A stretch of 64,000 nt of DNA. Source: Methanoculleus taiwanensis. GTDB taxonomy: Archaea; Halobacteriota; Methanomicrobia; Methanomicrobiales; Methanoculleaceae. The notes under the pieces were generated by a model, which ran no database searches, was not told the DNA's origin, and was given only the letters and a program-made list of their open reading frames with translations. Positions 1 through 64,000 of this stretch are shown piece after piece; within the stretch, counting starts at the first letter, position 1; every line of letters begins with the position of its first letter. The stretch spans positions 539,327-603,326 of the forward strand of contig NZ_LHQS01000001.1 of assembly GCF_004102725.1 (NCBI RefSeq), read 5' to 3'. The translations under genes and the position numbers were made by a program.

Positions 1-1509
1 GCCTACATCAGATCAAACCTCGTCGACTCCACGTTCAGCCAGCTTCGCCTGAATATGATGCTGTACCTGAACCAGTCGGGAGCGGTCGTCTTCGCGAAGG
101 GGTACGATCTCGCTGCCGGGACGCCGACGCCGCTCCCGGCGCCCCTTCTCGACCGGATCACCTCCGACAACCGACTCGTCGGCCATGACGATGCGAAGAA
201 CGGCGTTGCCGGACTGATCGTCCTTCCCGAAGGGCCGATGATCGTCTCCTCACAGTCGATCGTCTTAAGCAGCGGGGACGGGCCTTCACACGGAACTCTC
301 ATTATCGGGCGGTACCTCGACGACGCCGCGCTGGAAGCGTTGCAGTCGACCACCCTCCTGCCGTTCTCCCTTCTCCCGCGGGACGACTGGGCACCGCTGA
401 ACGACTCCTGGGAGCCGCTCCCGGCATCAGGGTCGATGCTGGTACAAACGATTAATCCGGATACCACCACCGGCTACGTGTTGATCGAGGATATCTACGG
501 CGAGCCGGCCGTCATGCTGCGCACCGACCTTCCCCGGACTATCTACAACCAGGGACGCTCGACGTTCAACTATCTTCTCGGCTCCGTCATTGTAGCAGGA
601 CTCCTCTTCGGTTTTGTGACTATCTCCCTCCTCGAGCGGACGACGCTCCTGCAGATGGGGCGGCTCAGCGACGACGTCGCCGGGATCGGGGCGAGGCGCG
701 ACTTTGCATCCCGGCTCCCGGTGAACGGGGAGAACGAACTCTCCCGGCTTGCCGGAGCGATCAACGGCATGCTCGAGGAGCTCGAGGCGGCCCGCCGGGA
801 ACTTCAGGAGAGCAGCGACCGGTATCACCTCCTCTTCAACAGCGGGAATGATTTTATAATCGTCTGTGCCGTCACCGACGACGGGGCTCCCTGCAGGATC
901 CTCGACGTCAACGATCTCGTCTGCCGGCGGCTCGGCTATACCCGGTCTGAACTGCTCGCTCTCCCGATAACGAGGCTCATCCCCGACGGCGAGGCCGTCT
1001 CCTCAGGAACCCGGCGCCTCCACCTGATCCACTTCGTGAAGAAACGGGGGGAGACGATCCCGGTCGAGGTGAATACTCATCCCGTCACCCTCGGCACGGA
1101 GCAAGCGGTGCTTGCGATCGCCCGGGACATCACCGAGCGGCAGCTGGCGGAGGAGGAACTTACACGACACCGGCAGCATCTTGAGGAGATGGTCGAAGAG
1201 CGGACGGATGCGCTTGTCCGGCTCAACGAACGTCTTCAGCGTGAGATCGTCGAACGCCGGAAGACAGAGCAGCACAGGAAAGAGGCGTACGATCAGATCG
1301 AGCGGAATATCGAACAGTTCGCGATCCTCGCCGACCATATCCGCCACCCCCTGCAGGTCATTCAGGGAATGGCCGACCTCCTCGATGACGAGGCGAAAGG
1401 AGCGAAGATAGCGGTGCAGGTCGAGCGGATCGATGCGATCATCAAGCAGCTCGACCAGGGTTGGGTCGAGTCCGAAGAGATCCGGGCGTTTTTAAAGAGA
1501 TATTCGTGA
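1..1509 (+). CDS. CHASE4-like/HAMP/PAS sensor protein, 5' end outside window
   Basis: The reading frame is open from the first base, so this is the C-terminal 502 codons of a longer membrane sensor. The visible part starts inside an extracytoplasmic sensory region of CHASE4 type, followed by one transmembrane segment (about residues 185-205, ending FGFVTISLLE), a HAMP linker (about 206-265), a PAS domain (about 275-380), a coiled coil and a HisKA-like helix with the motif ADHIRHPLQVIQG near the end. It stops about 50 residues after that histidine, so no ATP-binding kinase domain is present. This is seen directly; whether it phosphorylates anything is unknown. Such kinase-less PAS sensors are frequent in Methanomicrobiales. 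It ends 10 bases before the convergent helicase gene. Confidence 0.85.
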   Translation, partial: AYIRSNLVDSTFSQLRLNMMLYLNQSGAVVFAKGYDLAAGTPTPLPAPLLDRITSDNRLVGHDDAKNGVAGLIVLPEGPMIVSSQSIVLSSGDGPSHGTLIIGRYLDDAALEALQSTTLLPFSLLPRDDWAPLNDSWEPLPASGSMLVQTINPDTTTGYVLIEDIYGEPAVMLRTDLPRTIYNQGRSTFNYLLGSVIVAGLLFGFVTISLLERTTLLQMGRLSDDVAGIGARRDFASRLPVNGENELSRLAGAINGMLEELEAARRELQESSDRYHLLFNSGNDFIIVCAVTDDGAPCRILDVNDLVCRRLGYTRSELLALPITRLIPDGEAVSSGTRRLHLIHFVKKRGETIPVEVNTHPVTLGTEQAVLAIARDITERQLAEEELTRHRQHLEEMVEERTDALVRLNERLQREIVERRKTEQHRKEAYDQIERNIEQFAILADHIRHPLQVIQGMADLLDDEAKGAKIAVQVERIDAIIKQLDQGWVESEEIRAFLKRYS

Positions 1510-1518
1510 GGGGGTGGC

Positions 1519-3528
1519 CTACTCCTGGCGCTGCTCCGCGCAGTCGAGCTCGGCGACGATCCCGACCGCGTCGTCCATCTTCGCCACGAGCCGCCGGATC
1601 TCGAGGAGGCGTTCCATCCCGATGAAGTGCTCGGCCATCACCCGTGCCATATCGGTAAGTTCAATCCGCCCCGCTCTCCTGCGCACGAGTTTCTCGTCGA
1701 GGAGCGCCGAGAGCACCGGTTCGAGCGTCCCGACCATCAGGTTGTTCAGCCGGATGATCTGCTGCTCGTCGCCGCCGCAGACGACGGCGTTCGCAACGAA
1801 CTCTTCGGAGCTCTCTTCGAGATCGTACTCCGGCGCGACCTCTTCCATCTCGCCCCGCAGGAGACCGACGGCTACCTCGTCCTCGGTCTTGCCGGAGGTG
1901 CGGGAGTACGATCCGCCGGGTTCGGCAAGGATCACGATCCTGCCGAGATCGTGGTAGTCGGGCCGCCCCGCACGTCCCATCATCTGGTGGAACTCCCCGA
2001 CGCCGAGCCACTGGATACCCATGGCGAGAGCGTCGAAGACCACCTGGGATGCCGGAAAGTCGACACCCGCCGCGAGAGCCGCCGTCGTGACCACGGCGGC
2101 GATATCTCCGTTCGCAAAGCGGTTCTCGACGTCGCGCCGTTCCTGTGACGAGAGCCCGGCGTGGTACGGAGCTGCTTTCCTGCCGAGCGCTTCGGCGACG
2201 ACGTGGCACCGGGCACGGGAGTTCGTGAAGACGATCGTCTGGCCGCGGAACCCTTTCGATGACCGCTGTTTGAACTCTTCGGCCACGAGCTGCTTGATGA
2301 AGTCGATCTTCTTCGTCCGCTCCACGAAGAGCAGGTGCCGTTCGAGCGGGACGGGGCGTTCGGCGTACCTGATGAGCTGAGCGTTCAGTTTCTTCGCGAG
2401 CAGCCCCGGCATTCCGATGGTTGCGGAGAGGTAGAGGAACTGCGCTTTCGGGGCGACGTGCTTGAGGCGGGCGATCAGGCCGTCGAGGCGGTGGCCGCGT
2501 TCGGGATCCTCGAGCATCTGCACCTCGTCGATCACCACCGTGCCGATATCCTTGAGCACCCGTCCCGTCCGGAGCGCATGGTCGATCCCCTCGTAGGTGC
2601 CGACGACGATCGGTGCACCGATATCCCGCTCCCCGACCGGCCGGGTCTCCGGGAGGTTCAACCTGCTGACGCCCGTCTGCAGGGAGACTCGGACGAGGCG
2701 GCCGTAGCGGTCGCGGAACCGCTGGTACTTCTGGTTCGCGAGCGCCACCAGGGGAACGAGAAAGAGGGTTCTACCTTTGCCCTCGAGGAAGTTCTTCATC
2801 CCCGCCATCTCCCCGATGAACGTCTTCCCGCTGGCGGTCGCCGAGACCACCAGCAGGTGCTGCCGGTCGAGGAGCCCGCCTTCTACGGCGAGCTGCTGCA
2901 CCGGCATGAGGTACTCGATCCCCGAGGCCTTTGCAAAAGCCGGGGGGAGCGGGAGCTCGGTGATGTGCACGGTCTCTTCCCGTGCGTGGGCTTCGAGGCG
3001 ATCGTAGAGCGTCCGTGACCGGTCAAGGTTATCCGGCCCGACCGATGCGAGAACCTTGTTGAGGTCGCGGATCTGTTCGAGCAGCTGCTCGAGGTGGGAG
3101 AGCATGGAGCCGCCGAACTTGCCCATGTACCCGAGTTCCCGCCGGAGTTCCCTTTTAGCGCACTCCATGCAGATCCACTCGTTCCCGTAGCGGACAGCGC
3201 TCGATTTATCGATCGGTGCGAACCGGTCTTCGAGCTGGCAGAGCCGGCAGATGGTGATCCGGGAGTAGGGGATCTGCAGATCGTTTAGAAACGACTCAAA
3301 CTCCCTGCTGCCTCCTGCAAGCTGCACCTTCGCCCGCCGGAGCACGGCGATGAAGTCGCGGGTGGGAACCGGTTTGAGCTGTTTCTGTTTTTTGCGGATC
3401 TTGAAGTTCTTCGGCCGCTGCCCTTTCGGCGTACCGGCGAGATCGACGAATCCGGAGGCGGTAACCCGGCCTCCGTCGATGAACAATAGTTTATACGTGC
3501 CTTTCTGCGGCTGAATAATGATCTTCAT
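1519..3528 (-). CDS. SF2 DEAD/DEAH-box helicase with N-terminal zinc-binding region
   Basis: A 669-residue superfamily 2 helicase. The motifs are clear: Walker A ATASGKT (230-236), DEVQ box (334-337), SAT (368-370), HAGLSSQERRDVENRF and QMMGRAGRPDYHD in the second RecA lobe. An N-terminal extension carries two CxxC pairs (C94/C97 and C120/C123), a likely zinc site, as in archaeal helicases with a DUF5814-type N-terminus. It probably unwinds DNA in repair or recombination; the substrate is inference. I chose the start MKIIIQPQ because its ATG overlaps the TGA of the upstream gene (ATGA, 3525-3528); a longer frame to 3624 exists but reads basic low-complexity sequence. Third gene of a leftward operon behind two winged-helix genes. 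Confidence 0.9.
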   Translation of the reverse strand: MKIIIQPQKGTYKLLFIDGGRVTASGFVDLAGTPKGQRPKNFKIRKKQKQLKPVPTRDFIAVLRRAKVQLAGGSREFESFLNDLQIPYSRITICRLCQLEDRFAPIDKSSAVRYGNEWICMECAKRELRRELGYMGKFGGSMLSHLEQLLEQIRDLNKVLASVGPDNLDRSRTLYDRLEAHAREETVHITELPLPPAFAKASGIEYLMPVQQLAVEGGLLDRQHLLVVSATASGKTFIGEMAGMKNFLEGKGRTLFLVPLVALANQKYQRFRDRYGRLVRVSLQTGVSRLNLPETRPVGERDIGAPIVVGTYEGIDHALRTGRVLKDIGTVVIDEVQMLEDPERGHRLDGLIARLKHVAPKAQFLYLSATIGMPGLLAKKLNAQLIRYAERPVPLERHLLFVERTKKIDFIKQLVAEEFKQRSSKGFRGQTIVFTNSRARCHVVAEALGRKAAPYHAGLSSQERRDVENRFANGDIAAVVTTAALAAGVDFPASQVVFDALAMGIQWLGVGEFHQMMGRAGRPDYHDLGRIVILAEPGGSYSRTSGKTEDEVAVGLLRGEMEEVAPEYDLEESSEEFVANAVVCGGDEQQIIRLNNLMVGTLEPVLSALLDEKLVRRRAGRIELTDMARVMAEHFIGMERLLEIRRLVAKMDDAVGIVAELDCAEQRQE

Positions 3529-4334
3529 GAGACTATGAGGTCGTGGATGGTATAGGCGAGGCCTGCCGTCTCGAGACGCTTTAAGAAGTCGGTGAACTCC
3601 TCGTCGACGATGAGGATGGCACACTCCCTGCCGTGGAATGCCGCTTCGACGACGCCTTCACGGGATCCGAAGAACATATCGGGTTCGCACCCCGCCTTCT
3701 TCAGCGCGACGTAGGACTCGAGGCCCACGGCCGCAACCATCTCGGCGCGGTCGATGGCGCTGCGGAGCAGGGTGCTGCTGACTTTGCGCGACCCGCCCCG
3801 TTCGACCCGGGGAATCTTGCAGACGTGGATGAGCCCCTCGCGGTGCTCGATGATCCCTTCAAGGTGCGAAACGCCGACGTCTTCGCCGGGTCTTGCGTCC
3901 ATGGTGGCCTCTCCCATGGCGGTCTTCTCCTGGAGCGTCGCATAGAGCCATCCGTCCTGCATATATACGCCTATGCGATCCCCTTTCCGGATCTCATCCC
4001 GCGCAAGTGCCGTCCAGACCGCGACCTGCTGGATGATATCCTTCGTGACATGGCGGGCGTATGCCTCGAGCGCCTCGGCGTTCCGGAGCACCCACTCGAC
4101 ACCGCTCTTCGTCACCTCGTAGCGGCCTCTGCCGTGAGCGGCGACGAACCCTTCGTCCACCAGCTCCCGGATATACTCCGAGACTGCCTGAGGTGTCACC
4201 CCGAGTTTCTCTGCGATCTCCTGCTGCCGGACGGCCGGCTGATGCTCCGCTATCTCGACCAGAATCTGGAAGCGTGTCGCCTCGCGCTTGCTCCGGAGGA
4301 TGATGTACAGGGGGTCTTCACGAACTTCTGTCAA
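3525..4334 (-). CDS. Winged-helix transcriptional regulator (archaeal MarR/Lrp-like, DUF7839 type)
   Basis: A 269-residue protein with an N-terminal winged helix (about residues 15-85; RQQEIAEKLGVTPQAVSEYIRELVDEGFV is the recognition region read in two parts) and a C-terminal domain of about 180 residues of unknown ligand. The family is conserved in methanogens and is annotated as a regulator. Translation appears to start at TTG (4332-4334), preceded by GGTG at a suitable distance; no ATG lies near the amino end. The start overlaps the end of the upstream winged-helix gene by 17 bases and its stop overlaps the helicase ATG, so all three genes are probably one transcript and translationally coupled. 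It may autoregulate the operon (inference). Confidence 0.8.
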   Translation of the reverse strand: MTEVREDPLYIILRSKREATRFQILVEIAEHQPAVRQQEIAEKLGVTPQAVSEYIRELVDEGFVAAHGRGRYEVTKSGVEWVLRNAEALEAYARHVTKDIIQQVAVWTALARDEIRKGDRIGVYMQDGWLYATLQEKTAMGEATMDARPGEDVGVSHLEGIIEHREGLIHVCKIPRVERGGSRKVSSTLLRSAIDRAEMVAAVGLESYVALKKAGCEPDMFFGSREGVVEAAFHGRECAILIVDEEFTDFLKRLETAGLAYTIHDLIVS

Positions 4335-4833
4335 GAAGCACCATTCCCTGCCCTTTTACATCGAGGTGCGGGATCCGTTTGCCGAGCCCCTTGACGAATA
4401 TCGGGCTTACACCGTGTTTTCGAGCCAGGTCACCGATGGAAGAGGTGCCGTCGGTGATATCCTGCTGAATGGCGTCGGTCAGGGAACGGAGCATTTCATC
4501 GTTGGATATTGCGATATTGAGGAGATCCCCGATATCGTTCATAGTGCACTGGAAGTTCGCCCGGAATTTGCTATAGGTTGTTCGGTACTCTTTCATCGGT
4601 TTTCGGCCGGGTGCGGGCATCCGCCACTGCTCCTCGATCAGATTCCCTTTCTTAAGAATCCCGAGGCACTCGGTGACACATTCCCCACCGCCCGCCTGGG
4701 CTGCCAGTTCCTCCTCCGTCATCCAGTTCTTATTCAGGAGTTCGTAGATCTTTTTGTATTGGCAGTTATTGAAGGTCATGAGGAGAGGAACCAGTTCAAC
4801 CGGATCGTTAAGGATTTTAATATGTCCCGTCAA
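4318..4833 (-). CDS. ArsR-like winged-helix regulator
   Basis: A 171-residue winged-helix protein: the region YKKIYELLNKNWMTEEELA followed by a recognition helix and a basic wing (PGRKPMKEYRTTYS) fits ArsR-like archaeal regulators. The C-terminal third contains a second possible helix-turn-helix (GDLARKHGVSPIFVKGLGKR). The likely start is TTG at 4831-4833, the second TTG start in this operon. It is the first gene of the leftward operon with the second regulator and the helicase, and it is divergent from hypF across a short AT-rich spacer. What it senses cannot be told from sequence; two Cys residues near the winged helix (C24 and the C of GGGECV) could bind metal but this is speculation. Confidence 0.75.
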   Translation of the reverse strand: MTGHIKILNDPVELVPLLMTFNNCQYKKIYELLNKNWMTEEELAAQAGGGECVTECLGILKKGNLIEEQWRMPAPGRKPMKEYRTTYSKFRANFQCTMNDIGDLLNIAISNDEMLRSLTDAIQQDITDGTSSIGDLARKHGVSPIFVKGLGKRIPHLDVKGQGMVLLDRSS

Positions 4834-4890
4834 AGCAATACCCTAGTGTTATATGGTGTTATAACTCCATAAATTTTTGCAGAATTTTTG
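4834..4890. promoter_or_regulatory. Divergent promoter region between the ArsR-like operon and hypF
   Basis: This 57-base AT-rich spacer holds a directly repeated element, GTGTTATATG then GTGTTATAAC (about 4847-4866), overlapping the TATA-like sequence for the leftward operon, and ATAAATTTTT (about 4869-4878) for hypF. The repeat is a candidate operator for the adjacent ArsR-like protein. Assignment of TATA boxes is by eye. Confidence 0.5.
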
Positions 4891-7101
4891 ATGCGAACAT
4901 CCGGCAATATTACTATCAGGGGCATCGTTCAGGGCGTCGGATTCCGCCCCTTTGTCTACGCGAAGGCGCACGGGTACGGCATGCGCGGAACGGTCAAGAA
5001 CCTCGGGAGCGAGGTTCAGATCGCGGCATGCGGTGAGCGTTTCGAGGAGTTCCTCCGGGCGGTTGCGAAAGGAACACCGCTCTCGCGTATCGATTCGGTT
5101 GAGGTGACCCCCCTCGCCGGAGAGCCGCCGGCAGGATTTACGATTCTTGAGAGTAAGGCCGGGAGCCGTTCCGGTTTCATTCCGACCGACGTCGCCGTCT
5201 GCGATGAGTGCATCGCCGATATCACCGCCCCCGGCGGCCGCTACGAAGGGTACTGGGCGACCTCCTGCGTGAACTGCGGTCCCCGCTATAGTATCATCAC
5301 CGCCATCCCCTACGACCGCGAACGGACGAGCATGGATGTATTCCCTGTCTGCTCACCGTGTGAGCGGGAGTACACCGATCCTGCCTGCCGGCGGCATCAC
5401 GCCCAGACGATCGCCTGCGCCGGCTGCGGCCCGCAGCTCGCCCTCCTGCACGCCGACGGGACGCCGGTTCGAGCCGCAGAGCCCATCCGGGAGGCGGCCG
5501 CCCTCCTCGATGCCGGAGCTATCGTCGCCGTCCGGGGCATCGGGGGCTTTCACATCGCCTGCATCGAGGCGTCCGCGTGGACGCTGAAACGGCGGCTCGG
5601 GAGGACCGAGCAGCCGCTCGCCGTGATGGCCACTCCGGAAGAGGCCGGGCGGATAGCCGATATATCAGGGGACGAGTGGAAGCAGCTTGAGTCCCGGGAG
5701 CGGCCTATCGTCGTCCTCGCGAAGCGTGACCCGGACGCTCACGCCTCGATCAGCAATCTGCATACCATCGGCATCATGCTCCCCTACACCGGGCTCCACC
5801 ATCTCCTCTTTGCGAGCCTCTCCCACCCGCTCCTGATCATGACGAGTGCAAACCTGCCCGGATATCCGATGATAACCGATCTTGGCCAGGCTGTCGAGCG
5901 GCTCAGCGGCCAGGTCGACTATATCCTCACTCACGATCGCCGGATCGTCAACCGGTGCGACGACTCGGTCGTCCGCGACGGTTTTCTCATCAGGCTCTCA
6001 CGCGGCTATGCCCCAAAACGGACGCCGATCGACCTCGGCGAGCGGTGCATCCTCGGTGTCGGGCCGGAGCTGAACGCGAATATCACCATCTACCGGAGCG
6101 GCTTTGCCGTCACCTCCCCGCATGTGGGAAACGTCCGGAACCCTGCGACGCTCGCCTACCTGCAGGAGACGGTGGAGAAGATCGGGGGGATCATCGGTGC
6201 GGACTACGACCGGATCGTCCACGACCTCCACCCGCAGTTCCTCTCCACCCGTTACGCCCGCGAGCTCGCGGAGGTGACGGGTGCCGAACTCCTTGCCGTC
6301 CAGCACCACCGGGCGCATATCGCCGCGACGACCCGCGAGGAGTGCGTCGGGATTGCGATCGACGGTGTGGGATACGGGGACGACGGGACGATCTGGGGCG
6401 GGGAGATCTTCGCCGGGTGCGTGCCCGACTACGACCGGGTCGCCCACCTCGAGGTCGCTCTGATGCCGGGCGGCGATCTTGCGACCCGGTTCCCGGAGCG
6501 GATGCTCTACGGCATCATGCCGACGGAGGAGACGCGTGACCTGCTCGCTTCCCGGGGCTGGAGCGAGGTCGAGCTTGCGGTGCTCGAAAAGCAGGTGGCG
6601 AAACGGTTCAACGTCGCGGAGACGAGCAGCACCGGCCGTGTTCTCGATGCCGCATCGGCGCTCCTCGGGCTCTGCCGGGAGCGGACGTACGACGGTGAAC
6701 CGGCGGTGAAACTCGAGTCTGCCGCCTACCGGGGGCGGGCGGCGGCGTGGAATCTTGCGTTCGGCTCCAAAGACGGCCGGGAGGTCTTCTCCACCCGCTC
6801 GCTCCTCAGTGAAGCGTACAGGCGGATGCAGGCGGGCGAGCGTATCGTCGATATCGCCGCTTCGGTGCAGTACAACCTCGCCCGGGGCGTCGCGGCGATG
6901 GGAGTCCGTGCCGCAGAGGAGCGGGGTATCCCGCGGGTCGCGCTCTCGGGCGGCGTCGCCTACAACCACGCCATCCGGGAGGCTATCCGGGCCGAGGTAC
7001 TGGCCGCCGGGCTCGAGTACGTCATCAATAAGGAGTACCCCCTCGGGGACGGCTGCATCTCGTATGGGCAGGTCGTCTGCGGGGGGAGTGCGGAAAGGTA
7101 A
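4891..7101 (+). CDS. hypF: Carbamoyltransferase HypF, [NiFe]-hydrogenase maturation
   Basis: A 736-residue, full-length HypF. It converts carbamoyl phosphate and ATP to the carbamoyl group that becomes the cyanide ligand of the [NiFe] site, handing it to HypE. Visible parts: acylphosphatase domain with GIVQGVGFRPFVY (11-23), two zinc fingers made of four CxxC pairs (C104/C107, C126/C129, C154/C157, C176/C179), a YrdC-like domain (about 190-370) and a Kae1-like domain with HHRAHIAA and DGVGYGDDGTIWGGE. ATG at 4891 is chosen over the in-frame TTG three bases earlier. There is no clear Shine-Dalgarno, so the transcript may be leaderless. No other hyp gene lies nearby. Confidence 0.95.
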   Translation: MRTSGNITIRGIVQGVGFRPFVYAKAHGYGMRGTVKNLGSEVQIAACGERFEEFLRAVAKGTPLSRIDSVEVTPLAGEPPAGFTILESKAGSRSGFIPTDVAVCDECIADITAPGGRYEGYWATSCVNCGPRYSIITAIPYDRERTSMDVFPVCSPCEREYTDPACRRHHAQTIACAGCGPQLALLHADGTPVRAAEPIREAAALLDAGAIVAVRGIGGFHIACIEASAWTLKRRLGRTEQPLAVMATPEEAGRIADISGDEWKQLESRERPIVVLAKRDPDAHASISNLHTIGIMLPYTGLHHLLFASLSHPLLIMTSANLPGYPMITDLGQAVERLSGQVDYILTHDRRIVNRCDDSVVRDGFLIRLSRGYAPKRTPIDLGERCILGVGPELNANITIYRSGFAVTSPHVGNVRNPATLAYLQETVEKIGGIIGADYDRIVHDLHPQFLSTRYARELAEVTGAELLAVQHHRAHIAATTREECVGIAIDGVGYGDDGTIWGGEIFAGCVPDYDRVAHLEVALMPGGDLATRFPERMLYGIMPTEETRDLLASRGWSEVELAVLEKQVAKRFNVAETSSTGRVLDAASALLGLCRERTYDGEPAVKLESAAYRGRAAAWNLAFGSKDGREVFSTRSLLSEAYRRMQAGERIVDIAASVQYNLARGVAAMGVRAAEERGIPRVALSGGVAYNHAIREAIRAEVLAAGLEYVINKEYPLGDGCISYGQVVCGGSAER

Positions 7102-7405
7102 CGCTTCCAGAGCCTGGAGACGCCTACACGGGGTCTGCAGGCCGCTCATGTATCCTCTTCTGCTATGACTGCGTTTCCCTGGCATACACGGTATTTTGCC
7201 TCTTCCGTCCCAAATTTTCCGGCATTTTGTAAATAGGCTGCATTTACGTCGGAAGGGAAAGGGAAACCGTTTAATGTCGCATGGACAATAATCTGGAATG
7301 GAGCACATTCCGCATATCTGCGGCCGGAGATGCCACATCAGGCCAGGCAGTCCGGCTTTTTTACCGTGGGGATCGGGCCGGCTCTTTTCCTGAAGGTGGT
7401 TATTG
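7102..7405 (+). promoter_or_regulatory. Intergenic leader of the C1 protease gene with hairpin and T-run
   Basis: No gene is seen. A purine-rich/TTTAATG promoter-like sequence lies at about 7252-7275. About 50-80 bases later GCCGGA (7323-7328) can pair with TCCGGC (7351-7356), followed directly by six T (7357-7362). A Shine-Dalgarno-like GGTGGT ends at 7400 just before the ATG. The hairpin plus T-run inside a leader resembles an attenuator, and two other secreted-protein genes have a similar layout. Confidence 0.45.
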
Positions 7406-9622
7406 ATGATACGTAATGGTGGCCTCTCTCCATTGTGCATACTTCTGTTCGCAGTCCTCGTCAGCGTAACGGGGATACTCTCCGCTGCCCCGGTCGATTC
7501 TGCCGGAGATCCGGCGTTCGACGGCACCCCCGGACAGCAGACGGCACTCTCCGATACTCCTGTCTGCGGGTACGTCCCGTCGCCGGTCTCTTTCGATGAT
7601 CTCGATCCGTCTCTCTCACGGCAGGGGGTCTCTGTCATGGAAACACTCCCGGCCACCTTCGACCTTCGGGAGGAAGGACGGGTGACCCCGGTTCACAATC
7701 AGGGGAGCGCGGGAGTCTGCTGGGCGTTCGCCACCTATTCGTCCCTCGAATCCGTCCTGATGTCAGAGAACGAATACGATTTTTCCGAGAACAACATGAA
7801 GAACCTCCTCTCATCGGGCTACCCGGATGGGTTTGATCGGGGTCCGAACGACGGCGGAGACGGGGTTCAGTCTCTCGCGTATCTTGCCCGGTGGACGGGC
7901 CCGGTCTCGGAAGAGGGCGATCCCTACTCCCCGACATCTTTGGTATCGCCGACCGATCTGGCGGCGGTCGCCCACGTTCAGGACGTCCTGTTCCTGCCGA
8001 AGATGACCATCGCCGGGGCGGAAGCGGTGGTAAAACAGGCTGTGATGGAGTACGGTGCGGCCTTTACCGATATGCACTGGACGAACGACGGCTGGAACGA
8101 AGCGAATAGCACCTATTATTATGCCGGCCCGGCCGAGTCCAATCATGCCGTCGCCATCGTCGGGTGGAACGATTCCTTCAGCCGCCATGCCTTCAGTCAG
8201 GCTCCCGCCGGCGACGGCGCCTGGATCATAAAGAACAGCTGGGGAGCCGACTGGGGAGATGCCGGATACTTTTACATATCCTATAACGATACCCGGCTCG
8301 GCAGCATGTGGCAGGGCGTATATACCGCAGAACCGGCAGATACGTACGACGGGATCTACCAGTACGATCCCCTCGGGATGTGTGGGAAGTTCGGATACTC
8401 TTCTGCCACAGCCTGGTTTGCCAACGTCTTCACGGCTACTGCCGATGAAGACCTCCGTGCGGTGAGCTTCTATGTTCCCCAGTACTCCTCGACATACGAG
8501 CTCTTTGTGTACACAGCTCCTGACGGCGGGCCGGAGAACGCCACGGGCCCGGTAGCAGTGCAGAACGGCACCCTTGATGAGCCCGGGTACCGGACGATCC
8601 CCCTCCTGGCTGCGGTTCCGCTGCAGCAGGGAGAGGGTTTCTCGGTCGTGGTGAAGCTCACTGCTCCCGGGTTGACGACGCCGGTTGCGGTTGAATACCC
8701 GATTGCAGGCTACTCGAGCAAAGCCTCGGCGAATCCCGGCGAGAGTTACGTCAGCAGTAACGGCGAAACCTGGCTCGATCTTACCACCTGCACCAACCTT
8801 GCCGAGGCCAACGTCTGCCTCAAGGCTTTCACGACCCTCCGTGTCGCCCCGGTCGCAAACTTCACTGCCAATGTCACCGCGGGCACTGCCCCGCTTGCCG
8901 TCCGATTCACCGACCTCTCCACAGGTAGCCCGACGTCCTGGAACTGGACGTTCGGTGACGGTGCCGCCTCCACGGAGCAGCACCCCGCCCACACCTACAC
9001 GGTGGCGGGCGTCTACACGGTGAACCTGACGGTCACCAATGCCGACGGGAACGACTCGATGGTGAAGGCGGACTTCGTCACCGTCAGTGCCGCCGCACCG
9101 CTCGTCACCGCCCCCGCGGCAATGCCTTCCGTTATCCCGACCGATACGGATGGCTCCGCGGGAACGGGTGAGACTGCCGTGCTTTCCGTGGCGGTGAGCG
9201 GCGCAGAGATCGCCTCGGTGACGGTGAACCTCTCAAGCATAGGCGGGTCGTCTGTAACACCGATGGCCGATGCCGGGAACGGCATCTGGACGGTGAGTAC
9301 GACCGGCACCGTGCCGTCGCCGTTCACGGGCGGCACCTACCTCCCGGTGCTCCTCACCGTGAACGCCACCGGCGCCGACGGCCTTTGCAACACATCGGTC
9401 GCTATCCCGCTCACCGTGGTGAAAAACGGCGATGCGAACCAGGATTGCCGGGTCACGCTCTACGACGCCGTCTACACGGCACGACATCTCCTTGAAATCG
9501 AGGGTTACCCGATGACGGAGAGCGTCGGCATGGTCTCTGGCGGTGACGATCTCTCGCTCGTTGATGCGATGTACCTCGCAAAGCATCTCCTTGGGCTCCC
9601 GGGTTTTGAGGCGTTGCACTGA
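7406..9622 (+). CDS. Secreted papain-family (C1) cysteine protease with PKD and dockerin-like modules
   Basis: A 738-residue exported protein. Order: signal peptide (1-28, cleavage near ILSAA), C1 peptidase domain with oxyanion Q99, catalytic C105 (QGSAGVCWAF), H247 (NHAVAIVGW) and N277 (IIKNSWG), a lectin-like beta domain (about 305-480), a PKD domain (about 485-565), an Ig-like domain opened by VIPTDTDG, and a C-terminal pair of dockerin-like calcium loops (GDANQDCRVTLYDAVYTARHLL and GGDDLSLVDAMYLAKHLL). The catalytic triad is intact, so an active surface or secreted protease is expected. The last two modules recur in the partner proteins at 12006 and 19639, tying it to the same system. ATG 7406 follows GGTGGT; a TTG sits just upstream. 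Confidence 0.88.
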   Translation: MIRNGGLSPLCILLFAVLVSVTGILSAAPVDSAGDPAFDGTPGQQTALSDTPVCGYVPSPVSFDDLDPSLSRQGVSVMETLPATFDLREEGRVTPVHNQGSAGVCWAFATYSSLESVLMSENEYDFSENNMKNLLSSGYPDGFDRGPNDGGDGVQSLAYLARWTGPVSEEGDPYSPTSLVSPTDLAAVAHVQDVLFLPKMTIAGAEAVVKQAVMEYGAAFTDMHWTNDGWNEANSTYYYAGPAESNHAVAIVGWNDSFSRHAFSQAPAGDGAWIIKNSWGADWGDAGYFYISYNDTRLGSMWQGVYTAEPADTYDGIYQYDPLGMCGKFGYSSATAWFANVFTATADEDLRAVSFYVPQYSSTYELFVYTAPDGGPENATGPVAVQNGTLDEPGYRTIPLLAAVPLQQGEGFSVVVKLTAPGLTTPVAVEYPIAGYSSKASANPGESYVSSNGETWLDLTTCTNLAEANVCLKAFTTLRVAPVANFTANVTAGTAPLAVRFTDLSTGSPTSWNWTFGDGAASTEQHPAHTYTVAGVYTVNLTVTNADGNDSMVKADFVTVSAAAPLVTAPAAMPSVIPTDTDGSAGTGETAVLSVAVSGAEIASVTVNLSSIGGSSVTPMADAGNGIWTVSTTGTVPSPFTGGTYLPVLLTVNATGADGLCNTSVAIPLTVVKNGDANQDCRVTLYDAVYTARHLLEIEGYPMTESVGMVSGGDDLSLVDAMYLAKHLLGLPGFEALH

Positions 9623-9627
9623 CGATC

Positions 9628-9663
9628 TTGCCGAAACAGTCCGGCAGGTATCCCCTCTTTTTT
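9628..9663 (+). terminator. Hairpin and T-run after the protease gene
   Basis: TGCCG (9629-9633) pairs with CGGCA (9642-9646), with six T at 9658-9663, immediately after the stop codon. Confidence 0.55.
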
Positions 9664-10054
9664 CAGGTCGACGGTAAACCCGCGATTGGAATGACGCCGG
9701 GTATTCTCTCGCGAATCCCAACCGTTCTGCCGGTGTCAGACGACGCGCCTTACGCTCTCTGATTTTTCATCCTGGGGATAATATCTCTCTAATTTAAATT
9801 CTGAGGGAATTTCTTTCGTAATAACCTAAAATTGGGATTTATTGCTCCCGGATCAAAGAATAACTCTTTAATATTAACCTGGCGCACCTCCTCATCAGAG
9901 GAACCTCCCCTGCCGGCCTCTCCCGGCGCCAGTCCGGTGTGCCGGCTTTTTCTGTTCTCCCCACCCGGCACACGGATACCCGGGACGGGCGGATCCGTCC
10001 GGAACGATGTCGCGTCGACGGCAGGGGCAGTTCCGGCTCTGTGGAGTGTTTGTA
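9664..10054 (+). promoter_or_regulatory. Long leader of the first propeller gene
   Basis: No gene is seen in this stretch. A promoter-like AAAGAATAACTCTTTAATA lies at 9856-9874 (TATA TTTAATAT). Downstream, TCCTC-ATCA-GAGGA (9889-9902) forms a small hairpin; GCCGGC (9912-9917) can pair with GCCGGC (9941-9946), followed by TTTTTCTG. The start codon comes about 155 bases after the expected transcript start and is preceded by GGAG (10043-10046). The promoter and the CCGG-TTTTT block match those before 17763. Confidence 0.5.
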
Positions 10055-12022
10055 ATGCAGATTCGTGTAGTAATTGCGGGAATTGTCCTCTGCTGCCTGC
10101 TCATCGGCGGTGTCGCGGCTGAAGAGGGTGAACTTATCGATCCGGTTCCCCGGGACCCGTATGCGGCGCCCTGCCCGGACGAGGTATCGGTGGACGAGGT
10201 GTCCGAAAGCCCGGTCGTCACCGGTGCGGCGGTGCAGGCGGCTCCGGCGATCGAGTGGGTACGCTCCCTCGGCGGAACTGAAAGGGAGTATGGCTCCAGT
10301 ATCGTTCAGACCTCCGACGGGGGCTACTTCCTGACCGGGAGAACCGCTTCGAACGACGGCCAGGTCACCGGGTACCATAGCGGCACGTACACAAGCGAAG
10401 ATGTCTGGGTCGTGCGCCTCTCGCCGACCGGCGCGCTCGTCTGGGAGCGGTGCCTCGGCCAGCCCGATACCGACTACGGGTTTGACGGGGTCCAGACTGC
10501 CGACGGCGGATTTGCCATCACCGGATGCGTTTGGGCAGACGGCGGCGATGTCTCCGGGCACCACGGCTCCACCGACATCTGGGTCGCAAAGCTCGATGCG
10601 ACCGGGTCGCTCGCGTGGCAGAAGTGCATCGGCGGAACATGGGGAGAATATGGATACAGCATCCGGCAGACCTCCGACGGCGGCTACATCATCGGGGGGG
10701 TGACGACATCGATCGACGGCGATATCAGTGGAAATCACGGCGGCTATGATGGTGTTATCGTGAAGCTGAACGCCACGGGCGGGATTGAATGGCTCCGGTG
10801 CCTGGGTGGCAACAAAGCGGACGACTTCAACGCGGTCCGGCAGACATCCGACGGCGGCTACATTGCCATCGGAAAGACATATTCCAACAACAACGGCACC
10901 GTCGGTGCCAATCACGGATACACCGATATCTGGGTGGTGAAGCTGACGGCGACGGGGCTCGTCGACTGGCAGAAGTGCCTCGGGAGCAGCAGCTACGACG
11001 GGGGGTACGCGATCCTGGAGTCTCCGGACGGAGGGTACGTCCTTACCGGGTACGTGGAGGGCAACGACGGCGATGTCTCCGGAAACCACGGGAGCATGGA
11101 TCTCTGGGTGGCAGAGATCGACGGTATCGGGCGGGTCCTCTGGCAGCAGTGCCTTGGGGGCAGCGGCAGGGATCTCGGCACCTCGATCGTAGCGACCTAC
11201 GGCGGGTACGTCGTCACCGGGCAAACCGAATCGACCGACGGCGACGTCTCCGGAGGCCACGGCGTCAGCTACGACGTAGGCGATCTCTGGGTCGTCAGGA
11301 TCGACGATGATGGCACCCTGATCTGGCAGAAATGCATCGGCGGTTCGGCAATTGAGGTTGGTTCATCCGTCATCTGTACAAGCGACGGGGGGCTTGCGAT
11401 AGCCGGATACACGGGCTCCACCGACGGCGACATCCCGGAGAGCCACGGGGGATATGATCTCCTGGTGGTCAAACTCGGAAGCGACGCCGCTCCGATTCCG
11501 ACGGCGGAGAGCATCGCGCTCTCTGCCGGCTGGAACTTCGTCTCGACCCCGAAACGCCTCGCCGACGACCAGAGCACCGCATCACAGGTCTTCGGGGAGG
11601 TGAACACTTCAGGTCACTCGATCTTCGCCTACGACGCCGCCGCCGGGAACTGGACGACGCTCGGTGCGGCAACGGTGGTTCGGCCGCTTGAGGGGATATG
11701 GATCTACAGCAACCGTTCGACCTCTGTCCCCCTCGCATTTGCCTCCGGCGAGGCGCAGACGCCGCCCTCGAAGGTGCTCGCCGCCGGCTGGAACAGTATC
11801 GGGTTTGCTGGAATAGTCCCGGTCAGTGCGAGGGACTGCCTCCTCTCGGTCAGCGACGAATGGGCGACGCTTTTGCGGTGGGACGGGGTGGAACAGGAAT
11901 ACGGAACCGTGATCGTCAACGGCGGGAGCGGTGATGCCGCCGATAGCGCGCTGCTCTATCCAACGGAAGGCTACTGGATCTTTATGAGGAAAGGCGGTGT
12001 ACTCGGTGCCATCAGTGGGTAG
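10055..12022 (+). CDS. Secreted seven-repeat beta-propeller-like protein with GWNFVSTP C-terminal domain
   Basis: A 655-residue exported protein: signal peptide (1-22), a linker, then seven repeats of about 55 residues (about 66-475). Each unit reads roughly TSDGGY-hydrophobic-G-T-S-DGD-SG-HG-D-WVVKL-G-WQKCLGG. Seven units suit a closed seven-bladed propeller. A C-terminal domain (about 490-655) begins LSAGWNFVSTP and is shared with the proteins at 12958 and 17763. The function is not known to me; surface binding or adhesion is likely. I chose the start MQIRVVIAG because it matches the paralogues (MSIRVAL, MTIRTVL), gives a clean signal peptide and follows GGAG; a longer in-frame start is at 10007. 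It overlaps the next gene by 17 bases. Confidence 0.85.
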   Translation: MQIRVVIAGIVLCCLLIGGVAAEEGELIDPVPRDPYAAPCPDEVSVDEVSESPVVTGAAVQAAPAIEWVRSLGGTEREYGSSIVQTSDGGYFLTGRTASNDGQVTGYHSGTYTSEDVWVVRLSPTGALVWERCLGQPDTDYGFDGVQTADGGFAITGCVWADGGDVSGHHGSTDIWVAKLDATGSLAWQKCIGGTWGEYGYSIRQTSDGGYIIGGVTTSIDGDISGNHGGYDGVIVKLNATGGIEWLRCLGGNKADDFNAVRQTSDGGYIAIGKTYSNNNGTVGANHGYTDIWVVKLTATGLVDWQKCLGSSSYDGGYAILESPDGGYVLTGYVEGNDGDVSGNHGSMDLWVAEIDGIGRVLWQQCLGGSGRDLGTSIVATYGGYVVTGQTESTDGDVSGGHGVSYDVGDLWVVRIDDDGTLIWQKCIGGSAIEVGSSVICTSDGGLAIAGYTGSTDGDIPESHGGYDLLVVKLGSDAAPIPTAESIALSAGWNFVSTPKRLADDQSTASQVFGEVNTSGHSIFAYDAAAGNWTTLGAATVVRPLEGIWIYSNRSTSVPLAFASGEAQTPPSKVLAAGWNSIGFAGIVPVSARDCLLSVSDEWATLLRWDGVEQEYGTVIVNGGSGDAADSALLYPTEGYWIFMRKGGVLGAISG

Positions 12023-12932
12023 CGGCACCCGTGTCGTCCGAAAGATCGTTCTGCTCGCCATAGGTCTCTGCATCGGCATGGCGTGTACCATTCCGGTAGC
12101 GGCGGTGCCGTCGCTGCCGGCGGAGTTCTCCGGCACCGTCCTGATAAACGGTGAATCCGCTCCAGCGGGCACGGTGGTCGTCGCCCTGCTCGGCGGTGAG
12201 GAACGGGGCAGGATTGTCACCGTCGCCGAGGGAGTGTATGGCGGGCAGACAGCGTTCGACCGGCGACTGCTTGTTCAGGCACTCGAAGGGGATATCGATC
12301 AGACGGTCGGCTTCACCGTCAACGGAGTCGGAGCGGCAGAGACCGCCCCGTTCTCCGCCGGGGTAAGCCGGAGATGCAACCTGACGGCGTTCATCTCGTC
12401 GCTGACGGTGACAGTTCCGTCGGGTGCGACGCCGGTGATCCCGACCGATACCGACGGCGTCGCTGGCCACGGCGAGGCGGCACTCCTCGCGGTGACGGTC
12501 ACGGGTTCGGGAAGCGTTCAGTCGGCGATGGTAGACCTCTCGTCTATCAGCAGATCTTCGACGACCGCCCTTCTGCAGGGTGGGGGGAATGCCTGGTCGG
12601 TGAACGCAACGAGCGCTGTTCCGTCGGCTTTTGAGAACGGCACCTACCGGCCTTTCTCGTTCACGGTGCATGTCACCGATACGAACGGGTATCCGGCGCG
12701 ATCGGTCTCGCTCCCGCTCATTGTGGTGAAGAACGGGGATGCCAACGAGAACAACCGGGTCACGCTCTACGATGCCGTCTACATCGCACGGCATTACCTG
12801 GGTAGTGCGGGTTTTGCCTCGATGCACGAGAACGTCGGGGACGTGACCGATAACGGCGCGGCAGACCTCGCCGATGCGATGTACCTCGCTAAACACATAC
12901 TGGGGATACCCGGATTTGAGGTGCTCCGCTGA
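12006..12932 (+). CDS. Secreted small partner with beta-sandwich domain, Ig-like domain and dockerin-like C-terminus
   Basis: About 308 residues: signal peptide ending near VAAVPSLP, a beta-sandwich domain with the phrases SGTVLINGESAPAG and GGEERGR, an Ig-like domain opened by VIPTDTDG, then two dockerin-like loops (NGDANENNRVTLYDAVYIARHYL and NGAADLADAMYLAKHIL). The GTG start at 12006 is chosen because it lies six bases after GGTG and the equivalent GTG is conserved in the paralogue at 19639; GTG at 11997 is an alternative. The start lies inside the end of the propeller gene, so translation is probably coupled. The two proteins may assemble on the cell surface (inference). No function is known. 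Confidence 0.8.
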   Translation: MPSVGSGTRVVRKIVLLAIGLCIGMACTIPVAAVPSLPAEFSGTVLINGESAPAGTVVVALLGGEERGRIVTVAEGVYGGQTAFDRRLLVQALEGDIDQTVGFTVNGVGAAETAPFSAGVSRRCNLTAFISSLTVTVPSGATPVIPTDTDGVAGHGEAALLAVTVTGSGSVQSAMVDLSSISRSSTTALLQGGGNAWSVNATSAVPSAFENGTYRPFSFTVHVTDTNGYPARSVSLPLIVVKNGDANENNRVTLYDAVYIARHYLGSAGFASMHENVGDVTDNGAADLADAMYLAKHILGIPGFEVLR

Positions 12933-12957
12933 CCGGATCTGCGAGGACATTATGGTG

Positions 12958-15900
12958 ATGAGTATTCGTGTAGCCTTGATGGTGTCGATCCTGCTCTTCC
13001 TTGCTGTCGGCGGCGCTGTGGCGTGGGAGGATGCCGCAGGCACCTGTCCGGTATATAGCGAGCCTTTCGCGGAGACCGCTGGCGGATACCCCTCGGAGGT
13101 CGATCTCTTCGGGGGCGAAGGGCTCGGGGATGCGGTGACGGCAACGGCTCCGCAGGTTATATGGGCGCGGTCTCTTGGGGGAAGTTCGAGTGACGACTCC
13201 CTCTCTATCCGGGAGATCAGCGGCGGTGGCTTCGTCGTCGTCGGCAGCACGGCCTCAAACAACGGGGATGTGAGCGGCAATCACGGTTCCAGCGACCTCT
13301 GGGTCGTGGGACTTGCATCGAACGGGTCACCTGAGTGGCAGCGGTGCCTTGGCGGTTCTGCCCGGGATGTGGGGAGAAGCGTCGTGGAGACCTCTGACGG
13401 CGGCTACATCGTCGCCGGTTTTACCGAATCGAGCAACGGTGACGTCACCGGAAACCATGGGTCTAGCGATCTCTGGGTGGTAAAACTCTCCGCGACCGGG
13501 ATGTTCGAATGGCAGAAATGCCTCGGGGGGGGTCTTGCCGATCAGGGGCACTGCATTCTGCAGACTGTAGACGGGGGGTATATTCTCGTCGGATATACTG
13601 AATCTACCAATGGGGATGTCTCCGGGAACCACGGCGGTGCTGACGGCTGGGTGGTGAAGCTCACCTCCGCAGGCGGGATCGAGTGGCAGCGGTGTCTCGG
13701 CGGGAGCGGATCCGACTACCTCCAGCGCATCCGGGAAACACCGGATGGTGGCTACATTCTTGCCGGGTATACGTACTCGAACACCTCCGGCACTGTCGGG
13801 ACGAACCACGGGAGCAGTGACATGTATGTCGCAAAGCTCGGCAGCGACGGAGCAGTCGACTGGAGCCGGTGTCTCGGCGGGATGGGTGCGGAGTACGGCT
13901 ACGACGTCGTGCCGACCGGCGACGGCGGGTTTCTGGTGCTCGGGATAACCAATTCGTTCGACGGTGATGTCACCGGCAACCATGGCAGTGCCGATCTCTG
14001 GGTGGTGAAACTCGACGCCTCCGGCAGCACCGCCTGGCAGCACTGTTACGGTGGTTCGGGTGCGGATTACGGCTACACGATTGCGCCGACCGTCGGGGGC
14101 TATCTCATCGCCGGATACACATTCTCAAGCAACGGCGACGTTGCAGGCCTTCATGGGAACCGGGATATCTGGGCGATCAAGGTTGGCGACGCCGGGTCTC
14201 TCCTCTGGCAGAAGTGCATCGGCGGTGCGGCGGGTGATTACGGATACGGCCTCCTGATGACGAGTGAAGGGAATTATGTCATTGCCGGAGCCAGCGAGTC
14301 TACTGATGGCGATATTGTCGGCAATCACGGCATGTGGGATGCCGTCGCTGTCAGCCTCGGTGCCGATGCGATCAGGGCGGGATTCACGGCAAACGTCACC
14401 GGAGGGGATCTGCCTCTGCAGGTTGGGTTCACGGATACGTCTCTCGGAGCGGGGACGTCGTGGCTCTGGGGGTTCGGCGACGGAAACACGTCCACCGCCC
14501 GGCATCCCACGCATGTCTATACCGCTCCCGGGAGCTACACGGTTGCCCTCACCGTGGCCGGTTCCGGTATGAGCGATACACTCTCGAAACCCGGCTTTAT
14601 TACAGCAACCGTTCCGGCTCTTGCAGCAAACTTCACGGCCAACCTGACGGGTGGATATGCGCCGCTGGCCGTGCAGTTCACCGATTCGAGTTCCGGTGCA
14701 GTGGCAGACTGGCTCTGGCAGTTCGGTGACGGTTCTTCATCGGTCGAACAGAATCCGGTACACACCTACGCGAAACAGGGCATTTACGCTGTCAACCTGA
14801 CGGTCTCCGACGCCTACGGGCAGATCGCCTCATCCTCGAAGGCCGCATATATCAACGCGTGGACGGACTCCTCCGAAGTCGTCTGGATGCGGTGCCTCGG
14901 CGGGACACTGGTGGACTCCGGGCAGACAGGGGTTGAAACGGCCGACGGAGGCTACGTGCTCATCGGGTCGGCCGCCTCGTCCGATGGTCAGGTAAACGGG
15001 AATCACGGAGCGAGCGACGTATGGGTGGTCAGGGTCTCGCCGACCGGGGCGCTGGTCTGGCAGCGGTGCTTCGGCGGAAGTCTGGACGAGTATGGGTATG
15101 CGATCGCCGCCACGCCCGACGGCGGGTTTATCGCTGCCGGGACCGCCGCATCGGCCGACGGTGACGTTACCGATGTCCATGGGGGGTACGACGCCTGGCT
15201 GCTCAAGCTCGATGCGGACGGCGGGCTTTCGTGGCAGAAGTGCCTTGGCGGTACGGGAGACGAGGCGGCATACGGGATCGGTCTGATCGGGGACGGTGGC
15301 TACATCCTTGCAGGCTACACCACCTCGTCGGACGGCGGGGATGTCAGTGGCCAGCACGGCCTGTCGGATGCATGGGTCGTCAGGGTCAACACGACCGGGA
15401 GCATTGAGTGGCAGCGCTGTATCGGTGGGAGCGGGTCAGAGGCACTGTTATCTATCCGGCCAACCGCGGAAGGAGGCTCTATTGCCGCCGGTTACACGAA
15501 CTCGAATAGCATCGGCGACATCGGGACAACAAAAGGCGGCAGGGATCTTCTGGTCGTCAAGCTCACGGGAACCGGGACAACCGACTGGCAGCGGATCTAC
15601 GGGGGAAGCTGTGACGATAGCGCCTCCGATGTGTACCCGACTGCCGATGGTGGCTTTATCATCGTCGGAAGCACGGAATCAAACGACGGCGACATCATCG
15701 GTCACCGGTCGAAGAGCGACTGCTGGGTTCTTCGCTTCAATCCGGTCGGCACTCTTCTCTGGCAGCGCTGCCTCGGGAGCGCCGGCGATGATTCCGGCAG
15801 TGCAATCCGGCCTGCGGCTGATGGTGGATACCTGATGGTCGGCAGTATTGCCGGGACGGGATACGATGTGAGTGGTTATCGGGGAGGATCCGATATCTGG

Positions 15901-16635
15901 GCGGCGACACTCAGTTCCTCCGGGTCGCTCCTCCGGCAGCAGTGCATCGGTACGTCGGCGAACGAGACCGGGCACGGCCTGGTGGTATCCGGCGATGGCG
16001 GTGTGCTTATCGGAACTACAGGATCAAGAGACGGGGTCTTTTCCGAGAACCACGGCGGGGACGATCTCCTGGTGATGAAACTCGTCGCCGTCGACGCCGG
16101 AGACCCGGAGCCTGAAACGGGCTCCCTTTCCCTTTCGGCCGGGTGGAACTTCGTCTCGACCCCGCACGTGCTTGCCGACGGGTATAACACGGCCGCCTCG
16201 GTCTTCGGTGCCGTCGATGTCGCGGAGCACTCCATCCTGATCTATGATACGGCTGCCGGGATCTGGGTGGCGATGAATGCGACGGATCCGGTGCGGCCGC
16301 TTGAGGGGATCTGGGTATACAGCAGCACCGCGATGAATCTCCCGCTCGTTTATGCTTCAGGTGAGGCGGCGACCCCGCCTGCGAAGGCTCTCGTGGTCGG
16401 CTGGAATGCCGTCGGGATCACCGGCACCACGCCGCTCACCGCCCGCGACGCTCTCCTCTCGGTCGAGGGTGGGTGGACGACTCTCATCGGGTGGGATGCC
16501 GCTCTGCAGCAGTACGACTGCGCTATCATGAGTGGTGGCCTTGGTGAATCGAGCGATACCCGCCCGGTGAACCCCGCGGAGGGTTACTGGCTCTTTATGA
16601 CCGAAGAGCGGGTGCTCGGGGCAGTCGGCGCGTAA
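12958..16635 (+). CDS. Secreted double propeller-like protein with two PKD domains
   Basis: A 1225-residue exported protein. Order: signal peptide (MSIRVALMVSILLFLAVGG...), seven repeats (about 60-460), two PKD domains (about 465-545 and 548-628; WGFGDGNTS and WQFGDGSSS cores), a second set of seven repeats (about 630-1050), and the GWNFVSTP C-terminal domain. Each repeat block alone equals the single block of its neighbours, so the gene looks like two propeller units joined through PKD spacers. Several codons in a row could start it (12952, 12955, 12958); I chose 12958 by comparison with the M-x-IR starts of the paralogues, with GAGGA at 12943. It lies 25 bases after the previous stop, so probably in the same transcript. 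Confidence 0.85.
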   Translation: MSIRVALMVSILLFLAVGGAVAWEDAAGTCPVYSEPFAETAGGYPSEVDLFGGEGLGDAVTATAPQVIWARSLGGSSSDDSLSIREISGGGFVVVGSTASNNGDVSGNHGSSDLWVVGLASNGSPEWQRCLGGSARDVGRSVVETSDGGYIVAGFTESSNGDVTGNHGSSDLWVVKLSATGMFEWQKCLGGGLADQGHCILQTVDGGYILVGYTESTNGDVSGNHGGADGWVVKLTSAGGIEWQRCLGGSGSDYLQRIRETPDGGYILAGYTYSNTSGTVGTNHGSSDMYVAKLGSDGAVDWSRCLGGMGAEYGYDVVPTGDGGFLVLGITNSFDGDVTGNHGSADLWVVKLDASGSTAWQHCYGGSGADYGYTIAPTVGGYLIAGYTFSSNGDVAGLHGNRDIWAIKVGDAGSLLWQKCIGGAAGDYGYGLLMTSEGNYVIAGASESTDGDIVGNHGMWDAVAVSLGADAIRAGFTANVTGGDLPLQVGFTDTSLGAGTSWLWGFGDGNTSTARHPTHVYTAPGSYTVALTVAGSGMSDTLSKPGFITATVPALAANFTANLTGGYAPLAVQFTDSSSGAVADWLWQFGDGSSSVEQNPVHTYAKQGIYAVNLTVSDAYGQIASSSKAAYINAWTDSSEVVWMRCLGGTLVDSGQTGVETADGGYVLIGSAASSDGQVNGNHGASDVWVVRVSPTGALVWQRCFGGSLDEYGYAIAATPDGGFIAAGTAASADGDVTDVHGGYDAWLLKLDADGGLSWQKCLGGTGDEAAYGIGLIGDGGYILAGYTTSSDGGDVSGQHGLSDAWVVRVNTTGSIEWQRCIGGSGSEALLSIRPTAEGGSIAAGYTNSNSIGDIGTTKGGRDLLVVKLTGTGTTDWQRIYGGSCDDSASDVYPTADGGFIIVGSTESNDGDIIGHRSKSDCWVLRFNPVGTLLWQRCLGSAGDDSGSAIRPAADGGYLMVGSIAGTGYDVSGYRGGSDIWAATLSSSGSLLRQQCIGTSANETGHGLVVSGDGGVLIGTTGSRDGVFSENHGGDDLLVMKLVAVDAGDPEPETGSLSLSAGWNFVSTPHVLADGYNTAASVFGAVDVAEHSILIYDTAAGIWVAMNATDPVRPLEGIWVYSSTAMNLPLVYASGEAATPPAKALVVGWNAVGITGTTPLTARDALLSVEGGWTTLIGWDAALQQYDCAIMSGGLGESSDTRPVNPAEGYWLFMTEERVLGAVGA

Positions 16636-16767
16636 CGTGGATTTTTTCGGGTGAGAGGGATGGCAGGCACCTCTCCGCCCACCAATTTTCGATCCGGCGC
16701 GGCCAACCGCCCGGGGTGTTTTGGTAGATTTGATATACCGCTGAGCGATACCGGTATACGATCAACA
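16636..16767 (+). promoter_or_regulatory. Promoter region of the anchored partner gene
   Basis: Six T at 16642-16647 directly follow the propeller stop codon and may end its transcript. A TATA-like TTTGATATAC lies at about 16729-16738, and the palindrome ATACCGGTAT at 16748-16757 sits between it and the ATG, a possible operator. No Shine-Dalgarno is seen, so a very short leader is likely. Confidence 0.4.
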
Positions 16768-17481
16768 ATGCGGCATAGAAACTTCCTCCTCGGCCTCCTG
16801 CTCGTCGCAGGCTGCATCGCTGCAGTGACGGCGGCACCCGCTCTTCCGTGCGAGTACTACGGCGAGATCAGCATCGGCGGAAGCCCTGCACCGGTCGGGA
16901 CAATCATTACCGCGACGATCGGGGGAGCGGAGCGGGGACGGCTCGTCACCTCGGTGGAAGGTACGTACGGGGGTACGGGGACGTTCGATACCCGGTTGCT
17001 TGTGCAGGCCGTTGAGGGTGACGATACGTCGACTGTCACCTTCCTCGTAAACGGTATTGCGCTTCTAGAGACGGCGGAGTATACCCCGGGCGCGATCGTG
17101 CGGATGGATCTCGCCCTCCAGAGCACACCGCCGGAGACCAATACAACGACGATACCGACGACGATACCAACCACAATACCAACCACCGCACCGGTCTCCG
17201 ATTCGGGAGGCTCCTCATCGTCCTCCTCTGCGGGCAGCACGACGCCCACCACCGCTCCGATGATTCCGTCGCCGTCCGCCTCCCCGACCCCCTCGGCAAC
17301 TCTGTCCGGGGCTGTTACGCCCGATCGCACGTCGGCGCCGGTAACCGGCCAGACTCCGGTAACACTTCCCCGGTTCGACACGGCAGCCCCGACGCCGGAG
17401 GCGACGACGCAGCAGGCGCCCCTGCAGTACGCCCCGTTTGCCGCACTCGCCGTCATGCTGGTCATGGCGAAGAGACGGTGA
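16768..17481 (+). CDS. Small partner protein with Thr/Ser/Pro stalk and C-terminal membrane anchor
   Basis: A 237-residue protein: signal peptide (1-23), the same beta-sandwich domain as the partners at 12006 and 19639 (YYGEISIGGSPAPVG, GGAERGR, FDTRLLVQA), then a low-complexity stalk rich in Thr, Pro and Ser (about 120-215), and a C-terminal hydrophobic stretch ending in MAKRR. This tail looks like an archaeal cell-surface anchor; no PGF-type processing motif is visible. Unlike the other two partners it lacks the Ig and dockerin-like modules, so it could be the fixed anchor of the set (inference). ATG at 16768 gives a proper signal peptide; an upstream in-frame ATG at 16651 would add 39 residues without that character. 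Confidence 0.78.
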   Translation: MRHRNFLLGLLLVAGCIAAVTAAPALPCEYYGEISIGGSPAPVGTIITATIGGAERGRLVTSVEGTYGGTGTFDTRLLVQAVEGDDTSTVTFLVNGIALLETAEYTPGAIVRMDLALQSTPPETNTTTIPTTIPTTIPTTAPVSDSGGSSSSSSAGSTTPTTAPMIPSPSASPTPSATLSGAVTPDRTSAPVTGQTPVTLPRFDTAAPTPEATTQQAPLQYAPFAALAVMLVMAKRR

Positions 17482-17762
17482 GGTGCCGGTCAAACGCGGG
17501 TATCAGACCCCCTTACCCGTGAGGAAACCCGTTGCACCTGTTCCTCGGCTGATAAGCGGCGATAAAGCATCGGGAGAAAGAATAACCTTTAATAATTTCT
17601 CATCGCAGCTGAGGCATATCGGACACCTCGCCTTCAGTCTGCACACCGGTTTTTTCTGTCCTCGAGGACAGCGGGGCACCTGATCCGTCGCCGCCCGTCA
17701 GCCTCCGGGTTGAACCGGCGTCGGTAGCGTCTGTCCTGAATAGTATGGGAGCATGATATACC
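17482..17762 (+). promoter_or_regulatory. Long structured leader of the third propeller gene
   Basis: No gene is seen. The promoter-like AAAGAATAACCTTTAATA (17577-17594) closely matches the one at 9856. The leader then holds a hairpin with GCAGCTGAGGC (17605-17615) pairing with GCC-TTCAG-TCTGC (17630-17642, two bulged T), the block ACACCGGTTTTTTCTG (17643-17658), and a perfect hairpin CTGTCCTCGAGGACAG (17656-17671). GGGAG at 17747-17751 precedes the GTG start. Confidence 0.5.
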
Positions 17763-19655
17763 GTGACGATACGTACCGTGCTGCTTGCAGCACTCCTTGT
17801 CTGTCTCTTTGCCGCCGGTGCTGCGGCAGAGACGGGAACCGTACCTGAAACACCCCCGCTCATGGGCGCAGAGGACGTCGAAGCCCAGGGAGTCTTTCCG
17901 GAGATCGCCTGGGCGCACTGCTACGGCGGGAGTTCTACCGATCGCCTGAATGAAGTCCAGCAGGTATCCGACGGAGGATACGTTCTCATCGGGCATACCT
18001 ACTCAAACATGACGGGAGATGTCGGTGTCAATCATGGTTCGTTCGATGCCTGGGTCGCGAAGCTGACCCGGTCCGGAACCCTTGCCTGGCAGCGGTGTTT
18101 CGGTGGGAGCGACGATGATTTAGGCACGTCCGTCCTGGAAACAACGGACGGAGGTTTGATCCTCGCTGGCAGAACCAACTCGAATGCAACCGGCGATGTC
18201 GGCATCAATCATGGTTCATTCGATGCCTGGGTGGTGAAACTGACAGCCACCGGGACTATCGAGTGGCAGCGCTGCCTTGGCGGGAGTAGTGCTGATTATG
18301 GCGTGAATCTCCTGCAGACTGCAGATGGGGGGTATCTACTCGCCGGCCAGACCCAATCGACCGACGGCGACGTCTCCGGCAACCACGGCAGCGTCGATGC
18401 TTGGATAGTACGGCTCACCCGCGAGGGCGGTATCGACTGGCAGAGCTGCTTTGGCGGCATTGGTATTGATTCTGCGAACAATATCCGGCAGACCTCGGAC
18501 GGCGGATATATCTTTATAGGGAGTACGACCTCCAACGACGGCAACGTCAGCGCCAACCACGGCTCCAACGATCTCTGGGTCGTGAAACTGACCGAATCCG
18601 GGACTCTTGCCTGGCAGCGGTGTCTCGGGGGAACCGGCTTAGATTATGGCACTGACATCCGACAGACCGGAGACGGCGGATACATTCTCATCGGAAGGAC
18701 GAGTTCCAATGACGGCGATGTCAGCGGCAACCACGGTTCCATGGATCTCTGGGTCGTAAAACTGACCGAATCCGGAACCCTTGCCTGGCAGCGGTGTCTC
18801 GGCGGAAGCGAGGATGACATGGGCTCCGGCATATGGGTGAAGAGCGACGGCGGCTACCTCCTGGCAGGAGCGACGGAATCGGACAGCGGGCAGGTCACGG
18901 GCAACCATGGGGATGGGGATGCCTGGCTGGTGGAACTGACGCCCGCCGGGAACATGGAGTGGCAACGCTGCTTTGGCGGGAGTAGTACTGATTACGGCGT
19001 GAATCTCCGGCAGACGGCTGACGGTGGTTTAGTCTTCGGCGGATATGTCTACTCTAACAACGGCGACGTCAGCGGCAACCACGGCGGCTACGATCTCTGG
19101 GTGGTACAGCTGGGCGACGGGGCAATGCCCGAACCGGCCCCGGTTACCATAGTACTCTCTCCAGGCTGGAACTTTGTCTCGACCCCGAAACGCCTCGCCG
19201 AAGGTAACAGCACCGCATCAGAGGTCTTCGCCACGGTAGATACCGCCGGCCACTCCATCTTCCGCTACGACGCCTTCAACGAGGCGTGGGATGGGATGGG
19301 CAAGGACGATCCGGTGCTGCCGCTCGACGGCATCTGGATCTACGCGAATACGACGACCACCATCCCGCTCACCTTCGCCACCGATCTGCAGACGCCGCCG
19401 ACGAAGGAGCTCTGGTACGGCTGGAACGCCGTCGGTGTCGGCAGCGCCGAGGCGGTCAGCGCCCGTGACTGCTTCTACTCGGTCAGGAGCGGGTGGGCGA
19501 CCCTCATCAGCTGGAACGCGACGGAGCAGCAGTACGGAACCTCGATCATCAACGGCGGGAGCGGGAGCTACAGCGATGCGAGGCTGCTCTACCCGACCGA
19601 GGCTGCGTGGGTCTTCATGGGGGCGGATGGTGTCCTCGGTGCGATCACTGCGTAG
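17763..19655 (+). CDS. Secreted seven-repeat beta-propeller-like protein with GWNFVSTP C-terminal domain
   Basis: A 630-residue exported protein starting at GTG (MTIRTVLLAALLVCLFAAGAAAE). Seven repeats of about 55 residues (about 40-450) are followed by the C-terminal domain that begins LSPGWNFVSTPKRLAEG. Neighbouring repeats are very alike at DNA level: the stretch around 18574-18632 recurs almost unchanged around 18747-18805, a sign of recent duplication or gene conversion. Architecture and size match the protein at 10055. The gene is preceded by the structured leader described separately and overlaps its small partner by 17 bases. Function unknown; extracellular binding is plausible. Confidence 0.87.
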   Translation: MTIRTVLLAALLVCLFAAGAAAETGTVPETPPLMGAEDVEAQGVFPEIAWAHCYGGSSTDRLNEVQQVSDGGYVLIGHTYSNMTGDVGVNHGSFDAWVAKLTRSGTLAWQRCFGGSDDDLGTSVLETTDGGLILAGRTNSNATGDVGINHGSFDAWVVKLTATGTIEWQRCLGGSSADYGVNLLQTADGGYLLAGQTQSTDGDVSGNHGSVDAWIVRLTREGGIDWQSCFGGIGIDSANNIRQTSDGGYIFIGSTTSNDGNVSANHGSNDLWVVKLTESGTLAWQRCLGGTGLDYGTDIRQTGDGGYILIGRTSSNDGDVSGNHGSMDLWVVKLTESGTLAWQRCLGGSEDDMGSGIWVKSDGGYLLAGATESDSGQVTGNHGDGDAWLVELTPAGNMEWQRCFGGSSTDYGVNLRQTADGGLVFGGYVYSNNGDVSGNHGGYDLWVVQLGDGAMPEPAPVTIVLSPGWNFVSTPKRLAEGNSTASEVFATVDTAGHSIFRYDAFNEAWDGMGKDDPVLPLDGIWIYANTTTTIPLTFATDLQTPPTKELWYGWNAVGVGSAEAVSARDCFYSVRSGWATLISWNATEQQYGTSIINGGSGSYSDARLLYPTEAAWVFMGADGVLGAITA

Positions 19656-20550
19656 CACCGCCTGGAGGATCACCCTCGTGGTGGTCGTCATCTCTCTCGG
19701 CATGGCTCTCGCCGGAACGGTTGCTGCCGTCCCGCCGCTCCCGGCGGAGTACTCGGGCACAGTCACTATCAACGGTGACCCTGCCCCGGCGGGCACGGTG
19801 ATCGTCGGCCTGATCGGCGGCGAGGAGCGAGGCCGCCTGACCACCACCGAGGAGGGGGCTTTCGGTGGTGAGAGCCCGTTTGCCGTCCGGCTGCTCGTCC
19901 AGGCTGCCGAGACGGATGAGTATCTGACGGTAACCTTTCTGGTGAACGGTGTCCCGGCGGGAGAATCGGTCACGTTCGTTCCGGGTTCTATCCAGGTCGT
20001 CGACCTGACCGTCTCTGCCTCATCCCTGACGGTCTCGGCGGGTGCGACGCCCGGCGTTATCCCGACCGACACCGATGGAGTTCTCGGAACAGGCGATGTA
20101 TCGCTCCTTGCGGTCGTCGTCTCCGGCGATACCGGCGTGCAGTCGGTGAGGGTGAACCTCTCGGCGATCGGCGGGTCGTCCGTAACCCCGATGGCAGACG
20201 CCGGGAACGGCACCTGGTCGGTGAACGTCTCGAGCACGGTCCCGTCACCCTTCACGGGCGGCGCCTATCAACCAGTCCTCCTCGCCGTCAATGCGACCGA
20301 CGCAAACGGGGTCAGCAACACGTCGGTTGCGATCCCGCTCACGGTCGTGAAGAACGGCGATGCGAACCAGGATAACCGCGTCACGCTCTACGACGCCGTC
20401 TACACCGCCCGGCACTTCCTCGGGATCGAGGGCTACCTGATGACGGAGAGCATCGGGATGGTCTCGGGTGACGACACCCTCTCGCTCGCCGACGCGATGT
20501 ACCTCGCCAAACACCTCCTCGGGGTTCCCGGGTTCGAGCAGCTCCACTGA
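19639..20550 (+). CDS. Secreted small partner with beta-sandwich, Ig-like and dockerin-like modules
   Basis: About 303 residues: signal peptide (residues 1-27, ending GTVAAVPPLP), beta-sandwich domain (SGTVTINGDPAPAG, GGEERGR), Ig-like domain (VIPTDTDG onward, with GGSSVTPMADAGNG also present in the protease at 7406), and two dockerin-like calcium loops (NGDANQDNRVTLYDAVYTARHFL and GDDTLSLADAMYLAKHLL). The start is GTG at 19639, matching position for position the start of the paralogue at 12006 inside the preceding gene; ATG 19627 and GTG 19630 are alternatives. The last 150 residues are nearly the same as those of the protease, so these two proteins should dock to the same partner if dockerin function is conserved. 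Confidence 0.8.
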   Translation: MRSLRSTAWRITLVVVVISLGMALAGTVAAVPPLPAEYSGTVTINGDPAPAGTVIVGLIGGEERGRLTTTEEGAFGGESPFAVRLLVQAAETDEYLTVTFLVNGVPAGESVTFVPGSIQVVDLTVSASSLTVSAGATPGVIPTDTDGVLGTGDVSLLAVVVSGDTGVQSVRVNLSAIGGSSVTPMADAGNGTWSVNVSSTVPSPFTGGAYQPVLLAVNATDANGVSNTSVAIPLTVVKNGDANQDNRVTLYDAVYTARHFLGIEGYLMTESIGMVSGDDTLSLADAMYLAKHLLGVPGFEQLH

Positions 20551-20554
20551 CCCC

Positions 20555-20579
20555 GGGGGAAATCGCCCCCTCTTGTTTT
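20555..20579 (+). terminator. Hairpin and T-rich tract closing the secreted-protein region
   Basis: GGGGG (20555-20559) pairs with CCCCC (20566-20570), followed by TCTTGTTTT, just after the stop codon at 20550. Confidence 0.6.
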
Positions 20580-20675
20580 CAGGCTGTCCGGGATGGTCTG
20601 CATCCTGGAATCGCCAGCCTGAACGATACTTTTATCCTCCTCCTGCCAGACTCCCCTGTATAGGAGTAGATCTTC

Positions 20676-21350
20676 GTGAAGATCCTTGGACTGATTGCAA
20701 GCCCACGTGGAAAGGAGAGCAGGACGCTCTGCCTCGTCGACGCCGTCCTCGAGGGTGCCCGGAAGGAGGGGGCGGAGACCGAGCTTATCGATCTCTACAC
20801 GCTCCGCATCGAGTACTGTACCGCGTGCGGTTCCTGCTACGCAACCGGTGACTGCAGCCTGATGGACGACTTCCCGGAGCTCTTCGACGCCATCCTCGAC
20901 GCCGACGGGATTGTCCTCGGCTCGCCGAACTATATCGATTCGGTCACCGCCCCCCTCAAGGCGGTCTTCGATCGGATGGCGGACGCCATCCACTGCCAGA
21001 TGCTCACCGGTAAGTTCGGGTGTTCCGTCTGCACGGCGGGCGGGAGCAACGAGGACGAGGTCGTCGCCTACATGAACCATGTCCTGACCGTCCTCGGAGC
21101 GACTGCGGTCGGCGGCGTCGGCGTCGCCGTCGGGAGGGACCCGACCGCGCTCGGGAGAGCCGAAGAAGAGGCTGTCCTGCTCGGGAAGCAGCTCGCCCGG
21201 TCGATCCGGGGCGAACTCGAGTACCCCGAGCAGGAGGAGATCCATCGGCAGCGGCGGGAGTACTTCCGTCAGCTCGTCACGGCGAACCGGGAGATCTGGC
21301 GCCACGAGTATGACTGGTACGTCACGATGGGCTGGATCAAAGAGGAGTAA
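20676..21350 (+). CDS. Iron-sulfur flavoprotein / NAD(P)H-dependent FMN oxidoreductase
   Basis: A 224-residue flavodoxin-fold protein. The N-terminal phosphate loop ASPRGKESRT (8-17) binds FMN. The compact cysteine motif C48-x2-C51-x2-C54-x5-C60 is that of archaeal iron-sulfur flavoproteins (Isf), which carry a [4Fe-4S] cluster and transfer electrons from ferredoxin to FMN, perhaps in oxygen or peroxide defence. The substrate here is not known. The start is GTG at 20676 with GGAG nine bases upstream. It stands alone between the secreted-protein region and the ribosomal operon end. Confidence 0.88.
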   Translation: MKILGLIASPRGKESRTLCLVDAVLEGARKEGAETELIDLYTLRIEYCTACGSCYATGDCSLMDDFPELFDAILDADGIVLGSPNYIDSVTAPLKAVFDRMADAIHCQMLTGKFGCSVCTAGGSNEDEVVAYMNHVLTVLGATAVGGVGVAVGRDPTALGRAEEEAVLLGKQLARSIRGELEYPEQEEIHRQRREYFRQLVTANREIWRHEYDWYVTMGWIKEE

Positions 21351-21457
21351 ACCGATCGTGCGTCGTGCACGGTTCCGGCACTACCGGGAAAAGATGTTCG
21401 GTACAGTGTGAATCCGGGCTCTCCTGCCCGAAGACGAATGCGATAAAAAGAAAGGGT

Positions 21458-21766
21458 TTAGCCGAAGAGGGCTCCGAGACCGGCCATGCCGCCCTCTTCG
21501 TCCTCTTTCTCCTCTTCTGCCTCTTCCTCTTCCGCGGGTGCGGCTGCTGCGGGTGCAGCGGCTGCTACAGGTGCGGCAGCGACGGGCGCGACGGCGGCCT
21601 TGCTGATGGCCTCCTCGATGTTCACGCCGTCAAGAGCTGCGACGAGTGCCTTGACGCGGGAGTCGTTGACTTCGATACCGGCTGCGGACAGAACTGCGGT
21701 TACGTTCTCTTCGCTGATTTCCTTACCTGCGCTGTTCAGGAGCAGTGCAGCATAGATGTACTCCAT
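21458..21766 (-). CDS. rpl12: Ribosomal protein P1 (archaeal L12)
   Basis: A 102-residue acidic stalk protein: N-terminal dimerisation helices ([22 protein letters not shown]), an Ala/Pro hinge (about 60-80) and the conserved acidic tail ending [11 protein letters not shown] that contacts elongation factors. The GAGGTGA Shine-Dalgarno sits seven bases before ATG. It is the last gene of the L11-L1-L10-L12 unit. The DNA coding its last 15 residues is identical over 47 bases to the end of the L10 gene. Confidence 0.97.
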
Positions 21767-21807
21767 GTTATTTCACCTCAAATTCGTGTAGTTTATCATA
21801 TCGGGGA

Positions 21808-22830
21808 TTACCCGAAGAGGGCTCCGAGACCGGCCATGCCGCCCTCTTCGTCCTCTTTTTCTTCTTCCTCTTCCTCTTCTTTCTCTTCCGCCTGCGCTGC
21901 AGGTGCCTCTGCTACGGCTGCGGGCGCTGCGGAAACAGCTGCTGCGGCCTTGCGGGTCGCCTCATCGAGTTCGTATCCGGACTCGGACGCCGCAAGTGCG
22001 ACCGTCAACATCTCGCGGAATGCCCGTCCGATGATGAGGTCGGCGATGTCCTTCTCGTAAATGCTTGCCTCGACACCGAGACTCCGTGCCTCGCGCACCG
22101 CCTTGCTGATGATGGTGCTGATGGTCACCGGCGTCGGGATAGCAGCATTCACCGAGAGGTTGAACGCCTGCTGTGCCGCGAGAACGACGTTGTTGTAGTA
22201 CTGCTCCTCGTCGATTGCAAGGAGATCGGGCGTGAAGATCGACTCTTTGTAGTATGCGGCCTGCAGAATGAGACCGACATCCATCGGCTTGATACTGAGT
22301 TTGACGAGCGCTTCAGCCATCTTCTTGTTGATGACCTCGCCCTTCTTCACAACGGTCTTGGTCTCGCGGATCTTGACCTTACCACCTTCGATGGCGGCGG
22401 GGATACCGACCTGCTGGAGTTCACCGACGATAGGGCCCGGCTTGAAACTGGTCGGGCCTTTCGGGACGATGATATCCTCGGGTGCAGTCTCACCCGGCTT
22501 TGCAGCCATCTTGGTCTTGGTCTGTTCCAGCAGCTTGTACAGTTTGAACGGATTCTCGTTCGTGAAGATCAGTGCGCTCTGACCGGAGAGGTGGCCTTTC
22601 AGGTCTTCGACCTTATCGCCCATCTCCGTCATGGCGTGCTCGATGAGGGTGTTACGGGTCATCTTGACCGTGGCGACCCCGCGCAGGTTCTGCCTGATCT
22701 GCTGAACCTGGCTTGCGGGAATGCCGTACATGTCAACGAGTCCGACGACCTCGTGTTCCTCGGAGCAGCGCTTGATCTCCGCTACTTCGTTCCGTTTCCA
22801 CTGTGGCAGGTGCATCGTATACACTGCCAT
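21808..22830 (-). CDS. rplP0: Ribosomal protein P0 (archaeal L10)
   Basis: A 340-residue archaeal P0. The N-terminal domain binds 23S rRNA and L11, the middle insertion is typical of archaea and eukaryotes, and the C-terminal helices bind P1 dimers. The protein ends in the same acidic tail as P1. Its ATG overlaps the TGA of the L1 gene (ATGA at 22830), so the two are translationally coupled. Confidence 0.97.
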   Translation of the reverse strand: MAVYTMHLPQWKRNEVAEIKRCSEEHEVVGLVDMYGIPASQVQQIRQNLRGVATVKMTRNTLIEHAMTEMGDKVEDLKGHLSGQSALIFTNENPFKLYKLLEQTKTKMAAKPGETAPEDIIVPKGPTSFKPGPIVGELQQVGIPAAIEGGKVKIRETKTVVKKGEVINKKMAEALVKLSIKPMDVGLILQAAYYKESIFTPDLLAIDEEQYYNNVVLAAQQAFNLSVNAAIPTPVTISTIISKAVREARSLGVEASIYEKDIADLIIGRAFREMLTVALAASESGYELDEATRKAAAAVSAAPAAVAEAPAAQAEEKEEEEEEEKEDEEGGMAGLGALFG

Positions 22831-23471
22831 CAGATCAACCTCACTGCCGGTCCCATCGTCGTCTTCACATAGACCGAACGAATATTCATGGTACCGCCTT
22901 CCAGGACACTCTCGACCCTGCGCAGGATAGCATCGACATTCTCTGCGATCTGCTCGGGCTGCATGTCGGTCTCGCCGACCTTGCTGTGGAAGGTCTTTTT
23001 ATCCTTCGTTCGGATCTTCACGGAACTGCGAAGACGCTGGACAATCGGCCTTATATCCGCTCCCGGGGGAATCGGCATAGGCATTCTTCCTCGGGGACCG
23101 AGCCTGACACCAAGATAGCGACCGACGAGCGGCATGACTGCCGTCTCTGCTAGGAAGAATCGGTATTCATTCGCCATCTTGCGTGCTTCCCGTGGCTCGC
23201 CGCCGAGGCGCTCAATCTCATCGGGACCGATAATCAGTTCCACGCCTGCTTCTTTTGCCTGCGTGGTGATATCTCCCTTTCCGAGAACGGCGATCTTGAT
23301 ATCGTTCAAACCGTTCGGAAGAAGGATCGTCTCATCGATACGGTTCTTCGGCTGAGCCATATCGATGTTTCTGAGATTGATGGTGATGTCCACACTCTCG
23401 CGGAATTTGCGAGGTGGCGCCTGCTCGATCGCCGATATAACGGCTTCTTTTATGCTGGATCTGTCAACCAT
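22830..23471 (-). CDS. rpl1: Ribosomal protein L1
   Basis: A 213-residue archaeal L1, the movable part of the L1 stalk at the tRNA exit site. Typical phrases are GKGDITTQAKEAGVELI and GPRGRMPMPIPPGADI. A strong Shine-Dalgarno GGAGG lies six bases before the ATG. In methanogens L1 commonly represses its own operon by binding its messenger RNA; the site was not identified here. Confidence 0.97.
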   Translation of the reverse strand: MVDRSSIKEAVISAIEQAPPRKFRESVDITINLRNIDMAQPKNRIDETILLPNGLNDIKIAVLGKGDITTQAKEAGVELIIGPDEIERLGGEPREARKMANEYRFFLAETAVMPLVGRYLGVRLGPRGRMPMPIPPGADIRPIVQRLRSSVKIRTKDKKTFHSKVGETDMQPEQIAENVDAILRRVESVLEGGTMNIRSVYVKTTMGPAVRLI

Positions 23472-23523
23472 CTCTTGCCTCCATAGTACGCGACCTCACG
23501 ATCTTCTATGGGTGTTTTCTCGT

Positions 23524-24000
23524 CTATTCTACGAGTACGTTGTCGTAAACGCCCGAATTGATTGCCTGAATCATCTCTTTGGGTTTCAGGCCCTCAACCG
23601 TGACACCGATGCTCACACATGTACCGACGACCTCCTTGACGGCGGACTTCAGCTCGTATGAGAGCATGTTGTCAAACTTCATCCGGGCGATTCTGACAGC
23701 GGCCTCGAGGGGCAGGTTACCCACATTCTGGGTATTGGGCTCTGCAGCTCCCTTCGCGGTACCGACCTCTTTCATAACGAGCGCCGTCGTGGGTGGAATA
23801 CCCACATCGACGGTGAAGTTCTTCTTGTCATCGACGGTGACGGTCACCGGCACTTGCATGCCGTTGAACTCTGCTGTCTTTTTGTTGATCTCGTCGACGA
23901 CAGCCTTCACGTTGATACCGAGAGGTCCCAGTGCAGGCCCAAGCGGCGGCCCTGCTGTTGCTTTACCGCCTGATACCAGTACCTCGACCACTTCTGCCAT
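23524..24000 (-). CDS. rpl11: Ribosomal protein L11
   Basis: A 158-residue L11. The N-terminal domain opens MAEVVEVLVSGGKATAGPPLG, the usual archaeal start, and the C-terminal rRNA-binding domain carries a proline-rich approach (GIPPTTALV). It forms the GTPase-associated centre with L10/L12. I chose ATG at 24000 rather than the in-frame start eight codons earlier because it matches the family and follows GGTGA. It has its own promoter (24066-24075). Confidence 0.97.
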   Translation of the reverse strand: MAEVVEVLVSGGKATAGPPLGPALGPLGINVKAVVDEINKKTAEFNGMQVPVTVTVDDKKNFTVDVGIPPTTALVMKEVGTAKGAAEPNTQNVGNLPLEAAVRIARMKFDNMLSYELKSAVKEVVGTCVSIGVTVEGLKPKEMIQAINSGVYDNVLVE

Positions 24001-24039
24001 AGATGTTTCACCAGCCTTTCCCACTCGGGATACTCAGCT

Positions 24040-24104
24040 TGGGTTAGACTAGGTCGACCTGCAGGGATTTAAAGGTATCAAAGAACTCGAAAAAAAGGGG
24101 TGTT
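24040..24104 (-). promoter_or_regulatory. Terminator-like tract and internal promoter between spt5 and L11
   Basis: Reading leftward, the spt5 stop is followed by CACCCC and seven T (24090-24096), then a BRE/TATA-like GATACCTTTAAATCCC (about 24063-24078). The expected transcript start is near 24044, giving a 40-base leader for L11. This separates the ribosomal unit from the upstream genes. Confidence 0.55.
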
Positions 24105-24578
24105 TCAGGCGGCCTCTTCGCTCCGCTCGACCACGCGGACAGAGTCGCCACGCACGGTGATCGGGATAGGCACCATACTCTCGTAGAGCTCGACGGTGAT
24201 CTCTTCTTTGCCCGTGTCGATCCGCTTGACCACGGCCTTCTCGCCCTTGAAGGGGCCTGCGATGATCTCGACGATGGTGCCTTCGGTGATGCCGCTCACG
24301 ACCGGTTTCGGTACCAGGAAGTGCTCGACTTCGGAGAGGGCGGTGGCACCCCGGACGACGGCACGCGCATGGGGTATGAGCTCGACGAGCTGCTCCATCC
24401 TTGCGAGGGAGTCGGGACTCTCTACGAGGACGTAGCCTTTCAGCTCCTCAGGGACGATGACGGCGACGACACGGATGTCCTTCTGCCCTTCGATCGCCTT
24501 GATGACGTTGTCGGCGACCGTCCGCTCCTGTTTGGCCGTAGTCTTGATGGCGTAGATCTTATTGTCGTATTCCGTCAT
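24105..24578 (-). CDS. spt5: Transcription elongation factor Spt5
   Basis: A 157-residue archaeal Spt5 (NusG homologue): NGN domain (about 5-90), which clamps RNA polymerase together with Spt4, and a KOW domain (about 95-150; [22 protein letters not shown]). It follows secE closely (6 bases), the widespread archaeal and bacterial secE-nusG-rplK order. The ribosomal unit downstream has its own promoter. Confidence 0.96.
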
Positions 24579-24584
24579 TACGCA

Positions 24585-24797
24585 TCAGGCAGGCAACTGC
24601 AGGAGTATTTCGTAGATAACGAACCCGATCAGACCCACGAGCAGGATTCCTGCCGCTGCGACGATTGCGATCTTGGAAAACTCGTCACGTGTCGGCGTCC
24701 GTGCAAGTTTCAGTACACGCCAGTATTTTCTGAAGAGTTCTTCTTCCAGTTTTATGGATTTGATATTATCCGTGAACTTCTCTTTGTAATCCATCAT
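24585..24797 (-). CDS. secE: Preprotein translocase subunit SecE (Sec61 gamma)
   Basis: A 70-residue protein with an amphipathic N-terminal helix (KLEEELFRKYWRVLKLARTP) and one C-terminal transmembrane segment (IAIVAAAGILLVGLIGFVIYEIL), as expected of archaeal SecE. It starts 6 bases after the ftsZ stop; two consecutive ATG codons (24797 and 24794) could initiate. Part of the ftsZ-secE-spt5 chain. Confidence 0.92.
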   Translation of the reverse strand: MMDYKEKFTDNIKSIKLEEELFRKYWRVLKLARTPTRDEFSKIAIVAAAGILLVGLIGFVIYEILLQLPA

Positions 24798-24803
24798 GCT
24801 CGC

Positions 24804-25901
24804 TCACTTCAGAAAGTCGATCTCAAACTGCTTCATCATGCGTGGCATACTCTTCTCATTTCTTCCATATATTTGTGGTGACCGCACACCGGTCACGACG
24901 AGAAGAGTACGCATCTTGTGCTGCATGTCGGGATCGACCTGCGCTCCCCAGATGATCCGCGCGTCCGGGTCGATCCGATCGTAGACCTCCTGAATGACGC
25001 CCTCTGCCTCGACCATGGTCATATCGGGGCCTCCGACAACGTTGACGAGCGCCGCCGTCGCGCCGGAGATGTCCACGTCGAGCAGCGGTGAGCGGAGTGC
25101 CTTCTTGACCGAGTCGGCGGCCTTGTCCTCACTGTCGCTCTCGCCCATGCCTATCATGGCGACGCCGCCGCGTTCCATGACCGTCCTGACATCGGCGAAG
25201 TCGAGGTTGACAAGCCCCGGCATCGTGATGAGCTCGGTGATGCCCTTGACCGCCCGCATCAGCACCTCGTCGGAGACCTTGAATGCGGCATGGAGAGGTA
25301 GACGGGGAACGACCTCGAGCAGGCGATCGTTCGGCACGACGATGACGGTGTCGGCGACTTCGCGGAGGCGTTCGAGGCCTGCCTCGGCGTTCTGCGCTCT
25401 GATGGCGCCCTCCGCCGTGAACGGCAGGGTCACGACCGCGATCGTAAGCGCTCCCTCGTCCCGGGCTGCCTTTGCGACCACGGGTGCCGACCCGGTACCG
25501 GTGCCGCCGCCGAGCCCTGCCGTGATGAAGACCATGTCGCACCCTTCGACGATATGCCTGACCTCGTCCTCGTTCTCGAGTGCCGCCTCTTCGCCGACCT
25601 GCGGAATGGAGCCTGCTCCGAGCCCGCGAGTCCGCTGCCGGCCGATCAGGATCCTCGTGTCGGCCTGCGTCCGGATGAGGTGTTGTGCGTCGGTGTTAAG
25701 GGCGACGAGACGGGCGCCGTGGACGCCCTCCTCAGCCATTCGGCTGATCGTGTTGGATCCGCCGCCGCCGCACCCGACGACCGCGATCTCCGTCCGGAGA
25801 TCCATCAGGATCTCCTCAAGCTCCCTGTCCGTCTGTGTGGGCTCGATATACCGCTGCTCGCTTCTTGCCCGTGATAGTGCCTCTTCTACGATGGATTTCA
25901 T
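24804..25901 (-). CDS. ftsZ: Cell division GTPase FtsZ
   Basis: A 365-residue FtsZ of the archaeal FtsZ1 type, which polymerises into the division ring. It has the tubulin signature GGGTGTG (131-137), the nucleotide loop VGCGGGGSN (42-50) and the synergy region NLDFADV. A 35-residue N-terminal extension precedes the core, as in euryarchaeal proteins. Its ATG overlaps the dtdA stop (ATGA at 25898-25901), so FtsZ may be co-translated with the tRNA deacylase. Confidence 0.96.
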
Positions 25902-27211
25902 AAATGTCTCTCCAGTCCCGGGAGGTGGATAATTCTCTCACTGATTGTCTGCACCATGGCAGGTGTGATCTGCTGCCCCTCGATCTCGATCTCTCTGCCA
26001 CCGGCCAGCTTCCCGAAGAGCGGCCCCGGCGGAACGCCCAGCCTGCGCGCTTTGTCCGGGTCGAACCGCGCTTTTTGGATGAGTAGGCGATCTCCGTCGA
26101 CAACAGTGCTTTCGCTGATAAGTAAGAGTTTTACACACAAGGTAGTTAAATCATTTGCGAGTCGGGTCGCCTCTGATTCGTAGGTGATGAAGGTCGGTGC
26201 GACCTCTTCTGAGCCTTTTGATAGGTGCACTACCGGCATTTTAGAAATGCTATCTATAAATTCAGTTTTATGTGATTTTAATACTTCTTCGATGAGATCC
26301 CTGGCGGCGGAGACGGCAACGGCTGTTCCCTCTCCCCGGAGGGCGTGGATGTGGATTCTCGACCCCGGTAGGATCTCTTCTGCGAGGCGGCGGATCCGGC
26401 GGTACATGTCCCAGCCCAGCGCTCCGATCTCCAGGATCTCGCCTTCCGTCAGCCTCGGCACTCCCGCCCGGGCGAGCAGATCGTCGAGCGCAGCCTCTTC
26501 GGCCTTTGCAACTGCTTTCTTATCGACGTAAGCCGCCACTGCGCGGCTCTGCTCCGCCATTGCCCAGATCATCTCGAGATCGAGCAGCGGGACCTCGCGG
26601 CTCGGGGCGATATGGCCGAACGCTGCCCGTGACCGAAGCGCGATCTCGGTCTGCCGGACGGCATAGTGCGTGCCCCCGAAGCCGATCAGGGGTATCGTCT
26701 CTCCGGGTTCCGCCGAAAGGATGCTCGCCGCTACCGCTTCTCCCGCCGCCGGATCCGTCCACTCCGTATGGGTGCTGCCTATCTCGATGAAGAGCGAAGG
26801 TGTGGAGAGATCGGTCGGGCCGTGGTGCGTCACTTCGTACGATACGCGGTAACCGTCCGGTGCATTCTGCTGAAGGTTTCGGAGGAGGGCATGCATCCAT
26901 CCCGGCGCTGCGGGAGCGAGGGCGCGCGCTTCCCCGCCGAGGTCTGCCGATCCGAAGTTTCCGGTGACGTGGACCGTGAGGGCGGGCACCGGATGTCTGC
27001 TCGAGTGGCGTGAAATGAAGACGATCAGATCGGCTCCGACCGCCGCATCGATACGCTCCTGGTAGATGAGCCGTTCGTCGACCTCGAAGAACCGGGGGGT
27101 GTGCCGTTCGGCGAGAGGCCAGATCTTCTCCTCGTTGAGCAGCATATGCAGGTGTTCCCTGATGTTCCTCCCGGCCGGGTCCTGCCGTGAGTTGATGAAC
27201 GCGATATCCAT
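25898..27211 (-). CDS. dtdA: Archaeal D-aminoacyl-tRNA deacylase with C-terminal extension
   Basis: A 437-residue protein. The first 235 residues are the GEK/DTD2-type D-aminoacyl-tRNA deacylase, with [23 protein letters not shown] (read across 129-151) and GFGGTHYA (177-184); it frees D-amino acids from mischarged tRNA. The known family is about 270 residues, so about 200 extra residues follow, of unknown role. Near the end [12 protein letters not shown] (391-402) closely resembles a segment of tRNase Z. I chose ATG 27211 ([16 protein letters not shown]), which matches the family; a GTG 27 codons upstream also exists. It is first in the leftward dtdA-ftsZ-secE-spt5 chain. Confidence 0.9.
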
Positions 27212-27306
27212 GGCTGAAAGAGGGTATGGGGCGAGGACGCTAAATGCTACTGGTTGATCGCCGCGTACAGTAAACCCTATCTCTCTCGACACACATCATG
27301 TGTACT

Positions 27307-27486
27307 ATGGATGAGAAGATACGCGAGGCGTTTGCAGCCTATGGTATCGAAAATGAGATAACCTGCCCCCAGGCATTCGAGATATCGGAGAAGTACAATA
27401 TCCCGAAGGCGGATATTGCCAGATACTGCAACCGGCGCGAACCGCGGATCAAGATACGGGGTTGCCAGCTGGGCTGCTTCAGATGA
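27307..27486 (+). CDS. Conserved-looking 59-residue protein coupled to moeA
   Basis: I do not recognise this gene. It encodes MDEKIREAFAAYGIENE followed by a short helical part with CPQAFEISEKYNIPKADIARYC and a basic tail GCQLGCFR, giving four Cys residues (about positions 20, 41, 53 and 57) that could bind metal. The stop overlaps the ATG of the first moeA gene (ATGA at 27483-27486), so the two are probably translated together. An ATG at 27298 is an alternative start. The tail and the coupling suggest a role near molybdenum/tungsten cofactor assembly, which is inference. Confidence 0.6.
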   Translation: MDEKIREAFAAYGIENEITCPQAFEISEKYNIPKADIARYCNRREPRIKIRGCQLGCFR

Positions 27487-28685
27487 GGCTCTTTCTGCAG
27501 GTCGTCCCGGTCAGCGAGGCGGTCAGGGTCGTCCGGAGCATCGCTCCCCCCGTCCCGAAGGAGAGCGTCCCGCTTGAGGATGCTCTCCACCGCATTCTTG
27601 CGGCGGATGTCCGGGCGGATGTCGATATCCCGGGTTTCGACCGCTCCACCGTCGATGGCTATGCGGTGGCTGCGGCCGATACCGTGGGAGCCGGCGAGGC
27701 GATACCGGCGATGCTGCACTACCGCGGCCGGGTCGCCATGGGCGGCCGCGATCCGGGGAGTGTTGCTCCCGGGTCGTGTATGTACGTCCCCACAGGAGGC
27801 GTCCTCCCGAAAGGAGCCGATGCCGTCGCCATGATCGAATACTGCGAGCAGCTCGGCGACGACGTCCTGGTACACCGGCCTGTCGCTCCCGGGGAGAACG
27901 TCGTTTTTGCGGACGAGGATTTTGCCGCAGGCGAGGTCGTCCTCGAGAGCGGCCGCGCCCTCTCCCCCCGCGATATCGGGGTGGCGGCGGCGGCCGGCGC
28001 CGGAGAGGTGAGCGTCATGCGTATCCCGCGGGTCGGGATCATCTCGACCGGCAACGAACTCGTTCCGATCGTCGCCGCGCCCCGTCCGGGCGAGGTCCGT
28101 GACGTCAATTCGTACCTCTGCGGAACCTACCTCATGGAGCGGGGGTGCCACCCCGTGTACTACGGCATCGTCCGGGACGACCGCGAGAATCTCGCGGCGA
28201 CGCTCTCTGCCGCGCTCGACCAGTGCGATCTCGTCCTCATCTCCGGCGGGAGTTCGAAGGACGAGCGGGACAATACGGCGGCCGTCATCACGAGCCTCGG
28301 CGAGGTGCTGGTGCACGGCGTCGCCATCGCCCCCGGGAAACCGACGATCCTCGGGCAGGCGGCTGGGAAACCGGTGATCGGCCTCCCCGGTCATCCGGCA
28401 TCCACCTACGTCGTCCTCGTCGCCATCGTCGATCACCTGCTGGCGGCGATGATGCAGACGGAGGTCTCGCGCAGGACCGTCTCCGCTGTCCTCGCAGAGA
28501 ACGTTCCCTCTGCAAAGGGCAGGGAGGATTACGTCCGGGTCATGGTGAAGGAGGGCCGGGCGACCCCGGTCTTCGGAAAATCGGGCCTTTTGAATACGCT
28601 CACCCGCAGCACCGGGCTCGTCCGGGTGCCGGCGGGCAGCGAAGGGCTCGAGGTCGGCGAGGCGGTCGAGGTGATCGTATGGTGA
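27483..28685 (+). CDS. moeA: Molybdopterin molybdenumtransferase MoeA (first copy)
   Basis: A 400-residue MoeA, which inserts molybdate or tungstate into adenylylated molybdopterin. Visible signatures are FDRSTVDGYAV (about 44-54), the MoCF-binding-like domain with SGGSSKDERDNT, and GLPGHPAST. ATG at 27483 overlaps the previous stop. Two moeA genes in tandem are common in methanogens, where one may serve tungsten and the other molybdenum; which is which cannot be told here. Confidence 0.93.
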   Translation: MRLFLQVVPVSEAVRVVRSIAPPVPKESVPLEDALHRILAADVRADVDIPGFDRSTVDGYAVAAADTVGAGEAIPAMLHYRGRVAMGGRDPGSVAPGSCMYVPTGGVLPKGADAVAMIEYCEQLGDDVLVHRPVAPGENVVFADEDFAAGEVVLESGRALSPRDIGVAAAAGAGEVSVMRIPRVGIISTGNELVPIVAAPRPGEVRDVNSYLCGTYLMERGCHPVYYGIVRDDRENLAATLSAALDQCDLVLISGGSSKDERDNTAAVITSLGEVLVHGVAIAPGKPTILGQAAGKPVIGLPGHPASTYVVLVAIVDHLLAAMMQTEVSRRTVSAVLAENVPSAKGREDYVRVMVKEGRATPVFGKSGLLNTLTRSTGLVRVPAGSEGLEVGEAVEVIVW

Positions 28686-30556
28686 AGCGGTATCTAACGC
28701 TGATCTCCCTTGCTGAGGCAAACGACCTCATCGCCCGGTCGTTTGCCTTCACCCCCGGAACCGAGTCCGTCCCGCTCGAAGCGGCGGCCGGCCGGATCAC
28801 CGCCGCTCCCGTCTTCGCCCGCTTCTCGGTTCCCGAGATCCACCTCTCCGCGATGGACGGGATCGCCGTCCGGAGTGCCGAGACCGCCCGGGCGAGCGAG
28901 CAGCACCCGGTCACCCTCACCGACGCCGTCCGCGTCAATACGGGCAACATCGTGCCCTCCGAATACGATGCGGTGATCATGATCGAGGATGTCTGGGAGG
29001 AGGACGGGAAGTACACCATCCGAAAGGCGGTCAGCCCATGGCAGCACGTCCGGCCGGTCGGTGAGGATATCGGGGAATCAGAGATGATCGTGCCGACGCA
29101 CCACCGGATCCGGCCGCACGAGACCGGAGCGCTCGCCGCGTACGGGGTGACCCATCTCGACGTCCTCGCAGTCCGCGCCGGCCTGATCCCGACGGGCTCC
29201 GAGCTCGTGCCTCTCGGCGTGCGCCCCGTCCCGGGGAAGGTCGTCGAGAGCAACACTCTGATGGCCGCATCGGTGCTGCAGGCGGCGGGGGCATCGGCGC
29301 GCCGCTACCCGATCGTCGTCGACGACTACGATCTCATCAGGGACGCCGTCGTCCGCGGTGTTGCCGAAAATGAGATCCTGCTGATATCTGCCGGGTCATC
29401 GGCCGGAACCCGCGACTTCACGGCGGACGTCATCGGGGAGCTCGGGGAGGTGCTCGCCCATGGGGTCGGGATCAAGCCGGGAAAGCCGGTCATCATCGGG
29501 CGGATTGCAGGAAAACCTGTTATCGGCCTCCCCGGCTACCCGCTTGCCGCCCTCACCGTCCTGCGCGAGATCGTGCTCCCGCTTCTTGCGCGATACGGCC
29601 TCCTGCCGCCGGAGGCGGAGACCGTCGATGCCCGCCTCACGACGAGCCTCCACTCGGATATCGGGACCGATGAGTTCGTCCTGCTGACGGCCGGCCGGAT
29701 CGGCGACGCCTGGGTCGCGGTACCCCAGTCCCGGGGTGCGGGTGTCCAGATGAGTGCCGTCCGGGCGAATGCCTACCTGCAGATCCCGGCCTCCTCGGAG
29801 GGTGTCGAGGCCGGTGGAACCGTCACCGCCCGCTTGCGGGTGCCGAAGCGGACTGCGGAGGAGGTGCTGCTCATCACGGGGAGTCATGACCCGGCGCTCG
29901 ATTACCTCGCCGACCTCGCGAGGAGCGGGGGCGTCGACCTCCATTCCACCCACACCGGGAGCATGGGCGGGGTGCTGGCACTCCGGAAACGAGAGTGCCA
30001 CGCAGCGCCGATGCATCTCCTAGCCCCGGACGGAAGTTATAACGTCCCCTACCTGCAGCGGTATCTCCCGGACGGCGATCTCCTCCTTCTCTGCGTCGCG
30101 GAGCGGCAGCAGGGGATCATCTCCCGGGAGGGGCTTGGATTCGACGATCTCCCGGAGCATACCTTCGTGAACCGGCAGAAGGGGTCGGGCACCCGGATGC
30201 TCCTCGATCACACCCTGCAGCAGCGGGGTATCGATCCGGCATCCATCCACGGCTACGATCGCGAGGTGACGACCCACCTTGCGGCGGCCCTCTCGGTGAA
30301 GACCGGGGAGGCCGACGCGGCGATGGGCGTCTACAGTGCTGCGCGCGCGCTCGGCCTTGCTTTCTTTCCGGTGGCGACGGAACGCTACGAACTCGCCATG
30401 CACCGGGATACGCTCGAAGATCCCCGGGCTCAGACCCTCGTCGAAACGGTCTCCTCCGACCGGTTTAAACAGATCCTCCGGGATCTCGGGGGCTACGTGA
30501 CGGACGAGACAGGCGTGATGCGCGAACTGCGAGCAGGACAGCCTCCTCAGGGCTGA
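28679..30556 (+). CDS. moeA: MoeA fused to a periplasmic-binding-protein-like domain (second copy)
   Basis: A 625-residue protein. Residues 1-395 form a second MoeA (SAMDGIAVRS, SAGSSAGTRDFT, GLPGYPLAAL). Residues 396-625 are a substrate-binding-protein-like domain (ITGSHDPALDYL, RQKGSGTRMLLDH, LAAALSVKTGEADAAMG), of the sort fused to MoeA or ModE-like proteins in archaea and thought to bind oxyanion or cofactor. There is no signal peptide, so it acts inside the cell. ATG at 28679 overlaps the end of the first moeA by 7 bases. Its 3' end overlaps the convergent gene at 30465 by 92 bases, an unusually long convergent overlap. Confidence 0.92.
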   Translation: MVKRYLTLISLAEANDLIARSFAFTPGTESVPLEAAAGRITAAPVFARFSVPEIHLSAMDGIAVRSAETARASEQHPVTLTDAVRVNTGNIVPSEYDAVIMIEDVWEEDGKYTIRKAVSPWQHVRPVGEDIGESEMIVPTHHRIRPHETGALAAYGVTHLDVLAVRAGLIPTGSELVPLGVRPVPGKVVESNTLMAASVLQAAGASARRYPIVVDDYDLIRDAVVRGVAENEILLISAGSSAGTRDFTADVIGELGEVLAHGVGIKPGKPVIIGRIAGKPVIGLPGYPLAALTVLREIVLPLLARYGLLPPEAETVDARLTTSLHSDIGTDEFVLLTAGRIGDAWVAVPQSRGAGVQMSAVRANAYLQIPASSEGVEAGGTVTARLRVPKRTAEEVLLITGSHDPALDYLADLARSGGVDLHSTHTGSMGGVLALRKRECHAAPMHLLAPDGSYNVPYLQRYLPDGDLLLLCVAERQQGIISREGLGFDDLPEHTFVNRQKGSGTRMLLDHTLQQRGIDPASIHGYDREVTTHLAAALSVKTGEADAAMGVYSAARALGLAFFPVATERYELAMHRDTLEDPRAQTLVETVSSDRFKQILRDLGGYVTDETGVMRELRAGQPPQG

Positions 30557-30947
30557 TGCACGCCATCACCCCTTCTATCTTCCAGGTCAGGTAGCCGAAG
30601 ACTGGTTTTTCCGTTTTGAGCGCAAGTGCGATCTCCGAGAGCGTGCCGTATCCGCCGCCGACGGCGATAACCGCATCCGCTGACTGGATAAGCACGACGT
30701 TCCGGGTGTGCCCCATATCCGTCCGGATGACCACGTCGAGGTAGGGGTTGCCCCTGCCCGTGCCGGGCAGGATACCGGCCGTCCTTCCTCCCGCTTCCCG
30801 TGCGCCCTTGCAGGCGGCTTCCATGACGCCGGAAAGGCCGCCCGAGAGCACGGTCTCACGGTTGCCGGCGATGAGATAGCCGACCGTCTCTGCCGCTTCG
30901 TACTCCTCCGGTGAACAGTCTCCCCGTCCGATGACTGCGATCTGCAT
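30465..30947 (-). CDS. TIGR00725/LOG-like nucleotide-binding protein
   Basis: A 160-residue Rossmann-type protein related to the SLOG superfamily: MQIAVIGRG start, GGLSGVMEAACKGAREAGG (about 36-54) and GGGYGTLSEIALALK (about 96-110), which is the PGGxGTxxE-type active site found in LOG (cytokinin-activating) proteins. The reaction in archaea is unknown. The last part overlaps the moeA fusion gene by 92 bases on the other strand; the C-terminal 30 residues (RASRLSRPSRSPRDPGG) are low complexity and may be a run-on caused by stop codon loss. Confidence 0.8.
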   Translation of the reverse strand: MQIAVIGRGDCSPEEYEAAETVGYLIAGNRETVLSGGLSGVMEAACKGAREAGGRTAGILPGTGRGNPYLDVVIRTDMGHTRNVVLIQSADAVIAVGGGYGTLSEIALALKTEKPVFGYLTWKIEGVMACISPEEAVLLAVRASRLSRPSRSPRDPGGSV

Positions 30948-31063
30948 GAGTGCCCTTCGTTTGTCTCATGGTAAAGAGGTGCTGGCAGCCCGGGAGTACT
31001 CCAAACTACTTTGTCCCCCGAGGACTACATTATACGATAGAGTGTGTTTATGAGGGATACAAG

Positions 31064-34000
31064 GTGAAAGAGGTCACCAGCAGCTACGATGCGCCGAAGC
31101 TCGAAGCGCGGACTCAGGAGTTCTGGACGGAGCGCGATACCTATGCGAACGTGCAGGAACTCCGCCGCACGGGGAGGCCGTTCTTCTTTGTCGACGGACC
31201 GCCGTATACAACCGGTCACATCCATCTCGGCACTGCCTGGAACAAGATCCTCAAAGACGTCATCCTCCGGTACCACCGGATGTGCGGCAGGCAGATCATC
31301 GAGCGGGCGGGCTACGATATGCACGGCCTTCCGATCGAGGTGAAGGTGGAGCACGAGCTCGGGTTCACGTCCAAGAAGGATATCGAGGGATACGGGATTG
31401 CGGCCTTCATCGAGCGCTGCCGGACGTTCGCCGAGATCCATAAGGATATCATGAGCGAGCAGTTCAAACGGCTCGGTATCTGGCTCGACTTCGAGAACCC
31501 CTACCAGACGATCAAGGAGGACTATATCGAGGCCGCCTGGTGGACCCTTGCGCGGGCGGAGGAGCGCGGTCTCCTCGAACGCGGGCACCGGGTCGTGAAC
31601 TGGTGCCCCCGCTGCGAGACCGCGATCGCGGACTCGGAGGTGGAGTACTGGGACGAGACCGACCCGTCGATCTTCGTTAAGTTCCCGATTGGAGACCGCG
31701 AGAACGAGTACCTCGTCATCTGGACGACCACCCCGTGGACGCTTCCCGCAAACGTTGCCGTCGCGGTCGATACCGATTTCATCTACGCGCGGGTGCTCGC
31801 GAAGAGAGACCTCGGTGAAGAGATCCTCTGGATCGCCGACGACCTGGTGGAGTCCGTCCTCAGGCTCGGCAGATACCAGGACTACGAGGTGCTCGAGAAG
31901 AGGCCGGGGAGCGATCTTGTCGGCACCGAGTACACCTCGCCGCTCGCCGCCCAGGTGCCGCACCAGCGTGAGATCCGCCACCGCGTCGTCGCGGCGGACT
32001 TCGTCACGATGGAGAATACCGGCCTCGTCCATATCGCCCCGGGGCACGGGTGGGACGACTACCTCCTCGGCGTGAAAGAGGGGCTGCCCGCCTTCTGTCC
32101 GGTCGACGGCGGCGGCTGCTTTACGCCCGATGCCGGCGTGTTCGCCGATATGTACGTCCGGGACGCGAACGACGTCGTGATCGACGCGCTCGGCGACCAT
32201 CTCCTCGCGAGGAAGACGATCGTCCACCGCTACGGACACTGCTGGCGGTGTAAGACGCCGATCATCTTCCGGGCGACGGAGCAGTGGTTCCTGAAGGCGA
32301 CCGAGATCCGCGACCGGATGCTCGAGGAGATCGCGGGCGTCCGGTGGCACCCCGAGTGGGCCGGCAGCGCCCGGTTCCACGATTTCGTCAAGGAGTCGCG
32401 CGACTGGTGTATCTCCCGGCAACGGTACTGGGGTATCCCGATCCCGATCTGGCAGTGCGAGGCGTGCAAGGAGTATACCGTCATCGGCACCATCGCCGAG
32501 CTCGAGGAGCGTTCCGGAGCGACGATTCCCGACCCGCACCGGCCATACGTCGACGAGGTCACGCTCCCCTGCTCCTGCGGCGGCGAGATGCGCCGGGTCG
32601 AGGACATCTTCGATGTCTGGTTCGACTCGGCGGTGGCATCGTGGGCGACGCTCGGGTTCCCCCGGCAGAAGGAGGCGTTCGAGCAGTACTGGCCTGCCGA
32701 CTTCATCACCGAAGGGCAGGACCAGACCCGCGGCTGGTTCTACTCCCAGCTCGGGGCGAGCACCATCGCCTTTAACCGCTCTCCCTACAAGAGCGTCCTG
32801 ATGCACGGGTTCGCCCTCGACGCCGAAGGGCGGAAGATGAGCAAGAGCCTCGGCAACGTGGTGACGCCTGACGAGGTGATGAACCAGTACGGTGTCGACG
32901 TGCTCCGGCTCTACATCCTCTCGGCGAGCGCCCCCTGGGACGACCTGAAGTTCAACTGGGACGGCGTGAAGACGGTGCACCGAGCGGTCAACATCCTCTG
33001 GAACGTCTACCGCTTCCCGCTGCCCTACATGATCCTCGACTCGTTCAGCCCGGAGGCGGGTTCCGACGGCTGGGACGGATCGTTCGTCCGGGATCATATC
33101 CGCGAGATGCCGGAGGAAGACCGCTGGATCGTCTCCCGGGTTAACTCCCTCGCCCGGCAGATCGATGCCGATCTCGAGGAGTACCAGCTTCACCGCGTGA
33201 CCCGGGCGCTGACCGGGTTCATCCTCGAAGATCTCTCTCGGTGGTACGTCCAGCTCGTCCGGTCCCGGATGTGGCTCGAGGAGGACTCGCCGGCAAAGCG
33301 GTTCGCCTACGAGACGATCTACTACGTCATGCGCCGGCTTATCGGGCTGCTCGCTCCGTTCACCCCGCATATCGCCGAGGAGATCTTCCAGAACCTCCGC
33401 GTCGAAGGCGACGTAGCGAGCATCCACATGACCGACTGGGCGGCGCCGGACGACCTCCTCATCGATACGCACCTCGAGGCTGCGATGGACGTCATCCGCT
33501 CCTTCGACGATGCGGTGGCGAACGCCCGGCAGGCAGGCAAGCGAAAGCTCCGCTGGCCGGTGGAGGAGTGCGTCGTCGTGACGGAGAGCGACCTCGTCCG
33601 GGACGCCATCCGGCTCTTAAACCCGCTTGCGAAAGCCCGGGCGAACAGCAGGAGCGTTACGGTCGTCGAAGGTGCCTGGGACAAACTCAACTGGCAGGCC
33701 GAACCGGTGATGCGGGCGATAGGCCCCGAGTTCGGAAAAGAAGGGCCGGTCGTTAAGGCGCTGATCGAGCAGGCCGACGGGAGCGCTCTTAAAGCCGCGA
33801 TCGAGAAGGACGGATCGGCGGAACTCGGCGGGTATCTGATAACCGCCCGCCACGTCACCTTCACCGAGGCGATGCCGGAGGGTATCTTCGCAGCGCCCAT
33901 GAAGGATGCGACGGTCTACGTGGACGTGACGCTCACGCCCGCCCTCGAGGCCGAAGGGTACGCCCGCGAGGTTGTCCGCCGCCTCCAGGAGATGCGCCGG

Positions 34001-34243
34001 CAGCTCGACCTGAACGTGGACGACTGCATCGTCGCTGACGTCACCGTCGACGATCCGCGGATCGCCGGGCTGATCCGGTCGGAATGGACGACCGGGATCA
34101 GCACCGAAGTCCGGGCTGAGGAGCTTGTCATCCACGCGCCGGGAGACGGAACCGGCCCGGAGCGTCAGTGGGGTCTCTCCCGCGACTGGGACGTCGAAGG
34201 CGTCCCGATGCGGATGGAGATCTCACGGGCCGCCGCAGAGTGA
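31064..34243 (+). CDS. ileS: Isoleucyl-tRNA synthetase
   Basis: A 1059-residue class I synthetase that charges tRNA-Ile and edits valine. HIGH-type motif HIHLG (52-56), KMSKS (591-595), CP1 editing insertion between them, and zinc-binding pairs in the region NWCPRCETAIADSE. The start is GTG at 31064 with GAGGGA six bases upstream; a longer frame from 30950 reads unrelated sequence. A TATA-like ACATTATACG lies at 31026-31035. The 3' end overlaps the convergent thg1 gene by 21 bases. Confidence 0.96.
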   Translation: MKEVTSSYDAPKLEARTQEFWTERDTYANVQELRRTGRPFFFVDGPPYTTGHIHLGTAWNKILKDVILRYHRMCGRQIIERAGYDMHGLPIEVKVEHELGFTSKKDIEGYGIAAFIERCRTFAEIHKDIMSEQFKRLGIWLDFENPYQTIKEDYIEAAWWTLARAEERGLLERGHRVVNWCPRCETAIADSEVEYWDETDPSIFVKFPIGDRENEYLVIWTTTPWTLPANVAVAVDTDFIYARVLAKRDLGEEILWIADDLVESVLRLGRYQDYEVLEKRPGSDLVGTEYTSPLAAQVPHQREIRHRVVAADFVTMENTGLVHIAPGHGWDDYLLGVKEGLPAFCPVDGGGCFTPDAGVFADMYVRDANDVVIDALGDHLLARKTIVHRYGHCWRCKTPIIFRATEQWFLKATEIRDRMLEEIAGVRWHPEWAGSARFHDFVKESRDWCISRQRYWGIPIPIWQCEACKEYTVIGTIAELEERSGATIPDPHRPYVDEVTLPCSCGGEMRRVEDIFDVWFDSAVASWATLGFPRQKEAFEQYWPADFITEGQDQTRGWFYSQLGASTIAFNRSPYKSVLMHGFALDAEGRKMSKSLGNVVTPDEVMNQYGVDVLRLYILSASAPWDDLKFNWDGVKTVHRAVNILWNVYRFPLPYMILDSFSPEAGSDGWDGSFVRDHIREMPEEDRWIVSRVNSLARQIDADLEEYQLHRVTRALTGFILEDLSRWYVQLVRSRMWLEEDSPAKRFAYETIYYVMRRLIGLLAPFTPHIAEEIFQNLRVEGDVASIHMTDWAAPDDLLIDTHLEAAMDVIRSFDDAVANARQAGKRKLRWPVEECVVVTESDLVRDAIRLLNPLAKARANSRSVTVVEGAWDKLNWQAEPVMRAIGPEFGKEGPVVKALIEQADGSALKAAIEKDGSAELGGYLITARHVTFTEAMPEGIFAAPMKDATVYVDVTLTPALEAEGYAREVVRRLQEMRRQLDLNVDDCIVADVTVDDPRIAGLIRSEWTTGISTEVRAEELVIHAPGDGTGPERQWGLSRDWDVEGVPMRMEISRAAAE

Positions 34244-34960
34244 CCGGACGAGCAGATTCCCTTCCGGGGTTGAGAAGAGCGGGGGGTCGTCAAGCACGGT
34301 GACGACGCTCCGGTCGGTTACGACCGTTTTCCCGGTCAGGGGATTATACCCCTCTTTTTGAACTTTCTTCCGGCAGATCAGCGTCCCGCGCCGTTGCCAC
34401 GCCGGAGTCTCGGCGAGGTTCACTCCGCGGGCGTACATCATATCGTGCATCGCCGCCGACTGCATCCCGGAGAGTTTCGCTGCCGCCGCACGGGAAGAGA
34501 ACCCCTCCTTGATGAGTGCGTGCTGGCAGTAGGCGTTGATGTGGTTTCGCCAGGCCTCGCTCTGGCGCCAGGTAAGATACTCGACCGCGAAATCGGGAGA
34601 TGCGGGGATCACCCGGGCATCGAAGGCGAGCGGGGTTTTGACCCCGAGTTCTATCGCGAGGCTGCTCGCAGCGAATGCCGCCGTAACCGAGTCGAGTTTC
34701 TCGATTCTCCCCGTAAACGGCAGTGTAGTAAAGAAGAGGCTGATCTCGTCGGAGAAGGTATAGGCGAATGCGGGCTCAAGTCCGCTCTCCGAGAGGAGGC
34801 GCTTGCAGACTGCCGTCATGCTCGCGTGGAAAGCCGGGTCAAAGGGCTTTTCGAGGCGGAGTTCACGGGAGAGACGGTGAAATGCCCGTCCGTCAAGCCT
34901 GATGAAGATCGGGGGGAATATTGTCAGGTTGGAGAAGATCTCCCGCTCGTGCATAGTCAT
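34223..34960 (-). CDS. thg1: tRNA-His guanylyltransferase, Thg1-like
   Basis: A 245-residue member of the Thg1 family, which adds nucleotides in the 3'-5' direction, G-1 to tRNA-His or repair of 5'-truncated tRNAs in archaea. Signatures: IRLDGRAFHRLSR (about 20-32), FAYTFSDEISLFF with the metal-binding acidic residues, and the HINAYCQHALIKEG segment. It starts at ATG 34960 or 34954. It lies 45 bases downstream of the PRC-barrel gene on the same strand and probably shares its transcript. The stop lies inside the end of ileS. Confidence 0.93.
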   Translation of the reverse strand: MTMHEREIFSNLTIFPPIFIRLDGRAFHRLSRELRLEKPFDPAFHASMTAVCKRLLSESGLEPAFAYTFSDEISLFFTTLPFTGRIEKLDSVTAAFAASSLAIELGVKTPLAFDARVIPASPDFAVEYLTWRQSEAWRNHINAYCQHALIKEGFSSRAAAAKLSGMQSAAMHDMMYARGVNLAETPAWQRRGTLICRKKVQKEGYNPLTGKTVVTDRSVVTVLDDPPLFSTPEGNLLVRSLCGGP

Positions 34961-35005
34961 GGCAGCGGTGTGGCACGCCTTGAGCCGGTTGTCCGGGGGA
35001 GCCGC

Positions 35006-35269
35006 TTACTCCTCTTTCTTTGGGGATTTGAAGACACCCGCGATGTGGCGGATCAGGACGACGTCCCCGATGCTCTTGATGATGCGGAAGGGAATATGCA
35101 GCCCCTTATAGCCCTTGAGTTCGCCGATCTCGGGGTTGAGACTGCCCACGGCGAGCGAATCTATCTTCTTTCCGTCGACATCGATCACGACATCGTCAAC
35201 ACTCCCGACGTATACGGCTTTGTCGGTATAGACATTCAGTCCGAATAGCTCTGTGATCTGGGTCCTCAT
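35006..35269 (-). CDS. PRC-barrel domain protein
   Basis: An 87-residue single-domain PRC-barrel protein (TELFGLNVYTDKAVYVGSVDDVVIDVDGKKIDSL...), a small beta-barrel seen in photosynthesis, RNA-processing (RimM) and many archaeal proteins of unknown role. Its start lies about 27 bases from the TATA box at 35293-35300, so the transcript is likely leaderless. It is divergent from the site-2 protease gene and followed by thg1. Confidence 0.85.
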   Translation of the reverse strand: MRTQITELFGLNVYTDKAVYVGSVDDVVIDVDGKKIDSLAVGSLNPEIGELKGYKGLHIPFRIIKSIGDVVLIRHIAGVFKSPKKEE

Positions 35270-35284
35270 CGGTATCTTGTGAAA

Positions 35285-35300
35285 GTATACAACTATAAAC
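35285..35300. promoter_or_regulatory. Bidirectional TATA region between PRC-barrel and M50 protease genes
   Basis: CTATAAAC (35293-35300) reads as a TATA box in both directions. The two start codons lie about 25 and 27 bases from its centre (35321 on +, 35269 on -), so one element may drive two leaderless transcripts. A second TATA-like GTATAC is at 35285-35290. Confidence 0.55.
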
Positions 35301-35320
35301 GTAAAAGGATACTCCTTCTC

Positions 35321-36451
35321 ATGGAAGCCTCGCTACAGATAGGAAAGATTGCCGGGATTCCCGTCAAGTTGCACTGGAGTTTTCTTCTGGTGATCCCCCT
35401 TTTTGCCTGGATCATCGGGAGCCAGATCGTCCTGACGACAGAACTCATCGCCGATCTCTTCAACGTCGAGATCGATATGACTCTGATCACCGCAGGGTGG
35501 AACCCCTACATCCTCGGCACGGTCGTGGCGCTCGGCCTCTTCTTCGGGGTATTCATTCACGAGATGGCGCACTCGCTCCTCGCCAAGTCAAAGGGGCTCA
35601 AGATCAACAGCATCACGCTCCTGATCCTCGGCGGTGTATCCTCGATGGAAGAGAACGTCCCCGATCCCCGGGTCGAACTCCCCATGGCGCTTGCAGGGCC
35701 GCTGACGAGCCTCGGTGTCGGCCTCATCTGCATCGCCCTCGTCTACGTCTCCGCTCTCATCCCCGACCCGGCCATCGCAGGAGTCTTTGTATTCAGTTTC
35801 GGGTACCTCGGGCTTCTGAATGTTCTCCTCTTCGGGTTCAACCTGCTGCCTGCATTTCCGATGGACGGCGGGAGGGTGCTTCGCGCCTGGCTTGCGAAAA
35901 GGATGCCGCTCAACCGCGCAACAAGGATAGCAGCCGATGTCGGGAAGGGGTTTGCGGTCATCTTCGGGATCGTCGGGTTCCTCCTCTTCAACCCCATCCT
36001 GATCATCATCGCTTTCTTCATCTATATCGGGGCGAACCAGGAAGCGACGACGCTACGCTACAACGTCCTTCTCCAGGACGTCTCCGTCGCCGACGTCATG
36101 AGCAGCCCGGTCAGGACGGTCCCGCCCACGATGCCGGTGACCGAGGTGGTGGCGCTGATGTATGAGACCAAACATCTCGGGTTCCCGGTCGTCGAGAATG
36201 GTACGCTCGTCGGGATCGTTGCACTCTCGGATGTCCACAAGATCGCGGTGCAGGACCGCGAGGCGATGCAGGTGAAGGATATCATGTCGCGGGCTCCCGT
36301 CACGCTCACCCCGAACGCCCCGCTCATGGACGCTCTGCGGATCATGTCGATGAACGACATCGGCCGGATACCGGTGATGGCGGACCGCGAGCTCGTGGGG
36401 ATCGTGACCCGCACGGATGTCGTCCGGGTTATGGAATTGAAAGAGGCCTAA
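35321..36451 (+). CDS. Site-2 protease (M50) with two C-terminal CBS domains
   Basis: A 376-residue integral membrane zinc protease that cuts substrates within the membrane. Transmembrane helices surround the zinc motif HEMAH (about 75-79) and the third ligand motif LPAFPMDGGR (about 176-185). The C-terminal 120 residues are two CBS domains (VADVMSSPVRTV and VKDIMSRAPVTL), which usually sense adenine nucleotides and may gate the protease. I chose ATG 35321 because it fits the leaderless spacing from the TATA box; a GTG at 35279 would precede it. Convergent with the radical SAM gene, overlapping by 4 bases. Confidence 0.92.
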   Translation: MEASLQIGKIAGIPVKLHWSFLLVIPLFAWIIGSQIVLTTELIADLFNVEIDMTLITAGWNPYILGTVVALGLFFGVFIHEMAHSLLAKSKGLKINSITLLILGGVSSMEENVPDPRVELPMALAGPLTSLGVGLICIALVYVSALIPDPAIAGVFVFSFGYLGLLNVLLFGFNLLPAFPMDGGRVLRAWLAKRMPLNRATRIAADVGKGFAVIFGIVGFLLFNPILIIIAFFIYIGANQEATTLRYNVLLQDVSVADVMSSPVRTVPPTMPVTEVVALMYETKHLGFPVVENGTLVGIVALSDVHKIAVQDREAMQVKDIMSRAPVTLTPNAPLMDALRIMSMNDIGRIPVMADRELVGIVTRTDVVRVMELKEA

Positions 36452-38091
36452 AATACGAATAGGTCGTCGAGCGGCGTCGGTCCCGCGACGGCCGAAAACT
36501 CCTCTCTGTTTTTGAACGGCCGCTTTGCCGCTATCTGTGCCGCCCGTTTCTTCCCGATACCCGGAATCCACGTAAGGGCACGGAGCGGCAGGGTGTTTAC
36601 CGCTACCGGAACGGGAAGGGCGGTCACGGAACGCATCCCGTAGTCGACGACGGCCGTATCGAGCACGGTCTTTTCGGGGAGGTTTAGGGGGATACCGACG
36701 AGGATCGGATACGACCCCATCTGGCGGCCGAACGAGGGGTTTCCGGAGGCTTCCACGATCACCTCGCGAAGAACGGTGCCGACGGGGAAGACGCGCCGCA
36801 GCATCGGTTCGTCGAACGTTTTCCGTGTCCACTCCTTGAACGCCCGGAACTCGCGGTCGTGCTTTCCGAGGGTGTTCTCCTCGTATGCGCTTGTCCCCTC
36901 GAACGGCATCAGCTGCCGGATATTCACCCTCCGGACGAGGAGACCCGCCGCAAGCACCCTCTCGAGGAACGTCCTGTCTGCATCGAACGTCCGGGGGGTC
37001 TCTCCGGCAAGGCCGATCACGAAGTTTAAGCCCGGTAGGAGTTCGGGGATGCCGTCCCGCCGCGTCCCGCCTACCTCGTTGACGATCTCGATCGCCCGGA
37101 AGACGTCGTCCGGCATGGCCTTCAAGTTGTTCGCCGTGACCACTGCGGGATCGGCGGTCTCCATTCCGAACGCCGCGACGTCGCCCGGGGTGTGGCCGCG
37201 AACGATCGCCTCGAGTCCGGCTCGTGCCGCATCCTCGTGGCGGGCGATGGTTCCGGGATTGATGTTGTCGATATGCAGCGTCCGGAGGAGCGGGGCACTC
37301 TCGTGGATGGCGATAAAGAGCTCTTCCAGGAGTTCCGGGCGGGGACGAGGAAACTCTGCGCCGCCCGTGCCGTAGGCGAGGAGATCGGGCTGGCGGCCGA
37401 GGCGGAAGTGGCGGGCGCCTGCCGCGTGGAGTGCGGCGACCTCTTCCGCGATCGCCTCGATCGACCGGTACCGCGGGAGCCCGTAGAACGGTTCGGTACA
37501 GAAGGAGCATCCGCCCGCGACGGCGCGGGAACACCCGACGGCCGTCTCGAGCTCGCAGATGACGTACGGGAAGGCGGGGTGCCCGGCAACGATCCCGCTC
37601 CCGGCGACGGTCCAGGGATCGGTCAGGGTGTAGTCCCCCTCGCCTGCGGGTTCCCGGCCGCGGAGCCATGCGTCAAGCGCAACGGCGGGGTTGCCGGAGA
37701 GGGTGACGGCGAAGCCCGAGATTGCCTGCCGGATAGCCTTCTTCCCCCCTTCCGGTGCGTAGCCGAAGGTGATGGGGCCGCCGATCGCCGTTGCGGGTTT
37801 TCGGAGCAGAGTGCCGAGCTGCTGGATCTCGGTGAGGTTCGCCGGCGTGCCGCCGACGTATGCGCCCGGAACCGTGAGCCCTGCGATCATGACGACGAGC
37901 GAAGCCTCGCCGAGGGAGGCGGTCAGGCCCGGGTCGGCGCGGAGCTGGTCGATCGTGACGTAGCGCGGTCGGTAGCCGTGTTCGAGGAGCACTCCGGCGA
38001 CCGCCCGTATGTAGGGGGAGATGTAGGGCGAGACGCCGAGACATGCAGGTTCGTCGACGTAACCGTCGATAATGACGGCGTCAGAGGTCAT
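36448..38091 (-). CDS. Radical SAM protein with N-terminal Rossmann-like domain and HhH C-terminus
   Basis: A 547-residue protein. The N-terminal 165 residues resemble a cobalamin-binding-like fold without the usual DxHxxG motif. The radical SAM core begins at ICELETAVGC with cysteines C187, C195 and C198, that is CX7CX2C instead of the standard CX3CX2C. The SAM-binding glycine segment and the rest of the barrel follow. The last 60 residues hold a helix-hairpin-helix (WIPGIGKKRAAQIA), usual in nucleic-acid-binding proteins, so RNA or DNA could be the substrate (inference). Overlaps mptE upstream by 11 bases; third gene of the DHH/RCK-mptE-radical SAM operon. Confidence 0.85.
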   Translation of the reverse strand: MTSDAVIIDGYVDEPACLGVSPYISPYIRAVAGVLLEHGYRPRYVTIDQLRADPGLTASLGEASLVVMIAGLTVPGAYVGGTPANLTEIQQLGTLLRKPATAIGGPITFGYAPEGGKKAIRQAISGFAVTLSGNPAVALDAWLRGREPAGEGDYTLTDPWTVAGSGIVAGHPAFPYVICELETAVGCSRAVAGGCSFCTEPFYGLPRYRSIEAIAEEVAALHAAGARHFRLGRQPDLLAYGTGGAEFPRPRPELLEELFIAIHESAPLLRTLHIDNINPGTIARHEDAARAGLEAIVRGHTPGDVAAFGMETADPAVVTANNLKAMPDDVFRAIEIVNEVGGTRRDGIPELLPGLNFVIGLAGETPRTFDADRTFLERVLAAGLLVRRVNIRQLMPFEGTSAYEENTLGKHDREFRAFKEWTRKTFDEPMLRRVFPVGTVLREVIVEASGNPSFGRQMGSYPILVGIPLNLPEKTVLDTAVVDYGMRSVTALPVPVAVNTLPLRALTWIPGIGKKRAAQIAAKRPFKNREEFSAVAGPTPLDDLFVF

Positions 38092-38701
38092 GGCCGATCA
38101 GGTGCAGGAGTTCGCGTGCCCAGAAGAGTTTGCCCCGTTTGACGGGATCGACCGATCGGTCATCGAGATCGAACCCGATGATCGTGATCGCCGTCGCGCC
38201 GAGTTCTTCGGCGGCGTAGACCGCCCGATCGCCGTCGGTGAATCCGCCGAAGTTGTGGACGGCCGGAAGCGGTGTCCCCTGCGTGGTGCGGACGAGCGGC
38301 CCCGGGAACCGGGGCGTCCAGTGCCTGAGGAGCGGCACGTTGTCGCCGTGGGCGTGGACGACCATCACCGTCCCGTCCCGGTTCATATCGATGAAGCGGT
38401 CGGTGGCGCCGTCGAGGTCGGTGAAGACGGCGTCGGGCCGGATGCCCCGGTCCGTCAGCACCTCGGCGGCGGCGTCGGCGGCAAAGATCGTCCCCTCGAT
38501 CCGGTCGAGTTCGTCGGCAAGGCAGGGGGCGTTCCCGCAGACCGTCACATGCTTCCCCGCGGCGAGCGAGCGGAGGAGGGGCAGGTCGTCTTTATCCGTA
38601 AGACCGGCAAGGAGCCGTGCAGCCTCCTCGTCCTCCTCCCGTCCGAAGCAGAAATAGTCAAGAATAGCGGTATAGTGGGGTTCCCAGTCTTCAAACTTCA
38701 T
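38081..38701 (-). CDS. mptE: 6-hydroxymethyl-7,8-dihydropterin pyrophosphokinase MptE-like
   Basis: A 206-residue protein of the archaeal MptE family (DUF115), which makes 6-hydroxymethyldihydropterin diphosphate for methanopterin, the C1 carrier of methanogenesis. Motifs: CGNAPCLADEL, PDAVFTDLDG, VHAHGDN and NFGGFTDGDRAVYAAEELGA in order. Start and stop each overlap a neighbour by 11 bases, so the three genes are tightly coupled. Confidence 0.9.
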   Translation of the reverse strand: MKFEDWEPHYTAILDYFCFGREEDEEAARLLAGLTDKDDLPLLRSLAAGKHVTVCGNAPCLADELDRIEGTIFAADAAAEVLTDRGIRPDAVFTDLDGATDRFIDMNRDGTVMVVHAHGDNVPLLRHWTPRFPGPLVRTTQGTPLPAVHNFGGFTDGDRAVYAAEELGATAITIIGFDLDDRSVDPVKRGKLFWARELLHLIGHDL

Positions 38702-40181
38702 CGTTGCCCTCGCCGTCCAGGCCGACCAGCGTCGTGAACCGCTTCAGAATCGGGTCGATGATCAGCGAGAGGAGTTCCTCTTTGTCCCGCACCATCGTGA
38801 AGTAATTAAGGGGAATGGCGGATGCCGCCATCGTGGCATGTCCTCCCGCCTCGCCGATCGCCCCGAAGGCCTCGGCCATGACGTTGCCGAGGTGGAGGCG
38901 GATGTCCTTGTTCCTGGCCGAGATGATGATGTTCTGATCCCCGATCCCGTAGACGAGCGCCGTGTTCACCCCCTCGAGCTGGATGAGGAGATCCGCCGCC
39001 TGCGGGAGGGCGTCGCGGTTCCGGACGTATCCGACGTTCGAGAAGAGGTAGCCGCTCTTGATCCTCCGGTTCCGGACAGCGGTACCGAGGATGTCGAGCG
39101 TCTCCTGCGAGATGGAGGGGGAGGTGATCTTGCCGAGGAGCTCCGAGTCGGTCAGGGGCAGGAGGAACGCGGCGTAGTTGAGGTCCTGCGGGGTGACGTT
39201 CCGCTTGAAGTCCCTCGTGTCCGCCCGGATCCCGTAGAGGAGGGCGGTCGCGACGGTCTTGTTCACGGGGATGTCGAGCTCCATCAGGTACTGGGTCATG
39301 ATGCTCGCGGTAGCCCCGACGCCCGGTCTGATATCGATGAAGTCGGCGATGGCGCTCGGGGTCTCGCCGTTCTTGTGGTGGTCGACGATGATGTTGACCC
39401 GGGTGTTCTTCGGGAGCTCGTTATTGGCGCCGGGAGCGGACGAGTCCACGAGTGCCAGGTAGTTGCACTCCTCAAGGACCTGGGGCGTGAGCCGCTCGAG
39501 TTTGATCTCGAGGAGGTTGATGAAGGCGCGGTTCTCCTGGTGGCCGATATTGCCTTCGTAGAGGATGCGGCAGGTGAGTTTGCCGTGGCTCGCGTGGCGT
39601 GCGATCATCGAGAGCGCCATCGCGCTCGAGATGGCGTCGGGGTCGGGGTTCATGTGGGTGACGATCCCGAGCGTCCCCTCCCATTCGGCGAGGAGATCGT
39701 AGAGCCGCATCGCGAGACGCGACGAGTGAAGTTTCCTGATATGGTGGATGGCGGTCTTTGCCACCACTTCCTGAGGGTAGAGGACGATATCCGCACCTTC
39801 CTCCTGGAGCAGATCGACGCTGACCGGGTCGACGGCACGCGCGATCACGTAGGTGGCGGGGTAGCGGTTCTTGACGTTCCGGAGGGCGGCAAGGTTTGCG
39901 TCTTTATCGTTGCTCAGAATGAAAGCGACTTCCGGCACCGGAAGTCCGTCGAGGAGGTGAGGATCACGGATATCCCGGACGAGCGCCTCGTATTTCTGGT
40001 CTCGTAGGTCTTCGACCCTTTTCTCGTCGCGGTCGACGATGATGAGATCTTCGTTCTCCTGAACCAGCTCTTCGGCGACGTTATAACCCGTGCTTCCGCA
40101 CCCGAGTATTATATACTTGATTCGCTCTTTCGATACGTTCTGAACCGCCTCAGGCATGCGTACAATGGTGTAACTTCTCAT
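38691..40181 (-). CDS. DHH-family phosphoesterase with N-terminal RCK/TrkA-N domain
   Basis: A 496-residue two-part protein. Residues about 20-140 are a Rossmann RCK domain (IILGCGSTGYNVAEEL), normally a NAD/nucleotide-binding regulator of potassium transport. Residues about 160-480 are a DHH/DHHA1 phosphoesterase with THMNPDPDAISSA, IIVDHHKNG and GGHATMAASAIP, related to NrnA and to cyclic-di-nucleotide or nanoRNA hydrolases. No transmembrane segment is present. I chose ATG 40181 since the TATA box at about 40229-40239 places transcript starts near 40207; the TTG at 40220 would lie upstream of that. It could degrade c-di-AMP or short RNA (inference). First gene of its operon. Confidence 0.87.
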   Translation of the reverse strand: MRSYTIVRMPEAVQNVSKERIKYIILGCGSTGYNVAEELVQENEDLIIVDRDEKRVEDLRDQKYEALVRDIRDPHLLDGLPVPEVAFILSNDKDANLAALRNVKNRYPATYVIARAVDPVSVDLLQEEGADIVLYPQEVVAKTAIHHIRKLHSSRLAMRLYDLLAEWEGTLGIVTHMNPDPDAISSAMALSMIARHASHGKLTCRILYEGNIGHQENRAFINLLEIKLERLTPQVLEECNYLALVDSSAPGANNELPKNTRVNIIVDHHKNGETPSAIADFIDIRPGVGATASIMTQYLMELDIPVNKTVATALLYGIRADTRDFKRNVTPQDLNYAAFLLPLTDSELLGKITSPSISQETLDILGTAVRNRRIKSGYLFSNVGYVRNRDALPQAADLLIQLEGVNTALVYGIGDQNIIISARNKDIRLHLGNVMAEAFGAIGEAGGHATMAASAIPLNYFTMVRDKEELLSLIIDPILKRFTTLVGLDGEGNDEV

Positions 40182-40224
40182 CTTATTAATGGATTCCCTG
40201 ATGGGTTCTTCACGGGACAATCCG

Positions 40225-40242
40225 GAAATTTTATATACGTTT
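40225..40242. promoter_or_regulatory. TATA region shared by the DHH/RCK gene and tRNA-Lys
   Basis: The sequence ATTTTATATACG (40228-40239) can act as TATA on both strands: leftward for the DHH/RCK gene, rightward for tRNA-Lys, whose 5' end is 38 bases away. Confidence 0.55.
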
Positions 40243-40270
40243 CAGTCCTATTTTGTTAGGTCAGATGAAA

Positions 40271-40343
40271 GGGCCTGTAGCTTAGTCGGCAGAGCGACGG
40301 ACTCTTAATCCGTAGGCCAGGGGTTCAAGTCCCTTCAGGCCCG
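40271..40343 (+). tRNA. tRNA-Lys(CTT)
   Basis: A 73-base cloverleaf: acceptor GGGCCTG pairs with CAGGCCC, discriminator G; D arm GCTTAGTCGGCAGAGC; anticodon arm ACGGA-CTCTTAA-TCCGT with anticodon CTT; T arm AGGGG-TTCAAGT-CCCTT. The CCA end is not encoded. It reads AAG codons. No intron. Confidence 0.97.
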
Positions 40344-40630
40344 TTCCCTTTCTATCACCGGCACTGTTCTTCGTTACGCTGTTCCTCCGTGGTCACTATC
40401 GTACCATCAATCGTTCCGGATCTCTTCGAGGTATCCTTGCCGCGCCTGCCGGGAGAGCGGTTGTGGAATCAACGGGCGTCCGGTGATGCCGCCACGGCCG
40501 GCCGTTCCGGGTCGTCCTGTTATATTGCCGTCGGGGTCAGGTGTATGCCACTGGTATTTAAGGTATGCCTCCGGCAGCGGTCTCCCGCAGGGACCGGAGA
40601 GGCTGCCGGTGGCCGGGTCATGCTCCCGGT
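40344..40630. other. Intergenic stretch after tRNA-Lys, nothing recognised
   Basis: About 290 bases between tRNA-Lys and the end of the convergent ABC ATPase gene. A short rightward frame from 40389 runs into the ATPase gene and has no sensible protein character. No repeat or RNA motif was found. Confidence 0.6.
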
Positions 40631-41518
40631 CTACTTCCCGATCTTCACCAGCATCTCTTCGAGCGACGGGTAGCGCGATTCGATCCGCTCGATCACGCCG
40701 CCGTCTGCCGAGAGGGTGGTCGTCGTCCGGTTGAGCTCCTCGATCGTCCGTGCTGTTGCCAGGTAGTGCCCGTCGGCCTCGGTATACGGAACGGCCGTCG
40801 CAAAGGCGGACACATCGGGTATCCGGAAGAAGATCTGGTAGGTCAGCGAGCCGAACATCTCCCGGAGTTCGTCCATGCTGCCCTGGGCGACGGTCTTTCC
40901 CCGCCGGAGAATCATCACCGCGTCGCAGATCTCCTCGACCTGGTAGAGGTTGTGCCCCGAGAAGATGATCGTCTTGCCCTCTGCACGAAGATTTTTGATA
41001 TACTCGATGACGAACCGCGAGGTCATGGGGTCGAGCCCGGAGGTCGGCTCGTCGTAGATAAGAAGCGAGGGATCGTGGATGAGCGATCTGGCGATAGCGA
41101 CCTTCCGTTTCATCCCCTTCGAGAGCTCCCCGAGTTTCTTCCCCTCCGCGTCGAGAGCGAGCGAACTCAGGAGTTCGTCCCGCCGGGTGCGGATGGTTTT
41201 CGCATCGAGCCCGTAGATCTCGCCGAAGAACGAGAGGTAGGCATCGACGGTCATCGTCTCGTAGAGGCGCGACTCTTCGGGGAGGTAGCCGAGGCGCTGT
41301 TTCAGGTCGATGGGGCGGCGGATGACATCGATCCCGTCGACGTCGAGCGTTCCGGAGGTCGGGGTGATCAATCCAGCCAGAATCTTGAGGAGTGTGGTCT
41401 TTCCTGCGCCGTTGTGGCCGATGACGCCGAAGATATTCGACTCTGCAAGGTCGAAACCGACGCCGTCGAGGGCGGGGAAGTCGTTGTAGTACTTGACGAG
41501 TGTCCGGGCTCTGATCAT
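40631..41518 (-). CDS. ABC transporter ATP-binding protein of an ABC-2 exporter
   Basis: A 295-residue ATPase with Walker A GHNGAGKTT, signature LSKGMKRKVAIARSL, Walker B LLIYDEPTSGLDP and a C-terminal accessory region of about 70 residues, as in ABC-2 type exporters. It pairs with the two permeases that start 80 bases away on the other strand. GGGGTGAT precedes the chosen ATG (41518); a TTG seven codons upstream is possible. The cargo is unknown. Confidence 0.9.
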   Translation of the reverse strand: MIRARTLVKYYNDFPALDGVGFDLAESNIFGVIGHNGAGKTTLLKILAGLITPTSGTLDVDGIDVIRRPIDLKQRLGYLPEESRLYETMTVDAYLSFFGEIYGLDAKTIRTRRDELLSSLALDAEGKKLGELSKGMKRKVAIARSLIHDPSLLIYDEPTSGLDPMTSRFVIEYIKNLRAEGKTIIFSGHNLYQVEEICDAVMILRRGKTVAQGSMDELREMFGSLTYQIFFRIPDVSAFATAVPYTEADGHYLATARTIEELNRTTTTLSADGGVIERIESRYPSLEEMLVKIGK

Positions 41519-41598
41519 CGTATCACCCCTTTTTACCAAATGCCTAATATACGTTATTGTATACAGACATCATTCCTCCGGGGCGGTGCGGGATTATT

Positions 41599-43404
41599 AT
41601 GGGTATGCTTACCTCTGTCTGGACGATCACGCGATGGGAGATGCGCAAGTCGATGACATCCATGGGCAGGAACGTCCTGCCCCTGGCGCTCGCCCTCCTC
41701 ATTCTGCTTGTCCTGGTGACCGGGTTTGCCGCAGAGAGCGGGATTCATCTCCAGGATGGGATGTACCGGCTCGGCGTCGACGATTCCGGCATTGCCCGCA
41801 TCTTCGCCGGTGACGAGCGTTTCTCCGTCTACGAGAGCACCTCACTAGCGCTCTGGCAGAACCGGTTCTCCTACGACGTCCTGGTGGTGGGGGGCGAGGT
41901 GTATGCCGCCGATACCGGAAAAGGCCGGTCCGCGCTCAAGGCGCTCGAGCGGGACTACGGCACCTACGTCTCTCGGGTGGCGAGTGCGGAGCCCGACCTC
42001 TTCGCCGCCTACCCCCTCTGGATAGAACTCGAGTACGTCAAAAGCGAGATGGACTTCGTCGCGACGGAGAGTGGGCAGCAGGTGGGAGCCCCGACCGATA
42101 TCTCCTCGCCTCCCCGCCCGAGCGGCCCCGTCGCCGCGATGACGCCTCCTCCCGCCGGGATTGCGGTCTCTACCGAGGATCTCCGGGCGCATCTCGTGAC
42201 GGATGCCGGGGATAGCCCCATCTCCCGGTATACCGACGTCCTGGCGGCGGATACCGGTATGGAGGCGTTCAAAACCCCCTCGCAGCTCTCGCCGCCGCTC
42301 CCCTTCGATTCGATCATCCTCATCTTCGTCTTCATCTTCCCGCTCTACTTCACCTCCCAGTTCTTCATGATGAGCATCATGAACGAGCGAATCGGCCGCG
42401 TGGGAGAAGCGCTCCTCTCCGCCCCCGTCAGGCCTGCGGCGATCCTGCTCGGAAAAGGCCTGCCGTACTTCGGGATCATGCTGCTGATAGCGGGGCTCAT
42501 CACGCTGATGAACGGCGCGTCGCTCCTGATCCTGCTCCCGCTCGTCCCGGTCATCCTTTTTTTTATGGCGAACGCCCTGATCATCGGCATGACGGCCCGG
42601 AGCTTTAAGGAGCTCTCCTTCCTCTCGATCTTCTTCTCGACCCTGGTCACCTCGTACCTCTTCTTCCCGACGGTCTTCGCGAACGTCCACGTCGTGAGCA
42701 TCATCTCGCCGCTCACCCTGGTCGTCCTCGAGCTCCAGGGGGACGGGTTTACGCTGATGGAGTACGTCTACTCGACGGCGCTCTTCTTCGCGACGAGCGG
42801 CGTCCTCTTCTACGCGGGGATGGCGAACTTCACCGAAGAGCGGCTTTTTTCGGAAAAACCGCTCCTGCCACGGCTGATGGAGTTCATCGGGAGCGGGATC
42901 TCGCACCACCGCCCGCTGCTCTCGCTCTTCGGCCTTGCCGCGTTTTCGGTGCCGTTCGTCTTCATGGTGCAGATGATGTGTCTCGTGCTCTTCTTCAACG
43001 TCCCGATGCCGCTCTCGCTCGTTCTCCTCATCGGAGCATCGGCGCTGATAGAGGAGTTTGCAAAGTCGGTCGGCATCTACGCGCTTCTCGGAAGCAGGCC
43101 GGATTTCCTCACCGTCCGGAACATGCTCGCGGGTTCGTTCCTCATCGCGCTCGGGTTCCTCATCGGGGAGAAGGTGCTGCTGCTCGCGACGCTCTCCCAG
43201 ATCGCAGAGTCGGTCTTCGGCGAGGTGCTCTTCCTCTCGCTCCAGGTGCTCTGGATGCCGCTCATCCTCCACTTCGTCGGCGTGCTGATCGTTGCGGTCT
43301 TCTTGAAGGTCGGCGGGAGCCGGTGGTGGATTCCCGGGCTCCTGACCGCGACGGTCGTCCACGCTCTTTATAATCTCCACTTCATCTCGGGAGGTCTCCT
43401 ATGA
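41599..43404 (+). CDS. ABC-2 permease fused to a PrsW-like membrane protease domain
   Basis: A 601-residue membrane protein. The first part has one N-terminal transmembrane helix, a soluble loop (about 35-235) and further helices with IMNERIGRVGEALLSAPVRP, as in NatB-type ABC-2 permeases. The last 160 residues instead look like a PrsW/CPBP-type intramembrane protease: EEFAKSVGIY (E485, E486), a glutamate in the next helix (GEKVLL, E524), and conserved His residues (H558, H588, H594). These acidic and His positions are the catalytic pattern of that family (established), while activity here is inference. Start is ATG at 41599 or 41605. Its stop overlaps the next permease ATG. Confidence 0.85.
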   Translation: MGMLTSVWTITRWEMRKSMTSMGRNVLPLALALLILLVLVTGFAAESGIHLQDGMYRLGVDDSGIARIFAGDERFSVYESTSLALWQNRFSYDVLVVGGEVYAADTGKGRSALKALERDYGTYVSRVASAEPDLFAAYPLWIELEYVKSEMDFVATESGQQVGAPTDISSPPRPSGPVAAMTPPPAGIAVSTEDLRAHLVTDAGDSPISRYTDVLAADTGMEAFKTPSQLSPPLPFDSIILIFVFIFPLYFTSQFFMMSIMNERIGRVGEALLSAPVRPAAILLGKGLPYFGIMLLIAGLITLMNGASLLILLPLVPVILFFMANALIIGMTARSFKELSFLSIFFSTLVTSYLFFPTVFANVHVVSIISPLTLVVLELQGDGFTLMEYVYSTALFFATSGVLFYAGMANFTEERLFSEKPLLPRLMEFIGSGISHHRPLLSLFGLAAFSVPFVFMVQMMCLVLFFNVPMPLSLVLLIGASALIEEFAKSVGIYALLGSRPDFLTVRNMLAGSFLIALGFLIGEKVLLLATLSQIAESVFGEVLFLSLQVLWMPLILHFVGVLIVAVFLKVGGSRWWIPGLLTATVVHALYNLHFISGGLL

Positions 43405-44483
43405 ACCGACGGCATATCGGCATTATTGCTAAAAAGGAATTTTCAGGGCTGTATACGGAGAAGACGATCATCTTCGCCATCCTCCTCCAGCTCTTCATCG
43501 CCATGTTCTCGTCGTTCCTGCTCGTCGGGCTCACCGCCATGTACGACCCCGAGGCGATGGCGGGCTACTCCACGACCCGGTATGCGGTCGGGTATGCGGG
43601 GAACGACTCGCCGCTCGTCGCGGAGTTCGAGAAGCACGACGATCTCCTCCTCTACCGGATCGATCTCGCCGAGGGCGTCGCCGCCCTCAAAGAGCGGCAG
43701 CTCTCGGCCGTCGTCTACGCCCCGGATACCCCGCCGGACGCGGACGACCCGATAAAGGTCACGCTCTACCTCCTGCAGAACGACCTGCAGTCGAGTATCA
43801 TCAACGTCAAGATGAAAGACCTCCTCCTCGGCTACGAGGCGGAACTCCGCGAGATCCGCTCGGATCGGCTCGAGTCCTTCCCGCTTCGGCTGAACTTTCC
43901 CGAGGGGATAACGGGCACGGACTTTTTTGAGTTCGTCTACGGCCTCTTAATCCCGCTGCTCGTCTTCATGCCGGCGATCATCTCCGCAGCCCTGATCATC
44001 GATCTCATCACGGAGGAGTACCAGCGCCAGACGCTCGAGACGCTGCTCTCGACGCCCGTCACCTTCACCGAGATGGTCTGGGGGAAGATCGTCGCCTGCG
44101 AACTCCTGATCCCGGTGCAGGCGGGCATATGGCTCCTCCTCCTCTCGGTGAACGGGATTGCGATAGAGAACGCCCTCCCGATCCTGCTCCACGTCTCTGT
44201 GGGCGGCCTTCTGCTCATTCTCCTCGGAGCGCTCGTCGCCCTCCACTACCGGGAGCGGACCAGTGCACAGTTCATCTTCTCGACGGCGGTTGTGGTCGTG
44301 GTGCTCTTAGCGATGGCGATCCCCTACAACCCCTTAAACCTCATCGTCCGGCTCTCGGTGAACACCATCGGCTACGAGCAGTGGGTGGTGCTCGGCGTCA
44401 CGCTCCTGGCGGCGGCGTTCCTCGCCTGGGTAACGACCGCGTACGCCCGGCGGGTCGGGGACGAGCGGGCTGCCGGCGCCTGA
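43401..44483 (+). CDS. ABC-2 type permease
   Basis: A 360-residue permease with one N-terminal transmembrane helix, a large soluble loop (about 45-185) and five or six C-terminal helices, including ITEEYQRQTLETLLSTPVT, a typical ABC-2 coupling segment. It overlaps the permease/protease fusion (ATGA at 43401-43404), so both subunits are likely made together with the ATPase at 40631 to form a two-permease exporter. The cargo is unknown; a membrane protein or peptide processed by the fused protease is one possibility. Confidence 0.9.
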   Translation: MNRRHIGIIAKKEFSGLYTEKTIIFAILLQLFIAMFSSFLLVGLTAMYDPEAMAGYSTTRYAVGYAGNDSPLVAEFEKHDDLLLYRIDLAEGVAALKERQLSAVVYAPDTPPDADDPIKVTLYLLQNDLQSSIINVKMKDLLLGYEAELREIRSDRLESFPLRLNFPEGITGTDFFEFVYGLLIPLLVFMPAIISAALIIDLITEEYQRQTLETLLSTPVTFTEMVWGKIVACELLIPVQAGIWLLLLSVNGIAIENALPILLHVSVGGLLLILLGALVALHYRERTSAQFIFSTAVVVVVLLAMAIPYNPLNLIVRLSVNTIGYEQWVVLGVTLLAAAFLAWVTTAYARRVGDERAAGA

Positions 44484-44690
44484 AGCGCATTTCACAATCT
44501 TTATTAGACTCCTCCTCGCCATTCCCGGCATTTTTTGTGAAAGCATCTTCTGTGGCAGAATTTCAGGTATGCCTTGTTCCATCCGGTATTTTTCAAAATA
44601 GATTTGTTACTTCTGAAATCAGGTCGGTCGGCCGCCGGGAGTTTCTGGGAAAAGTATATCTATTGGATGGCGCTATGCTGCGCAGACCTC

Positions 44691-45368
44691 ATGCCCCCGC
44701 GACGCTACTTCAACACGTTCTGTGCGGTCTGCGGCGAACCGTACCGCTCCTCAAGCCCCGATGAGGCCGGCGCGGTCGGCTCCCGCGATCTCGACACCCG
44801 GCCGGCGGAGCCCCTCCGCTCCACGATCTATGCATGGGTGCAGCGCTGCCCCTCCTGCGGCTATGCCGCTCCCGATATCGGGCGGCAGGTTCCGGGTGCG
44901 AAGGAGTCCGTCAAACTTCCGCGGTACCGGGAGCAGCTCGACGACCGGACGTATCCGAAGCTCGCGAACACCTTCCTCTGCTGGTCGCTGATAGAGGAGG
45001 ATACGGGCCTGCCTGCAAAGGCCGCCTGGGCGTGCATCCACGCCGCCTGGGTCTGCGACGATCAGGGGAACGACGTTGCGGCACGCCTCTGCAGGAAACG
45101 TGCCGCCACCCTGATGAAGCGGGCACGCGATGCGGGCGGACGGCTTGCAGCGCAGGAGGGCGGCGACGATGCGATACTGGTCGATATTCTCCGGCGTGCC
45201 GGCCGGTTCCGCGAGGCCCGCACCGTTCTTGAGGGCGCACTGAAGAACGGGTGCGAACCCCTCATCACCGACGTCCTGCAGTACCAGAAACGACTGATCC
45301 AGCGTTCCGACCGCACCCGACATACCATCGACGAGGTGCGGCGGCTGCGGGGGCTCGCCCCCCGGTAA
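44691..45368 (+). CDS. DUF2225-like protein with two zinc-binding CxxC pairs
   Basis: A 225-residue protein. Near the N-terminus two pairs CAVCG (about 11-15) and CPSCGYA (about 53-59) form a probable zinc ribbon; the rest is alpha-helical and tetratricopeptide-like (WACIHAAWVCDDQG..., REARTVLEGALKNG). This matches DUF2225. The function of the family is not established. ATG 44691 is chosen because it begins the zinc region and lies about 10 bases from the transcript start predicted from AAGTATATCTA (44651-44661); an in-frame ATG at 44667 is an alternative. Confidence 0.8.
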   Translation: MPPRRYFNTFCAVCGEPYRSSSPDEAGAVGSRDLDTRPAEPLRSTIYAWVQRCPSCGYAAPDIGRQVPGAKESVKLPRYREQLDDRTYPKLANTFLCWSLIEEDTGLPAKAAWACIHAAWVCDDQGNDVAARLCRKRAATLMKRARDAGGRLAAQEGGDDAILVDILRRAGRFREARTVLEGALKNGCEPLITDVLQYQKRLIQRSDRTRHTIDEVRRLRGLAPR

Positions 45369-45419
45369 GGGGACGCCGGATGCTCACCTTTTGTATACCA
45401 TGACCCGCTGATATCTATC

Positions 45420-46730
45420 ATGCATATCGCGATCGTCTCACCCGACCTCTACACCTACGGCGCCATGCTGATCGGCGGCGTTCTGCGGGATGCCGGGCAC
45501 GACGTCTCCATCAGCAGGGATACGGCGCTTCCGCCCGCCGACGTCCTGCTGCTCAGCCTCTACTCGACGCAGCACCTCCTGAAGCCCGCGATCCGCACCC
45601 TCGTGCAGGAGCAGCAGTCCCGTGGCGGCACCGTATACGTCGGCGGCCCGGTTTCGGCGTACCCGGAGATGGTGCTCGGGGAGCTCGAACCCGACGCGGT
45701 CGTGGTCGGCGAGGGGGAAGAGACAGTGCTCCGGCTGATCGATGCCGGCACTTCTCCTGACCTTCCCGGGATCGCGTACCGGGACGGTGACGGGGTAACG
45801 GTGACCGCTCCAGCGGCGCCTGCCTCGCTCGACCGCCCCCTCCCCCTCATTCCGGCCGATATCGGCGACCAGAGCATCAGGGGGGCGACCGCCTATATCG
45901 AGACGCACCGGGGCTGTATCGGGGGCTGCACCTTCTGCCAGGTCCCCCGCTTCTTCGGGCGGGCGATCCGGAGCCGGAGTATCGACGCGATCATCGAGGA
46001 GGTAAAGGCGTTCAAGGAGCAGGGGGCAAAGCGTCTCTCGATCAGCGGCGGGACGGGCTCCCTCTACGGCTCCCGGGACGGCGGTATGAACTCCGAGGCC
46101 TTCATCGAGCTCCTCCGCCAGATGGCGGAGGTGATGGGGCCGCAGAATATCTCGTCGCCCGACATCCGGGTGGACTGCATCACGGATGAGGTCCTCGAGG
46201 CGATCCGCCGCTACACCATCGGGTGGGTCTTTTTCGGGCTCGAGTCGGGGAGCGACCGCGTGCTCAAGCTGATGGGAAAAGGGGCGCGTGTCCGGCAGGT
46301 GGAGGACGCGGTCGCCGCCTGCCGCCGGCACGGACTGAAGGTGGCGGGGAGCTTCATCGTCGGCTACCCCGGGGAGACGGAGAAGGACTACGAGAAGACG
46401 AAAGACCTGATAGCGTCGCTCTGCCTCGACGACGTTTTCGTGAGCAGCGCGGAGCCGATCCCGTCGACGCCGCTCGCCGAGCTGGTCTTAAAGACGCCCC
46501 GCGAGAAGAACCCGGCGTTCATTCCGCATACCGGCGAGTACCGCTCGCTCGGCCTGACCGAGAGCGAGGCACGCTGCTTCGACCTGATGCTGCACGCCGA
46601 TATGTTCCGCCCCCAGATGCGGCTTGTGACGGACGAACTCTTTTCGGTCTACCTGACCGAGGCACGGACGCAGGGCGCCGATATCCGGGCGGCCACCGAT
46701 CTCCTCTTCCGCTACTACGGGCGGGAGTAA
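45420..46730 (+). CDS. B12-binding/radical SAM protein, candidate McrA glutamine C-methyltransferase
   Basis: A 436-residue enzyme with an N-terminal cobalamin-binding-like Rossmann domain (1-150) and a radical SAM core beginning C166-x3-C170-x2-C173 (CIGGCTFC). It contains FFGLESGSDRVLKLMGKG and FIVGYPGETEKDYEKT, typical of B12-dependent radical SAM methylases. Families of this kind in methanogens (MJ_0865-like) have been linked to C-methylation of glutamine in McrA; I recall that link but cannot confirm the family here without a search. The gene stands alone, 51 bases after the DUF2225 gene on the same strand. Confidence 0.8.
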   Translation: MHIAIVSPDLYTYGAMLIGGVLRDAGHDVSISRDTALPPADVLLLSLYSTQHLLKPAIRTLVQEQQSRGGTVYVGGPVSAYPEMVLGELEPDAVVVGEGEETVLRLIDAGTSPDLPGIAYRDGDGVTVTAPAAPASLDRPLPLIPADIGDQSIRGATAYIETHRGCIGGCTFCQVPRFFGRAIRSRSIDAIIEEVKAFKEQGAKRLSISGGTGSLYGSRDGGMNSEAFIELLRQMAEVMGPQNISSPDIRVDCITDEVLEAIRRYTIGWVFFGLESGSDRVLKLMGKGARVRQVEDAVAACRRHGLKVAGSFIVGYPGETEKDYEKTKDLIASLCLDDVFVSSAEPIPSTPLAELVLKTPREKNPAFIPHTGEYRSLGLTESEARCFDLMLHADMFRPQMRLVTDELFSVYLTEARTQGADIRAATDLLFRYYGRE

Positions 46731-46735
46731 GGGGG

Positions 46736-47344
46736 TCACTCCTCTTTTCGGCAGAGCACCACCCGCGCCGGCGACCCGTCGAGCCCTTCGAGCGGGAGCG
46801 GGAGGGCGATGAGATCGTAATCACCCTCCGGGACGCCGGAGAGGTCGAGCATCTCGATGATGAAGCACGAGTTGCCGAGGAGCGCTCTGTGCACCGACCC
46901 GTCACAGACGAGCGCCTCGATCGACGGGCTGTCGATACCGACAGAGAGTATCCCTTCCCGGACGAGGAGGCGTGCGGCCTCAAGCCCGAGGTGCGGGAAC
47001 ACGGGGTCGAACCGCTCCGCCGCCGAGAACGAGGTCTTCAGGAGGAGGCGCCGGACGCCGCCGATCTTTCCTGCGAGCCGGTCTGCAGGTATCTCGCCCT
47101 CGATATCGCCGAGGTCGACCACCCGGCAGGGGCCGATGAGGTGGTCGAGCGGGAGGCGGTCGACGGTCATCCCGGTTTTTAGATAGTGGATCGGGGCATC
47201 GATATGCGTCCCCGCGTGGGTGGAGACGAGTACGTCCGCGATGAGGTAGCGTTCCCGTTCCTCCCGGCGGAACTCCGTCCTCGTCACGCCGGGGATAGCG
47301 AGCATATCGGGAGAGATCGGCCGGGTCACGTCGAAGATCTGCAT
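46736..47344 (-). CDS. Cyclase / arylformamidase-like hydrolase
   Basis: A 202-residue member of the cyclase family (KynB-like). The metal-binding motif is THAGTHIDAPIHYL (about residues 42-55), followed by the conserved glycines of the fold. Such enzymes hydrolyse N-formylkynurenine, mandelate-type or other amides; the substrate here is unknown. It ends 5 bases after the convergent radical SAM gene. Confidence 0.87.
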   Translation of the reverse strand: MQIFDVTRPISPDMLAIPGVTRTEFRREERERYLIADVLVSTHAGTHIDAPIHYLKTGMTVDRLPLDHLIGPCRVVDLGDIEGEIPADRLAGKIGGVRRLLLKTSFSAAERFDPVFPHLGLEAARLLVREGILSVGIDSPSIEALVCDGSVHRALLGNSCFIIEMLDLSGVPEGDYDLIALPLPLEGLDGSPARVVLCRKEE

Positions 47345-47400
47345 GAGGACTTCTATCGCTCCGAAAGGTTATCGCCCTGCCGAAAGCCCTCCTCCTCCGG

Positions 47401-48483
47401 TCAGACGAAGAGGCGCGTCTGCACCGACCCGCCGCCCCCGAAGGTGACGTAGGGTTCTGCCGCCCTGCCCCGAACCCCTGCCGCCTTCAGATCGCGGTAG
47501 TCGGCGATGCGCCGCTTCGCCCGGCGATTCAGGATCTTCGCAGCAGCGGCCGGCCCGATGCCCGGCACCCGGAGGAGATCGTTCCATGAGGCGGTGTTGA
47601 CGTCTACCGGCGGGCGACCCGCGGCGAGGAGCACCTTCGGGTCGGCGTTCCGGAAGAACCCTTCTTCGTCCATGACCGATCCGATCTCGCCCGGCGAGAG
47701 GCCGTATTCCCGCAGGAGAAAATCCGCCTGGTACCACCGGCGTGCCCGCCAGGCCGGGGTGTCGGGGTGGTCTTCGAGCAGCGTTCCGGCGAGCGACCGG
47801 AAGGCGGAGTAGTAGATCCGGGCCGGACGGACGGTGCGGTACTGCTCGCGGACGCACCGGAGTATCTCGGCATCGGTCTCGTCCGCCGCCCCGACCACGA
47901 GCTGGGTGGTGTGCCCTCCCGGCAGGGCGTCGGCCACCCATGCCTGCCTCTTTAGGATGTCGTTTCTGTAGTCTTTCACCCCGCTGACGGAGGTGAGACG
48001 CTCTCCTGAGGGAACTTCGATGTTGATGCTGATCCGGTTCGCGACGCGGGCGGCATCGCGGATATCGGAGCGTTCTGCGCCCGGCAGCACCTTCAGGTGG
48101 AGGTAGCCCTCGTAGCCCCGGCGCCGCAGGATCTCGCCGGTCTCGACGATATCGTGCATCGCGAGGTCGACATCGCGTGGGATCCCGGAGCTGATGAAGA
48201 GGCCGCCCGCCATCCCCTCTCGGTAGAGGGAGAGGAAGGTTTCGGCAAGCTCGGCAGGGGTGAATGAAAACCGGCTCCGGGCCGTCCTGACGGCACAGTA
48301 GGCGCAGTCGTAGCTGCAGCTTCCGTGCATCAGTACTTTCAGCATCTTCCCGCAGCCACCGGCACGCGGACTGTAGGCGATGCACGGGGCTGCCGTGAGG
48401 TACTGCATGCACTCGCCCGGAGAGCAGACGTCGTACCGGCTCCCTGAGGTAAGCGTCCGGAGTTTCTCTTCTGCGAGCGACAT
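47401..48483 (-). CDS. Radical SAM protein with HhH domain (TIGR03916-like, putative DNA modification/repair)
   Basis: A 360-residue protein. An N-terminal region with extra cysteines (C20, C25, C34, C44) precedes the radical SAM motif C56-x3-C60-x2-C63 (CSYDCAYC). A C-terminal helix-hairpin-helix (VNTASWNDLLRVPGIGPAAAAKIL) fits nucleic acid binding. The family (putative DNA modification/repair radical SAM protein) often sits with a uracil-DNA glycosylase; none is adjacent here. ATG 48483 is chosen, since a TATA-like CTTATCATATCC about 26 bases upstream suggests a leaderless message; a GTG at 48516 is an alternative. Confidence 0.85.
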   Translation of the reverse strand: MSLAEEKLRTLTSGSRYDVCSPGECMQYLTAAPCIAYSPRAGGCGKMLKVLMHGSCSYDCAYCAVRTARSRFSFTPAELAETFLSLYREGMAGGLFISSGIPRDVDLAMHDIVETGEILRRRGYEGYLHLKVLPGAERSDIRDAARVANRISINIEVPSGERLTSVSGVKDYRNDILKRQAWVADALPGGHTTQLVVGAADETDAEILRCVREQYRTVRPARIYYSAFRSLAGTLLEDHPDTPAWRARRWYQADFLLREYGLSPGEIGSVMDEEGFFRNADPKVLLAAGRPPVDVNTASWNDLLRVPGIGPAAAAKILNRRAKRRIADYRDLKAAGVRGRAAEPYVTFGGGGSVQTRLFV

Positions 48484-48652
48484 TACAGGCGATTCTGCAT
48501 CGGATATGATAAGCACACTCTGTGGGGGGTGAAAGTGATGGCTCTGCCGAAAACCTTTTTGGAGACTCCGTTTGACGATCTGTGACTTTATAAAAGGAAT
48601 CCGAACCTATTATATATCGTTGGCGATAGAATAATGTCCCGAGGAGGAACCT

Positions 48653-49969
48653 ATGGTTATTTTTTCCGAGAATCAACAGGCCATTGCCAATAGGATCGAT
48701 GCTGATACCGCGATCGACCGGTGGAAGGACTGGCGGTGGCAGGTACGGCACGCCATCACCGATATCTCCACGTTCGAGCGGCTGCTCGACATCACCTTCC
48801 CCGGGGAAGAACGCGAACTCCTCGAAGAGACTATCCGGAAGTTCCCCCTTCGGATCACGCCCTACTACCTCTCCCTGATCGATGCGAAGGACTACTGGAA
48901 CGATCCGATCTTCCTGCAGTGTTTCCCGCAGCCTGCCGAGCTGCAGGTTGAGGACTGCGATATGGAAGACCCGCTGGCGGAGGACTCGGACAGTCCGGTC
49001 CCTACCATCACGCACCGCTACCCCGACCGGGTGCTCTTCCTGGTCAGCAATGTCTGCGCCATGTACTGCCGGCACTGCACCCGGAAACGCCGGGTCGGCG
49101 ACGTTGACTCCATCCCGGGCGAAGCCGAGATCCTGGCCGGGATAGCCTACATCCGGGAGAACCCTGCCATCCGCGATGTGCTCCTCTCGGGCGGCGATCC
49201 CTTCATGCTCTCCGACGAGTACCTCGACTGGATCTTAACGGAACTAGCGGACATCCCGCACGTCGAGGTGATACGGATCGGCACCCGCACGCCGGTCGTC
49301 CTCCCCTACCGGATCACCGAGACGTTCACGGCGATGCTCAAAAAGCACCACCCGCTCTGGGTGAACACGCACTTCAACCACCCGGCCGAGATCACCGCAT
49401 CGTCCCGCGAGGCGCTCCGCAGGCTTGCCGACGCCGGTATTCCGCTCGGGAACCAGACCGTTCTCCTCGCCGGGGTGAACGACTGCCCGCGTATCATGAA
49501 GACGCTGATGCACAAGCTCGTCCAGAACCGCGTGCGGCCGTACTACCTCTACCAGTGTGACCTCTCCGAGGGGCTGGCTCACTTCAGGACGCCCGTCTCG
49601 AAAGGGATCGAGATCATCGAGAACCTCATCGGCCACACGAGCGGGTTTGCCGTGCCGACGTACGTCATCGACGCACCGGGCGGCGGCGGGAAGATCCCGG
49701 TGATGCCGAACTACCTCATCTCCTGGTCGACGAACAAGGTCGTCCTGCGGAACTACGAGGGCGTGATCACGACCTATAAAGAGCCCGACTCCTACGAGGC
49801 GGTCTACTGCGACCGGCAGTGCGACACCTGCCGCCTCCAGCTGAAACTCGCCGATGCGGATGAGTCGAAAGCCGTCGGGATAGCACGTCTCCTCTCAAGC
49901 GACGAGTCAATCTCGCTCGTACCCGAAAACAACGAACGGCTCGAGCGGAGAAATGAAACCGAGAACTGA
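48653..49969 (+). CDS. ablA: Lysine 2,3-aminomutase
   Basis: A 438-residue radical SAM enzyme that converts L-lysine to L-beta-lysine using SAM, a [4Fe-4S] cluster (C135-x3-C139-x2-C142) and PLP, whose lysine lies in [13 protein letters not shown] Cys-rich tail ([11 protein letters not shown]) may bind zinc as in clostridial enzymes. It works with the following acetyltransferase to make N-epsilon-acetyl-beta-lysine, an osmolyte of salt-stressed methanogens. A strong GAGGAGG sits just upstream of ATG, and TTATATATCG (about 48610-48620) is a good TATA box. Overlaps ablB by 17 bases. Confidence 0.95.
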
Positions 49970-50792
49970 TACGGTCACGACGATCGGCAGCAGCATCGTT
50001 CAGCACGGGCACCTGAACGATCGCATCTACCTGATGCACCTTGCCCGGGAGGATCTCCCCGGGCTCCTCGATACCCTCGACGATCTTGCCAGAATGGAGG
50101 ATTATTCGAAGATCTTCGCGAAAGTGCCGGCATCGTCGCGCGATCTCTTCCTCATCCGGGGATACGTCGCCGAGGCCTGCATCCCCGGGTTCTTCCGCGG
50201 GCGCATAGACGGCTACTTCATGGCGAAGTACTTCGCTTCTGCCCGGAGCGTAGCCATGACGGCGTACGACGACGTGCTGTCCGCCGCAGAGGAGCGGGGC
50301 GGCGATGCCTCGCCCTGCCCGCTTCCCCCGGCCTTCTCCTGCTCCTCCGCGACGCCCGCCGACGCTCCTGCGATTGCCGCGCTCTACCGGGAGGTCTTCG
50401 AGACGTATCCGTTCCCGATTCACGATCCGGATTACATCGCCCGGACGATGGAGGGGGAGTTTCGGTACTATTGCGTCCGGGCCTGCGGACGGATCGTCGC
50501 GGTTTCGTCCGTGGAGATGGATCGGGACGCGCTCGCGGTCGAGATGAGCGACTTTGCGACGCACCCCGACTACCGGGGATGCGGGCTTGCCGGCGCACTC
50601 CTCGGATTGATGGAACGGGATATGCAGGAGGAGGGGATGCTGACGGCGTTCACCATCGCCCGTGCCGCGTCTTATCCCGTCAACATCACCTTCGCCCGGG
50701 CGGGGTATGCCTACGGCGGCACGCTCGTCAACAACACTCAGATCTGCGGCTCGTTCGAGAGCATGAACGTCTGGTACAAGCCGCTTTTCTGA
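49953..50792 (+). CDS. ablB: Beta-lysine N-acetyltransferase
   Basis: A 279-residue protein with a C-terminal GNAT domain (about 130-275; [24 protein letters not shown]) and an N-terminal family-specific domain (about 1-125). It acetylates beta-lysine from AblA to give the compatible solute N-epsilon-acetyl-beta-lysine. The 17-base overlap with ablA fits the usual abl operon. Convergent with tfuA, 9 bases apart. Confidence 0.93.
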
Positions 50793-50801
50793 ACGCTGGG
50801 T

Positions 50802-51461
50802 TCAATGCTGCCGATCGCCCATGGCGATCTCCCGGATGAACGTGAGCGCCGCCACGGCGTCCTCACGCTTCCGGTCGACCGCGTGCTCTTCGGCGAAAGC
50901 CAGGAACCGTGCCGCCGCTTCGGTGCCGATCTCCGGTTCGGCGGCATCGGCGAGTGCCGGATACGTCCGTTCGGGGAAGTAGAGGGCACGGCCTTTCTCG
51001 AGGAGCACGCAGGCGGCGTCGGCGTCGATAACGCCGCACTCGACCGCACGCTGGAGGGTCGCCCGGATATTGACCATCGGTTCGGAGAGCGGGATGAACG
51101 ACTCCGGGTCGAAGATGAGTGCCACCTCGTCGTCCGCGACGAGCCGGCCGTCCCGGTACGCCCGGTAGACCTCACCGATTCCCTCCATCCCGAGGCTGTC
51201 GAGCTCCGCAGCCCGCAGTGCTCCCATGCTGGATGCCCCGATCACCCTGACGCCCGCCCGGAGCGCTGCGAGGATCTCCCGGTGGGCGACGGCGCAGTCC
51301 TGGAAGAAGACTCCGTCGATGAGGCCGATGATCCGGGCACCGGCATCGACGGCCGCCGGAATATCCCCTCGCCTCGCAGGCGGGAGGTAGGCGGCGTCGA
51401 GGATCTCCCTCGCGCTCGCCTTATCGAGACTGGGTCCGAGAAATATGATTACGTCGTGCAT
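50802..51461 (-). CDS. tfuA: TfuA-like protein, McrA thioamidation partner
   Basis: A 219-residue TfuA-like protein. With YcaO it installs the thioglycine found in the alpha subunit of methyl-coenzyme M reductase (established for methanogens); TfuA probably helps deliver sulfide. Characteristic phrases are IIFLGPSL at the start and GVRVIGASSMGALRAAELDSLGM. ATG 51461 is chosen over an in-frame start 16 codons upstream because GAGGTG lies five bases before it. It overlaps the end of ycaO by 41 bases. Confidence 0.93.
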   Translation of the reverse strand: MHDVIIFLGPSLDKASAREILDAAYLPPARRGDIPAAVDAGARIIGLIDGVFFQDCAVAHREILAALRAGVRVIGASSMGALRAAELDSLGMEGIGEVYRAYRDGRLVADDEVALIFDPESFIPLSEPMVNIRATLQRAVECGVIDADAACVLLEKGRALYFPERTYPALADAAEPEIGTEAAARFLAFAEEHAVDRKREDAVAALTFIREIAMGDRQH

Positions 51462-52638
51462 CGCGGCACCTCGCTCCCACCCGCTCCTGATCCATGGCAG
51501 AGACCTCAAGCCCCGGCACGATGACGCGGACGACCGGGATACCGATCTCCGGGCGGGTCAGGTCGACCGCGATCACCCGGTCGAGTCCGGCTTTTTCGAG
51601 CATGCTGACCGTGTAGGTTATGTCGGTCAGGAAATCGTCGCTGTCAAAGGATGAAATCGTCGAGATCTCGCGCCCCTCCGCCTCTGCGAACCAGTGCCGG
51701 TTTAAGCGCTTGGTTCGTTCATAGCCGATCTTCTTGCGGATATCCGCCGTATCGGTGTCCTCCCGCGCACCGTGGATCTGCGTCAACCTGCTCTGCGCAA
51801 CCTCCGTGAGTGCCCGGAGCGCCGCAATCTCGGCGTTTGTGTGCGATCCCATGCCGATGGTCAGCAGCGTCGGATCCTTGAGCAGCACGTCGTCGGCGAC
51901 GGCGGCGAAGGTGGGGATGCCGATATCGCTCGTGATGTCCTTGATCCGCACCTCGACACTTGCGGCAGCAAACTTCTCGAGGAGCTCCGCCGCGAGTCCG
52001 TCGGCGATCCCGGTCACCTCGGGGCCGGTCGCCCGGAGCGTCTCGACGATCGACCAGGCGTCGCGCTCGACCACCTCCATCAGGGCGTGGAAGATCGCCT
52101 CTTCGAGGGTATTGCCGGAGGCAAGGCCGTTGGTGTTCGTCCGAAAGAGTCTCCCCGCGGTGGCCGGGAGCGGGTGGAAGACCGCATGTGCCGGAACCAG
52201 AATCTCCTCCTCCCTGGCGATATCGTATCCGGTAACCCAGGGAAGCGGCTGATCGGCCGGTGCTCTGGCCGGGAGGATGAGGTCGGCGGGGTCGAGAACG
52301 TTCTCCTTCCCGGCAAGGTCTGCATACCTGGCAGTGATGAGCGATGTGCCGCCGCACTCGGCGGAGTAGCGTTCTATCCCTTCCATCATCGCCGAGACTT
52401 CCGCCTCGACGGGCGTTGCCCCTTTGCCGTTGTAGACCGAGATAGCCCCTTCCCCGGCGGTCGGTCGGATGCCAGAGAAGACCGGGATGCCGATGCGGTC
52501 AAGGTTCGTAATATCGGCGATGCGGGTTATCCCGGCGGCCGGGAGCCTCACCCGCACCCGGTCCCGTGTCTCCTCGGGTGGGACCGCCCGCTGGGTCTCT
52601 TTTGCGTACTCCTTTCTGCAGGGCTTCAGCCGGATCAC
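51421..52638 (-). CDS. ycaO: YcaO-type McrA-glycine thioamidation protein (methanogenesis marker 1)
   Basis: A 405-residue YcaO protein, which activates the peptide backbone amide with ATP so that sulfur can replace oxygen. Nucleotide and magnesium-binding glutamates are seen in AMMEGIERYSAE and ALMEVVERDAWS. In methanogens this enzyme makes thioglycine in McrA. The C-terminus after about 380 (GARCRDARRNHISRTQSR) is basic and runs into tfuA, a 41-base overlap. The start is GTG, overlapping the moaE stop (GTGA at 52635-52638). Confidence 0.94.
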   Translation of the reverse strand: MIRLKPCRKEYAKETQRAVPPEETRDRVRVRLPAAGITRIADITNLDRIGIPVFSGIRPTAGEGAISVYNGKGATPVEAEVSAMMEGIERYSAECGGTSLITARYADLAGKENVLDPADLILPARAPADQPLPWVTGYDIAREEEILVPAHAVFHPLPATAGRLFRTNTNGLASGNTLEEAIFHALMEVVERDAWSIVETLRATGPEVTGIADGLAAELLEKFAAASVEVRIKDITSDIGIPTFAAVADDVLLKDPTLLTIGMGSHTNAEIAALRALTEVAQSRLTQIHGAREDTDTADIRKKIGYERTKRLNRHWFAEAEGREISTISSFDSDDFLTDITYTVSMLEKAGLDRVIAVDLTRPEIGIPVVRVIVPGLEVSAMDQERVGARCRDARRNHISRTQSR

Positions 52639-53048
52639 GCGCCACCCTCCGGGTGCTCGCCGGGAACCCAGCGCTCCCCGCCTTCGCCAATCTCTTTCTT
52701 CCAGATCGGCACGCTCTCCTTGATCCGCTCAAGGACGTACTCGCATGCGTCGAACGCCTCCTTCCGGTGTCCTGCACCGACGATGATGAGCAGGATATTC
52801 TCGCCGACGCGGAGCGAACCGATGCGGTGGATGATATCCACCGACTGAACCGGATACTTTTCCATCGCCTCGTTCCGGATAGCGGTCAGTTCCTGCACGG
52901 CGACCTCCTCGTAGGCCTCAAGCTCCATCCGTTCGATGTCGTCGTCCCTGACGGTGCCGACGAACGTGACGAGCGCGCCCATGCTCGAGCGTTTCGCCTT
53001 CTCGATCATCTCGCCGGCGTCAAAATCGTCTCGCGTTATGCTGATCAT
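52635..53048 (-). CDS. moaE: Molybdopterin synthase catalytic subunit MoaE
   Basis: A 137-residue MoaE, which joins sulfur from the thiocarboxylate of MoaD to cyclic pyranopterin to make molybdopterin. Typical phrases are MGALVTFVGTVRD, HRIGSLRVGENILLIIVGAGHR and ERIKESVPIWKKE. ATG 53048 is chosen because GGAGG lies six bases before it; a GTG six codons upstream overlaps the moaD stop by one base. Confidence 0.93.
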   Translation of the reverse strand: MISITRDDFDAGEMIEKAKRSSMGALVTFVGTVRDDDIERMELEAYEEVAVQELTAIRNEAMEKYPVQSVDIIHRIGSLRVGENILLIIVGAGHRKEAFDACEYVLERIKESVPIWKKEIGEGGERWVPGEHPEGGA

Positions 53049-53065
53049 CAGATTCCTCCGCTCCA

Positions 53066-53344
53066 CTACCCGCCCGCGACCGGCGGGAAAAGTGCGATCT
53101 CGTCCCCCTCGGCAAGGGCGAGCGTCTCGATATCCGCTCTCCCGACCCGCTTTCCGTTCCGCATAAGGATGACGTGTCCCTTCAGTTCCCCGCTCTCTTC
53201 AAAGAGAGCGGCGGCGGCCGTCGCCGAAGTACCGCCGACGGCGTCGAGCAGCCCTTTCATCGTCGCACCGTTGGAAATCTCCACCAGGCGTTCTCCTCCG
53301 AGCGCTTCCCGCAGCCCTGCGAATGCCCTGACCTTTACCTGCAT
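53066..53344 (-). CDS. moaD: MoaD/ThiS-family sulfur carrier protein
   Basis: A 92-residue ubiquitin-like sulfur carrier with the functional C-terminal diglycine (FPPVAGG), which becomes a thiocarboxylate. It heads the leftward operon moaD-moaE-ycaO-tfuA. Together with MoaE it makes molybdopterin; because YcaO and TfuA follow, it could also feed sulfur to McrA thioamidation (inference). It is divergent from the HTH regulator gene, with an inverted repeat between them. Confidence 0.92.
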   Translation of the reverse strand: MQVKVRAFAGLREALGGERLVEISNGATMKGLLDAVGGTSATAAAALFEESGELKGHVILMRNGKRVGRADIETLALAEGDEIALFPPVAGG

Positions 53345-53408
53345 ACTCTTCTCCTCATATCTTCCGGCCGTTCACGTCTTCCCGGGGGAGAACCCTGTTC
53401 GCAATTGT

Positions 53409-53432
53409 GAACACACTTCTTATGTGGTGTTC
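53409..53432. promoter_or_regulatory. Inverted repeat between moaD and the HTH gene
   Basis: GAACACAC (53409-53416) and GTGGTGTTC (53424-53432) form an imperfect inverted repeat immediately upstream of the TATA-like AAATTTTAAG (53437-53446) of the regulator gene. It is a candidate operator for that regulator and may also act on moaD. Confidence 0.5.
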
Positions 53433-53457
53433 GGACAAATTTTAAGATTGTGATGCC

Positions 53458-53781
53458 ATGAAGATGCCCTGCCAGAAGATCGTATGGGACGTGCTTCCTG
53501 CAATCCGGGCGGCTATCGCCGAAGAACTGATCTTGTGCGGGGCTTCGCAGGCAGAGGCCGCCCGCAGGCTGGAGATGGCGCCTTCGGCAATTTCGCAGTA
53601 CCGGTCGAAGAAGCGGGGGTACCGGATTGTCTTTGACGAGACGGTGATGACGCTGATCCGTGACCTTGCGCAGGATTTGTACGAGGAGAGGGTGGACGAT
53701 CTCGCCGGGCGTATCTGTGCGATATGCCGCCGGCTGCAGGCGGTGCAGGGCGTCTGCGGATCGTGTGGCGGGAAGAACTGA
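53458..53781 (+). CDS. HTH transcriptional regulator with Cys-rich C-terminus
   Basis: A 107-residue protein. The helix-turn-helix is clear (SQAEAARRLEMAPSAISQYRSKKRG, about 30-55), of the XRE-like archaeal type (COG2522-like). The C-terminal tail has four Cys (CAIC and CGSC pairs), suggesting a metal or Fe-S sensing site. It lies between the moaD operon and the tungstate transporter, so it is a good candidate to control molybdenum/tungsten supply (inference). GTGAT precedes the ATG weakly. Confidence 0.8.
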   Translation: MKMPCQKIVWDVLPAIRAAIAEELILCGASQAEAARRLEMAPSAISQYRSKKRGYRIVFDETVMTLIRDLAQDLYEERVDDLAGRICAICRRLQAVQGVCGSCGGKN

Positions 53782-53969
53782 CGGCACGAGTCTTTTTCGG
53801 TCGCCTGCTTCGTTCCCGCCGTGACGCTCGGCCGCCCGGGGCGAGAGGCGGTCAGTCCCCCTGCCGGAGCGTGCTCGAATACGTTCACTGAAATGTCCTG
53901 ATCAAACTCGGGCGGGATATGGAGGAGTGAATCGCCCGGAAACCCGCATCGGGCACTTTCCGGGACTTT

Positions 53970-55055
53970 TTACAGCTTCTCTTCGGCCCGCCTGACTACG
54001 TGGACGGCGCTCGCCTTGAACGCGATCTGCACCTCCCCGCCGGTCGAAAGACTCAGGTCCTCGACCGCCTTCCAGGTGACAAGCGCTGCGACGGTAAACC
54101 CGCAATCAATCCCGATCTGGCTGAACGGGCCGAGAGACCGGATCGACGTCACCGTGCCGGTATACACGTTCCGCGAACTCCCGGCATCGCTGCCCGCCAC
54201 ATACAGCGTAATGTCCTCCGGCCTGATGCAGAGGCAGACCTCGTCGCCTGCCGGGAGCAGAGTGGCCGCCGTGACCGGTGTGCCGCCGACATCGACCGTG
54301 GCGATCCCCCGGTCTCCTGCGGCTATCCTGCCTTCGAGAATATTCTCCATGCCGACAAACCGTGCCACGCTCCGGGTTTTGGGCTCCGAGAAGATCTCTC
54401 GCGGCGTCCCTATCTGGGCGAACGCCCCATCGATCATCACGCCCATCCGGTGGGCGAGACGCTGCCCCTGCAACAGATCGTGTGTTGTGATGATCAGGGT
54501 AGTGCCGTAGTCGCGGTTGATCCGGCGGATCAGATCCTCGATAGTCTCCGTCGCTATCGGGTCGAGGTTTGCCGTCGGCTCGTCCATCAGGAGCAGGACT
54601 GGGTCGGTGACGAGAGCCCGGGCGACCGCCACCCGCTGCATCTCGCCTCCCGAAAGCGTCCGGGCGTTCTGCTCCTCCCGGTCGGCGAGCCCGATCAGCT
54701 CCAGCGCCTCCTCCACACGGTGCCGTATCGCCGTTTCATTCACGCCCCGTATCCGGAGCCCGGCGGCGACGTTCTCATAGACTGTAGTGCTGAAGACGAC
54801 CGGTTTCTGAAAGACCATCCCCATCCGCCGCCGGATCGAAAGCTGCCTGTCTGCGGCATGGATGTCCGTGCCGTCGATGAGGACGCGTCCGGAAGTCGGC
54901 GTCTCGAGGAGGTTGACGATCCGAAGCAGCGTCGACTTGCCCGAGCCCGAAGGGCCGATGACGGCGAATATTTCGCCGTCCCGGACGGTCAGGTTCACAC
55001 CGCGGAGCACCTCGTTCTCGTCGAACCGTTTGAAAACGTCTGTTATCTCGATCAT
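53970..55055 (-). CDS. tupC: Tungstate/molybdate ABC transporter ATP-binding protein
   Basis: A 361-residue ATPase: Walker A GPSGSGKST, signature LSGGEMQRVAVARAL, Walker B LLLMDEPTANLDP, then a C-terminal oxyanion-type TOBE domain (about 235-355) that may sense intracellular molybdate or tungstate. It ends the operon tupA-tupB-tupC. The short N-terminal leader and the presence of the TOBE domain fit the Tup/Wtp family. Confidence 0.9.
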   Translation of the reverse strand: MIEITDVFKRFDENEVLRGVNLTVRDGEIFAVIGPSGSGKSTLLRIVNLLETPTSGRVLIDGTDIHAADRQLSIRRRMGMVFQKPVVFSTTVYENVAAGLRIRGVNETAIRHRVEEALELIGLADREEQNARTLSGGEMQRVAVARALVTDPVLLLMDEPTANLDPIATETIEDLIRRINRDYGTTLIITTHDLLQGQRLAHRMGVMIDGAFAQIGTPREIFSEPKTRSVARFVGMENILEGRIAAGDRGIATVDVGGTPVTAATLLPAGDEVCLCIRPEDITLYVAGSDAGSSRNVYTGTVTSIRSLGPFSQIGIDCGFTVAALVTWKAVEDLSLSTGGEVQIAFKASAVHVVRRAEEKL

Positions 55056-55062
55056 GGCGCCA

Positions 55063-55764
55063 TCACCGCTGTTGCACCGTCATCAGGACGAGATTCACGA
55101 CGAGGGCTATGGCGAGGAGGATGAGCCCGAGCGCCATAGAAAACTCGATATTTCCCATTGAGGTCTCCAGGGAGATTGCCGTCGTCAGGACGCGTGTCGA
55201 CGTCCAGAACGCCGACGTCCTGGTGTTTCCACCGATCATGATCGCCGCGCCGACCTCCGCGATCGCCCGCGAGAACCCCACCACCACCGCCGCGAGAATG
55301 GCGAACCGTGCCTCGCGGACGAGCAGGGCGAGGTACTGCCGGGTGTTCGCTCCGAGGGAGCGGATCGTATCGCGGATGGTTGCATCGATGCCTGAGAGCG
55401 CCGATATGGTCAGCCCGGTCATGATGGGAAGGATCAGCACCGTCTGTGCGATGACCATTGCCGTTGGAGTGAAGAGGAGCCCGAGGAATCCGAGCGGGCC
55501 GGCACGGGAGATGAAGACGAAGACAAAGAGCCCGACGATCACCGTCGGTAGCGCATACAGCGTCTGGATGAGGTTGATGAGCATCTTCTTGCCGGTAAAC
55601 TCGTGTACGTAAATGAGAAACCCGAGCGGGATAGCGATCGCGGTGGCGATGAACGTCGCCGAGAGTGAGATGATGAGGCTTCGTGCGGCTATCTCCATCA
55701 CGGCCGGATCGAGGGTGACGATCAGCTCGACGGCCTGGAAGAATGCCTCGATGATCTCGTTCAT
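55063..55764 (-). CDS. tupB: Tungstate/molybdate ABC transporter permease
   Basis: A 233-residue permease with about five transmembrane helices and the conserved coupling loop (SRAIAEVGAAIMIGGN, about 165-180). TupB-type. It lies 7 bases upstream of tupC and 60 bases after tupA, all leftward. The protein pairs with TupC to move tungstate bound by TupA. Confidence 0.9.
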   Translation of the reverse strand: MNEIIEAFFQAVELIVTLDPAVMEIAARSLIISLSATFIATAIAIPLGFLIYVHEFTGKKMLINLIQTLYALPTVIVGLFVFVFISRAGPLGFLGLLFTPTAMVIAQTVLILPIMTGLTISALSGIDATIRDTIRSLGANTRQYLALLVREARFAILAAVVVGFSRAIAEVGAAIMIGGNTRTSAFWTSTRVLTTAISLETSMGNIEFSMALGLILLAIALVVNLVLMTVQQR

Positions 55765-55824
55765 GGGTGCTCTGCAGTCATCTGTTCGGTCTCCGACCGG
55801 AAAAATGGGGGGTTTTAACGCCGT

Positions 55825-56745
55825 TCAGGCGAGCGGGGTTGCGCACTCGTTTGCCGGGACACCGATCGTCTCTGCTTTTCCGGATGCGGCGAAGAAGAGC
55901 GGCTGGCCGTACTCCGCGACGCCGTACTCCGCGATCTGCTGCTGGACGTCATCGGAGACCATGTAGTTGATCCAGTCCTTGGCGATGCTGGTGTTGACAC
56001 CCGGATGCTTTGCCGGATTGATCTCCATCACGCTGTAGACGTTAAGGAGTATCGCTCCCGAATCGACGAGCGGAACGAGATCGAGGTCGCCCTTATACGC
56101 GAGGAACGTGCCGATGTCGCTTAAGGTGTAGGCCTGCTTCTCGTTTGTCATCACCAGAGTATCTCCCATGCCCTTGCCTGCCTCGATGTACCAGACGCCG
56201 GACTGCTGGATGTCTTCGGTGTAGTTGAACCCTGCAGACTTCCAGATCGCCTTCTCCTTGGAGTGGGTTCCGGAGTTGTCGCCGCGGGAGATGAAGGCCA
56301 CGCCGTTGGTGTCGTTCGTGCCGAGCGCGTAGATCGTCCGGAACGCTTCTTCAGGCTGCATGCCCTTGATGCCTGCCGGGTCTGCCTCAGGACCTACGAC
56401 CACGAAGTAGTTGTAGGCGATGACACGGCGGTTCAGGCCGTAGCCGTCGGCGAGGAAGGCGTCCTCACGGGCGCGGTCGTGGACCATCAGGATATCGACG
56501 TCGCCCCGCTGGCCGTACTCGATCGCCTTGCCGGTTCCGGCGGAAACGATCTGCACGACGGCGTTATGCTCCCCCTCGAATCCCGGGACGAGGGAGTCGA
56601 GCAGCCCGGTGTCGTAGAGGCTGGTCGTGGTCGCGATCCGCAGGGTCTGCGGCGGTTCGGTTGTTGTCGCCGTCTGCGTACATCCGCAAACGAGAAGGGC
56701 TGCAACCATCATTGCCGCCAAAAGGAATATGGTACGCTTTTGCAT
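55825..56745 (-). CDS. tupA: Tungstate/molybdate-binding lipoprotein
   Basis: A 306-residue extracytoplasmic binding protein. The lipobox-like VCGC (19-22) predicts a membrane anchor; it is followed by a Thr/Pro-rich linker and the TupA-type core: LRIATTTSLYDTGLLDSLVPGFE, GDVDILMVHDRAREDAFL and ISRGDNSGTHSKEKAIW. TupA binds tungstate with high affinity and delivers it to TupB/C. Tungsten is needed for formylmethanofuran and formate dehydrogenases in methanogens. A TATA box at about 56766-56775 puts the transcript start at or next to the ATG, so it is probably leaderless. Confidence 0.92.
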   Translation of the reverse strand: MQKRTIFLLAAMMVAALLVCGCTQTATTTEPPQTLRIATTTSLYDTGLLDSLVPGFEGEHNAVVQIVSAGTGKAIEYGQRGDVDILMVHDRAREDAFLADGYGLNRRVIAYNYFVVVGPEADPAGIKGMQPEEAFRTIYALGTNDTNGVAFISRGDNSGTHSKEKAIWKSAGFNYTEDIQQSGVWYIEAGKGMGDTLVMTNEKQAYTLSDIGTFLAYKGDLDLVPLVDSGAILLNVYSVMEINPAKHPGVNTSIAKDWINYMVSDDVQQQIAEYGVAEYGQPLFFAASGKAETIGVPANECATPLA

Positions 56746-56764
56746 GACAGGAAGGTTTGTGTAG

Positions 56765-56832
56765 CTTTAAATAAGTATTTCTAAAGTTGTTGAAGTGAGG
56801 CATCTCAATTTACCTCTATTGATTTATTGAGA
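56765..56832. promoter_or_regulatory. tupA promoter with inverted repeats
   Basis: CTTTA (56765-56769) and TAAAG (56782-56786) flank the tupA TATA box. Further out TCTCAAT (56803-56809) and ATTGAGA (56826-56832) form a second, perfect 7-base inverted repeat. Either could be an operator for a metal-responsive regulator controlling tungstate uptake. Confidence 0.45.
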
Positions 56833-56935
56833 AAGTATAGTATCTGTAGTCACATGCATCTACTTTCCCCGGGGTCGGTACCTTTTTACACTCCGGCGTC
56901 CTGCACCGGTGCGAGCCTGCTTCGGAGGGAGGTAG

Positions 56936-57961
56936 ATGACAAATCCGCACTGTGACGTCTGGAACCTGCGCGAGAGCGACTATCCGTATTCCGAAACGCC
57001 GGATGAACAACTCCGGTTTCTCCTCGGCTACGCGATCCTGGCACCTTCGGGTCACAACAGCCAGCCGTGGAGGTTTCGCATCGAAGATGGGAGCATCCTG
57101 CTCTTCGTCGACCCGGGCCGCGGCCTTCCGGTCGTCGACCCGGAAGGCAGGGAACTTGCCATCAGCTGCGGAGCGGCGCTCGAGCACCTCCTGATCGCGG
57201 TCCGGCACTTCGGAAATGCCGGCAGGTTCGCTCTCTTCCCGGAGCCGGAGAACCGCACGCTGCTCGCCCGAATCGATCCGGGCGAACCCGCAGAAGCCCC
57301 GGAGAGCGTCCACCGGTGCTTTGCGGCCATCACCCGACGGCGGACGAACCGGAAGACGTATCGGGACGAACGCCTCCCGGCCATGATTCTCGACGACCTC
57401 GCGGCAGCCGTTGCGGGTGCCGGCGTACGGCTCCATGTCGCGTCCGATGATGTCGAGCGGGGTGGGATTGCCGGGCTGGTCGCTGAAGCGGATCGCATCC
57501 AGCAGGCCGACAGTGCCTACCGGCGGGAACTCGCGGCGTGGATGCGGTCGAACGTAAACCCGGGAAGCGACGGCACCCCCGGCTATGCACTCGGGATAGG
57601 GACGTTGCCGTCGCTCGTCAGCCCGCTGCTCGTCAGCCTGGTCGATATGGGCGACCGGCAGGCTGCCGGAGACAGAGAGACGGCCGTCAGCGCCCCGACT
57701 CTCGTGCTGCTTGAGACCGGAGCGGACGATTCGGTGGCGTGGCTCTCGGCCGGACGGGCACTCGCCCGCCTTCTGCTCATTGCCCGGTCGCACGGTGTCT
57801 GGGCATCCTACCTGAACCAGGCGGTCGAGGTGCCCGAAACACGAGAGCGGCTCCGGCAGGTCGCCGCCGTCTCCGGGTATCCGCAGCTGCTGATCCGGCT
57901 CGGCTACGCCGATGACGTGCCCCCGACCCCGCGGCGGACGGTCGATGAGGTTCTCGGGTGA
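56936..57961 (+). CDS. Nitroreductase-family FMN oxidoreductase (Acg-like)
   Basis: A 341-residue protein of the nitroreductase fold, of the larger type with two related halves. Seen: LAPSGHNSQPWRF (FMN-binding region, about 36-48), RRRTNRKTYRDERLP and WLSAGRALARLLLIARSHGVWASYL in the second half. Reductases of this kind reduce nitro compounds or sequester FMN; the substrate is unknown. A strong GGAGGGAGG precedes the ATG. Divergent from tupA. Confidence 0.85.
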   Translation: MTNPHCDVWNLRESDYPYSETPDEQLRFLLGYAILAPSGHNSQPWRFRIEDGSILLFVDPGRGLPVVDPEGRELAISCGAALEHLLIAVRHFGNAGRFALFPEPENRTLLARIDPGEPAEAPESVHRCFAAITRRRTNRKTYRDERLPAMILDDLAAAVAGAGVRLHVASDDVERGGIAGLVAEADRIQQADSAYRRELAAWMRSNVNPGSDGTPGYALGIGTLPSLVSPLLVSLVDMGDRQAAGDRETAVSAPTLVLLETGADDSVAWLSAGRALARLLLIARSHGVWASYLNQAVEVPETRERLRQVAAVSGYPQLLIRLGYADDVPPTPRRTVDEVLG

Positions 57962-58037
57962 GGGAGGGCAGAGTGCACTGTCAGTTTCGTCGGTTTCATG
58001 CAGGCGGGCGTACAACCTCTCCCTCAGGCGGTATACC

Positions 58038-58214
58038 ATGAAGAAGTTCAATGTCGAACTGACCGGATTCATCGAGGTCGACACCGACCAGCAGTGTGAT
58101 GCAGAGGTGCTTACCGAACGCATTCTCGACGAGATCAGAGCAGTTTTCGCGAGCCACGGCGGCATCAAAGAGAGCTCGATCGCCGTCGCGGCGATCCAGG
58201 AAAAACCGATGTAA
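58038..58214 (+). CDS. Small protein of 58 residues, function unknown
   Basis: I do not recognise a family. The protein MKKFNVELTGFIEVDTDQQCDAEV... is acidic, has no membrane segment and looks like a compact alpha/beta fold. The ATG at 58038 lies after GGCGG and 76 bases downstream of the nitroreductase gene, so they may share a transcript. In-frame sequence continues upstream to 57912, but the start chosen gives the more credible protein. Confidence 0.6.
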   Translation: MKKFNVELTGFIEVDTDQQCDAEVLTERILDEIRAVFASHGGIKESSIAVAAIQEKPM

Positions 58215-58622
58215 GATCCGACCACAACGCCGGCTGCTCTTTTTCCGGGAGGGTATGCCGATTGCTACCCTGATCCGGCCTCTGCAATCTTCCCGTATTA
58301 TCCTCCAATGCTTCCTCAGGGAGCGGCGGAAGGATGAAGATCGCTGCGGTTGCAGGAGGACCGCGGGAGATGCAGAGCAGGGGGGATGACGTGCAGCCCG
58401 AACGGAACGCATGTCTCTGCAGACTATTTCTCCGCCGTGTTCGAGCGGATGCCGGCGAGCGCGGGGAACGGCTGTTGTATCCTGATCAGGGAGTGGAGAT
58501 GGCTGAGATGCCGGGGTGCTTCGCCGAAACCGTCCCGCTGACGGAACCGGCGGCTATCCACTTTAACAACAATTAATACTTTTCAGATCTGAAACAAACG
58601 ATACCAGAACCGTTTGTAGATT
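58215..58622 (+). promoter_or_regulatory. Intergenic region upstream of the hybrid kinase
   Basis: No gene is convincing. Short overlapping frames occur (58334-58576 and 58386-58541); the second, MTCSPNGTHVSADYF..., might be a degraded PAS fragment but is too short to call. Near the end AATTAATACTTTT (58571-58583) looks like a TATA box, followed by the palindrome CAGATCTG and a leader hairpin ACAAACG (58594-58600) with CGTTTGT (58611-58617) just before the start codon. Confidence 0.45.
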
Positions 58623-61600
58623 ATGACGAAGATTCTCCTCGTTGACGACGAACCCGCGCTTCTTGACGTCGGAAAGCTATTCATTGAGCGGAGCGGCGAA
58701 TTCTCAGTCGACACCGCCGCCGGGGGAGACGAAGCACTGGAGATGCTCTCGTCGTGCTGCTACGATTGCATAGTCTCCGACTACGATATGCCCGGGATGA
58801 ACGGCATCGATCTCTTGAAGGCGGTTCGCAGCGCCGACCCCGGTATTCCGTTCATCATCTTCACCGGAAAGGGGCGGGAAGAAGTGGTGATCGACGCCAT
58901 CAATCATGGCGCCGACTTTTACCTCCAGAAAGGCGGCGCTCCCGGTGCGCAGTTCGCCGAACTCCTGCACAAGATCCGGCAGGGGGTGCGGAGAAGAATC
59001 TCGGAGAAGCGGAATCTGCACTTAAATAGCGTGCTGCACGCGATACGGGACATCCACCACCTGATCGCCTCGGAGAGGGATGCAGAGTCGCTGCTGCGCA
59101 AGGTTGCGCGGTTGCTGGTCGAGACCCGCGGGTATAGGCATGCGTGGATCCTGCTCCTTGACGGCGAGGAGAGGACGAAGGCCGCCGTGGAGGCGGGGAT
59201 CGGCGATAAGTTCCGGCCGTTCGCCGCGATGGTCGACAGGGGCGAATTCCCGTCCTGCGTCCGCGATGTGATGGACCGCAGATGTACTGTTACGGTTACT
59301 GACTCTGCGACGACCTGCCGGGACTGCCCGCTTACGCACGATCACCGTGCCATCAGCACCATGGCGACGCCGGTTGAGGCTGGCGGAAGGCTCCTCGGCG
59401 TCCTCTCGGCAACCCTGCCGCGGGAGTTTGCGGCAGACGAGGAGGAGCAGGTTCTCTTCGGTGAACTCGGGGCGGATCTCGGGTTTGCATTGCAGGCGAA
59501 CGAGACGGTTGTCCGGCGAAAACGTGCCGAAGCCGACCTTAAAGCGTCGGAGGAACTCTACCGGGCGGTCTTCGAGACCACCGGCACCGCCATGATGATC
59601 CTCGAAGAAGACCGGACGATCGCCTACGCCAACCGGGAAATGGCGCGCCTCTTCGGCTATTCCCGCGAGGAGATCGAGGGAAAGATGGACTGGACGGTCC
59701 TCGTCCCGGAAGACGAGCTCGGCCGGTTGCGGGAGTACGACCGCATCCGGCGGCTCGAGCCCGGGGGCGTGTCGCAGAGCTACGAGATTGTCTTCGTGAA
59801 TCGGCAGGGGGAGCGGCGGCACGGCCTCCTCACGGCGTCCACGATTCCGGGCACGCCGCGCCGCGTCGTCTCCGTGCTGGACATCACCGGGCTGAAGGAG
59901 GCACAGGCCGCCCTGCTCGAATCCGAGGAGAAGTTCCGGTCGCTCTCCGAGTCATCGATCGTCGGGATCTACGTGATACGGGACGGTCGGTTTGCATATG
60001 TCAATCCTGCCGTGAGCGCCATCTTCGGCTACTCGCAGGAGGAGCTCCTCACCGTCTCTCCGTACGACCTCGTGCATCCCGAAGACCGGGAGACTGTCTG
60101 CGAAAAGATCGCGCAGCGGCTGGCGGGTGAAGCCGGTGCGAAGTACACGTTCCGTGGGGTTACGAAAGCCGGGGAGGTACGCTGGTTTGAGGTCTTCGGC
60201 AGCGTCACCGCCTACGACGGCCGGAAAGCCGTCCTTGGGACACTGATCGACGTCACCGGGCACCGGGAGACCCGGCTGGCCCTCGAGGAGAGCGAGCGGA
60301 AGTACCGGTCGTTCGTCGACAACACCACCTCCGGGGTCGTGGTCGCCCAGGACGGCAGGATCCGGTACGCTAATCCCGTGATAACCGACCACCTGGGTCG
60401 GGAGCCGGACGGCTCCGATGCCATGTCATTTGACCGCTACCTGCACCCGGACGACCTGGAGCATGTCGTGGGGATGCACCGGCGGAGGCTGGTGGGTGAG
60501 GACGTGCCGGAGAACTACATGATCCGGGTGATCGACAAGGGCGGCAGCACCCGCATGATGGCCTTGAATGTCTCGGTGATCACCTGGGATGGCCGCCCTG
60601 CGACACTGAACTTCCTGACCGATGTCACCCGTGAGTTTGCACTCCAGGAAGCGCAGCAGGAGGTCGAGACAAACTACCGGACGCTCATGGAGAATGCTCC
60701 CATCGGGATCGGCATCCTTGCCCGGGGGAGTATCGTCTATGCCAACCGGAAAGCCCTTGACCTCTTTGGTGCCGATGCACTCGATAACTTCACCGGCCGG
60801 GAGATCCTGCAGTTCGTGCACCCCGATCACCGCCAAAGCGTCCGCGACCTGCTCCGGAAGGCCTGTACCGAGAGGCTGCCGTCGGGATTTCTGTATGTGA
60901 AGCTGCTCGGCCTCGACGGACGGGAGATCGAAGCCGAGGCGGGAACCGTTCCTATCACCTACCAGGGAGATGCGGCAGTATGTCTGCTTGTCCGCGATCT
61001 GACGGAGCAGAAACAGAGCGAACGAAAGTACCGGGAGAGCAGGCAGCAGCTGATTCTGGCTCTCGAAAGCGCGGAGATGGGTGTCTGGGCGGTCGACCTT
61101 GCCCGCGGCAGGCACTCGATGAACGCCCGGGCTGCAGGCATCATCGGCTATGCGGCTGACGAGTTTTTGGGACTGGAGGGGGAGTGGCGCTCGCTCGTTC
61201 ACCCTGCCGACATCCAAGCTGTTGCAGAGGCGATCCAGAGCCACCTCAACGGCGTATCCCCGTCCTACGATGCCGAGTACCGGCTCCGCCACAAGGACGG
61301 CAGGTACATCTGGGTCCACAGTGCGGGGAGCATTGCTGAAAGAGATTCGGATGGGAAGCCCCTTCTCATCACCGGCGTGATGCACGATATTACCGCGAGG
61401 AAGGAGGCTGCCGAGGCGCTGCGCAGGAGCAGGGAAGACCTGCTGATCAAGACGACGGCGCTGGACGTCTCAGCGACCGCAGTCTCCATGCTGGATCCGG
61501 GCGGCACGATATTCTACGCCAACGATGCCTTTGTCCGCATGTGGGGCTACGGCAGCAGAGACGAGGTGATCGGTACCGAAGGCATCGTTCTCCGGCAGGC

Positions 61601-62444
61601 ATCCATCCGCTACCCTGAGTATGTGCGGGTATTCCAGGAGACGGGATCGTTTGTCGGGGTGCTGGAACTCGCCCGCAGGGACGGGTCGCCCATTACTGTA
61701 CACGTTTCGGCGGCGGTCGTCATGGATGACGGGGGGAAACCGCTCTGTCTCATCGCGTCCATGATCGATATCACGCAGCTCGAGGCGTACCGGCGTGGCC
61801 TTGAGCGGGTGAACGAGAAGCTGAATATCCTCGCCGATATCACCCGGCATGACATCTTAAACCAGCTCGGGGCTATCCGGGGCTATCTCTCCTTCATCCG
61901 CGCTGACTACCCGGACGATCCTGCCGGATACGTCGCTAAGATCGAGCGGGCCGCGGAGACGATCGAGCACCAGATCTCCTTCACCCGTGACTACCAGTAC
62001 ATGGGTGTCGTCGCCCCCGAGTGGCAGCGGGTCGACCGCATGGTCGAGCAGGTACTGACGGAGATCGATACCGGGCGCATCGAGGTTGCGGTCTCCACCG
62101 GGCCGCTTGAGATCTATGCAGATCCCCTCTTCCGGAAGGTCATCTACAACCTTTTCGACAACGCTCTCCGGCACGGCGGAGCTGTCACCCGGATCGGGAT
62201 TTCGTTTTCCAGGACGGAAAACGGCGGTCGCCTCCGGGTTGAGGACGACGGGGCAGGGATACCTGCGGAGATGAAGGAGCGGATCTTCCAGCGCGGGGTC
62301 GGCAGGAACACCGGGTACGGGCTGTTTCTGGTTCGGGAGATCCTGGATATCACCGGGATGACCATCCGGGAGACCGGGACGCCCGGAGAGGGGGCACGGT
62401 TCGAGATAGCCGTTCCGGCCGCCGTCTGCCGGATGGCCCGGTGA
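58623..62444 (+). CDS. Hybrid sensor: receiver, GAF, multiple PAS domains and histidine kinase
   Basis: A 1273-residue cytoplasmic signalling protein. Order: N-terminal receiver domain with phospho-acceptor D53 (SDYDMPGMNG), a GAF domain (about 140-290), five or six PAS domains (about 310-1050; for example VFETTGTAMMILEED and LMENAPIGIGILARG), then a kinase module with H1076 (ITRHDILNQL), an N box (NLFDNALRHGG) and a G box (DDGAGIPAEMKERIF...GVGRNTGYGLFL). No transmembrane segment is present, so signals are sensed inside the cell. A receiver at the front of a kinase suggests input from another kinase. The partner regulator is not in the window. A possible leader hairpin precedes the start. 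Confidence 0.9.
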   Translation: MTKILLVDDEPALLDVGKLFIERSGEFSVDTAAGGDEALEMLSSCCYDCIVSDYDMPGMNGIDLLKAVRSADPGIPFIIFTGKGREEVVIDAINHGADFYLQKGGAPGAQFAELLHKIRQGVRRRISEKRNLHLNSVLHAIRDIHHLIASERDAESLLRKVARLLVETRGYRHAWILLLDGEERTKAAVEAGIGDKFRPFAAMVDRGEFPSCVRDVMDRRCTVTVTDSATTCRDCPLTHDHRAISTMATPVEAGGRLLGVLSATLPREFAADEEEQVLFGELGADLGFALQANETVVRRKRAEADLKASEELYRAVFETTGTAMMILEEDRTIAYANREMARLFGYSREEIEGKMDWTVLVPEDELGRLREYDRIRRLEPGGVSQSYEIVFVNRQGERRHGLLTASTIPGTPRRVVSVLDITGLKEAQAALLESEEKFRSLSESSIVGIYVIRDGRFAYVNPAVSAIFGYSQEELLTVSPYDLVHPEDRETVCEKIAQRLAGEAGAKYTFRGVTKAGEVRWFEVFGSVTAYDGRKAVLGTLIDVTGHRETRLALEESERKYRSFVDNTTSGVVVAQDGRIRYANPVITDHLGREPDGSDAMSFDRYLHPDDLEHVVGMHRRRLVGEDVPENYMIRVIDKGGSTRMMALNVSVITWDGRPATLNFLTDVTREFALQEAQQEVETNYRTLMENAPIGIGILARGSIVYANRKALDLFGADALDNFTGREILQFVHPDHRQSVRDLLRKACTERLPSGFLYVKLLGLDGREIEAEAGTVPITYQGDAAVCLLVRDLTEQKQSERKYRESRQQLILALESAEMGVWAVDLARGRHSMNARAAGIIGYAADEFLGLEGEWRSLVHPADIQAVAEAIQSHLNGVSPSYDAEYRLRHKDGRYIWVHSAGSIAERDSDGKPLLITGVMHDITARKEAAEALRRSREDLLIKTTALDVSATAVSMLDPGGTIFYANDAFVRMWGYGSRDEVIGTEGIVLRQASIRYPEYVRVFQETGSFVGVLELARRDGSPITVHVSAAVVMDDGGKPLCLIASMIDITQLEAYRRGLERVNEKLNILADITRHDILNQLGAIRGYLSFIRADYPDDPAGYVAKIERAAETIEHQISFTRDYQYMGVVAPEWQRVDRMVEQVLTEIDTGRIEVAVSTGPLEIYADPLFRKVIYNLFDNALRHGGAVTRIGISFSRTENGGRLRVEDDGAGIPAEMKERIFQRGVGRNTGYGLFLVREILDITGMTIRETGTPGEGARFEIAVPAAVCRMAR

Positions 62445-62458
62445 GGGGCGCCCCGCCC

Positions 62459-62980
62459 TCATTCAGCCCGTGTTTCGTCTTTGGGAGAAAACGGCCAGAA
62501 CCTGACGACCAGCACCGCGACGGTGCTGCCGATGAAGACTTCGCCGAACCGGAGGGCTGCGTTGACGACCGGGCCTATCTCCGGGTTAAGGTCGGAGAAG
62601 ATCATGATCGCTCCCACGGTTATCGCGGCGAGACGGGCGTGGTCGGGCACCTGGAATGCCTGGCAGATGAGGACGGTGATCCCTATCGAGAGCGCCATGC
62701 CGACGGGGCTGAAGGGGAAGACCAGCAGGTATGCAGCACTCAGCACCGCCCCGACCAGCGAGCCGAAGACCCGGCGCCCGGCCGTCGACTCGGTCGCGTC
62801 CATGGTCGCCTGCAGCACTACCATCCCCGATATCATCGCCCAGAGCCCGCCGATGGACGCATACGAGCCGTGGACGAGATTGGTGAAGGAGTAGGCGCCG
62901 AGGTATGCGATCAGGGAGACGATGACGTACTGGACTGCGACGGTGAGCGTGCCTGCGGTGATGCGTCCCGGGAACCTCAT
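62459..62980 (-). CDS. FUSC/aromatic-acid-exporter-like membrane protein
   Basis: A 173-residue integral membrane protein with four to six predicted helices, an N-terminal MRFPGRITAGTLTVAVQYVIV segment and the glycine-rich GLWAMISGMVVLQATMDATESTAGRRVFGSLVGAVLSA, close to the FUSC family core. It lacks the soluble domain of full aromatic-acid exporters. It is convergent with the kinase gene (14 bases apart). The cargo, if any, is unknown. Confidence 0.75.
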   Translation of the reverse strand: MRFPGRITAGTLTVAVQYVIVSLIAYLGAYSFTNLVHGSYASIGGLWAMISGMVVLQATMDATESTAGRRVFGSLVGAVLSAAYLLVFPFSPVGMALSIGITVLICQAFQVPDHARLAAITVGAIMIFSDLNPEIGPVVNAALRFGEVFIGSTVAVLVVRFWPFSPKDETRAE

Positions 62981-63288
62981 GCAATAGCAATCAGATTGCC
63001 CGGCCGGATAGTATCTTTTTCGAAGCGTTGCCAGGCAGCTCTGATGCTCGTTCCGTGAGATGATCGACGATACGGTATCGAAACCTCTTAACGATGCGCT
63101 TTCGCCTCAAATATTACGTAATCAGACTATTTTCAAGAAGGGTTGGTATACGGTCTTTGCAATAAAGAATTCTTTTAAATACCACTTAGCGAAAGTACCT
63201 CTTTGTTGTTTGTGTCGTACCCGGCGCCGCACCGGATCTCCGGGTTCCCCGGCGGGGGCGACTGTGGTGCCTGAAGGAGGATTTAGAG
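62981..63288 (+). promoter_or_regulatory. Leader of the fourth propeller-like gene
   Basis: No gene is seen. AATAAAGAATTCTTTTAAATACC (63161-63183) resembles the AAAGAATAAC-TTTAATA promoters at 9856 and 17577. The following 100 bases are GC-rich, with CCGGCGCCGCACCGG near 63221-63235. GGAGG (63276-63280) precedes the ATG. Confidence 0.45.
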
Positions 63289-64000
63289 ATGAAGAACAGG
63301 GTTTTTGTGGCATGTATGCTGGCCTTCGCCGCCTGCATCGTCGGCGGAGCGGCGGCGGCAGCCCCCGGTATCGAGTGGTCGTACAAGTTCGGTGGGAGCG
63401 GGACTGACTACTGGCCGGATATTGCTGCGACCGCCGACGGCGGATCGATCTTCGCAGGGCAGTCGAACTCGCAGGACGGGAATATCACCGATCCGCTCGG
63501 TCTGTACGATATCGTCCTGCTGAAGCAGGACGCGGACGGTGCCGTCGAGTGGCAGAAGAATATCGGCGGAACCGGGAACGAAGCTTCCGGCCGGGTGCGC
63601 CAGACTTCCGACGGCGGTTTTATTCTTACGGGAACGACGAAGTCGAACGACAACGATGTGAGCGGACTGCACGGCACCTACTACGATATATGGGTGGCCA
63701 AATTCACCGAAAGCGGCAGCATCGAATGGCAGACGTGCCTCGGCGGGAGCCATACCGAGGATGGCATGGATGTCCGGCAGACGAGCGACGGCGGCTACAT
63801 CGTCGTCGGCAACACGTACTCGACCGACGGCGATGTGACCGACCGGATCGGCGGCACCGCCGATGCCTGGGTCGTGAAGCTGAACAGCACCGGCGGCATC
63901 GGGTGGACGAAGTGTGTCGGGCGGGACGGAGAAGGTGAGATGGCAAACGGTGTCGTGCAGATGAGCGGCGGGGACTATATCATTGCAGGAAGCTCGAACG
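63289..64000 (+). CDS. Secreted propeller-repeat protein, 3' end outside window
   Basis: The first 237 codons of another member of the propeller-repeat family: signal peptide (MKNRVFVACMLAFAACIVGGAAAA) and four repeats before the window ends (ATADGGSIFAG, QTSDGGFILTG, QTSDGGYIVVG and QMSGGDYIIAG cores). The repeats are the same unit as in the proteins at 10055, 12958 and 17763, 43 kb away. GGAGG lies eight bases before ATG. The total length and C-terminal modules cannot be seen. Confidence 0.85.
   Translation, partial: MKNRVFVACMLAFAACIVGGAAAAAPGIEWSYKFGGSGTDYWPDIAATADGGSIFAGQSNSQDGNITDPLGLYDIVLLKQDADGAVEWQKNIGGTGNEASGRVRQTSDGGFILTGTTKSNDNDVSGLHGTYYDIWVAKFTESGSIEWQTCLGGSHTEDGMDVRQTSDGGYIVVGNTYSTDGDVTDRIGGTADAWVVKLNSTGGIGWTKCVGRDGEGEMANGVVQMSGGDYIIAGSSN

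Follow-up and report, generated by a model that had tools for sequence, protein, structure and literature searches.

Seven-unit repeat blocks in a Methanoculleus taiwanensis locus are predicted to fold as beta-propellers of the CylK C-terminal kind

The window analyzed here, i.e., the whole stretch of 64,000 nucleotides of Methanoculleus taiwanensis DNA, carries three tandem two-gene pairs between positions 10055 and 20550, in each of which a partner gene comes after a gene for a repeat protein. The repeats are encoded by three open reading frames, 10055-12022 (protein A), 12958-16635 (protein B), and 17763-19655 (protein C), and the beginning of a fourth gene of this kind lies at the right-hand end of the window. 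The features of the locus, with the evidence for each in parentheses, are as follows.

10055..12022, + strand: protein A, with a signal-peptide-like N-terminus, one seven-unit block, and a C-terminal "GWNFVSTP" domain of ~172 residues
10256..11488, + strand: predicted seven-bladed propeller block of A, units at residues 68-478 (unit count; CylK match, E 3.8e-20)
11504..12019, + strand: "GWNFVSTP" domain of A (alignment)
11997..12932, + strand: partner gene 1, shared N-terminal domain and type I dockerin, start codon uncertain (PF00404, E 2.1e-05; alignment)
12958..16635, + strand: protein B, two seven-unit blocks flanking a PKD pair, and a C-terminal "GWNFVSTP" domain (CylK match, E about 1e-18)
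13162..14367, + strand: predicted propeller block 1 of B, seven units (unit count)
14392..14841, + strand: PKD domain pair separating the two predicted propellers of B (PF18911, E 7.1e-33, two stretches)
14884..16095, + strand: predicted propeller block 2 of B, seven units (unit count)
16117..16632, + strand: "GWNFVSTP" domain of B (alignment)
16651..17481, + strand: partner gene 2, shared N-terminal domain, a stalk rich in Ser, Thr, and Pro, and a hydrophobic C-terminal segment with KRR after it, start codon uncertain (alignment)
17763..19655, + strand: protein C, one seven-unit block and a C-terminal "GWNFVSTP" domain (CylK match, E 6.4e-22)
17910..19121, + strand: predicted propeller block of C, modeled as stretch 17895-19133 (AlphaFold2, pLDDT 95.7, 28 strands; best PDB match by Foldseek, CylK)
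19143..19652, + strand: "GWNFVSTP" domain of C (alignment)
19660..20550, + strand: partner gene 3, shared N-terminal domain and an end that resembles a dockerin but scores under the Pfam cut-off, start codon uncertain (PF00404, E 0.024; alignment)
63289..64000, + strand: first part of a fourth propeller protein, truncated where the window ends (in the whole genome, seven units and a C-terminal dockerin; locus L021)

In alignment, an N-terminal domain of ~100 residues is common to the three partners, which differ in their ends. By inspection, the hydrophobic segment and KRR that close the second partner are probably a membrane anchor, and signal-peptide-like segments are seen at the N-termini of A, B, and C. 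The "GWNFVSTP" domain matched no Pfam or NCBIfam family; it also ends other proteins of the same genome (loci L023, L024, and L025).

To delimit the repeat units, each protein was cut at its W-x-x-C-L-G-G strand. These W-strands begin at residues 68, 130, 188, 246, 305, 363, and 424 of protein A, at 69, 127, 185, 243, 302, 360, and 417 in block 1 of protein B, at 643, 701, 759, 818, 877, 935, and 993 in its block 2 after the PKD pair, and at 50, 109, 168, 226, 284, 342, and 400 of protein C. An HMM of the unit gave identical counts (A, 7; B, 7 + 7; C, 7), so that exactly seven units per block, as had been counted from the letters alone, is borne out by both procedures. The spacing of the units is 57-62 residues, mostly 58. 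In addition, a single W-x-x-C-L-G-G strand stands alone at the start of each block and the last unit of the block has none, a layout expected if the first strand closes the ring.

The sequence-only reading had taken the constant count as the mark of a closed seven-bladed propeller and had proposed a structure prediction of one block, with an open solenoid as the contrary outcome. When the block of protein C was modeled with AlphaFold2 from an alignment of 76 rows (the block and 75 relatives), the prediction was of high confidence (pLDDT 95.7, pTM 0.92) and contained 28 strands in a regular arrangement of four per unit (7 x 4), running from a first strand at residues 4-10 to a last one at residues 400-406 of the modeled stretch. 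In a Foldseek search of this model against the PDB, five entries of CylK came out on top (E 5.2e-23 to 3.9e-22; TM normalized to the query, 0.82-0.85; 413-425 alignment columns), the best of them being 7fh6 (E 5.2e-23, query-normalized TM 0.85, 420 columns), and the next match was far behind (E 1.1e-11). Closure of the ring was assessed from the order of the strands together with the Foldseek match to the closed CylK domain over the whole block. On this model and match, the blocks very probably fold as closed seven-bladed beta-propellers of the kind found in the C-terminal domain of CylK.

An open beta-solenoid or another linear repeat fold, in which seven would be a coincidence of descent, draws some strength from the fact that the four blocks share their number by descent (see below), so that constancy within the window alone proves little. 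However, the high-confidence 28-strand model, the seven-bladed propeller that is its best solved match over the full block, and the unit-for-unit alignment of the family profile with CylK all speak against a linear fold. Furthermore, seven dominates across many phyla, including in blocks whose units have a median internal identity of 75-81% and which are thus recently amplified. We consider such a linear fold extremely improbable.

The relationship of the propeller blocks to CylK is also detectable by sequence search alone, where A, B, and C each match CylK at E of about 1e-18 to 1e-22. The unit had at first been left without a named propeller family; the profile search now places the C-terminal domain of CylK as its nearest solved relative, with positions 9-408 of the family profile aligned in one stretch to residues 254-654 of the CylK chain (E 1.7e-40). 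Homology therefore extends across all seven blades, with the units corresponding one to one. Crystallography has shown the C-terminal domain of CylK to be a propeller of seven blades whose inter-blade loops contain bridging Ca2+ sites (PMC8916777). In the window, the acidic residue of the matching GGSxxD/E loop is present as D or E in all 28 units, and the Asp preceding the W-V-V-K-L strand is likewise kept in all 28. By analogy, Ca2+ may sit at the blade junctions of A, B, and C. The window blocks thus share with the solved CylK domain (PDB 7ron, 7roo, and 7fh6-8) the seven blades, the one-to-one units, and the acidic residue of the inter-blade loop.

Since CylK is the closest solved relative and an enzyme, it could be asked whether A, B, and C are CylK-type alkylating enzymes rather than binding scaffolds. 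CylK, an enzyme of cyanobacterial origin, carries a Ca2+ beta-roll at its N-terminus, a domain that A, B, and C do not have, and its catalysis requires Arg105 of that beta-roll together with Tyr473 and Asp440 (PMC8916777). In the window proteins, by contrast, the first unit already begins at residue 50-69, after nothing more than a signal-peptide-like segment and short linker, leaving no room for a beta-roll, and no beta-roll family was found in Pfam and NCBIfam searches of the window proteins. The identity of the window blocks to CylK is about 25%, and the catalytic residues are not conserved in the alignment: in block 1 of protein B, the one block checked, Tyr473 aligns with Ala and Asp440 with Tyr. 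An alkylating activity of this type is thus highly unlikely, and the role of A, B, and C is expected to be binding rather than catalytic.

Among the database models, no Pfam propeller family scored above its cut-off for the propeller proteins of the window. PqqD (PF05402) was above cut-off on protein A, yet the match covers only ~20 residues (119-138) inside one unit of a domain of about 67 residues and is regarded as spurious. Two NCBIfam models of repeat proteins, NF047494 (the Leptospira SBBP lipoprotein, named as a beta-propeller family) and TIGR02608 (the delta-60 repeat), show detectable similarity, with E down to 7.9e-16 and 1.7e-08, respectively. Their best scores were 57.8 bits against a curated cut-off of 400 and 34.2 bits against a curated cut-off of 76.5, and the window proteins are not members of either family. 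Profile matches to the designed "Bagel" propellers (8prj, 8prs, and 8pra) were weak, with no passing stretch, and a literature search for archaeal or Bagel-type propellers returned nothing specific. The fold is a known one of an already solved kind, and a count of seven is ordinary for a propeller family. What the present analysis adds is a fold and a solved relative for a widespread, unnamed repeat family, abundant in Bacteroidota and methanogens, which, the spurious PqqD match aside, previously had no Pfam or NCBIfam model above cut-off.

The four blocks had been treated as independent instances of the number seven, and this is not borne out. When blocks were compared unit by unit at every cyclic shift, the mean identity peaked at shift 0 in all six block pairs. 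For block 1 of B and the block of C, it was 54.6% at shift 0 vs 48-51% at other shifts, and for the block of A and block 2 of B it was 47.5% vs 38.8-45.2%. The margins are modest (A and C, 49.5% at shift 0 vs at most 48.7% elsewhere), but the direction is the same in all pairs. Because all six pairs are most similar in register, whole blocks appear to have been duplicated and the count inherited with them; most likely, as judged from these alignments, the four blocks descend from one seven-unit block by whole-block duplication. Amplification at a local scale is also visible within the block of C, where units C4 and C5 are 74% identical.

Relatives outside the window were counted in two samples. 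The first, made up of the best 80 named loci and the family loci, was found with a seven-unit query and so favors full-length blocks; of its 131 blocks scored complete, 117 had seven units, 6 had six, 4 had eight, 2 had four, one had five, and one had 12. The second was collected with a two-unit query over the window's order (40 stretches) and gave seven units in 43 of 46 blocks and eight in three, or seven in 44 of 46 once L193, scored as an eight-unit block, was read by eye as seven units with insertions.

Several of the deviating counts in the first sample do not hold on inspection by eye. The counts of four and four in L061 and of five in L043 seem to come from blocks of seven that a frameshift or stop has divided, and L093 (six) reads as six units plus one after an insertion. 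Two further six-unit blocks, L061 7472-8803 and L063, may be cut short, and the locus with 12 units (L047) contains masked bases. As a separate observation, L061 2527-4240 and L043 5878-7770 are propeller genes apparently interrupted within a unit by a frameshift or stop.

Other deviations appear to be real. Convincing six-unit blocks are those of L020 (block 1), L062, and L064, and L063 is probably another. Eight-unit blocks are present in L034 (three tandem Methanospirillum genes), L050, L186, and L187, which taken together represent Methanospirillum-type archaea and one Flavobacteriales protein. L186 and L187 belong to one genus (g28) of the window's order; the genome of L187 is a single contig, and its eight units are therefore unlikely to be an assembly error. 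L020 (contig C2, 1205000-1210448) is a paralogue in the same genome as the window, in which PKD domains and two blocks, the first of six units and the second of seven, are joined in one chain. Assembly collapse is unlikely to lie behind its six-unit block, because the identity of 300-base copies there to each reference copy does not exceed 85%, with the caveat that the contig ends inside the gene.

The idea that a closed ring would enforce seven units thus stands as a strong preference (117/131 and 44/46) but not as absolute constancy, since the repeat number varies in a minority of relatives, an outcome that the sequence-only reading had named as one that would speak against it, with six units in L020 and three other loci and eight in Methanospirillum-type archaea and one Flavobacteriales protein. 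Such scatter is familiar from other propellers: Pereira and Lupas (2022; PMC9218822) describe repetitive beta-propellers that have a preferred blade number per lineage together with smaller and larger forms. Those propellers resemble the present family in their amplified blades and in a preferred number with scatter on both sides, and the families named in the relevant passages are other ones, the words CylK and SBBP being absent from the main text (PMC9218822). As the scatter is documented for repetitive beta-propellers there (PMC9218822), it qualifies the word "enforce" while the propeller reading itself stands.

The real six- and eight-unit relatives, together with the in-register similarity of the window blocks, could also be taken to mean that seven reflects common descent only and that blade number drifts freely under no structural constraint. 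Free drift, however, would not be expected to leave some nine blocks out of ten with exactly seven units in Bacteroidota, Ignavibacteria, Thermotogae, Chloroflexi, and methanogens, and a preferred number with scatter is the pattern reported for other propeller lineages (PMC9218822). We therefore regard unconstrained drift as very unlikely. In the ring model that we favor, each unit would contribute four strands, the lone first W-x-x-C-L-G-G strand would complete the last blade and close the ring, and this closure would keep the number of units near seven; the four blocks of the window would share seven through duplication of whole seven-unit blocks.

The most interesting side of the finding is the six- and eight-unit relatives themselves. 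In Methanospirillum-type archaea, eight-unit blocks occur beside seven-unit ones, and a family whose close relatives have sets of six, seven, or eight near-identical blades would be useful for studying how blade number changes. If the six- and eight-unit blocks of near-identical 58-residue blades fold as six- and eight-bladed rings, they could, tentatively, represent a natural series of blade-number changes in close relatives. The AlphaFold2 model of the eight-unit block of L034 was poor (pLDDT 60 from four aligned rows), so that its Foldseek result says nothing firm on eight blades, and votes on which of the eight units was added were inconsistent.

The surroundings of the propeller genes point to the cell surface. 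PKD and dockerin domains are present at the locus, cohesins are encoded in the same genome (contig C2, 635-649 kb) along with other dockerins, and in the paralogue L021, which starts at the right window edge, propeller and dockerin are fused in one chain; this fusion speaks for a functional link between the two. A, B, and C would be extracellular, most likely as scaffold or binding proteins that this methanogenic archaeon secretes to its surface, and their assignment to secreted surface scaffolds in particular is moderately favored. They are encoded with their partners in the three tandem pairs; two of the partners have a dockerin or a dockerin-like repeat at their end, the third a probable membrane anchor. 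The scaffold may be stabilized by Ca2+ and tied to the dockerin partners. Upstream of the three pairs, the gene at 7403-9622 encodes a papain-family peptidase domain together with lectin-like and PKD domains, and its product ends in a dockerin-like stretch.
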